Positions 1-31,640 of a stretch of DNA of 31,640 bases are shown here, piece after piece (within the stretch, counting starts at the first letter, position 1; each line of letters starts with the position of its first letter). The notes under the pieces are model-generated. The model did no database searches. It was not told where the DNA came from and worked only from the letters and a program-made list of their open reading frames with translations. The stretch is from a virus: the IMG/VR virus record IMGVR_UViG_3300027733_002295, positions 1 through 31,640 of that record. One strand, given 5' to 3'. Made by a program: the position numbers and the translations under genes.

Positions 1-1465
1 TTTCAAATGCTTCGCCGCCAACCGCGAGACCTTGGTAGGCGCGGTGGGTGGCTGTGTAGCTAAGTGTGCCGCTGCGAGGAGTCGTAAAAATGAGCTTCTG
101 CGCGGTGGCGTCAAATACCACAAGGGCGGTGGTGCCACCGAGTTGAAAAAGGTTAACATTATCCATTCTCGCTGGGAGCTCGAATGCGTTGCCTGGCCAA
201 TATTGAAATTTGAAGGTGTAATTTTTGGGCAGCCCCAAAGTTTGGGCGGCATCGAAGACGGCTTCGACGGTAAAAATGCCATCGGCTTGGCCTGTCGGGT
301 AATTGTAGCCGATATGCAATTTGTTATTCGCAACGCCCGCCAGCGTTTCTTCGAGCGCAGCAAAAGGGTAAAATACTCCATCTACGCCAAATGGATCACC
401 GTCGATAAACGTGTTAAATGTGACTACAGAAAGGACCTCTTTAAGTTGGGTAGGCAGATTGAGAGTGGACCCAAAAAAATTATATTCATCGTACTTGATG
501 ACTGGCCCCGAGACGGTGATGAGGCTTGGAGCCTGTATGGCGGGCGAGAATGTGATCTGGTTTGCCGAAAATGAATAGTTGCTAGGCGAGAGGGTGACCC
601 CGTTGACTGAAATCTCGACCACGCTTGGCCATAGGATTTTGGCGACAGGAACATCGCTTTGATTAGTGATGGATGCAAACTCCAGCGTGGCTTCTCCGCG
701 CTCGGTTTTAAAACAGGCTTTTCCACCCGAGGCGGAAATATGGGTCTTGAAAAACAATGTTGCGGTGGCGCGGTTGTAGTAAAATGGCACGCTTGGATCG
801 GTGGCATCCTCGCTCTCCACGCTCACGGTCGTGACAGCAAAGAGAGGCGATGAGGTCGAGATTGAGGTGCTTACGTGGCTTGGGTTTGCGTTGTGAGTGC
901 TGGCCTCGATGGTAAAAAAAACCGAGTTGGCGGAGGCTACTCCGGTTATGTTGGCGGAGATTCCTGGCAGGCGCTTGTCTAAAAAGTAAAAACACTGGCG
1001 ATCGCGTTTGAAAACAAAGTCCTCCCCTTCGATAAATGCAGTCGCGCCAAGCGATACGCTAGAAACCCCATCGATCCAACCTTTTTGTGCAGGAAAGTTG
1101 CCTGCATTTGGCCGGTGGAATGCGGTCTGCTCGGCTAGTGTTTCGGTAATGGTCAGCGTTGTGGTGGTTGCATTTTGTCCTGTCAGGACTTTTTGCCTGG
1201 CGGCGATATATTTTGAGTTTCCAGATCCTCCTCCTCCGCCGGACGCGATGACAGGGACTTTGGCGGAGTTGAGAACGTAAAGCTGGACTTCGCTGCCATC
1301 CATGGGGGCGACGGAACACGCCTGCCCTGCATAAGCTGTCGGGTTCTCGGCGGCATAGACCTCGAGGTCGCCCAGAGTGCGGAATACAGAAGTGGCGTCC
1401 AACGGAAAATTGGCGAGCCTTTGAAAACCTTTAGGGATGCTTACTGGGGCAATATTCTCTGGCAT
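1..1465 (-). CDS. Tail fibre / receptor-binding region structural protein (partial, C-terminus off window)
   Basis: The frame is open from ATG at 1465 to the window edge, giving 488 codons without a stop, so the C-terminus is missing. It begins MPENIAPVSIPKGFQRL and has a Gly-rich linker (SGGGGGSG) near residues 75-82. The rest is rich in Ser, Thr, Asn and aromatic residues and looks like beta-structured fibre sequence; there is no signal peptide or membrane helix. The start overlaps the stop of the RCC1/Ig protein by one base (TGATG), so the two are probably translationally coupled. Its place as the last tail gene before the edge, after the tape measure and a giant repeat protein, argues for a fibre or baseplate component. 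I recognise no named family. The reading frame is secure; the function is inferred from position. Confidence 0.75.
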   Translation of the reverse strand, partial: MPENIAPVSIPKGFQRLANFPLDATSVFRTLGDLEVYAAENPTAYAGQACSVAPMDGSEVQLYVLNSAKVPVIASGGGGGSGNSKYIAARQKVLTGQNATTTTLTITETLAEQTAFHRPNAGNFPAQKGWIDGVSSVSLGATAFIEGEDFVFKRDRQCFYFLDKRLPGISANITGVASANSVFFTIEASTHNANPSHVSTSISTSSPLFAVTTVSVESEDATDPSVPFYYNRATATLFFKTHISASGGKACFKTERGEATLEFASITNQSDVPVAKILWPSVVEISVNGVTLSPSNYSFSANQITFSPAIQAPSLITVSGPVIKYDEYNFFGSTLNLPTQLKEVLSVVTFNTFIDGDPFGVDGVFYPFAALEETLAGVANNKLHIGYNYPTGQADGIFTVEAVFDAAQTLGLPKNYTFKFQYWPGNAFELPARMDNVNLFQLGGTTALVVFDATAQKLIFTTPRSGTLSYTATHRAYQGLAVGGEAFE

Positions 1466-4389
1466 CAGATTGTGACAACGTAGGTTGCGAAATTTGAGAA
1501 CGGAACGGCGGCTATGTAGGTATAGACGCGGTAGTTGACCGTAGTGCCGCCTGCGACGGAGACGGGAACTGTCGCCAGATCAAATGTGTCGAGCACATTG
1601 GCATCGAGGAACTCGGCGTAAAAAATGGAAGAAATTTCACCAAGGCTAGCCGGCATGGCAATCGTGATCCGTCGGTCGCCAGGCTTGACAACGATGGGGT
1701 AGACTTTGCCTTTGGAGACGCCAAATGAGGGCGAGCCGATATTGCGAACGGTGCTTGTGTTGGTCGCTTGGAAAGGGTTGGTGTCTGCGCCCATGTACGC
1801 CACGGCGGAGAGCGCATTTCCAATGATGACGGAATTTTGAATCTCGGCAGGAAGTGTGATTGTGCGGAAAGCGCTGGTGGTGTCTTCCCATTTCACTTCA
1901 AAAATGGCGGAGACTTTTTCTTGCCCAGTAGAAAAGAGGGCGGCGATGACGTCGGAGGATAGGTCAATGGTGCCGCTCGAGCTGGCGGAAAAAGCCAGAT
2001 ATTCGATCGAGCTATAGGAGGCTTTTATGCCGACTGAAACCGAAAAAGAGGATGGGATCGCAAATGAGCTAGTGCCCTCGACAAAAACGATGCGAAAAGG
2101 AAGGCGGTCGTCTCGCTTGAGAGTCATCTTTGCCAGGGCAAATTTTGTGTCGGCCTTGGTAAGGATCTTACGGTTGCGGACATCCACGAAGATTTCTAGC
2201 TCCGACCAGTTGACAACCGTGACGGTGAGTTGAACTGTCGAGGAGACATTGCTGGCATCGGTGGCCGTGAGCGAGATGCTCGTTGTGCCGCTGAATGTCG
2301 GTGTGCCGCTGATGGCCCCAGTGGTGGCATTGATCGACGCCCATTCTGGCAGATTGGAGGCATACCATTTCACGGCTGTGCCGGAAAGGATTGAGGGGGT
2401 TTGCGTAAAAGGCGCTCCCAAGGTGGCGGTAAAAGATTGGTTTTCGGATAGCATAAGTGGCGTGGTTGATCCACCGCCTCCACCGCCTCCGCCGCCGCTT
2501 GCGGAAATGGTGAAAGATACATTTGTCGGGGTGCTCGAGCCTCCAGTGCCCGTGGCTGTGACGGCAGCCGTGGAAGTGGCCGCTGTGGTCGGAGTGCCAG
2601 TAATGGCTCCAGTAGTGGCATTGAGAGAGAGCCCGGCGGGCAAGCCTGTTGCCGCCCATGAAGTCGCTGGGCGATTGCTGGCATTGGTGAGATTTATGAC
2701 CCCGCTCAATGCGGTGCCCACCGTGCCAGTGATGGATTGGCCCGCCGTGATGATAGGAACCCCTGCTCCGACTACAAAAGAGACCGATTGGTTTGCGCTA
2801 GTGCCCCCCGGTCCTGTGGCACGGAGATCCGGCGCCGAAGTGCCCATGGCGGTCGGTGTTCCCGTGATGGCTCCGGTGGTAGCGTTAAGAGAGAGCCCTG
2901 CTGGCAATGCGCCGCTGGCGATGGCCCATGAGGTCGCTGGGCGAGTGCTGGCATTGGTGAGTGCAGGCGTCTGCGAAAATGCCACGCCGACTTTGCCAGT
3001 GAAGGATTGGCCCGCCGTGATAGTTGGTGGTAAAACGGCAGAAATGGTGATGGTGCCTATGGCTTGGGCGCTTGTGCCGCCAATTCCAGTAGCCGTCAAA
3101 GTGATGTTGCCAGCAAATGGGTCAAGAGGCGTGCCAGTGATACGGCCAACGGATGCATTAAAAGTCGCCCACGATGGAAGTGCGGTGCATGTCCATGATG
3201 TTGCCGGGCGGTTGACTGAGTCCTCCAATGAGGCCGCGCCGACAAAAGCTGAGCCTACCAATCCCGTAAACTGAATGGGAGTCGTGATGATTGGTGTCCC
3301 ATAAGCAATAACGAATTGAATGGTGACTGGATCTGGGTTCCTCGGTGCCGTGGCTTGGCCAGCTCGGTTGTTGTAGTTGTACCCGCCACCCGCCAATGGC
3401 CAACCAATGCCGTCGCCATTATTATTCAGGGCGAGAGAATAAAATCCACCTGCGGAAAGTTTGGCAGGCGACACGACATCTGTCGGGATGTTGCATTGCC
3501 CTTGAGAGTTATTCCCCCACGCAATGACGGTGCCGTTTGATTTTTCTGCTAAGGAAAAATAACCTCCGGCAGAAATGGAGGTGACGCCCGTTGCGCTTGC
3601 TGGGACGGTCGTTTGGCCCGATGTATTCAGACCCCAAGCAACTACCGTTCCGTCGCTCTTGAGCGCGAGCGCATGGCTGTACCCGGCAGAGATCGCGGTG
3701 ACGCCAGATAATCCAGAAGGGATCGTCGTTTGGCCAGCGTCATTCCTGCCCCAAGCTACGACGGTGCCGTTGCTTTTTAGCGCCAATGAGAAATTCAGAC
3801 CCGCTGAAATCGCCGTGACGCCAGTTAAGCTCGGTGGGACGGTGGCTTCCCCGTACTCATTATGGCCCCAAGCTACGACGGTGCCGTTGCTTTTCAAAGC
3901 CAGACAATGGCCCAAAATACGACCCGCTGAAATCGCGGTGACGCCAGTTAAGCTCGGTGGGACGGTGGCTGCGCCTAATGTCGTATTGCCCCAACCGAAG
4001 ACCGTGCCATCGCTCTTGAGCGCAAAGGCATGTCCCTCTCCAGCAGATATCGCGGTAATGCCGGAAAGGACATCTATGCCTGCGGCGGGCTCAAAATGTT
4101 CCGAGCTATTGTCACCAAAAGCAAAGACTGTCCCATCATTTCGCAAGCCAAAAGATACCGTCTCCGTGGCCACAAAATCTACAAAAGTCTGCTTGTCTTG
4201 TATAAAGGTGGCAGTGGAGGTGGCTGCTGTGGTCGGTGTGCCAGTAATGGCCCCCGTTGTCGGATTGATCGATAGCCCAGAGGGTAGTCCAGATCCTGTC
4301 CACGAAAGTATGGTGCCCGAATGCGCGGGCGTCTGCGAAAATGCTACGCCAACTTTGCCATTTAGGGTTTGACCAGGTGAGATTGCCAT
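1465..4389 (-). CDS. Giant tail protein: RCC1 propeller plus Ig-like repeats
   Basis: 974 residues. Residues 1-60 form most of a 'putative Ig' (He_PIG) domain with the signature GLSINPTTGAITGTP. Residues about 62-355 hold seven RCC1-type blades built on VTAISAG...LALKSNGTVVAWG, enough for a closed seven-bladed propeller. Residues about 360-627 hold three more Ig-like domains, then a poly-Gly linker (about 628-637) and a fifth Ig-like domain (about 645-727). The last 245 residues are a different domain, possibly like an upper-baseplate protein. Such repeats usually bind proteins or glycans, so a host-contacting tail fibre is the likely role. ATG 4389 is preceded by TTTTGACA with a 16-nt gap. 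Neighbouring repeats are very alike in DNA, which suggests recent duplication or shuffling. The domains are clear; the structural role is inferred. Confidence 0.85.
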   Translation of the reverse strand: MAISPGQTLNGKVGVAFSQTPAHSGTILSWTGSGLPSGLSINPTTGAITGTPTTAATSTATFIQDKQTFVDFVATETVSFGLRNDGTVFAFGDNSSEHFEPAAGIDVLSGITAISAGEGHAFALKSDGTVFGWGNTTLGAATVPPSLTGVTAISAGRILGHCLALKSNGTVVAWGHNEYGEATVPPSLTGVTAISAGLNFSLALKSNGTVVAWGRNDAGQTTIPSGLSGVTAISAGYSHALALKSDGTVVAWGLNTSGQTTVPASATGVTSISAGGYFSLAEKSNGTVIAWGNNSQGQCNIPTDVVSPAKLSAGGFYSLALNNNGDGIGWPLAGGGYNYNNRAGQATAPRNPDPVTIQFVIAYGTPIITTPIQFTGLVGSAFVGAASLEDSVNRPATSWTCTALPSWATFNASVGRITGTPLDPFAGNITLTATGIGGTSAQAIGTITISAVLPPTITAGQSFTGKVGVAFSQTPALTNASTRPATSWAIASGALPAGLSLNATTGAITGTPTAMGTSAPDLRATGPGGTSANQSVSFVVGAGVPIITAGQSITGTVGTALSGVINLTNASNRPATSWAATGLPAGLSLNATTGAITGTPTTAATSTAAVTATGTGGSSTPTNVSFTISASGGGGGGGGGSTTPLMLSENQSFTATLGAPFTQTPSILSGTAVKWYASNLPEWASINATTGAISGTPTFSGTTSISLTATDASNVSSTVQLTVTVVNWSELEIFVDVRNRKILTKADTKFALAKMTLKRDDRLPFRIVFVEGTSSFAIPSSFSVSVGIKASYSSIEYLAFSASSSGTIDLSSDVIAALFSTGQEKVSAIFEVKWEDTTSAFRTITLPAEIQNSVIIGNALSAVAYMGADTNPFQATNTSTVRNIGSPSFGVSKGKVYPIVVKPGDRRITIAMPASLGEISSIFYAEFLDANVLDTFDLATVPVSVAGGTTVNYRVYTYIAAVPFSNFATYVVTI
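2510..3290 (-). repeat. Ig-like domain-encoding tandem repeats
   Basis: Three successive units of about 260 bp encode Ig-like domains with the shared sentence PAGLSLNATTGAITGTPT. The unit near 2570 is almost identical in DNA to the stretch near 4210 that encodes the end of the first Ig-like domain, which links the two sides of the propeller. Confidence 0.7.
3310..4110 (-). repeat. RCC1 blade-encoding tandem repeats
   Basis: Degenerate tandem units of about 117-123 bp, each encoding one propeller blade. The plus-strand phrase acgacggtgccgttgctttt recurs in adjacent units (about 3758 and 3877), and 'gacgccagttaagctcggtggg' type segments recur at about 3820 and 3941. Near-identity of neighbouring units indicates recent unit duplication. 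Confidence 0.7.
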
Positions 4390-4413
4390 TACGTCAAAGC
4401 TAGGTTGTCAAAA

Positions 4414-4704
4414 TCAGCACGCCTCAGTGGCTATCCACTGGAAGCGACCTGCCGAAAAGCCCAACACATAGGTGCCGCCGTCCGTTGGCGGGGCGGGCGA
4501 AAAGGTGAGTGATTTTTGCTTGTAGCCCGACGGGCCAGTGATCTCATTGATAGACCACGGCTGGGGATTCCCCTGATCATCAGCGTCGGAAACTTGTAGA
4601 TCGCAAAAGGTGAAATTGCGATCAAGATCCTCGGCTGAAATCTGCGTGGGATATTTCGCCTCCTTGGATTTTGCCCGGTGCGTAAATGAGATAGGGATGC
4701 TCAT
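4414..4704 (-). CDS. Small tail-region protein, unknown function
   Basis: 96 residues, start ATG 4704 overlapping the preceding stop as ATGA, hence coupled to the 186-residue gene upstream. The sequence is soluble and beta-rich, with aromatic and Gly/Pro turns and the C-terminus FQWIATEAC. There is no signal peptide, membrane helix or known motif. It sits between the tape-measure downstream genes and the RCC1 fibre, where siphoviruses carry small tail-tip components, so a virion role is likely. No family recognised. Confidence 0.75.
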   Translation of the reverse strand: MSIPISFTHRAKSKEAKYPTQISAEDLDRNFTFCDLQVSDADDQGNPQPWSINEITGPSGYKQKSLTFSPAPPTDGGTYVLGFSAGRFQWIATEAC

Positions 4705-5261
4705 TGCACGGTATAAGCAAGGCCATACACAATATCGGCCTCATCGATATTGCCAAAATTTCGACGGGTTATAGATCGGATCTCTGGGGTCCAAGAAATA
4801 GACAGAGCGGCGGGCGAGGATGATGGACGATCTCCAATGATCTGCCGCTTTTTCATTGTTCTTGAAAAAGTGCGGCCTTGGATTTTTTGAGAGATTTCTA
4901 CAATGGATTTGTCGGAATCGAGTGCGGTGAATTCCGTGATAGTGGCCACGCTCCATTTTTCGTTGATGGTGTATGTATCGAAGCTTTTAGAGATAGTGAT
5001 AATCTCGTTTCCAAAAACTTTATTATCGAAAGGAGTTATTGAAACGGCGAGGAAATTTAATTCCCAATACCCTTGTCCTGTGTTTTTTGCTGTAGGTGGC
5101 GAGAATAAGCTCCCATGCACTTCTGCCGCGTTTATTGCGTCATCCTTTTCGTCTGGCAGATACGCAATAGTCCCAGAGATGAATTTTAATCCATTCCGCG
5201 AAGTCGTTTCAGTGAGACCGGGCAGAAGGACAGGGAATTTTCCGAAAATGGTGTATGCCAT
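4701..5261 (-). CDS. Tail-tip region protein, unknown (possible distal tail protein)
   Basis: 186 residues, ATG 5261 only two bases after the tape-measure stop. Opens MAYTIFGKFPVLLPGLTE and ends in a segment that reads as a small beta domain with a basic patch (TFSRTMKKRQ). The gene directly after the tape measure in siphoviruses usually encodes the distal tail protein or a tip component, and that is the best positional guess here. It is shorter than typical distal tail proteins and I see no decisive motif. Its stop overlaps the next start (ATGA). Confidence 0.75.
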   Translation of the reverse strand: MAYTIFGKFPVLLPGLTETTSRNGLKFISGTIAYLPDEKDDAINAAEVHGSLFSPPTAKNTGQGYWELNFLAVSITPFDNKVFGNEIITISKSFDTYTINEKWSVATITEFTALDSDKSIVEISQKIQGRTFSRTMKKRQIIGDRPSSSPAALSISWTPEIRSITRRNFGNIDEADIVYGLAYTVQ

Positions 5262-5263
5262 AA

Positions 5264-7786
5264 TTATGCGACGAGAGCGGCGACGGGGAGCTTGGGTTCT
5301 ATTTTGCCGACGAGGTTTTTGATGTCGGAGACGAGGTTTTTGAGTTCCGAGAGGATGCTGGTGTCGGGCTTCGGTGGCTCTTGCATGGGTGTGGTGCCGG
5401 GGCCAAAGCTCGGTAGGGAGTCGGTGAGGTTGAGCTTTAAGGGCTCGCTGAATGCGGCTGCGGCGGCGGACTTGAGCGAGGCCAGCGAGTCGGCAAAGGC
5501 GGCCATATCGAACTTGGCAACGAGATCCACTGGCTTTGCCCCCAGCTCGGCGATGCTGGCGGCGGCGGCGGTTGTGTCGGCGGTGGCCTTCACTTTGACC
5601 TCGGTTGGCGCTTTGCCAGACTGAACGATCGCATAAACGGCGGCTTGCACATCAGCCAACGATCCGCCCATGTCTTTTGCGACGATTTCGGCAGTGGCTC
5701 CGTTTCCGATCGCGGCGATGGAGTCCTTGTATTCTTTGAGCGACGCGAATCCTTGCTCTTTTAGGGTGAGCAAAACTTCTTTGGTTGGTGCGAGGTTTTT
5801 AACCTCAGCGGCGGCGAACTTCCAATCGTCTTTGCCTGTCAGTTTGATCGCCAAATCCACATCTTTTTGGGTAGGCAGGCTGTAGAGGATTTTCTGCAAA
5901 TTTTCGACTGAGTCCACACCGGCGGTCTTCATCCCAACCTCGATATTTTTATTATCCATAAGCCCAAGGATCTTGCGGGCTTCGATAAGATCGGGCTGCC
6001 CGGTGAGCTTGAGGGCGACCTCGATGGAGTGCTGCGTGGCCGAAGCACTATTGATCTCGGCCAGAAGGGTCTTGAATTTTGTGTCTTCGATTTTGGTGGT
6101 GACGGTGATGATGATGTTTTTGCCCGAAATGCTGTCGGTGATCTGCTTGGTGCGGAGCATGGCGTCTGCGAAGGCGTTGGCGTTCGCTTCGCCCATGCCG
6201 GATTCGGTGGATTTTTTCCACGCGTCGAGCCATACCTTGCGCTCCTCGAGGGCTTTTTGTTCGGCTTGGTTGCCTGTGGCTTTGGCGGTGGCAAGATCGA
6301 GCTCAAACTGGAGTTCAGCTTGTTTGGCGGCTTGGATTTTTGTGGTGGCGTCGAGTTGGGTGTTGAGTTCCTGCGTGACCTGTTTTGCCCCTTCGGTGGC
6401 GGGAACCATGGCTGTCTCCATCGATGTGCGGGTCGCTTTGCCGCTGGCCTCGATAGCATCCATCTGGGCGTTCATCCGCTTGGTTGCGTCTTCGGCTCCA
6501 AAAAAGTCCTCTTTAAATACTCGAGTTTTTGAAGCGGTCTTGTCGAACTCCTCTGTGACTTTGCCTGCGGCTTTGGCGGTCTCGCCCATGTTGGCAATCT
6601 GAGCCTCTCCGAGCTTGGTATTTGCGGCGTCGAGTACCTCAAACATCTTGTCGCCTGCGGCCTTGAAGCCCGGCAATTCGGAGATCGCTGCGGAAAATGT
6701 CATGAGCGACTCGGTGATATGTCGCCCGAATGTGAGAGCGGCATCGATGAGCGCGCTGCCGATGTAAGCTGTGACCGCAGAAGCTAAGTTGGTCTCCATG
6801 GACTTAACCAAAAAGTCAATGACCGTGGAGGACGTGTTGAAAAAGGCATTGCCGAAAGTCTTTACTGCGACCTCGAACGAGGTGCCGTAGGCCTTAATGG
6901 TGGCGATGGGATCATTAAAAGCCCCAATGAGTCGGTCTGCCAAGCGGACGACTATGTCCATGGTGGCCTTCCCCCAACCGGCAGCATCCACGCCACTGAG
7001 GGCGGCAGTGAATACGTTCAAGGCTGGTAAGGCTTTTTCTAAAAATCCGGCGGCGAACTCAAGAACCTTGTTGTTAAGAGCGGCCATGTTATCGCCCACG
7101 CTGTCGAAGGCGGCGGCGGAGCGATCCATCACGCCAGGGAGTCCGCCGAGTTGCCCCTTGGCCCCTTCGATCTCTCCGCTGAAATTTTGAAGGATGGGGA
7201 GAAGCTCTCCGCCGGATTTACCGAAGATCGACATTGCGGCTTCGGCGCGCTGCGCTGGATCTTGAATAGAAGAGATGCGCTGCGCAAATACGCCCATTTG
7301 GTCTGTGGGTGTCTTCCCTGCGAGATCGCCCATGGTGATGCCGAGTCTGGACATGGCGTCGGATTGAGCGGCTCCGCCTTGGGCTGCATCCACCATGAAC
7401 TTTTGCATTTTGTTCATAGAGGTGCCGACGGCATCGGCGCTCACTCCTGTATTGGTGAAGGCGCGCTCAAGAATGAGGAGATTGCCTGCGGTTTCGCCTG
7501 TGCGGCTTGAGAGGTCGTTGAGTTTGCCGCCGAGGTCTATGGCTGCGCCGAATTGATCGACGACAGCGCGGGCGGCGGCGGTGGCGGCTTCGACTGCCAT
7601 CATGCCAACCTTGACGGCGGCACCGGCTACGCCTGCGGCGAGGCCGATCTTGCCGAAAGACATATCAAATCCTTTGGCGGCTCCTGCGCCCTTTGCTCCA
7701 AAATCGTTGATGCTATTCGTGACGCTCTTTAAAGAGTTGCTGAGGCCTTCGTCTTTGGCGCCGAGGGTGACTGTAATATCGCTCAT
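5264..7786 (-). CDS. Tail tape measure protein
   Basis: 840 residues from ATG 7786, which overlaps the upstream stop as ATGA; I chose this over a start about 260 bases further upstream because that extra stretch is the upstream gene read in the wrong frame. The N-terminus (MSDITVTLGAKDEG) is followed by an Ala/Gly-rich hydrophobic stretch at about 45-76. Next comes the block GKTPTDQMGVFAQRISS...AMSIFGKSGGELLPIL, typical of siphovirus tape measures. The middle is long, helical and Ala/Lys-rich with a second hydrophobic stretch, and the C-terminus is Pro/Leu-rich. It is the longest head-to-tail gene after the chaperone pair, exactly where a tape measure belongs. By the family rule of roughly 0.15 nm per residue, 840 residues would mean a tail of about 125 nm; this is an estimate. 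Confidence 0.92.
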   Translation of the reverse strand: MSDITVTLGAKDEGLSNSLKSVTNSINDFGAKGAGAAKGFDMSFGKIGLAAGVAGAAVKVGMMAVEAATAAARAVVDQFGAAIDLGGKLNDLSSRTGETAGNLLILERAFTNTGVSADAVGTSMNKMQKFMVDAAQGGAAQSDAMSRLGITMGDLAGKTPTDQMGVFAQRISSIQDPAQRAEAAMSIFGKSGGELLPILQNFSGEIEGAKGQLGGLPGVMDRSAAAFDSVGDNMAALNNKVLEFAAGFLEKALPALNVFTAALSGVDAAGWGKATMDIVVRLADRLIGAFNDPIATIKAYGTSFEVAVKTFGNAFFNTSSTVIDFLVKSMETNLASAVTAYIGSALIDAALTFGRHITESLMTFSAAISELPGFKAAGDKMFEVLDAANTKLGEAQIANMGETAKAAGKVTEEFDKTASKTRVFKEDFFGAEDATKRMNAQMDAIEASGKATRTSMETAMVPATEGAKQVTQELNTQLDATTKIQAAKQAELQFELDLATAKATGNQAEQKALEERKVWLDAWKKSTESGMGEANANAFADAMLRTKQITDSISGKNIIITVTTKIEDTKFKTLLAEINSASATQHSIEVALKLTGQPDLIEARKILGLMDNKNIEVGMKTAGVDSVENLQKILYSLPTQKDVDLAIKLTGKDDWKFAAAEVKNLAPTKEVLLTLKEQGFASLKEYKDSIAAIGNGATAEIVAKDMGGSLADVQAAVYAIVQSGKAPTEVKVKATADTTAAAASIAELGAKPVDLVAKFDMAAFADSLASLKSAAAAAFSEPLKLNLTDSLPSFGPGTTPMQEPPKPDTSILSELKNLVSDIKNLVGKIEPKLPVAALVA

Positions 7787-8562
7787 TGTAGTTCGGCTTG
7801 TTTGGATTTTTCCGCTTTGATGGCGTGGGACATCATGCTCATCATTTTTTTCTTCGCCAGGTTGACGGCGAAAGATTCTCCACCGGCATCGAGGGTGGCG
7901 CGGGCGTAGGACACAGAGTTGGTAATCGCGATGGAAAATCCCATGCCTTCTTTTTGCATGGCGGCGACCATGCCCGCAGCTTTGGGCATATTCCGCTGGA
8001 CCCATGACGGCACGCCCTTGAGGGGCTCGCGCACGTCGGCGTTGCACTTCTCGGCCACGATGGCCCAGCCTGCCTTGGCGATGCCGACTTTTTTCAGCGT
8101 CTCTTTGAGATACTTGCGATAGGTGGCTTGCTTAATGAGAGCACGGTTAAGGAGGCCGAGGCGAGTGGTCTGCCCGGCGGCGGTCTTGTGCGATTTGTGC
8201 CAAGACTTTGCTGCACCGACATCGGAAATCTGCGTCTGCGTGTCGGTCGCCCACACGATGCCGCTTTTGCTATGCAGTGCCGCGCCGCCGGAGCTAAATG
8301 CGGTGCCTTTTTTAAGTTCCTTCCACCAGGTGGGATTGATGATGGTAAATATGCTGCGGATGTCTCCGGCGACTTGCTTCTCTCCTGCTTGCTTGGAGGT
8401 CCCGCTTGTGCCTGACGGCGCGGTGTAGCGCATGCACTCGAGCGCGCAGAGCCGGGCGGCATTATTGACAAGCTGGCCGACCTCTTTGCCGACAAGAAAT
8501 TCGTATTTCTTCATTTTCCGAAGAAACTTGGTGTCGTCGATTTGTATGCTTGGAGTTGCCAT
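7783..8562 (-). CDS. Tail morphogenesis protein, unknown (HK97 gp10-like features)
   Basis: 259 residues, ATG 8562. The N-terminal half (KEVGQLVNNAARLCALECMR then YTAPSGTSG) resembles the helical start plus 'TP-x-G-TG' turn of gp10-like tail completion proteins, but this protein is longer and sits after the chaperones rather than before the tube. Lys-rich throughout; the C-terminal helix ends KAEKSKQAELQ. There are no membrane helices. It is coupled to the tape measure by an ATGA overlap and lies 7 bases after the stop of the frameshift product, so it probably acts in tail assembly. Function uncertain. Confidence 0.75.
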   Translation of the reverse strand: MATPSIQIDDTKFLRKMKKYEFLVGKEVGQLVNNAARLCALECMRYTAPSGTSGTSKQAGEKQVAGDIRSIFTIINPTWWKELKKGTAFSSGGAALHSKSGIVWATDTQTQISDVGAAKSWHKSHKTAAGQTTRLGLLNRALIKQATYRKYLKETLKKVGIAKAGWAIVAEKCNADVREPLKGVPSWVQRNMPKAAGMVAAMQKEGMGFSIAITNSVSYARATLDAGGESFAVNLAKKKMMSMMSHAIKAEKSKQAELQ

Positions 8563-8569
8563 GTTTTAT

Positions 8570-9186
8570 TTAAAGGCGCGCAAAGACGGCTTCTATATCG
8601 CTTGCCAAGTCAAAAGCGGCTGCGGTGTTATTGCGCTTCCAGGCTTTGGGTGCTCCCTGCGCGGTGGCGTCTGCGTGCAGGAGTTGCAGTCCTGCTGTGA
8701 AGGGGACCTCGAATAAAATGGCGTGATGGCCCCAACCGGTAAGTTTCGCGACTTGGTAAACATAAGAGGCGAGCCAGTTGGGGCTGTTTAGTTTCCCGAC
8801 GAGTTGCCCGTGGCTGAGGTCGACTCCGATGCGTTGATGCGCTCGAACTCAAGCTTCACTGCCTCGGTGAGCGCGGCTTGAGATTCGAGGGTTTCGTAAT
8901 TCTCAATATGCCATTTGCGAACGGCGCGGGAGAAGGCGTCGGGGTTGTCTGCGATCTCGAGCACTTCGTCGAGCGGGACGGTGTGGACGTAGCCGAAAGC
9001 GGCGACCGACCAGAAGTTGCCTTTTTTGCCCGTGCTGTTGCTCTGGACGATGTCAATGGTGCCTGGCACAAAGCGCCGGAGCTTGAAGTCGCCGACTTTG
9101 GTGGACCCGGGGCGCATGCCTTGGAGGCGGAGTGCGTCGTCGTCTTTTGCGAAATCGTTGTCGGTGGTTTTTTGTTTTGTTTTCAT
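8570..9186 (-). CDS. Tail assembly chaperone G-T fusion (programmed -1 frameshift product)
   Basis: Predicted 205-residue fusion. The 132 residues of the zero-frame gene are followed, after a -1 slip at GGGAAAC (8797-8791), by 73 residues beginning LNSPNWLASYVYQVAKLTGW and ending SDIEAVFARL at a TAA (8572-8570). The extension frame has no ATG, GTG or TTG between its preceding stop and the zero-frame stop, so it can hardly be expressed on its own. It nevertheless has convincing protein composition, with several Trp residues and amphipathic helices. This matches lambda gpG/gpGT: two products from one start, lying between tube and tape measure, with the T domain recruiting tube subunits to the tape measure. 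The frameshift site, spacer and stem are all visible; efficiency cannot be judged. Confidence 0.85.
8729..8797 (-). promoter_or_regulatory. -1 ribosomal frameshift signal: GGGAAAC plus stem-loop
   Basis: On the minus strand the canonical X XXY YYZ heptamer G GGA AAC occupies 8797-8791 in the zero frame and is followed immediately by the zero-frame TAA. A 6-nt spacer (TAAACA, 8790-8785) leads into GCCCCAACTGG (8784-8774). That segment pairs over 11 bp, with one G-U, with CCGGTTGGGGC (8739-8729) across a loop of 34 nt. Heptamer class, frame, spacer length and stem all fit known tail-chaperone frameshift sites. Confidence 0.85.
8788..9186 (-). CDS. Tail assembly chaperone G (zero-frame product)
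   Basis: 132 residues from ATG 9186, beginning MKTKQKTTDNDFAKDDDAL, helical and charged with a Ser/Asn-rich C-terminus (SATGNSSGN) that ends directly at the slippery heptamer. In phages the short G product coats the tape measure and is more abundant than the fusion. The leader is A-rich (AAAACCAAAAAAATG) without a Shine-Dalgarno sequence. Position between tube genes and tape measure and the overlapping -1 frame make the assignment strong even though sequence similarity among chaperones is low. Confidence 0.85.
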   Translation of the reverse strand: MKTKQKTTDNDFAKDDDALRLQGMRPGSTKVGDFKLRRFVPGTIDIVQSNSTGKKGNFWSVAAFGYVHTVPLDEVLEIADNPDAFSRAVRKWHIENYETLESQAALTEAVKLEFERINASESTSATGNSSGN

Positions 9187-9203
9187 TTTTTTGGTTTTGG
9201 TTT

Positions 9204-9596
9204 TTAGAAAAACTTGGCGAATTTTTGACGCGTTTCCTGCGTGGCGTTTTCGGAGAGAAGAAGGATTTTGCCGTTGCGGCGGATCTCGATGGTGCGGGTC
9301 GTGTCGTGGTGGAGATCGATGAGACGCTCACGGTTGATAAATCCGGCGCGGATGTAATTGACGGGGTGCTCGGCATCGGACTCCTCAATCTCAACGTGCC
9401 CTTTGGTCATCCAATGGATGACCTTGCTGGCGCGCATGCCTCGGGGGCCGTCTTCGGCGACCCAGTAGGCGCTGGATTCCTTGCCGTCTTCGCGGGCGAT
9501 GCGGACGCAGGGAGTGGATTCATGGAAGTCAAAGCCGAGCGTGGCGAGTGCCGATGCGGCCTTGAGGTTACCGGTGGACGTGTAGGAGCGGTTCAT
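9204..9596 (-). CDS. Tail-region protein of unknown function
   Basis: 130 residues from ATG 9596, beginning MNRSYTSTGNLKAASALATL. A compact alpha/beta protein with charged central strands (HVEIEESDAEHPVNYIRAG) and a basic helical C-terminus (ATQETRQKFAKFF). No membrane segment or recognised motif. It lies between the tube genes (after a hairpin terminator) and the tail chaperone, so it is probably a tail assembly factor. The leader CCCGAAATAATG lacks a Shine-Dalgarno sequence. Confidence 0.75.
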   Translation of the reverse strand: MNRSYTSTGNLKAASALATLGFDFHESTPCVRIAREDGKESSAYWVAEDGPRGMRASKVIHWMTKGHVEIEESDAEHPVNYIRAGFINRERLIDLHHDTTRTIEIRRNGKILLLSENATQETRQKFAKFF

Positions 9597-9616
9597 TATT
9601 TCGGGTTCTATTTCTC

Positions 9617-9650
9617 AAAAAAGGGGCGGCTCCCGGTTAGCCGGGGAGCC
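9617..9650 (-). terminator. Intrinsic terminator-like hairpin after tube genes
   Basis: The minus strand reads GGCTCCCCGG-CTAA-CCGGGAGCC (9650-9628), a 9-bp GC-rich stem with one bulged C and a tetraloop, followed after GCCCC by six Ts (9622-9617). The short gap before the T run suggests partial termination. It separates the two tube-like genes from the rest of the tail operon. Confidence 0.7.
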
Positions 9651-9665
9651 AGCGGCGTGGGGATT

Positions 9666-10025
9666 TTATTGCTCGGGGAGCGTGAGGTCGTATTGCGTCG
9701 CGGCAATTTTGACCTTGGCGAATCCGTCGGAGCTTTTGGAAACGACCACAGAATCAACAAGGATCGTGCCTGCGAGTTGGCCCATAGCGGTATTGGCAAT
9801 CGAGGTCATCTCGTCGCCGACCTCTACGGACGATGAAGACGCAAGGCCCTCGATGGAAATCGAGGCTTTTTTGTTGAAGCGGTGCGTTTGCACGATGTCG
9901 CCGTTGATGTCCATGACCTCGGCTTTGTCGGACGACACGTCGTAGCTGAACGACTGAACCATGAGCCCGGCTTCGTCGGTCATTCCAAATTCGATCGTTT
10001 GCGTTGAGAAAAATTTTGCGGCCAT
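9666..10025 (-). CDS. Tail tube-like protein 1
   Basis: 119 residues from ATG 10025 (MAAKFFSTQTIEFGMTDEAG); an apparent upstream extension is rejected because it is the neighbouring gene in another frame. Beta-rich, with alternating hydrophobic strands. The C-terminal strand pair DSVVVSKSSDGFAKVKIAAT aligns with the end of the next gene upstream, so the two are paralogues. Position after the tail-terminator candidate and before the chaperone, with a strong hairpin directly downstream, fits a major tail tube protein. The size is at the small end for tube proteins. Confidence 0.7.
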   Translation of the reverse strand: MAAKFFSTQTIEFGMTDEAGLMVQSFSYDVSSDKAEVMDINGDIVQTHRFNKKASISIEGLASSSSVEVGDEMTSIANTAMGQLAGTILVDSVVVSKSSDGFAKVKIAATQYDLTLPEQ

Positions 10026-10030
10026 AATGA

Positions 10031-10348
10031 TTAGGAGTTGGAGGCTGAGATTTGGATTTCGGCAAAGCCCTCGAGCGAGCGAGAGGTGGAGATGGAATCG
10101 ATCTTCCAAGTGCCAGTAGGAGCCCCAGTAAGCGCCAATGTGGCGCCCACAGTTTGAGCTGCTGTGAGATCGCCTACGGCGGAGATCGATAGCTCTTCCT
10201 TGAAGCCATAATATCCAACGGCGGCGGTCTCACCGGTCGGCCCTTGGAATTCCGTTTTTTGCGCTGACTTGGTGTGCTCCATCGACTTGACGAGCAAGTT
10301 GGGGCTCGAGATGCCGGTGATTCCAAAAGTTTGAGTTGTTGATGGCAT
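10031..10348 (-). CDS. Tail tube-like protein 2 (paralogue)
   Basis: 105 residues from ATG 10348 (MPSTTQTFGITGISSPNLLV). Its end (DSISTSRSLEGFAEIQISAS) matches the end of the following gene in spacing and pattern, namely DS-[IV]-x-S-x-S-x-[ED]-GFA. The stop lies 5 bases before the next start. Possibilities are a two-component tube, a tube plus a decoration or initiator form, or a diverging duplicate. TTTGACA stands 27 nt upstream of the start. Confidence 0.65.
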   Translation of the reverse strand: MPSTTQTFGITGISSPNLLVKSMEHTKSAQKTEFQGPTGETAAVGYYGFKEELSISAVGDLTAAQTVGATLALTGAPTGTWKIDSISTSRSLEGFAEIQISASNS

Positions 10349-10377
10349 GGTTTGTGGGTTTCGTTAAATTGCGTGTG

Positions 10378-10782
10378 TCAAATTTCGGCAACGAGGCCGA
10401 GGGAGATTTGCAGCGTGCAAAGCCAACGCCCGTCCGAAATGGAGTTGTTGATCGAGGTCAAAACAGATCCAGCCAGGCGCAAGGTGGCGGGGAAATAATC
10501 GGCGAGGTCGTTGGGCGGGACGGCGAGCGAATGCAGCCGGGCGGTGAGAGCTTGGTGGGCGTCGAGGCCGCCTTCCAGTTCGCAGGGTGTGGCCAATACC
10601 AGCGAGACAATAGCTTTCGATACGTTGGCAACAAGGACCGTGTTGGAGTCGAGGCCAACGACGATCACGGGCTGGTCGCCGGGGATGGTCTCGGCGCTCT
10701 GTCCGGTCAAGATCGTGATGTCGGCGAGGTCGGGATCGGTGAGCAGCCAATCGCGGATGGCGAGTTCGAGGGCGGAGTTCAT
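10378..10782 (-). CDS. Tail terminator-like protein (gpU / minor tail position)
   Basis: 134 residues from ATG 10782, overlapping the upstream stop as ATGA. Opens with an amphipathic helix (MNSALELAIRDWLLTDPDLA), then strands (QPVIVVGLDS), a helix (LDAHQALTARLHSLAVP) and a C-terminal strand pair (RWLCTLQISLGLVAEI). This alpha/beta order and length are like tail-terminator proteins such as lambda gpU (about 130 residues). Gene order capsid, joiner, terminator, tube also agrees. Long alternative readings on this strand are Arg/Pro-rich wrong-frame products. Confidence 0.65.
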   Translation of the reverse strand: MNSALELAIRDWLLTDPDLADITILTGQSAETIPGDQPVIVVGLDSNTVLVANVSKAIVSLVLATPCELEGGLDAHQALTARLHSLAVPPNDLADYFPATLRLAGSVLTSINNSISDGRWLCTLQISLGLVAEI

Positions 10783-11102
10783 AATGACGAGCCGGGCGCG
10801 ATGGTGGCGACGTATTCGCCGGGGGTGCTGATGACCTCTTTGAGGGTCTGGATCGTGTAGGCCTTGCCACCGACAAGGATCTGCTCGCCACGGCGCGGCG
10901 GGGTGGCGAGGGACGTGGCCAAAAATCGGCAAGTGAACTCTCCGCCCTGGCGAAGTCCGCCCGTCTCGAGATCGAGGCCGATGGCGATGGGTGAGAGCAC
11001 GACGCGGAGGGGCTGGCTGCGGAAGGTGGCCGTGTGGCCAAGGGCGGCATTGCGAAGCGCGGCGGCGGTGAGTTGAAATGAGCGGATCGCGTCGGGCGAC
11101 AT
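10779..11102 (-). CDS. Head-tail joining protein (gpFII-like)
   Basis: 107 residues, ATG 11102, preceded by TTTTTGACA with a 13-nt gap and by a terminator hairpin. The N-terminal helix (AAALRNAALGHTATF) is followed by beta strands and the segment RGEQILVGGKAYTIQTLKE, the 'I-V-G-G-K-x-Y-x-V' strand turn common in FII-type head-tail joining proteins. The length fits lambda gpFII (117). It lies between the capsid block and the tail terminator. Confidence 0.6.
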   Translation of the reverse strand: MSPDAIRSFQLTAAALRNAALGHTATFRSQPLRVVLSPIAIGLDLETGGLRQGGEFTCRFLATSLATPPRRGEQILVGGKAYTIQTLKEVISTPGEYVATIAPGSSL

Positions 11103-11116
11103 ACCCGTGGCGAGGT

Positions 11117-11158
11117 GTCAAAAAGAAAAGCCCGGCTGGTGAAAGGTCCAGCCGGGCT
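11117..11158 (-). terminator. Intrinsic terminator after capsid block
   Basis: A perfect 11-bp stem AGCCCGGCTGG / CCAGCCGGGCT with an 8-nt loop (11158-11129) is followed on the minus strand by TTTTCTTTTT (11128-11119). A strong intrinsic terminator for transcripts from the capsid gene. Confidence 0.85.
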
Positions 11159-11189
11159 CTTGCGGGTGGGCGCTGTGAGGCGCGAGGAA

Positions 11190-11426
11190 TTACTTCTTCT
11201 TCTTGGGCGACTCTTCCATGCCTTCGACTTCAACAACGGCGCTGTGCTTTGAGGCGTGGCGCTTCAGGGTTTCGTTGAGTGAAACAATGATGGTTTCGTC
11301 TGCGCTGAACTCACCGGCGACTTGCTTGGCTTTGAAGTCGGTAAGTTGCTCGGCGAGCGGGACGCTGGGCAGGTGCTTGACCTGCCAAGTGTCGCCGTTG
11401 CGTGCGAGTGTGATTCCAAGGCGCAT
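11190..11426 (-). CDS. Small capsid-linked protein, unknown
   Basis: 78 residues from ATG 11426 (MRLGITLARNGDTWQVKHLP), 5 bases after the capsid stop. One short beta portion, then the helix EQLTDFKAKQVAG and an acidic/basic tail ending EESPKKKK. Size and place resemble small head-completion (FI-like) or accessory proteins, but there is no diagnostic motif. The strong terminator follows directly, so it is probably made at a level close to that of the capsid. Confidence 0.7.
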   Translation of the reverse strand: MRLGITLARNGDTWQVKHLPSVPLAEQLTDFKAKQVAGEFSADETIIVSLNETLKRHASKHSAVVEVEGMEESPKKKK

Positions 11427-11431
11427 GAGGA

Positions 11432-12337
11432 TTAAGCGGAAACGATGCGCTTGAGGGCGGCGGCGTGGCCGAGTGCGAAGCCGTAGTTGACCTCGATGAC
11501 GGATTTCTCTGTGTCCGTGTCGGGATCGCCCCATGAGCGATACTCGATGGTGAGGCCGGTCTCTGGATCGACGGCCACTTCATAGGCTGTGAGGTTGTTG
11601 CGAACGCCGGGCGATGGGGCCACTGGCGAGAATGCAACCAAGATTGCTTCGGGAAGTGCAACCATTCCGACGAGGTTCTGCGAGTTGCCGGGGATGAGGT
11701 TGGTGCCGATAACGTCAAAGCCAGCGATCTGTGGGAGGCGTCCGTTTTGGATGGCGGATGCGCTGCCGACTGCGGCTGCGTTTTTGATCGATGCGTCTTT
11801 GAGAAGAGCGCCTTCATAAGCGTTGTCGAGGATCATGACGCGGCTGGACTTCGCCCATTTGGATTGGTCGAGCACGGTCTTCATGGTGATCAAATCGTCG
11901 CTGTCAAAGCTCGAAGCTGCGCCGGTGTGGATCGCTGCGCCGTAGTTGGCGAGCGTCACGACTCCGAGGACGTCACGAAGGATGTCTTCGGCGAGCTTGC
12001 GGCCTTTCAAGAATCCGAGTTGCTCGGGGTTGAAGTAAGGCTGGCGAGCGAGTTCGCTCGATGTGAAGGAGAGCGCTTGGTATTTGCGCTTGTTCACCGT
12101 GATCTCGCGGCTGTTGATCGCGTTTGAATCGGAGAACGCATACGTTCCGTTGAAGTCGCTCGTCGCGTCTGTGGCGAGAGGGAAGAATGGAACGGCGATC
12201 TTGTCGGTGCCTTGCAGCGGTACGCTGTTGTAGACAGTCGAGAAAGAGTTGAGTGGGAGAAGTGCTTCACGGAGCGCCATGAGAGCGCTGTCGAGAACGA
12301 CATTCAGTTTGAGTTCGGAGCTGATGGTGGTGGCCAT
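11432..12337 (-). CDS. Major capsid protein (HK97-fold type)
   Basis: 301 residues from ATG 12337. It lies directly downstream of the protease/scaffold gene and before the joining genes, the expected capsid slot. Features consistent with an HK97-type coat are an N-terminal helix (ALREALLPLNSFSTVYN), an extended segment rich in F/Y/P, and a spine-type helix (GRKLAEDILRDVLG). A central domain (IMILDNAYEGALLK-like; seen as SRVMILDNAYEGALL) and IAGFDVIGTNLIPG follow, then the C-terminal beta stretch TGLTIEYRSWGDPDTDT. There is no obvious protease-cleaved delta domain, since the scaffold is supplied by the preceding gene. No separate decoration gene is seen. Confidence 0.85.
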   Translation of the reverse strand: MATTISSELKLNVVLDSALMALREALLPLNSFSTVYNSVPLQGTDKIAVPFFPLATDATSDFNGTYAFSDSNAINSREITVNKRKYQALSFTSSELARQPYFNPEQLGFLKGRKLAEDILRDVLGVVTLANYGAAIHTGAASSFDSDDLITMKTVLDQSKWAKSSRVMILDNAYEGALLKDASIKNAAAVGSASAIQNGRLPQIAGFDVIGTNLIPGNSQNLVGMVALPEAILVAFSPVAPSPGVRNNLTAYEVAVDPETGLTIEYRSWGDPDTDTEKSVIEVNYGFALGHAAALKRIVSA

Positions 12338-12380
12338 GATGTGATTTAGGTTTGGTGGGTTGGATTCGGGTTTTCGTGAA

Positions 12381-12890
12381 TTATTGCGGTGTCAAATTTT
12401 TAGATGCAATTTCGAGCGCCTTGCGGTTGGCTCGGAAGATGCGGGTCTTCTCTGCGCCGGTGGCGTTTTTCCACTGGTCGTAAATGTTTGCGGCGTTTTC
12501 TGTTGGCGTGACAGCTGGGATTTCGCGGGCTGCGGATAGGCCGAGGCTACGCTCGAGGCGGGCAAGGGCTTCGCGTTCTGTGTTGATCACATTGTGCAAG
12601 ATCTCGATTTTTACGCTGGCTTCTTTGAGGGATGCAACGGCTTCGTCACGCTCGGTGATAACGGCGTTGTATTTTGCAAGGATGCTGTCTGCGCCGGTAA
12701 TCTTGGCTTGTGGCTCTTCGACGGCGGGAGCTTCGACGATTTCCTCAATAGCGGGGGCGATGACTTCTTGCGCTACGGGTTCGGCTTCCACGGCGGGAGC
12801 GGGTTCGGTAGCTGGTTGCTCAACTGGAGCGGATTCGCTCACGACGGTTGCCTCTACTTCTGGAGCGGCGGGTGTTTCGATGTTGTCCAT
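12381..12890 (-). CDS. Possible separate scaffold protein from an internal start (Nu3-like)
   Basis: An in-frame ATG at 12890 (MDNIETPAAPEVEATV) would give a 169-residue protein containing only the disordered and coiled-coil scaffold part of the protease gene. It has a better Shine-Dalgarno than most genes here: GAAGGGA lies about 7 nt upstream, and a TTTTGACA copy lies 20 nt upstream. Lambda makes Nu3 in the same way from inside gene C. Whether it is used cannot be told from sequence alone. Confidence 0.5.
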   Translation of the reverse strand: MDNIETPAAPEVEATVVSESAPVEQPATEPAPAVEAEPVAQEVIAPAIEEIVEAPAVEEPQAKITGADSILAKYNAVITERDEAVASLKEASVKIEILHNVINTEREALARLERSLGLSAAREIPAVTPTENAANIYDQWKNATGAEKTRIFRANRKALEIASKNLTPQ

Positions 12891-13505
12891 AGGTTTTCCC
12901 TTCGCGAAGGTGTCAAAACGAGCGCGGAGATTTTCGGGGGTGGCTGTTGCAGCTGCTGCGACCCCTTCCTCGATGGCGTCGGCAAATCCGAGGGCGACGG
13001 CATCCACGGCGTCGAGCCATGTCTCGGCGTCCATCATGGCGGAAATATCCGTTTCGCTCATGCCGGTCTTGCGGACGTAGGCGTTGCGCAGATTGACCTT
13101 GAGCATGTCGAGGAGGTCGGCTTCTTTGCGGAGGTCTTCGCTTCCACCCATGCTGACGGTCCAAGGATTGTGGATCATCATCAGGGCGTTGTCGGCTATG
13201 TAGACCGGAGCGCCGGCCATGGCGATGACGGAGGCCATCGAGGCGGCGAGCGCGTCGATGTGAACGGTCACCCCGCCTTGATGCCTACGGAGCGCATTGT
13301 AAATGGCCGTTCCCTCAACCACGGACCCACCGGGCGAGTTGATGCGGAGGTGGATGTGCTGACCGGAGAGCTTACTAAGGTCTCCGAGGAATTGTTTTGA
13401 GCCTGCGCCAAAAGCACCGATTTCGTCATAAAGAGTGATCGTGGTTTCATTGTTGCCGGTGGATTCCATTGCATAAAATTTCGGAGTGGAGTTGGGTGTG
13501 GTCAT
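12381..13505 (-). CDS. ClpP-like head maturation protease with C-terminal scaffold
   Basis: 374 residues from ATG 13505, overlapping the portal stop as ATGA. Residues about 20-185 are a ClpP/S14-type protease: LRINSPGGSV (oxyanion loop, 53-62), the nucleophile Ser89 in ALAASMAS, and His112 in MMIHNP. The third residue is probably the Asp in MMDAETWLDA (about 159). Residues about 205-300 are Pro/Glu/Ala/Val-rich and disordered-looking. Residues about 300-374 are coiled-coil (ERDEAVASLKEASVKIEIL), as in capsid scaffolds. This is the lambda C/Nu3 plan: a protease fused to a scaffold that it later degrades. Lies between portal and capsid. Assignment is strong. Confidence 0.9.
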   Translation of the reverse strand: MTTPNSTPKFYAMESTGNNETTITLYDEIGAFGAGSKQFLGDLSKLSGQHIHLRINSPGGSVVEGTAIYNALRRHQGGVTVHIDALAASMASVIAMAGAPVYIADNALMMIHNPWTVSMGGSEDLRKEADLLDMLKVNLRNAYVRKTGMSETDISAMMDAETWLDAVDAVALGFADAIEEGVAAAATATPENLRARFDTFAKGKPMDNIETPAAPEVEATVVSESAPVEQPATEPAPAVEAEPVAQEVIAPAIEEIVEAPAVEEPQAKITGADSILAKYNAVITERDEAVASLKEASVKIEILHNVINTEREALARLERSLGLSAAREIPAVTPTENAANIYDQWKNATGAEKTRIFRANRKALEIASKNLTPQ

Positions 13506-14983
13506 GGTTGTGGTATTGGCGTGTTGGCTGCGTCTTGTGGCATCTGTGCCGCGATGCCTCGGCTGACGGAGTTCGGAAATACTTCGGAGATGTTGAGCCC
13601 GAGGGATTCGCATTTGGCTTTGCGACGGAGGAAGGTCTGAATGACATCTTCCTCTTCCTCTTCGGCGCGGAGGCCTTGCATGTTGTAAAAGCGAGTCGGC
13701 GAGATGTGGCCCTTGTCGAGTTGTTCGCTGTAGGCACGGGCGTCGCGGCCGGAGTCCACCGTGATCTTGCGTGGGGCGAGCCATTCGTGACGCCACCAAT
13801 CATCCCCAGGGTAATCCAAGCGCCCGGCTTGGATCTCATGCCAGAGCCAGTATTTGTAGTAAGGGCGGCAGAACTGATCGATGACCATTTGTTGCAGGCG
13901 CTCTAGGAAATTCTGCGTGACCTCGAGCACAGCGCGTTGCTCAGTGCCTCCGAGTCCGACATTGACCAGCATGGCTTCGGGTGGGAGGCCGATGGCAAAG
14001 GCGACATCCGAGCGGAGCGCACGCATGACGGCCTCGTAAGTCTGGCCGGGGATGTCGTTTTTAAAGGCTTCGAGCTTTTCGCCTGGCTTGAGACGTGGCA
14101 GGAGGATTCCGTTCGGGAGGTCGCTTGTGGAGAGGTCGCCGACTTCGTTGCTGGTGGATTTAAGACCTGACCCGAGTCCGATCTTGGCGACCTCGGAGGA
14201 GGTGACCATGTAGCCGATTTGAGATCCGGCTTTGTAGGCTCCCTTGACGAATCCGTTGATCTCGGAAATATCGCGGAGGTTGGCGCATGCGGAGTGCAGC
14301 CATGAAACTCCACGGGGTTGACCGTGCCGGCGGATGTGGCGGAAGTGTAGGACTTGATCGGCGAGGATGTCTTGACCGTCGATGATATAAGCGGAGGGCG
14401 CACCGAATGGGTCGAGGCGCACGCCGTCATGCGTGAACTCGTCGGTGTTGCCAAATGAGTTGATGCCGCCGATGGCTTCGCCACCGATAAAGCGGACGCG
14501 GGATGCGTTCTGTTTTGTCGTGAGAAATTGGGCGAAAAAATCACCATCGATGGCGACTTGTCGGAGGATGAGAGATTGCGCGGTGTAAAAATTCACCTGT
14601 GCGCCGGCATCAAATGCCCACGCCTCAGCGCAGTTGCGATCTTCAAAATACTGATCGACCTTTTTGTTCCACGCGGGATTCGAGGTTTTAGGCTGGACGA
14701 CAATGCCGGTGCCGATAGCACGCTGGGCAAGATGCTCGACAATGTAGGTGGCTTGTGGCGCGTTATTGTAAAGCCAGCGAGCGAGTCGCAGGATCTCCAT
14801 GCGCGAGGTCGGCGTGAGCTCGCGCTTGGGGTCGGTGGTCGGCATCCATATGTAGCCGCGATTCAGCGAGGGTTGAGCGGCTTCAAACGCGGCGGCCTTA
14901 GCTTCTGGCTTGCGTGGGCGTCCGGCCCCTGGGCGTAAGCCACCCCGCTTTGATACTTTGATTTCGCTTTGATTTATCGACAC
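13502..14983 (-). CDS. Portal protein (lambda gpB family)
   Basis: 493 residues from GTG 14983. Lambda-type portal features are RMEILRLARWLYNNAPQATY, VARQ-type helices (QRAIGTGIVVQPKT), FAQFLTTK, a conserved ADQVLHFRHIRRHGQPRGVS block (the 'H-x-R-xx-GQ-RG-S' signature) and SDVAFAIGLPPEAML near the C-terminal third. The N-terminus carries GGLRPGAGRPRKPEAK, a basic tail more often seen on small terminase subunits. The portal forms the dodecameric DNA gate and docks the terminase. TTTGACA stands 13 nt before the GTG. The stop overlaps the protease start. Length is within the usual range for the family. Confidence 0.92.
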   Translation of the reverse strand: MSINQSEIKVSKRGGLRPGAGRPRKPEAKAAAFEAAQPSLNRGYIWMPTTDPKRELTPTSRMEILRLARWLYNNAPQATYIVEHLAQRAIGTGIVVQPKTSNPAWNKKVDQYFEDRNCAEAWAFDAGAQVNFYTAQSLILRQVAIDGDFFAQFLTTKQNASRVRFIGGEAIGGINSFGNTDEFTHDGVRLDPFGAPSAYIIDGQDILADQVLHFRHIRRHGQPRGVSWLHSACANLRDISEINGFVKGAYKAGSQIGYMVTSSEVAKIGLGSGLKSTSNEVGDLSTSDLPNGILLPRLKPGEKLEAFKNDIPGQTYEAVMRALRSDVAFAIGLPPEAMLVNVGLGGTEQRAVLEVTQNFLERLQQMVIDQFCRPYYKYWLWHEIQAGRLDYPGDDWWRHEWLAPRKITVDSGRDARAYSEQLDKGHISPTRFYNMQGLRAEEEEEDVIQTFLRRKAKCESLGLNISEVFPNSVSRGIAAQMPQDAANTPIPQP

Positions 14984-14998
14984 GCCCCAGCGGGCTTG

Positions 14999-15274
14999 TC
15001 AAACGCAGGTGCCGTATCGGCTGCGGTCTGCGATATCAAAAAGCTGACGGCCATTCGGCCCTTCGTTGAGGATCTCTTCGACGGCTTGGAGGAGGAGCCA
15101 CTTGGGAAAGGAGATCGTGCCGGCGGTGCCTGTGCCGTCGGCTGAAAGCGAGGTGATGACGACTTCCTCGGTGGCGCTGGCAAAGGTTGCAAGCGCGAGG
15201 GCTTCAAGCTCCACCGTGGTCTTGGTGCGGCGGAGGAAGGCTTTTACGCCTGTCATTTTGTCGAGGTCGGACAT
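14999..15274 (-). CDS. Small protein in the gpW (head completion) position
   Basis: 91 residues from ATG 15274 (MSDLDKMTGVKAFLRRTKTT). Lies between large terminase and portal, the slot of lambda gpW, the head-completion protein. It is longer than gpW (68) and I cannot see a clear gpW signature; helices flank a Thr/Ser/Gly-rich turn (SADGTGTAGTISF). TTTGACA stands 13 nt before the start and GAGG is near the ATG. Its TGA lies inside another TTTGACA that precedes the portal start. Function from position only. Confidence 0.7.
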   Translation of the reverse strand: MSDLDKMTGVKAFLRRTKTTVELEALALATFASATEEVVITSLSADGTGTAGTISFPKWLLLQAVEEILNEGPNGRQLFDIADRSRYGTCV

Positions 15275-15290
15275 GACCTCGGCGGGGTGT

Positions 15291-15339
15291 CAAAAAGAAA
15301 AACCCGCCGTGGTGCGCTTCGTGGAGAGGCGTGGCGGGT
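15291..15339 (-). terminator. Terminator-like hairpin after large terminase
   Basis: The minus strand has ACCCGCC (15339-15333) pairing with GGCGGGT (15308-15302), a 7-bp GC stem with a long loop, followed directly by TTTTTCTTTTT (to about 15292). The long loop makes it weaker than the hairpin at 11129-11158; partial read-through into the portal genes is likely. Confidence 0.6.
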
Positions 15340-15367
15340 GTTGTTGGCTTTGCGGGCGAGTCAAAAA

Positions 15368-17071
15368 TCAGTTTTTCAAAACATGCCAAGCGATGTGGCA
15401 GAGCTTGAGTGCGTCCATATAGTGATCCTGTGCGACGGATTTCCATACAAGCTCGGTCCCGCTGGCGGTCTTGCGCGGGACGAGACGCTGGCCTCCGAGT
15501 CCTCGGAAGAGTTCGTTGGTGGAATCCGCCGGCAACTTGAGCGGCGGGTGCGCGTTGCGGATGCGGTCGCTGAATAGCTCGGTCTTGATGGCGTGGTCCA
15601 CATAGGTGTAGAGGACAACGCCGGGGAAGTCGGGAAGGACGGTACGGGAAATCTTCGATCCGAATGTGGCACCGGACCCCTTGCCTGCGTGCCAGAATCC
15701 GCCGGACGCTTGGCAGGCCGTGTAAACTCGGAAGGTGGCGAAGCCGGAATCCATAAGCCCACACTCGGGGGAGACCTCGGCACCGGATGGCGTGCGGTAG
15801 CTGCGGCGCGGTGAGTCTTCGAGGAGATCCTCGATGGCGAGGGTTGTTCCGTAGTCGAGAACGTAGGATGCTCCGACGGCATCGAATGCGACCGTGACCC
15901 AGTGCTGTTTGTCCTGGCCAATGTCCGCGCAAGTGACGACATGCGCGGGCTCAATGGGGCATGTCCCGCGTTGATAGTCTCCGCGAAGGGCGAGGATGTT
16001 GGTCTCGCCGATGGAGGTTTCGATCTGCTCCCACGGCATGGCCATGGTGCTGTTGGTGAAATCTTGGAGGCCGTTGATGGTTCCCTTGTCGCGGAGGAAC
16101 TTGATGGCGAGAGCGCCGAATGTGCAGGATCGCCACGGGGCGTAGAGGGAGTTGAGGTGGAAGCTGCGGAATCCACGCTGGGCGGCGGGGTTGGTGGATT
16201 GCCATTTACCCTCGGCTAGCATTTCCATTTTCTGGCCGTCGTTGATTTTTGCGTTGCACCGCTGGCAGAGGTAATGAGCGGACTCCTCGACGCGGGCCAT
16301 GTTCCACTTGCCGTCTTCCTTGGCGGTGGCATCCCACTTCACTTGCTCCCAGAGGAGCTCGATGCGCTCGGAGCAATGCGGGCAGGCGAGCATGAATTTT
16401 TCCTGTGTGCCTTTGAGGTACTCCTGCCAGATTGCGCCGTCGGGCGTGGTGGGTGTGGAGGTCTTGACTCTGAGCGCACCGACAAAGGACTTCGTGCGGT
16501 TCTCGGCTAGGAAAAGGGCGGAGGTTTCGGAGTCGGTTTCCCTGGCGAACTTGTCAACTTCATCCATCAAGAGGAGGCCGGCGGGACGGCTGGCGAGATT
16601 CGCTGGGGAGTTCGACCCGACGAAGACGAGAGAACACCGCGAAAAATGCTGCTCGAGGTTTTTGAATTTGTGGCGGTCGCTGGGGATCTGATCGCGGAGG
16701 GTGGCGCTGTCCTCGAAGAGCGGAAGCCAGCGGGTCTCGCTGAAGGATCGGGCGAGGCCTTCGGTTGGCATGACCCAAACGACGGGCTGCGGTTTGTTCA
16801 CGATCCGCCATGCCGTGCCAGCCTGCACCATCGTAGTCTTTCCGGTCTGCGTGCCGAAGACGAGCACAAGGTCGGAGACGTCCACATCGCCGAAGCACTC
16901 GAGCGGCTCGCGGAGGTAGGGCGTCATGTTGCAAGAAAACGCGCCCGGCATCTGCGTCTGGCGTTCGGACAAGATCACTTCATCTTCGCACCAATCCACC
17001 ACCGACCGCCGATCAATCGGCGCGTAGATCGAGCGGAGGTTTTCGCGCAGGGCTTCGGCGGCGGGGGTCAT
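15368..17071 (-). CDS. terL: Terminase large subunit (GpA family)
   Basis: 567 residues from ATG 17071, overlapping the methyltransferase stop (ATGA). The packaging motor: the ATPase drives DNA into the procapsid and the nuclease cuts genome ends. Walker A is VFGTQTGKTT (72-80), Walker B is GLLLMDEVDKF (165-175), and KTSTPTTPDGAIW lies in the coupling region. Two CxxC pairs (C230/C233 and C269/C272) suggest a bound zinc. The C-terminal nuclease has the RNase H-like VTCADIGQDKQHW (first Asp at 383) and GLMDSGFAT. Lambda-family terminases usually make cohesive ends, so a cos site may exist upstream near terS; none is identifiable by eye. Length is within the family range (about 560-700). Confidence 0.93.
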   Translation of the reverse strand: MTPAAEALRENLRSIYAPIDRRSVVDWCEDEVILSERQTQMPGAFSCNMTPYLREPLECFGDVDVSDLVLVFGTQTGKTTMVQAGTAWRIVNKPQPVVWVMPTEGLARSFSETRWLPLFEDSATLRDQIPSDRHKFKNLEQHFSRCSLVFVGSNSPANLASRPAGLLLMDEVDKFARETDSETSALFLAENRTKSFVGALRVKTSTPTTPDGAIWQEYLKGTQEKFMLACPHCSERIELLWEQVKWDATAKEDGKWNMARVEESAHYLCQRCNAKINDGQKMEMLAEGKWQSTNPAAQRGFRSFHLNSLYAPWRSCTFGALAIKFLRDKGTINGLQDFTNSTMAMPWEQIETSIGETNILALRGDYQRGTCPIEPAHVVTCADIGQDKQHWVTVAFDAVGASYVLDYGTTLAIEDLLEDSPRRSYRTPSGAEVSPECGLMDSGFATFRVYTACQASGGFWHAGKGSGATFGSKISRTVLPDFPGVVLYTYVDHAIKTELFSDRIRNAHPPLKLPADSTNELFRGLGGQRLVPRKTASGTELVWKSVAQDHYMDALKLCHIAWHVLKN

Positions 17072-18444
17072 TGCGCGAGTTCTTCCGCTTCGAGCGCCTG
17101 CATGGTTGCCTTTATTTCTCCGCAGTTTGCGGCGGCTTTTTTTCCGTCGCCTTTTGCAAAAACTAAAATGTTTTGATGCGCTGGCGTGAGTTGCTGCGTT
17201 GCCTCGAAATGTTCCTCTTCCTTTTTGAAAACCAAAACATTTTGGTGGGTCTTGCCAAGTTTCCGGCTGGCGGAAAATTGTCGGCCCGCTCTCATTGCTA
17301 CAGATCCGGATGATGTAACAAGAATTGCTTCGTTGTAATAGTGAAGCCCGGCGGCGCGAAAGGCTTCCACCGTATCGCCCACGAAATTGTAGTAGTTCCC
17401 TTTCTTGTCTCGGACATCTCCGACCACAAAGCATGCGAAGCTGTTAGGCTTTAACAAAGAACAGGATTTTTGGATGATTTCAAAGTAAGCGGCTTTGAAC
17501 TCTGGATAGCTAAGCGTCGAAAGGTCGTTTGGATCTTCGCTGTAGACTTCGAGGTCTGCGTAGGGCGGGCATGAAAAAACCATGTCCGCGTTGATGTCGC
17601 TGCATACTTTGTCAATCGTTCGGCTGTCTCCGCAGTGCCACACGGGTTGCGGGTCTTGCGCGACATTTGCTTGCGCGCGGTTTGCTTGGATTTGTTCCTC
17701 GCGTAAATCCATTCCGACATATTGCCGGCCACAATGGCTGGCCACGATGCCCCGCACGGATCCGCCTGAAAATGGGTCGAGTATCGTTCCGCATTCTGGT
17801 GAAAACCAACGGTAGGCAAGCTCGCAAAGAACGGGATCGAAAATGCTGGTTCCAGTTTCTCCATTTTGCCTGGCGAGCATGTCCGGAGATCCTCCCGCTG
17901 GTGCGTTTCTTCCCTCTTCCGACTTTATTCCCAAAGCCAGCCAAGCCCGCTTTCTATCCTGCCACCATCCTTCGCGGGCGTTGAGAACGGTAAATGGTGG
18001 AACTCCGAATTTTTCCGAAAGGGTTTTCTTTGCGTCGGCAAGGTCCGCCGCTTCTTGCATGTCAGCCGGTAAGGCATCGAAGCCAAGCTCGGTGACATCC
18101 AGTCCGAGGGCGGCGAGATCCGCCAGCTCGAGCTTGAGCATTTCTTCATCCCACCCACCGCCGATCTCCGCGAGGCGGTTGTCGGCGAGGATGTAGGCGC
18201 GGCGCTGCGTGTCGGTGAGGTGGCCGAGGCGGATGCAGGGGACGGACTCGAGGGCGAGGGATTGAGCGGCGAGCACGCGACCGTGACCGGCGATGATGCC
18301 GTTGTCGCGGTCGATGAGGACGGGGTTGGTGAAGCCGAACTCGCGGATGCTGCCAGCGAGCTTGGCGACTTGGCTGGCGTCGTGCTTTTTCGCATTTCTG
18401 GCATACGGGATGAGGTCGGAGGTTTTGAGGTGTTCGATGGTCAT
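17068..18444 (-). CDS. ParB-like domain fused to DNA methyltransferase
   Basis: 458 residues from ATG 18444 (MTIEHLKTSDLIPYARNAKK). Residues 1-130 are a ParB/Srx-type domain with GIIAGHGRVLAAQSL (49-63) and DNRLAEIGGGWDEEML. Residues about 150-440 form a SAM-dependent amino-methyltransferase: motif I is LDPFSGGSV (222-230) and the catalytic motif IV is SCPPY (291-295). This resembles the S/D-P-P-Y of N4-cytosine or N6-adenine methylases, so the target base cannot be decided. ParB-methylase fusions are common in phages and probably protect phage DNA from restriction. It is inserted between small and large terminase with ATGA overlaps on both sides, so it is made together with the packaging enzyme. 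Confidence 0.85.
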   Translation of the reverse strand: MTIEHLKTSDLIPYARNAKKHDASQVAKLAGSIREFGFTNPVLIDRDNGIIAGHGRVLAAQSLALESVPCIRLGHLTDTQRRAYILADNRLAEIGGGWDEEMLKLELADLAALGLDVTELGFDALPADMQEAADLADAKKTLSEKFGVPPFTVLNAREGWWQDRKRAWLALGIKSEEGRNAPAGGSPDMLARQNGETGTSIFDPVLCELAYRWFSPECGTILDPFSGGSVRGIVASHCGRQYVGMDLREEQIQANRAQANVAQDPQPVWHCGDSRTIDKVCSDINADMVFSCPPYADLEVYSEDPNDLSTLSYPEFKAAYFEIIQKSCSLLKPNSFACFVVGDVRDKKGNYYNFVGDTVEAFRAAGLHYYNEAILVTSSGSVAMRAGRQFSASRKLGKTHQNVLVFKKEEEHFEATQQLTPAHQNILVFAKGDGKKAAANCGEIKATMQALEAEELAQ

Positions 18445-19112
18445 ATTGACTGGCGGATGAGGGCGGTGAGTTTGTCGATCCAATCGCCGATGGTTTTTTC
18501 GATGGATTTTTGAGGTTGGCCGTGGAGCCGCGGGGCAAGTGTTTTGGCTGCGACCTCGAGGGTTTGGCGCACGGCGATGTGCGGGCGTCCCGTAATGTCC
18601 CGAGCTTCGTCGAAAAATAAGAGGATGCCTTCGTCGCGTTGCCATTCCTTGAAGTCGCGCTCGGCTTTGTGGCGGTTGTTGCGGCTGGCGATGTAGACGG
18701 CGTTGGCTTTTCGAATGTCTTCGATGCTTCCGCCGTTGCGTTTGCAAACGACGAGTTCGTTGTAGCCTACTTTCTCAGCGAGCCGGGCGCGGCGGAGGGA
18801 TTGGCGGGGCGTGTTGTCTTCGTCCTCGGGCTCGGGGTCGCTATGGCGAGTAGGTGGAACGGCGTCAACCGGCGGGGGAGGAACTGGCAGAGGTTCGGCG
18901 ACCTTTGAGACTCTCGGAGGTTCGGCGACCTTCGGTAGTTTCGGCGCTGGCGGGGTCTCGCCTCGCTGGCCACGCTTGGCGCGGGGCGGGGCGTTGGTCT
19001 CCCTCCACGCCTGGGCGGCGTCCACCGAGTTGGTCGGCATCCCCTTCTTGACGAGGCGCGAGACCACCGACTTGTCGATTCCCAAAATGTTGCTTAGTTC
19101 CGTGACGCCCAC
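18441..19112 (-). CDS. Terminase small subunit candidate (Nu1-like)
   Basis: 223 residues from a GTG at 19112; an in-frame TAG lies just two codons before it, so no earlier start is possible. Residues 1-36 are a winged-helix/HTH of the Nu1 type (VTELSNILGIDKSVVSRLVKKGMP). Residues 40-95 are a Pro-rich linker (LPVPPPPVDAVPP), and the rest is helical and charged (FKEWQRDEGILLFF...). The small subunit recognises the packaging site on phage DNA and loads the large subunit. It opens the late cassette and is coupled to the methyltransferase. TTTTGACA lies 13 nt upstream and a direct repeat spans it. Confidence 0.7.
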   Translation of the reverse strand: MGVTELSNILGIDKSVVSRLVKKGMPTNSVDAAQAWRETNAPPRAKRGQRGETPPAPKLPKVAEPPRVSKVAEPLPVPPPPVDAVPPTRHSDPEPEDEDNTPRQSLRRARLAEKVGYNELVVCKRNGGSIEDIRKANAVYIASRNNRHKAERDFKEWQRDEGILLFFDEARDITGRPHIAVRQTLEVAAKTLAPRLHGQPQKSIEKTIGDWIDKLTALIRQSI

Positions 19113-19115
19113 GCC

Positions 19116-19142
19116 CTATGCAACGTGTCAAAACTATGCAAC
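19116..19142. repeat. Direct repeat upstream of small terminase
   Basis: The 9-mer CTATGCAAC occurs at 19116-19124 and 19134-19142 (18-bp period), bracketing GTGTCAAAA. It lies immediately before the GTG of the small terminase and could be an operator or part of a packaging (cos-type) recognition region. I see no clear promoter here. Confidence 0.5.
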
Positions 19143-19215
19143 ACTCAGAAAAACACCGAGCGAGTGGTCAAACTGCTAGAATCCACAGGCTTAAAAAGAT
19201 TCCTTATAGCCATAG

Positions 19216-20184
19216 TCACATAGCCAAGCATAAGTGAAGTTGAGGGAATTCAATCGTGTCTGATTTCTGGAGATTAAGTTTTGCTTCAAGCGGGCGAAGG
19301 TTTGCCCAATTACATGCAAGTCTGCGATGTGATTCATTTGTAAGATCAAAAGAGGATAAGGGTTGTATATGGTCAACATGCCAATAAGTTCCGTAGTTTT
19401 CCCAACTCATGCGCTTAGTGAATTGTGATTCTAAATACATGCGCAGTTGACGCGGTGTGCAGCCAACGCTTTGTGCAAAAGTATCAGAAAATGAACCAAG
19501 CATTTGTTTTAATCTTTTTCTAATATTTCCTCGCAACCTGACTTCAGGTCGTTTTCTTTGTTTCGCTTTTATTATTTTTATTTTATCTTGATTTTCGAAA
19601 ACCCATTTCAGCCTTTGTTCTTTGATTTTAGATTTGTTTTTTTCATACCAGATCTTCCGTGTATCTTTTTTAGATAAAAAAACTTTTTGTTTTTTGTTTT
19701 TGCAGATTTGAGTAATTAACTTCTGGCTGAATAGCGTCCAATAATTGTCCACGACGCTTGCCCAGTTCTCATTCCACCATTGCTCTCCGGCATCTCTTTG
19801 CGCCTTGCCGTTTTTAATAGATGACGCCTTTGTCGCTTGAGATTTTGATAGCGTTGGTAGTGCATTCTCTTTTCTGAATTGGCAAATGGTCGCTCTATCC
19901 TTGTTGACCAAATCCCCGGACATTTTGCCGGCCATACCAATGAGCGCATGGCATTTGCCGCACTGCTGCCATTCAGGTCGCGAGCGGCCACTCGGCTTTC
20001 CTTTTTTATCACGGCCGACCTGAATTGATGAGCATTTGCGCGAGCAATACTTGCGCCCGCCCTTAGGTTTAAACTCCAGACCACAGAAAGGGCATGGGGT
20101 TGGTTGAAGTCTGCTCCATTTCCTACGCGGAAGAAGCCCAGCGAATAGCCCGATTTGACACGAGCCGGTTGTCGTTGTTTGCAC
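19216..20184 (-). CDS. HNH endonuclease with N-terminal zinc fingers
   Basis: 322 residues if the GTG at 20184 is the start; no ATG is available before the first zinc motif. N-terminal cysteine pairs CPFC (31-34) and CSRKC (47-51), then CGKC (75-78), look like treble-clef or ribbon zinc sites. The middle is Lys-rich and encoded by AT-rich DNA unlike its neighbours. The C-terminus holds the HNH nuclease: YWHVDHIQPLSSF (267-279), CNWANLRPLEAK (291-302) and NLQKSD. HNH genes next to terminase are common and either help packaging or are homing endonucleases. The AT-rich core and position in a gap between operon blocks favour a mobile free-standing homing type. A large inverted repeat spans its proposed start. 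Confidence 0.85.
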   Translation of the reverse strand: MQTTTTGSCQIGLFAGLLPRRKWSRLQPTPCPFCGLEFKPKGGRKYCSRKCSSIQVGRDKKGKPSGRSRPEWQQCGKCHALIGMAGKMSGDLVNKDRATICQFRKENALPTLSKSQATKASSIKNGKAQRDAGEQWWNENWASVVDNYWTLFSQKLITQICKNKKQKVFLSKKDTRKIWYEKNKSKIKEQRLKWVFENQDKIKIIKAKQRKRPEVRLRGNIRKRLKQMLGSFSDTFAQSVGCTPRQLRMYLESQFTKRMSWENYGTYWHVDHIQPLSSFDLTNESHRRLACNWANLRPLEAKLNLQKSDTIEFPQLHLCLAM

Positions 20185-20205
20185 GACAACGGCCGGGTGT
20201 CAAAT
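20153..20205. repeat. 53-bp imperfect inverted repeat at HNH gene start
   Basis: Left arm 20153-20175 and right arm 20183-20205 match at 19 of 23 positions with a 7-nt loop. The outer 9 bp (ATTTGACAC / GTGTCAAAT) and inner 7 bp (TTGTCGT) are perfect. As RNA it would form a long hairpin covering the proposed GTG start at 20184; as DNA it could be an operator. There is no T run, so it is not a standard terminator. Confidence 0.7.
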
Positions 20206-20247
20206 TGAGGAGAAATCTTAATTTGCTCCCGGCATTCTTATGCCCCC

Positions 20248-20685
20248 CTATGCACTGGCGAGGGCTTTCCACCGCGCAAGCGTTTCCGTGATCCTGCGTG
20301 CCTGCGCGAGGTGGTCGTCGTCTGGCCCCATTGGCGTGCGGGAGAGATGCCAACCGAGGTATCGTGCGGCGATTGCTGAGAGTTCGTCGGCGACTGATCG
20401 CGCTTCGTCTAATTGCTCAAGGGCAAACGCCAAAGATTGCCTAGAATTTTCTTGATCCGACCTCGCCTCGTCGCGCTCTTGCTGCAAAACGCAGACAGCA
20501 TGAATCAGAGTGTACCCTTCTGCGTCTTCCCCTAGATTTAGCCGGATGTCGTGGAGTTCCTCCCTCGCCTCGTCGCGTTCGCGTTCAAGTTGTCGGGCAA
20601 AGTTGGCGGTCACCGTGGCGCACGAATAGAAACCTATATGGGGCGAGGCTGCCGCATCTGTCTCTGGTGTGGGTCGGTCGCTCAT
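20248..20685 (-). CDS. Coiled-coil phage protein, unknown function
   Basis: 145 residues from ATG 20685, beginning MSDRPTPETDAAASPHIGF. Its core FARQLERERDEAREELHDIR and a second heptad region (LQQERDEARSDQENSRQSL) predict long coiled coils. Proteins with a 'PTPETDAA ... ARQLERERDEARE' layout are widespread small phage proteins of unknown role, known to me as a pattern rather than a characterised family. Joined to the upstream gene by an ATGA overlap with AAGG as ribosome site. Likely an early/accessory gene. Confidence 0.75.
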   Translation of the reverse strand: MSDRPTPETDAAASPHIGFYSCATVTANFARQLERERDEAREELHDIRLNLGEDAEGYTLIHAVCVLQQERDEARSDQENSRQSLAFALEQLDEARSVADELSAIAARYLGWHLSRTPMGPDDDHLAQARRITETLARWKALASA

Positions 20686-20987
20686 ACCTTGGAGAGGAGT
20701 TGGGCGAGTTCAGTGATTTCTTCGTCACCTAATCCCCAGCAAAATCTTGTTGAGTCCTCAATAACTACCTCGGATTCTAGTTTGTAGTGCTTGCTTATAA
20801 GTTTTTTAAGGATTTGCTTTGAGGGTTTAGCTTTCTGATTAATTAAATTAATAGCTTTTTTATGCGCCTTTATCTGCTCATGGTGAGCCTTTATCTGCTT
20901 AATCAGTTCCAAGTATTTCTTTTTTTCTTTTTTTAATTCGACGATTAAAATTTTCTTCTCTTTGCTAGCCACGCAAGCGGTTCTCAT
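20682..20987 (-). CDS. Lys-rich coiled-coil protein, unknown function
   Basis: 101 residues from ATG 20987. Residues 8-70 are highly basic and helical (KKEKKKYLELIKQIKAHHEQ), with a Lys/Ile/Leu heptad pattern, followed by an acidic C-terminus (GLGDEEITELAQLLSKV). The DNA is markedly AT-rich compared with its neighbours, suggesting separate acquisition. Both its start and stop lie in the same repeated 12-bp junction (CTCATACCTTGG on the plus strand). DNA or RNA binding is possible from charge alone; no domain recognised. Confidence 0.7.
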   Translation of the reverse strand: MRTACVASKEKKILIVELKKEKKKYLELIKQIKAHHEQIKAHKKAINLINQKAKPSKQILKKLISKHYKLESEVVIEDSTRFCWGLGDEEITELAQLLSKV

Positions 20988-21412
20988 ACCTTGGCAAGTA
21001 GTTCACGGACTCGCTTGGCCTCGCGCTCCATTGGCTCGAGGAGTTCGAGGGCGCGGTTGAGGCGGTCCTTGTCCCATAATTCTGGTTTACTCTTGCTGAT
21101 CCAACGTTCGACTGATTGCTGTAAATGCTTCAGTATATCTGCATCAATGTCACGCTCTAGCATTGCTGGCTTCGTGATGTCGATACCCATTTGCAGGAAG
21201 AAATGAGCCTCAACCTTTGCCACCGTCTCGATGCCGAACTTCTTGGCGCCGAATGCCTGTGACTTCAGTATCAGATAGCGCGCGGCTTCTTTGTAATAGA
21301 GCAAATCATTATGCCCCTTTTCCCACGCTTCTTGGGTGATTTCCTCAGGGATCGTATAAGTTTTAAGCTCTTCGGTTGTTAGCTGTTGTTCTGGTATTAT
21401 TTGTATTTTCAT
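20984..21412 (-). CDS. Helical protein of unknown function
   Basis: 142 residues from ATG 21412 (MKIQIIPEQQLTTEELKTYT). Mainly alpha-helical with FGAKKFGIETVAKVEAHFF in the centre and a Glu/Arg/Leu-rich C-terminal helix (ALELLEPMEREAKRVRELLA). Ends in the same K-V-stop junction as the next gene. Coupled by ATGA overlaps on both sides. No membrane segment and no family recognised. Confidence 0.75.
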   Translation of the reverse strand: MKIQIIPEQQLTTEELKTYTIPEEITQEAWEKGHNDLLYYKEAARYLILKSQAFGAKKFGIETVAKVEAHFFLQMGIDITKPAMLERDIDADILKHLQQSVERWISKSKPELWDKDRLNRALELLEPMEREAKRVRELLAKV

Positions 21413-21999
21413 TTTTGTTGTTTCAGTTGGTTGAAATAGGTGAGTCTTAGCGCGGCGAGGTTGTCCATTTTAGGTGGTGGCGTTTTCCCTTTGCCAGCAC
21501 GATGTTGGCGGCGTTGCTCCGGCGTCATGGCGGCGTTTCTGGCCTTGGCTGATTCGGAGTAAACCTTTGATGCCGATGCTCGCTTTTGCTGTACCCCTCT
21601 AAAATTGTTTCGCCTTGATTGCTTTTTTGCGTGCCAATCGAGGAGTTGCTTACTTACGCCTACCCTTGAGGCGAGCGATGTCAGGCTTTCCCCTGTCTGA
21701 TTGAGTAGCCAGTATAGAGCTACAAATTGGAGGCCGACATGCTCGGCGTTGATCTTCCCTGATCGAGGGATGTTGACCGCAAAGGCGTGGCTCAGTTCGT
21801 CTGCATTATCTTTTCTGGTTGTTTCATTTCCACGTTTAGCGAGCCATGCGATGAGTGTCTTGGCCTGAGCGATATTGATTCCAATCTCCTCGGCAAGAAT
21901 CTCCTCTGGCGTGTCCAACTCGTCTGCCATGTCTGGCCAATAGGCACCGCCATTCTGTTTGTAGAGGCGAGCGGCGGATTGTGGTGAGGCGGAAAACAT
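21409..21999 (-). CDS. Putative HTH DNA-binding protein, unknown function
   Basis: 196 residues from ATG 21999. The centre carries a helix-turn-helix-like segment (ESLTSLASRVGVSKQLLDWH), followed by a basic stretch (KKQSRRNNFRGVQQKRASAS) and the phage-type AMTPEQRRQHRAGKG. The N-terminal half has GINIAQAKTLIAWLAKRG. It could be a transcription factor for late genes or a terminase-like accessory; the HTH is suggestive only. Next gene start overlaps its stop. Confidence 0.7.
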   Translation of the reverse strand: MFSASPQSAARLYKQNGGAYWPDMADELDTPEEILAEEIGINIAQAKTLIAWLAKRGNETTRKDNADELSHAFAVNIPRSGKINAEHVGLQFVALYWLLNQTGESLTSLASRVGVSKQLLDWHAKKQSRRNNFRGVQQKRASASKVYSESAKARNAAMTPEQRRQHRAGKGKTPPPKMDNLAALRLTYFNQLKQQK

Positions 22000-22012
22000 A
22001 GGTGTTAAAATG

Positions 22013-22390
22013 TTAAGGCTTTGAGGTTGCGGGCTTTTTCTTGTCGGTCAAATTGTTTTTTCGTGGCTTAAATGCTTCTGCGATGATGGCTTGCGCTGGC
22101 AGTTTGATCGGCATTGCCTCGCAGAGTTTCGGAAAGAAGGTAGATCGGAGGAAGTGCGCTGCGGTTGTGATGTTCATGTCCGCGTCTCTGGCGTTGCTGT
22201 ATTGGGCATAAACGCTCTCATTACTCACATCGTCCACAGCCTGCCAAATCATGGCGTTGAGTAGTTTGCGGTAGAAGTGCAATAGCAGGCGCTCTTTTTC
22301 CTCTGGGGTCTGCTCTACCGGTTCGGCGGCGAGGTCTTGGGGTCTGGCGATTTCTTCCCATTTGCCGGGCTTGTAGCGTTTAGTCCTCAT
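22013..22390 (-). CDS. Unknown phage protein
   Basis: 125 residues from ATG 22390 (MRTKRYKPGKWEEIARPQDL), overlapping the resolvase stop as ATGA; a longer upstream reading is a wrong-frame Arg/Pro-rich artefact. Central helices (RLLLHFYRKLLNAMIWQAVD) and a Lys-rich C-terminus (PRKNNLTDKKKPATSKP). No recognised domain. Coupled to the resolvase, so it probably belongs to the replication/recombination operon. Confidence 0.7.
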   Translation of the reverse strand: MRTKRYKPGKWEEIARPQDLAAEPVEQTPEEKERLLLHFYRKLLNAMIWQAVDDVSNESVYAQYSNARDADMNITTAAHFLRSTFFPKLCEAMPIKLPAQAIIAEAFKPRKNNLTDKKKPATSKP

Positions 22391-22818
22391 TGGTGGGTGA
22401 GGCGGTTGTATTCGGAGATGAGGAGGGCGTCGGCTATGGCGTGCGTGACTTTGATCTTTGGGAATAACTCTTGGGCTCGGCGCTTGCTCACGTTTTTGTC
22501 GCCCTTGGTGAGGCATGCTAGGGCTTTTTGCCACGCTTGAGGGCGGACATGGCGGAAAGGTATCGCAAGGGCTACAAGGGCCATTTCGAGGCCTCCGTAT
22601 CCGTGACCGAAGGTGAATGCCGACTTCACGCCCATTTGAGGGCTTGAGTGGACGAGCTCGAGGGCGGCGATGGGATCGGCCATGCAAACGCTGTCTCGGA
22701 GGAGGTCGTATATGTCGCGGTCGGTCTCCGGCATTTTGTGTGCCCAGGCGGGTCCGGTGGTTGGGATAAAGGCGATGCCGCCGTTTTGTCCGGGGTCTAT
22801 GCCGATGTAGAGTTTCAT
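22387..22818 (-). CDS. RuvC-like Holliday junction resolvase
   Basis: 143 residues from ATG 22818. The RNase H-fold signature is complete: MKLYIGIDPGQNGGIAF (Asp8), AALELVHSSPQMG (Glu54), and THAIADALLISEY (His126/Asp130) in the last helix. FGHGYGGLEMALVAL and VRPQAWQKAL are also typical of phage and bacterial RuvC-type enzymes. It would cut branched DNA made in replication and recombination and clear junctions before packaging. Slightly shorter than cellular RuvC (about 170). Overlaps genes on both sides by ATGA. Confidence 0.88.
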   Translation of the reverse strand: MKLYIGIDPGQNGGIAFIPTTGPAWAHKMPETDRDIYDLLRDSVCMADPIAALELVHSSPQMGVKSAFTFGHGYGGLEMALVALAIPFRHVRPQAWQKALACLTKGDKNVSKRRAQELFPKIKVTHAIADALLISEYNRLTHQ

Positions 22819-23105
22819 AAGGTTTTGTTTTTGATGCGGGTGAGTGATGCGGTGATGGATTTGCGGTGGGCTTGGGTGAGGGCTATGGGCTCGGCGTGCA
22901 GCCAGTTGTCATGCGGGGAGTGGCTGGCGATGATGAGGACGGCCCCACCTTGCCCGGCTGCTTCGAGGTAGGGTTCGATGGCGGCGCGTTGCGCGTCGGT
23001 GAAACGGAATGGGCGGCCAAGCTCGAGCGGGTTGACTTCCGTGGTGTCGACGCCATAGGCGATCTGGAGCGCCTGCCATGGGTGAGGGATCGGGGCGCTT
23101 GTCAT
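22815..23105 (-). CDS. Small protein of unknown function, helicase-coupled
   Basis: 96 residues from ATG 23105 (MTSAPIPHPWQALQIAYGVD). One alpha/beta region with GQGGAVLIIASHSPHDNW, then a basic helical end (AHRKSITASLTRIKNKTL). Sandwiched between the DnaB-like helicase and the resolvase with ATGA overlaps, so a replication accessory role is plausible. No motif known to me. Confidence 0.7.
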   Translation of the reverse strand: MTSAPIPHPWQALQIAYGVDTTEVNPLELGRPFRFTDAQRAAIEPYLEAAGQGGAVLIIASHSPHDNWLHAEPIALTQAHRKSITASLTRIKNKTL

Positions 23106-24367
23106 TTCGTGCGCCCTTCAAATCGGGAGATGTCCCCGCGCATTTTCACAGGGGCGAAGACGTGGCGTTCTCCGTTGCGGTTCTTGATGACTCGGATGAC
23201 CGGCGCGGCCTTGTCGGCATGGTCGATGTGGAGCACATAGTCGGCATGGTGTCCAACGGCGCGGGACTCGCGCAGCTCCCCGCCGTCATTCATTTGTGAG
23301 GCGGTAAAAACGACGATGTTGTGCTTGAGGGCGAGGATTTTGAGGCGGCGGACGACTTCGCTCACTTGTTGCTCGCGGGTTTCGGCCTTCGATGAGTTGC
23401 CGACCGTGCAGAGTTGGATGTAGTCCACCACGATCCACTTCATGCCGGCCTTGGCTCCTTGGTGGCATGCGACCTCGATGTCATCTATGGTCGTGATCTG
23501 GTCGTGGACCGTGATCGGGAGTCGGGCGATGGTTCGGATACCGATGGCCATGCCCTGCATTTGTTCGGCGGTGGGGCGGTCGTAGGCACTGACGACGCGG
23601 TGGCCGGACTTGCACGCTGCCATGCGGGAGATGACCGAGCTGGCTGTCATTTCGAGCGAGAAGATGATGCCTGGCTGATGATCGATGGCTCCGTTGAGGG
23701 CGGCTTGGAGGAGGAAAATGCTTTTCCCTCCAGAGGTTTCGCTGGCGGCAACGGCCACGGTGCCGAGTTCAAAGCCACCATTGAGCAGATAATCAAGCTC
23801 TTGGATGTTTGATTTTATGCGTTCCGGCGGCGTGAGGCTTTCGAGTGAGGTGATGAGGTTTTCGCATTGGCTCTTTATGGTAAGTGCCGAGTTGTCAATG
23901 TCATCGTCATCGGTGAGAGTGGCGGCGAGGTCGGATAGGTCCGCCGTCATAAGGGAAATGTCGGCCTTGGTCTCATGGAGTTTCTGCATCGCTCGGCGGT
24001 AGCGTCGGGCCTTGATGAGGTCTTTGCGGAAGTCCAGAGCGCTCTCCCTGTCCGCGCATGGGTAATGCTCTTTGATGATAAAAAGGGCAGAGGCGCCACC
24101 GATCTCCTCGAGCTTTCCGGTTTCCTCCAGCTTGGCTTGGATGGTGAAGAGGTTCACTTGTCGCCCGGCGGCGCGTGTTTCCTTGATCGCTTTGAGGATC
24201 GTGCGGTGGGCAGATTGAAGGAAAAGGTCTTGGTCCCACTTTGCCATGTCGAGGAGGTCATCGGCTTGGAGGATGATCGAGATTGCGGATTGCTCGGCGG
24301 AGAGATTTTGCGGGACGTTCTGCGTCTGGGTCGTGGCAGAGTAAAAATCGGATTTTCGGAGGTTCAT
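23102..24367 (-). CDS. DnaB-like replicative helicase
   Basis: 421 residues from ATG 24367. Residues about 15-130 match the DnaB N-terminal domain (NLSAEQSAISIIL; FLQSAHRTILKAI). Residues about 180-420 are the RecA-type motor: Walker A is ASETSGGKS (208-216), which lacks the usual first Gly as in DnaB. GIIFSLEMTASSVISRMAA is the SLEM motif, and Walker B is IVVDYIQL (312-319). Further on come TASQMNDGGELRESRAVGHHAD and a basic DNA-binding C-terminus. It would unwind DNA at the fork as a hexamer, loaded by the protein encoded upstream. The iteron region lies just before its start. Confidence 0.92.
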   Translation of the reverse strand: MNLRKSDFYSATTQTQNVPQNLSAEQSAISIILQADDLLDMAKWDQDLFLQSAHRTILKAIKETRAAGRQVNLFTIQAKLEETGKLEEIGGASALFIIKEHYPCADRESALDFRKDLIKARRYRRAMQKLHETKADISLMTADLSDLAATLTDDDDIDNSALTIKSQCENLITSLESLTPPERIKSNIQELDYLLNGGFELGTVAVAASETSGGKSIFLLQAALNGAIDHQPGIIFSLEMTASSVISRMAACKSGHRVVSAYDRPTAEQMQGMAIGIRTIARLPITVHDQITTIDDIEVACHQGAKAGMKWIVVDYIQLCTVGNSSKAETREQQVSEVVRRLKILALKHNIVVFTASQMNDGGELRESRAVGHHADYVLHIDHADKAAPVIRVIKNRNGERHVFAPVKMRGDISRFEGRTK

Positions 24368-24426
24368 GTTTTTGGTGGTTTCCGTCTGAGCTGCGCTGGC
24401 GACAGCCAGAGCGCAGCTATCTATTC

Positions 24427-24535
24427 GATAGAATAGATATTCTATCTATCTATCTAGGCCACGTTGGGTTCGGTTTGGTAACCCATGGGTTCGGTTGGGT
24501 TATCTGTGGGTTTCGGTTGGGTTATCGTTGGGTTG
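24427..24535. other. Candidate replication origin: iterons plus AT-rich inverted repeat
   Basis: A gene-free stretch (24368-24548) between the helicase and replisome-organizer genes. Three near-identical repeats of about 20 bp (TGGGTT[T]CGGTTGGGTTATC type) begin at about 24464, 24486 and 24507, a period near 21 bp (two helical turns), with a fourth partial at 24527. Beside them lie an AT-rich inverted repeat GATAGAAT-AGAT-ATTCTATC (24427-24446) and TATCTATCTATC, a possible melting element. Layout and neighbours match phage iteron origins. Confidence 0.65.
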
Positions 24536-24548
24536 TTTTTCATAGGGT

Positions 24549-24902
24549 CTAAAGTTTGAGCTTTTTGGGTTTCGGGGCTTCTTCTTTTGGGCGTCCGCCC
24601 TTTGATCCGTTGTCCCAAGAGTTGAGGATTCGCTTGTTGTGTTCAGCCCATTGGTGCAGGACAAAGTCGCTGCCTTCGCGGTGGGCAAATCCGGCTTTGA
24701 TAAGTGCCTGCTCAAATGCCATCGGGTCACCTTCCCAGTCGGCTATCGCTGCCACGATCTCGGCTGGCTTCTCAATCCGTTCTGTGCGCCTGAATTGGCA
24801 TTGCGCCCAGAGTTTAATGAGGGAAAAGACACCGGCGTGGCCTGCCATCTTGAGCAGGATTTTCGTTTTGTAATGGTCTGGAAAATCGGGCGATAAGATC
24901 AT
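24549..24902 (-). CDS. Replisome organizer / helicase loader-like protein
   Basis: 117 residues from ATG 24902, overlapping the small upstream gene (ATGA); the longer reading is a wrong-frame artefact. Pattern HYKTKILLKMAGHAGVFSLI, then LWAQCQFRRTERI, ADWEGDPMAFEQALIKAGF and FVLHQWAEHN, is the helical wHTH layout of phage replication-initiation modules (DnaD/replisome-organizer type N-terminal domains). The end has GSKGGRPKEEAPKPKKLK. Such proteins bind origin iterons and load helicase; the iterons start right after its stop and the helicase follows. It is short, lacking a separate helicase-interaction domain. Confidence 0.65.
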   Translation of the reverse strand: MILSPDFPDHYKTKILLKMAGHAGVFSLIKLWAQCQFRRTERIEKPAEIVAAIADWEGDPMAFEQALIKAGFAHREGSDFVLHQWAEHNKRILNSWDNGSKGGRPKEEAPKPKKLKL

Positions 24903-25096
24903 TTCTTCTTTTTGTTCGTTAAATGGTTCCGATTGACGTAATCGCGGACGAGTTCGAGATCCGCCTCCGCCTGGGGTTGCTCCTCGAGGGCGTAGGTGTG
25001 CCGGTAGGGAGGCAACGGCACGCCACGCTCGAGGCGCGGCCCTATCGGGCAATCGTTCGCGCAGATGCTCAGGCGGAGGGTGATGTCAGGTAGCAT
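24899..25096 (-). CDS. Small protein of unknown function
   Basis: 65 residues from ATG 25096 (MLPDITLRLSICANDCPIGP). Two cysteines near the start, a Tyr/Pro-rich centre (PLPPYRHTYALEEQPQAEAD) and a Lys-only C-terminus (NKKKK). The start codon directly follows a run of eight Cs on the minus strand, with no Shine-Dalgarno sequence. The ATGA coupling to the replisome-organizer gene supports it being real. Confidence 0.6.
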   Translation of the reverse strand: MLPDITLRLSICANDCPIGPRLERGVPLPPYRHTYALEEQPQAEADLELVRDYVNRNHLTNKKKK

Positions 25097-25106
25097 GGGG
25101 GGGGCT

Positions 25107-25889
25107 TTACTGGATGACTGGAAATGCCTCGCTCGAACCTTCTTCGCACCATTTCAAACAACGAACCGTCTTTCCTAACCGAGTAAAGTTCCAAGCCTTA
25201 ATACACAATGCCATTAAGTATGGTTTTTGGAGCTTTGCTTTTGATGTGGAATTTCTTACTAATCTCTCACGCAAAACATACCATGGTTCACCTTCTTGCA
25301 TGCCCGTTCCTCTCGTGACCTTCTGCACAAACTCATCTGCAAGCTGTAAATTTTTCCTGCTAAATAAATAATGGCAAGAATCAAGGACTGATGGCGTCAG
25401 TAACTTTTTATGGCAGTCTGATGTTTGCAGTGAATTTCTAGCTTCAGGGTATTTTTCTAAAAGCTCTTCGATTTCTGTATTGCTGTATGCAGCAGCCTTA
25501 TCCACGCGCCCCGTCATGTATTTATCAATCATGACTAAGCTTGCCGCTAAACGGCAGGCGTTTTGTTCCCCACGCACGCCAAGAGTATCACCAGGGCTAC
25601 GACGCTTCCCTATGTCTTTTGTATCAAAGACATCTGATGGCAGGCCTTCAATAACAAATGACTGTATTGATATTCCTGATTGCACAACAGCAGCGAGTCT
25701 GTGCTGGCCATCTATTAACCTATTACCATTGAGGCAAATTGTGTCTCCATTTACCTTCCATCTTCCTTTTGATATTTCTTTCGCAAGCGCGTCAACATGC
25801 AATCGACTCATTGCTCGATTGCCTGCATTTTTTTCGTTCAGTATTTTTTTAGCCCACTCAGGGGTAATTGTTTTAAGTTCAGCATTCAT
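25107..25889 (-). CDS. DGQHR-motif (ParB-like fold) phage protein
   Basis: 260 residues from ATG 25889 (MNAELKTITPEWAKKILNEK). Contains NRAMSRLHVDALAKEISKGR, then NGNRLIDGQHRLAAVVQSG with DGQHR at 60-64, and FDTKDIGKRRSPGDTL. This order is typical of phage ParB/Srx-superfamily proteins with a DGQHR motif (related to DndB-like proteins). Their roles are poorly known; nucleotide or DNA modification functions have been suggested for relatives. The rest is helical with no second domain seen. DNA here is more AT-rich than adjacent genes, suggesting later arrival. Leader is A-rich (AAAAATAATATG). Confidence 0.8.
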   Translation of the reverse strand: MNAELKTITPEWAKKILNEKNAGNRAMSRLHVDALAKEISKGRWKVNGDTICLNGNRLIDGQHRLAAVVQSGISIQSFVIEGLPSDVFDTKDIGKRRSPGDTLGVRGEQNACRLAASLVMIDKYMTGRVDKAAAYSNTEIEELLEKYPEARNSLQTSDCHKKLLTPSVLDSCHYLFSRKNLQLADEFVQKVTRGTGMQEGEPWYVLRERLVRNSTSKAKLQKPYLMALCIKAWNFTRLGKTVRCLKWCEEGSSEAFPVIQ

Positions 25890-25977
25890 ATTATTTTTCG
25901 TTTTTTTGTTTGTTAAAATCCGCGTTTTTTGGGATTGCGCGGCCCCCCTTGATCCCCTGCTTATTCAGCGAGGAAAC

Positions 25978-26427
25978 TCAGAACGGGATTTCGTCGCCGT
26001 CTTCGTCTTTTTGGGTTGCTGTTGCCTTGGTCGGTTTCTTAGCGGCTTGTTTGGCTTCCACCCAACGCTCGATAATGTTGAATCGAGCGTTTGGGTTTGT
26101 GCTTCCAGGCTCTTCGCCTAAGACAACCCATGCCGACATGCCGACAAAATCCTCGGCTTCAATGGTGAGGTCTTCGCCTGGCACTACGGCCTGCCCGAGT
26201 GCTTGGCGCACTTGGTCAATCTTCCATGCAGCTTTAGCCGTAAATGTCAGGTGCTCGAAGATTTCCGGACCGTTTGTGCCGTCTAGAAGCTTAACTCGGC
26301 ATGTAAGCTTGATCATGGGGTTGCCGGCCTGACTGATCTTTTCGACGCCGTTGGTGATTTCGACTTGGTATTTGCCCGGCTCGACGAAATAGGTCTCGCG
26401 GGGTTCTGATTGTGTATATGTAGGCAT
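25978..26427 (-). CDS. DUF669-like ssDNA-binding protein
   Basis: 149 residues from ATG 26427. Beta-barrel-like first part (VEPGKYQVEITNGVEKIS; MIKLTCRVKLLDG; IFEHLTFTAKAAWKIDQVRQ) followed by FVGMSAWVVLGEE. This order is typical of the DUF669 phage family, which often accompanies recombination nucleases. The Lys/Ala linker ends in an acidic tip DEDGDEIPF, like the protein-binding tip of bacterial SSB. It likely coats single-stranded DNA made by the adjacent nuclease and recruits partners by its tip. Leader AAGAAATAATATG without a Shine-Dalgarno sequence. Confidence 0.75.
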   Translation of the reverse strand: MPTYTQSEPRETYFVEPGKYQVEITNGVEKISQAGNPMIKLTCRVKLLDGTNGPEIFEHLTFTAKAAWKIDQVRQALGQAVVPGEDLTIEAEDFVGMSAWVVLGEEPGSTNPNARFNIIERWVEAKQAAKKPTKATATQKDEDGDEIPF

Positions 26428-26428
26428 A

Positions 26429-27436
26429 TTATTTCTTGTTTTTGATTTGGCGCAGGGTGATTATGGGTGGCCCTGACTGCACCGCGGATTCGTCCACTTC
26501 GGCGCCGGACTCGACGCAGAACTGGCGAAATTTGTCGGCGCTCATCTTTCCGCCCAAGGCGAGGATGAGCGTTTCTTTGGAAACATTGGTTGAGGCCTTG
26601 GCTATGGTGTCGGCCTCTACGAATTGACGACCAGCGCCGGTGGTGACCTTCCACCCTGGTATGTCCTCGCCCGCTCCGAGGCGTTCCTTGAGAGCGTCAA
26701 GGATCGGTTCGGCGATCTGCTTTTCTGCGAGCTTCCAGTTTGCCGCGAAGGCTGAGAGGCTGACCGGATTGGCTAGGATCTGGTCTCGGATCTCCGTCAG
26801 GGATGTCTCGGACTGAACGAGCGCCAATGCCTCGGAGGATTGACGAACGAGAGCACGGCACCCGTCTGCATTTGCACACCACCCGCAGTATTCATTAGGC
26901 GTCGGCTCAGCTGTGCGGCTTGAGGCTTCGATGATAAGGTTGCTGACCGTGGCCTCGGCTTGTTCGCGGGTGAAGTCGTAGGTGCGGCGAAGGCGTTGGT
27001 CGATATAGACGACATGAGCTGTCCATGAGTCTGTAAAATGCTCTTGCATACATGCCAGCGCATAGGCGGCGAGCTGCTGGCGGTAATTTCTGACTTGGCC
27101 TGTCTTGATGTCTGCCACCCACTTGGCCCGCACACATACCGCATCGGCTGTGCCGGGCTTGGAAAGCCCTGGCACTTCCATTCCTAAGTATTCTTCGCGG
27201 GTCTCTATATGGTATCCACCGGATAGCACTCGGAGTTCATTTGCGCCCCATTCGACGGCCTTTTTGTCTTCGGATACAAGGGTGTCGAAGGTCGTCGGGT
27301 CATCAATGAAAAGCTCGCGCAAAGCACGGTCTAGGAGCGTGCCACGTTCTGCCGCTGCGCTGGCACCCGGCGCGCCCGTGAAGAGCGCGCACTCTGCCAG
27401 CTTTGGCAGGGATGATGGGGAGATTTCTTTGATCAC
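26429..27436 (-). CDS. PD-(D/E)XK nuclease (DUF2800-like), possible Fe-S
   Basis: 335 residues from GTG 27436 (start overlaps the ATPase stop as GTGA). Nuclease motifs: AAERGTLLDRALREL (early helix), PGTADAVCV (Asp98), WVADIKTGQ (Asp109 and Lys111), then NYRQQLAAYALAC (Gln/Tyr motif of RecB-like enzymes). Cysteines at 16, 184, 187 and 193 (YCGWCANADGC) reproduce the one-plus-three spacing of the Fe-S cluster in Cas4/AddB-type nucleases. Likely an exonuclease that resects DNA ends for the adjacent recombinase. The remaining C-terminal third is an accessory domain of unknown role. Confidence 0.85.
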   Translation of the reverse strand: MIKEISPSSLPKLAECALFTGAPGASAAAERGTLLDRALRELFIDDPTTFDTLVSEDKKAVEWGANELRVLSGGYHIETREEYLGMEVPGLSKPGTADAVCVRAKWVADIKTGQVRNYRQQLAAYALACMQEHFTDSWTAHVVYIDQRLRRTYDFTREQAEATVSNLIIEASSRTAEPTPNEYCGWCANADGCRALVRQSSEALALVQSETSLTEIRDQILANPVSLSAFAANWKLAEKQIAEPILDALKERLGAGEDIPGWKVTTGAGRQFVEADTIAKASTNVSKETLILALGGKMSADKFRQFCVESGAEVDESAVQSGPPIITLRQIKNKK

Positions 27437-28359
27437 GCTGCCACCTCCATTTGTTTCTTTGCCTTGGTGACCAAAGCCTCGGGCCGTGCCACGATCTGCT
27501 CGCGTAGCTTTGGCGAGGCGTCACGCCACGTCTGCCCATCGGTGATTGATCCGTTCCCAAAAAGGAAGAGATTCACCAGTTCCTCGTGCTCTTCGAGGAT
27601 CGCAACCGACTCACGCCCGATGATCTCCACCGCAGGCGCGGCCTTGGGTTTTGATGCCGGCTGGAATAGGTGAGACACCGCGCACCATTCCATAGGGAGT
27701 TCTTCAGCAAGTCCGGAGCGTGTCTTCGCGTCGTATGCTGCCGAGTGCGTTGTGTAAATGACCCGTTCCTTTCCTCCGATGCCTTTGGCCTTCCCCCCAT
27801 CGTTGGTGACGGCCTTTGTTTTGAATCGAAAAAACCAAAGCTCATCGGCCCATTCCTTGACGAGCGGAGAGGATTGTTTTGAGAGCTTGAGCTCGTAGCG
27901 GTCGTATGCGGCAAGGATGTCCGGTGGCTCGGTGCGCTGCACCTTGCTGTGCGCCAATACAACGACATGCTTACCGGCATCAATGAGAGCATCCAAGGCG
28001 GTCAAGAACCGGCTCATCTTCTCCGCTGCCATCACCCATCCTTTCCCGAACCCGAAATCCTCTACCGAGGTTTTCTTATTGGTGGCGAGGAGGTCTTCAA
28101 CGGCCAACCGTTCCGCCCAATCCGCGGAATCGATAACCACCGTTTGGTAGTCCGTACGCCCGGCTTCGCTGATATATTCGCCAAGTTCTTTCCACGTTGA
28201 TATGGCTACGCGATCGATGTCGAGGTGGTTCGATCCGCCCTCGATGTCCAAGAATAGAGGATTAGGGAATTTGCTGGCAAAAGTCGTTTTACCTACCGAC
28301 TCCACCCCGTAGATGACCACCCGCTGTGGTCGTGCTTGTTTGCCTTTTAGTATTTTCAT
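27433..28359 (-). CDS. Sak4-like RecA-fold ATPase (AAA_24 type), recombinase
   Basis: 308 residues from ATG 28359. Walker A is GVESVGKTT (18-26), Walker B is TVVIDS (73-78), followed by the sensor-like HVVVLAHSKVQR. LFLDIEGGSNHLDIDR and WADELWFFRFKTK are also typical of phage Sak4/AAA_24 proteins, which anneal or pair single strands in phage recombination. Next to a RecB-type nuclease and an SSB-like protein it forms a complete phage recombination set. The C-terminal 100 residues are helical. Leader ACATAATAAATATG is A/T-rich. Confidence 0.85.
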   Translation of the reverse strand: MKILKGKQARPQRVVIYGVESVGKTTFASKFPNPLFLDIEGGSNHLDIDRVAISTWKELGEYISEAGRTDYQTVVIDSADWAERLAVEDLLATNKKTSVEDFGFGKGWVMAAEKMSRFLTALDALIDAGKHVVVLAHSKVQRTEPPDILAAYDRYELKLSKQSSPLVKEWADELWFFRFKTKAVTNDGGKAKGIGGKERVIYTTHSAAYDAKTRSGLAEELPMEWCAVSHLFQPASKPKAAPAVEIIGRESVAILEEHEELVNLFLFGNGSITDGQTWRDASPKLREQIVARPEALVTKAKKQMEVAA

Positions 28360-28394
28360 ATTTATTATGTTTTCTGTTTGTTGTTTGTGGGGGA

Positions 28395-28538
28395 TTATTT
28401 AGGGGAATTGTCTTCTTTGAACCGGCGGCGGCGTTCCTTGCGGATGCGCTCGCGTTCGCACTCGATACCGAGGTGAAATGTCGTGTAGAGGCTCGCCATC
28501 ACTAGAAAGGCTGAGATAAGGGCGGTGGTTTCGCTCAT
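28395..28538 (-). CDS. 47-residue membrane-anchored basic protein
   Basis: Begins MSETTALISAFLVMASLYTT: an N-terminal hydrophobic helix (about 6-23) followed by a strongly basic tail (ERERIRKERRRRFK). Start overlaps the preceding 51-residue gene by ATGA. The layout suggests a small inner-membrane protein with a cytoplasmic basic end. Function unknown; superinfection or host-interaction roles are possible but unproven. Confidence 0.65.
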   Translation of the reverse strand: MSETTALISAFLVMASLYTTFHLGIECERERIRKERRRRFKEDNSPK

Positions 28539-28690
28539 TGTTTTGCTTTCCGTTCGAGCCGGGTTGATGTCGGCCTTGCGTGGTGTTTGTTGAGAAATTC
28601 AAGTTCGGCATCCATGCGGGATGCGGCCCATACGTAATCCCCGAACCGCCCGAAAACCCCGTTGGCCTCGCAGTAATAAAGGCTTCTCAT
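28535..28690 (-). CDS. 51-residue protein of unknown function
   Basis: Begins MRSLYYCEANGVFGRFGDYV, then WAASRMDAELEFLNKHHA and a basic end RLERKAKQ. Start ATG 28690 overlaps the stop of the upstream gene; GGAGGG lies about 9 nt upstream, one of the clearer Shine-Dalgarno sites here. Aromatic-rich small domain. No family recognised. Confidence 0.65.
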   Translation of the reverse strand: MRSLYYCEANGVFGRFGDYVWAASRMDAELEFLNKHHARPTSTRLERKAKQ

Positions 28691-28980
28691 TGTCCGGCCC
28701 TCCGGTTGAGGAGTTGATAGAGCCCGTTGCGCTGGCGCTCTAGGCGGCGGCTGGTCTCGCGAAGCGGGATACCGAATGTTGAGCCGGACGCTTTCACAGC
28801 GGCCTCGGTCTCTGGTGTCTCGGTTGTCCAGTCGGTCTCAAGGAGGGCTTCGGCGCGGTCGCGGTCGGCCTCGATCTCGGTCCAGTTTGCCGATATGCCT
28901 TGGTCTACGTCCCTGATCTGGCAAATATCATCATGCCGTTCCTCGGCATAGTCCGAGGCGTGGTCGTCTGGTTCGCTCAT
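28687..28980 (-). CDS. Acidic helical protein of unknown function
   Basis: 97 residues from ATG 28980 (MSEPDDHASDYAEERHDDIC). The first half is strongly acidic, the second half basic and helical (LRETSRRLERQRNGLYQLLN). An apparent longer reading upstream is an Arg-rich wrong-frame product. ATGA overlaps on both sides. An acidic, possibly DNA-mimic-like start is notable, but I infer no function. Confidence 0.65.
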   Translation of the reverse strand: MSEPDDHASDYAEERHDDICQIRDVDQGISANWTEIEADRDRAEALLETDWTTETPETEAAVKASGSTFGIPLRETSRRLERQRNGLYQLLNRRAGQ

Positions 28981-29180
28981 TCCTCGTCCTCCGGCGGGAG
29001 TGGAAGCGGCATCCAATGCAGAACCGGCTCCTCTTCGTGAATTCGTGCGCCTGAAACATTGCGCCAGACATTGCCGTCGAGAAATCCTGTCCAGACCTCG
29101 CCTCCGAGGGTGTGGATGATGACGGTCTCGCCGTCGTCCGGTGGAGTTGATGCAGGAACCCAGTTGATCGTGCGGCTCAT
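28977..29180 (-). CDS. DUF551-like small phage protein
   Basis: 67 residues from ATG 29180. The layout INWVPASTPPDDGETVIIHT, then a DG-x-W strand (FLDGNVWRNV) and the terminal VLHWMPLPLPPEDEE matches the DUF551 family of small phage proteins ('W-P-P-D-G ... HWMPLP-PP'). Function of the family is unknown. Coupled by ATGA overlaps. Confidence 0.75.
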   Translation of the reverse strand: MSRTINWVPASTPPDDGETVIIHTLGGEVWTGFLDGNVWRNVSGARIHEEEPVLHWMPLPLPPEDEE

Positions 29181-29296
29181 CGGGCGATCCTCCAGGCAGT
29201 AAATGCGAGCGCCACCGGCGGCACAAAGATAACGAGAAAATCCAGAAAATAGCCTATGGATCGGCATACGGCGGAGGGGTCGTGGAGGTCGATCAT
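29177..29296 (-). CDS. 39-residue single-helix membrane protein
   Basis: MIDLHDPSAVCRSIGYFLDF followed by a hydrophobic span (FLVIFVPPVALAFTAW) and a basic end RIAR. Start and stop both lie in ATGA overlaps with neighbours, and the frame between is exactly closed, which argues that this very short frame is translated. A small membrane peptide; role unknown. Confidence 0.6.
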   Translation of the reverse strand: MIDLHDPSAVCRSIGYFLDFLVIFVPPVALAFTAWRIAR

Positions 29297-29481
29297 TTGG
29301 CCTTCCCGATTGCGCGGCTGAGATCGTTACCGTCGAGCTTGAGAGCCTTTGTGACCTCGGCCTCGTCAAACCTCCACCATCTTCCAACTTTAAAAGCCGG
29401 TATGCGGCTTTTCCTCGCCCATTCCTCGATGGTGTATTTTGCCACTCCGAGGCGAGCGGCCATGGCGGTTGAGTCGATCAT
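29293..29481 (-). CDS. Excisionase-family HTH protein
   Basis: 62 residues from ATG 29481. STAMAARLGVAKYTIEEWAR followed by SRIPAFKVGRWWRFDEAEV is the classic excisionase/HTH_17 layout: helix-turn-helix, then a wing 'IPAFKVG-R-WRF'. It may be the excisionase that directs the integrase to excise, or a regulator of the early operon. Lies second in the minus-strand early operon right after the RHH regulator, coupled by ATGA. Confidence 0.8.
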   Translation of the reverse strand: MIDSTAMAARLGVAKYTIEEWARKSRIPAFKVGRWWRFDEAEVTKALKLDGNDLSRAIGKAK

Positions 29482-29642
29482 TTCGATGGCCTCCGCTTGT
29501 TGTCTGCTTTTTCTTGGAGCCGGATGGCGTTGGCAACTAGCCGGCTTATTGGGGTTCCCCCGTTTGAATCCGCTTTGGTCTTCAAATACTCAAAGAGATC
29601 CACCGGGATGCTGATGCTTGTTTTGACATATGCGCTTTGCAT
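29478..29642 (-). CDS. Ribbon-helix-helix regulator (minus strand)
   Basis: 54 residues: MQSAYVKTSISIPVDLFEYL, then KTKADSNGGTPISRLVANAI and a basic tail. The beta strand (VKTSISIP) followed by two helices joined at NGGTPIS is the RHH (Arc/CopG/MetJ-type) fold; such proteins bind DNA as dimers with the strand in the major groove. It is the first gene of the early operon and is divergent from another RHH gene. Two GTAGCACC repeats lie just before its ATG, so autoregulation is likely. Confidence 0.75.
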   Translation of the reverse strand: MQSAYVKTSISIPVDLFEYLKTKADSNGGTPISRLVANAIRLQEKADNKRRPSK

Positions 29643-29672
29643 GGTGCTACCGATAGCAGCGGTGCTACTGGT
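29643..29672. promoter_or_regulatory. Candidate operators upstream of minus-strand RHH gene
   Basis: GGTGCTAC (29643-29650) and GGTGCTACTGGT (29661-29672) lie with an 18-bp period directly before the ATG at 29642. The 12-mer recurs exactly before the divergent RHH gene. Tandem direct repeats are the usual binding form for RHH dimers. Confidence 0.6.
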
Positions 29673-29737
29673 GTTTCAATAAAAAAATGCAATGGGGTGT
29701 TTCCCTGCTGCGAAGTTTTTTATTGACTTCCGCTTGT

Positions 29738-29765
29738 TTGCTATCTCTGCGGGCAAAAATATATT
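29738..29765 (+). promoter_or_regulatory. Candidate promoter for plus-strand RHH gene
   Basis: TTGCTA (29738-29743), 16-bp spacer, TATATT (29760-29765). Transcription would begin near 29772, placing the 12-bp operator copy (29797-29808) inside the leader between promoter and ATG. Confidence 0.4.
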
Positions 29766-29796
29766 TTCGCCTCGCGATTTGCTTTATGGTTAGATC

Positions 29797-29808
29797 GGTG
29801 CTACTGGT
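29797..29808. promoter_or_regulatory. Candidate operator before plus-strand RHH gene
   Basis: GGTGCTACTGGT, identical to 29661-29672, ends 5 bp before the ATG at 29814. Its place at the ribosome-binding region would let a bound regulator block transcription or early elongation. Confidence 0.55.
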
Positions 29809-29813
29809 AGGAT

Positions 29814-30086
29814 ATGGAAAGCGAGAGATTTAAAAAATTAAACATCAGTATCCCTCCCGATCTGCATCGGTGGATAAAGAAAAAACAGGAGGATTTTAAA
29901 GAAAAAAACCCTCTCGCGCGCTTGGATGTGAGTCCTATTATCGCAGATTGCATCCGTGCCATGAAAGAGTCAGAAGAGGGAAAAGGACAGGCTTCTCTTG
30001 CTGGTGCCAAAGAGGTGAAGCTGTCAGAGAGTTCCGGCAATGGGTCATCAACTCGGACCAAGAAGACTTCCCGCAAGGCTGGATAG
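29814..30086 (+). CDS. Ribbon-helix-helix regulator (plus strand), repressor candidate
   Basis: 90 residues: MESERFKKLNISIPPDLHRW (strand LNISIP), helix IKKKQEDFKEKNP, turn, then VSPIIADCIRAMKE, an RHH fold; the tail is Lys/Ser-rich (SSTRTKKTSRKAG). It is the only clear plus-strand gene, divergent from the early operon, where temperate phages carry their lysogeny repressor; no CI-like HTH protein is present. The ATG follows TAGGAT closely. The heptamer GGGAAAA (29978-29984) lies in frame, with a long open -1 frame beyond it (see next entry). Repressor role is inference from fold and position. Confidence 0.75.
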   Translation: MESERFKKLNISIPPDLHRWIKKKQEDFKEKNPLARLDVSPIIADCIRAMKESEEGKGQASLAGAKEVKLSESSGNGSSTRTKKTSRKAG

Positions 30087-30190
30087 GCAAAGTAATCGAC
30101 CTAACTACCATCGAAGACCATTCGTGTTCAGAATTTTACCCAGACAAAGATGTCGCTGATGGTGGGGGGGGTGTAACTTGCTCCATTTAA
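29948..30190 (+). other. Open -1 frame overlapping and extending the RHH gene
   Basis: Relative to the RHH gene, the -1 frame is open to a TAA at 30188-30190 and beyond the RHH stop reads GWIGKVIDLTTIEDHSCSEF, which looks protein-like. It has only a TTG as independent start. A -1 slip at GGGAAAA (G GGA AAA, 29978-29984, in frame) would join it to the RHH domain, giving about 125 residues. A 9-bp stem with one bulge (29986-29995 with 30017-30025) follows, but only 1 nt after the heptamer, closer than usual. It could instead be a decayed C-terminus or chance. Confidence 0.35.
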
Positions 30191-30195
30191 TTACT

Positions 30196-31200
30196 TTACA
30201 AAGCCCAGAACGCTTTAGCTTCGTTTTGACGAACTCCTCTGGCGTATTTTTCTTCGACCATGCGAGGCGAGGAATGCCCTAGAAAGTAAGCGGTTTTGCT
30301 GCTGTCCTGCCACATGGCACGGTGCATGGAGGCCGATGTATGTCTCAGGCAGTTTTGCGGCCACTCTGCCCACCCCATCTCATTGGATAGCTCCGTGCGG
30401 TCCCGCTTGATGAACCCTTCCTCTAGGCAGTCCCATTTTTTCGGAAGGTGTCGAAGTAGCGCCGGCTGAATCGGGACGAATCTCGGGCGAGGCTTGGGAT
30501 CGGTGGATTTCCGAAATGGAACAAATATCTCTTCCGCCTCGATGTGCTTCGGCATACATCGCCCGACCTCCGAGATCCGCATGCCTCCGAACAACCCAAG
30601 GACAAGCCAAGCGCGGAGGCGTTCATCTTTTTTGGTGAGGGCGAGAAGGCGCTTAATTTGCGGCATGGTCAAAAGGTGGTGCTCAGGCGCGGCCTTTGGC
30701 GAGTCGATCTTCAGCACGGGATTCACCGAGGCGAGCTCGTAGCGCACAAGCCAGTTAAATACGAGGCGAAGATAAACAAACCCCTGTTGCGCCGTAGTCC
30801 CGCACCAATTTGGGCGTGAGAGAAAAGACTCAATGTGGATCGGCTTAATGTCGTTAATACCCATCGAGCCGTATTTCTCCACAAAATGACCCCACCACCA
30901 ATTCAAGAGTCGGGTATGGTTGCCCACCTTAAGCTTCGGCATCCGCACCAGGGTAAATTCCTTCCACGCCTTTTCAACTGAAAGCCCCGAGGATTCCTTA
31001 AATGCGTCGGTGCCTCCGGTCTCTAATTTCTCAGCCAGTGCATCGCGGTGCAGGCGTGCCTCGAGGCGGGTATTAAAGAACGTGCGTTTCTCCTTACCGC
31101 CGATACGCGAGAAAACCACGTGCCGGTGCTGCCCTCGCACCGTGGCCTCGCGGATGGTGATAACTGGCTTGTTGCGTCGTGTTGCGTCCGTTGCGTCCAT
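30196..31200 (-). CDS. int: Tyrosine integrase
   Basis: 334 residues from ATG 31200. Residues about 70-170 form the SAM-like core-binding domain (WNWWWGHFVEKYGSMGIND-type; FVYLRLVFNWLVRYELASVN). Residues 175-334 form the catalytic domain: Arg208 in GLFGGMRISEVGR, Arg286 and His287 in NCLRHTSAS, His309 in YFLGHSSPRM, and nucleophile Tyr319 in VEEKYARG. The usual HxxR histidine is replaced by Asn283, a change tolerated in some integrases. The N-terminus (MDATDATRRN) is encoded by three GTTGCGTC repeats that look like arm-binding sites. Adjacent to an attP core in tRNA-Thr sequence. It would integrate the genome at the host tRNA gene. Confidence 0.92.
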   Translation of the reverse strand: MDATDATRRNKPVITIREATVRGQHRHVVFSRIGGKEKRTFFNTRLEARLHRDALAEKLETGGTDAFKESSGLSVEKAWKEFTLVRMPKLKVGNHTRLLNWWWGHFVEKYGSMGINDIKPIHIESFLSRPNWCGTTAQQGFVYLRLVFNWLVRYELASVNPVLKIDSPKAAPEHHLLTMPQIKRLLALTKKDERLRAWLVLGLFGGMRISEVGRCMPKHIEAEEIFVPFRKSTDPKPRPRFVPIQPALLRHLPKKWDCLEEGFIKRDRTELSNEMGWAEWPQNCLRHTSASMHRAMWQDSSKTAYFLGHSSPRMVEEKYARGVRQNEAKAFWAL

Positions 31201-31206
31201 AAAGGC

Positions 31207-31234
31207 ATTTTAAGCCATTTAGGGCAACTTTCAA
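31207..31234 (-). promoter_or_regulatory. int: Candidate integrase promoter
   Basis: Minus strand TTGAAA (31234-31229), 16-bp spacer, TAAAAT (31212-31207). The -10 element ends only 6 bp before the ATG at 31200, so the transcript would be nearly leaderless, or the true start codon lies further in. Confidence 0.5.
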
Positions 31235-31307
31235 CAAGTTTCAAAGGTATTCAGAGAAAACCCGCACAGTCAATGTTAGAGCGGTTTGAGGGGCTGTAGA
31301 GAGGAGA

Positions 31308-31351
31308 GCCGACGACGAGACTCGAACTCGTGACCTATCGATTACGAATCG
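31308..31351 (-). other. attP core: 3' half of tRNA-Thr(CGU)
   Basis: Read on the minus strand the segment has exact tRNA geometry: anticodon loop TTCGTAA (31348-31342, anticodon CGT), 3' anticodon stem, 5-nt variable loop, T-arm ACGAG-TTCGAGT-CTCGT (31331-31315) and 3' acceptor strand CGTCGGC (31314-31308). There is no 5' half or matching acceptor strand, so it is not a tRNA gene. It is an integration core copied from a host tRNA 3' end. Phage genes (int and endolysin) flank both sides. Confidence 0.8.
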
Positions 31352-31420
31352 GAAAATGGGTGCTGATTATTAGCAACTTACAAGAGCGTTGCGCGGGCGT
31401 TGCGTTTTTGGCTTTTTTCC

Positions 31421-31640
31421 CTACGCCAGAACGTCGATTTTTTTGGAGACGCGGGAGCGGAGGGTGGCGAGCATGTCGCGCTCGGTCATGCCGGTTGCCC
31501 ATTTCGGTCTGAGCTGGTAGTGGGGCTCGTCCACGATGCTTTTCCAATCCCCTCCCCATTCGAGGCCGAGGCTTTTACCGAGCGTGCCTAGCTCGTGGTA
31601 CAGCGGATGTTCTTCGCAATACTCTTTGCCGCGAAAGATT
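31421..31640 (-). CDS. M15-family peptidoglycan peptidase, endolysin (partial, N-terminus off window)
   Basis: 72 C-terminal residues are present, ending at TAG 31423-31421. HPLYHELGTLGKSLGLEWGG then DWKSIVDEPHYQLRPKW is the end of the L-alanyl-D-glutamate or D-Ala-D-Ala peptidase family (M15) found in T5-type endolysins; D-x-P-H carries the last catalytic and zinc-ligand residues. It would cut cell-wall peptides at lysis. Same strand as the late operon that leaves the left edge, consistent with a circular genome. The N-terminal zinc ligands are outside the window. Confidence 0.85.
   Translation of the reverse strand, partial: IFRGKEYCEEHPLYHELGTLGKSLGLEWGGDWKSIVDEPHYQLRPKWATGMTERDMLATLRSRVSKKIDVLA

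Follow-up and report, generated by a model that had tools for sequence, protein, structure and literature searches.

The window analysed here is the whole of a 31.6-kb metagenomic virus record (31,640 nucleotides), and the locus that we describe lies on its minus strand. The features of the locus, together with the genes around it, are as follows.

10031 to 10348, minus strand: tube-like protein A, 105 aa, a tentative assignment from position, sequence pattern and synteny, without a family match
9666 to 10025, minus strand: tube-like protein B, 119 aa, a tentative assignment from a weak match to phrog_2005, a minor tail protein (E 0.003), and synteny
9204 to 9596, minus strand: p130, a 130-aa gene upstream of G, conserved in position
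8788 to 9186, minus strand: G ORF, 132 codons in the zero frame, from ATG at 9186 to TAA at 8788, read directly; in relatives the start is conserved and the protein has 128-147 aa
8791 to 8797, minus strand: slippery heptamer G_GGA_AAC, read directly; X_XXA_AAC in 90/92 distinct relatives
8788 to 8790, minus strand: zero-frame stop TAA, flush with the heptamer; a stop (TAA, TAG or TGA) stands here throughout the clade
8774 to 8784, minus strand: 5' arm of the stem, GCCCCAACTGG, 6 nt past the heptamer, from folding and comparison
8729 to 8739, minus strand: 3' arm of the stem, CCGGTTGGGGC, from folding and comparison
8570 to 8791, minus strand: T domain, 73 codons in the -1 frame (LNSPNW...FARL), with its TAA stop at 8572-8570 and no usable start; pN/pS 0.34
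7783 to 8562, minus strand: p259, a 259-aa gene between T and the tape measure gene, conserved in position
5264 to 7786, minus strand: tail length tape measure protein, 840 aa, ATG at 7786, from PHROG tape-measure matches (best 6e-12)

Read on the minus strand, the G ORF ends in TCG GGA AAC TAA, which places GGGAAAC in the X_XXY_YYZ phase. The -1 frame opens with CTA AAC AGC CCC AAC TGG and remains open for 73 codons from 8791. This reading confirmed every coordinate and count that an earlier, sequence-only reading had assigned to the heptamer, the stop, the spacer, the stem and the 73-codon frame. The same reading had held that T lacks a start codon; we found a single candidate among ATG, GTG and TTG, a TTG that lies some 60 codons beyond the junction, near the C-terminal end. 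A -1 shift at the heptamer is predicted to join the two frames into a fusion of 132 + 73 = 205 residues, with the junction SSGN-LNSPNW (junction peptide INASESTSATGNSSGNLNSPNWLASYVYQVAK). A Shine-Dalgarno-like motif is absent at most candidate minus-strand starts, and the G start (9186) is preceded by an A-rich leader.

We found that GGGAAAC alone is not enriched in the window, with 3 occurrences against 4.9 expected, and that GGGAAACTAA occurs once where 0.06 occurrences are expected. Relatives of the locus were gathered by protein searches, the first two of which returned 3 and 25 loci. A search with an alignment of T that starts ten codons past the heptamer start, and so avoids selecting for the heptamer, kept 80 of 113 loci, and a search with an alignment of G gave 57. 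An in-phase X_XXA_AAC followed immediately by a stop is present in 90 of the 92 distinct loci that bear T. At other ORF ends of the same loci, an XXXYYYZ slippery heptamer stands flush before the stop in 28 of 1926 cases. The metagenomic origin of the record might suggest that an error in sequencing or assembly, or else a recent mutation, broke one gene into two frames. This explanation is refuted, and its probability negligible: the same base marks the split in some 90 distinct sequences, which come from many samples and have three different heptamers and three different stops.

Neither of the two exceptions is an instance of heptamer loss in a close relative that keeps both frames, an outcome that we never saw. 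One contig (L061) simply starts inside the junction. The other (L042) is the only relative in which the T frame is not intact. It keeps heptamer and stop, so that this is not a heptamer loss, and has lost 34 nt from between the stem arms (L042:2984-3030). This deletion, exactly between the arms, puts T beyond the reach of a -1 shift; a natural deletion and an assembly collapse at the hairpin are both possible sources of it.

The heptamer varies in a particular manner. Among 87 listed junctions, which were collected with the three heptamers that occur and are therefore illustrative only, GGGAAAC is found at 70, CCCAAAC at 9 and AAAAAAC at 8; the stop is TAA at 77, TAG at 7 and TGA at 3. Switching of the first triplet among GGG, CCC and AAA indicates that slipperiness, and not the encoded amino acids, is what has been kept, since a concerted three-base switch with Y and Z fixed is predicted by selection for tandem tRNA slippage and not by selection on the protein. 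The loci with CCCAAAC (L078, L079, L083, L088, L089, L093, L094, L097 and L098) carry at least two types of T domain (AIYAYRLVK and AAYVFRLVK), from which it appears that the switch between GGG and CCC either arose more than once or moved by recombination. Judged by this conservation, there is little doubt that the junction signal is functional.

A change of frame could also be produced during transcription, by slippage of RNA polymerase, with ribosomes playing no part. The six-A run of AAAAAAC, present in 8 of the 87 listed relatives, is a sequence at which this might occur. However, no homopolymer exceeds three in GGGAAAC or CCCAAAC, the heptamers of the window and most relatives, and a heptamer in the exact X_XXA_AAC phase, like a stem 6 nt beyond it, is a feature of ribosomal slippage. 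We consider polymerase slippage highly improbable and continue with a ribosomal shift.

The T frame evolves as a protein-coding sequence. Its mean pN is 0.218 and its mean pS 0.646, a ratio of 0.34 over 50 codons, whereas the other two frames of the same DNA give a pN/pS of 1.3; we conclude from these comparisons that the T frame is under purifying selection. To reach it, ribosomes might instead treat T as a separate gene, entered by termination and reinitiation or at a non-standard start near the G stop, in which case the heptamer would be incidental. The position of T, a conserved coding frame that directly follows G and abuts its stop, would suit such an arrangement. We scanned the T frame from its upstream stop (up to 30 codons away) to 8 codons past the heptamer, and found no ATG in any of the 87 junctions and GTG or TTG in only 5. 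The near absence of start codons is taken to rule out separate initiation of T. Moreover, a separate T would leave unexplained why X_XXA_AAC is conserved through concerted switches of its first triplet. We therefore regard this alternative as very unlikely, and a -1 shift as the likely route into T.

Downstream of the heptamer, the stem comprises 11 bp, including one G.U pair, with a 34-nt loop. Its spacer of 6 nt falls within the 5-9 nt expected for -1 frameshift sites, and its minimum free energy is -25.7 kcal/mol (z -3.99 against dinucleotide shuffles). In 38 diverse sequences, the helix was paired in 94.5% of cells, slid registers of it paired far less, and doubly changed base pairs numbered 2 against a shuffled mean of 1.0. 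RNAalifold, unaided, recovered the identical helix. The arms also encode conserved residues (SPNW and TGWG); for this reason, synonymous recodings of the same protein served as a control, and the observed folds exceeded them in stability (mean z -3.16; the median rank was 1.5 of 200). Codon choice in the arms is narrow, with CCC for the proline of the 5' arm in 82/87 and GGC for the glycine of the 3' arm in 84/86, and codons in the loop vary freely. The helix is imperfect in places: at one inner position, 10 of the 38 sequences have A.C. Together, the conservation of heptamer class, phase, stem and coding selection on T upholds the earlier prediction that a -1 frameshift yields a G-T fusion, and the heptamer and the stem, proposed as features to look for in relatives, are both conserved there.

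More distant members of the family are found in prophages of Verrucomicrobiota genomes, and most of these distant members also retain a slippery site. Some have AAAAAAC or GGGAAAC with the stop flush; others have a later stop, either GGGAAAG with the stop 3 nt on or CCCAAAC with the stop 15-18 nt on. The flush stop is thus a constant of the window's own clade and not of the wider family. One distant homologue (L169) has T in a single uninterrupted frame of 215 codons (1099-1746), without a slippery site at the junction. The G profile gave no match to the N-terminal part of this protein, which is possibly a natural in-frame G-T fusion.

Several of these sequences bear on the host. The contig of one relative (L158) was binned as Verrucomicrobiaceae; it is short and of low coverage, and binning alone is no proof. 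Homologues of T were found in 22 of 387 genomes of that bin's order. In a region of one genome (L181, genome G259), the order is head protein, G, T, a 221-aa gene and the tape measure gene, and the major head protein (196-1098) is 88% identical to that of the window. The T domain of that region is only distantly related to the window's despite the close match of the head proteins, a contrast that suggests exchange between head and tail modules. The phage family probably infects Verrucomicrobia.

To what kind of protein, then, do G and T belong? PHROGs identified a major head protein in the window (3.5e-21). In the relatives, a shared gene order runs from a gene upstream of the tubes through two tube-like genes, p130, G and T to p259 and the tape measure gene. 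The sequence-only reading had placed the pair between tube and tape measure; the order holds, with the tube genes tentative, and immediate adjacency does not, since one extra gene lies on each side, p130 towards the tubes and p259 towards the tape measure. A 974-aa tail protein is encoded at positions 1465-4389 (minus strand); its PHROG matches are to tail proteins and to repeat proteins that resemble regulator of chromosome condensation.

Sequence comparison gave no family for G or T. Searched singly and with all members of their alignments against Pfam and PHROGs, both gave chance-level matches only. We set aside matches of T to phrog_11996 and phrog_11496, each from one member and with E about 0.008, as too weak. 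A DNA search of annotated phages found nothing, a consensus-like T protein gave only a chance-level match to annotated phages, and a profile search of PDB sequences gave no match. Tail chaperone proteins are highly divergent in sequence. The predicted model of G (pLDDT 73) had nothing significant in a Foldseek comparison with the PDB; the top row for G in VIA was 2OB9, the HK97 tail assembly chaperone, as a weak match (Z 3.2, 86 residues, rmsd 6.6). The T model is a small helical domain, for which fold comparison gave no meaningful match. The modelled fold of G points only weakly to a chaperone.

Given a real frameshift, the fusion might still be some other tail or head-tail component. The want of a family match for G and T, the weak fold evidence and the additional gene between T and the tape measure gene all leave room for this. 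On the other side, known chaperones that are separated from the tape measure gene by one further gene, as in KL1, HK97 and SPP1, have the same arrangement of tube-like genes, then G, T, a single gene and the tape measure gene, and other phages besides these three also have a gene in that place (PMC3483164). The synteny is conserved, and the sizes of the proteins and the short C-terminal extension match as well. We think it improbable that the fusion is such another component. For the earlier claim that the pair are tail chaperones, layout and synteny speak well and the fold (2OB9) weakly, and no sequence family supports it. The synteny fits a lambda-type G/G-T tail assembly chaperone, and a chaperone role is well supported by the layout, by the gene order and by what generally holds for long-tailed phages (PMC5009743).

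Our results make it very likely that the locus encodes a lambda-type pair of tail assembly chaperones, produced through programmed -1 frameshifting. The heptamer, its phase, the stop, the stem, the coding selection on T, the conservation and the gene order are features that we observe; from them we infer that slippage takes place, with what efficiency it may do so, and which chaperone role each product would have. Most ribosomes would read the G frame, stop at TAA and release G, of 132 residues. With the stem 6 nt downstream making them pause, a minority would undergo a tandem slip in which the Gly and Asn tRNAs move one base back on G_GGA_AAC and pair again with GGG and AAA. Slippage could precede translocation, or follow it with the stop in the A site. 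Slipped ribosomes would go on through CTA AAC AGC to complete the 205-residue G-T. By analogy with lambda, G would coat the tape measure protein, to which tube subunits would be recruited by G-T, the less abundant form.

It is also conceivable, though in our view unlikely, that the invariant flush stop is itself part of the signal, in which case the locus would be an example, from nature, of stop-codon-coupled -1 frameshifting in bacteria. The stop would then wait in the A site, with the tRNAs in the E and P sites, and competition between termination (as shaped by release factor supply, stop context and the stem) and post-translocational slippage would set the ratio of G to G-T. For this proposal, the distant relatives whose stop lies 3-18 nt further on (GGGAAAG and CCCAAAC) would serve as natural controls. 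Eukaryotic virus sites with the stop directly 3' of the heptamer, as here, are used in polymerase expression; the likeness is one of site architecture only.

In lambda, the shift occurs at GGGAAAG, and the G stop lies some distance downstream. By contrast, GGGAAAC is here flush with the stop and followed by a strong, conserved stem, and the proteins have no sequence similarity to gpG or gpGT. G is in excess in lambda, as would be expected for this phage. In both systems, the T domain is added, here by prediction, through a -1 frameshift close to the end of G, within a tail operon and upstream of the tape measure gene (PMC5009743). Mature lambda virions contain neither gpG nor gpGT (PMC5009743), so that mass spectrometry for the products needs producing cells and not virions. 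G-T sites of the phiCbK group and of haloarchaeal viruses use AAAAAAC or GGGAAAC, heptamers that are found in the present family (PMC3556154; PMC5009743), whereas the phage groups themselves are unrelated as far as known.

For phage chaperone genes, the published mean distances between heptamer and stop are 26 and 36 nt (PMC10885494). A distance of zero is short, not new, and we rejected the notion that the stop-adjacent layout is unprecedented, as phage KL1 has the same (PMC3483164). In this Burkholderia phage, a frameshift has been predicted at gp18/gp19, where GGGAAAC lies immediately upstream of the zero-frame stop (PMC3483164). Similarly to the locus described here, KL1 has a predicted -1 shift, a possible stem-loop downstream and one gene intervening before the tape measure (PMC3483164). 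In contrast, its stop is TGA, and its gp18 has 142 aa and its fusion 264 aa, so that the KL1 extension is longer (PMC3483164). KL1 also differs as a single-phage prediction, against a conserved family here, and no sequence relation between the two is shown.

The family is large, novel in sequence and previously unannotated, and its device is itself known in tailed phages. It adds about 90 distinct frameshift junctions, plus distant Verrucomicrobiota prophages, to the tail chaperones. In nearly all of its members, the T half would escape annotation that depends on start codons. Within one protein framework, the family combines several heptamers (GGGAAAC, CCCAAAC, AAAAAAC and GGGAAAG) with several stop distances (0, 3, 15 and 18 nt), and this series offers a natural panel for the effect of an adjacent stop on bacterial -1 slippage.
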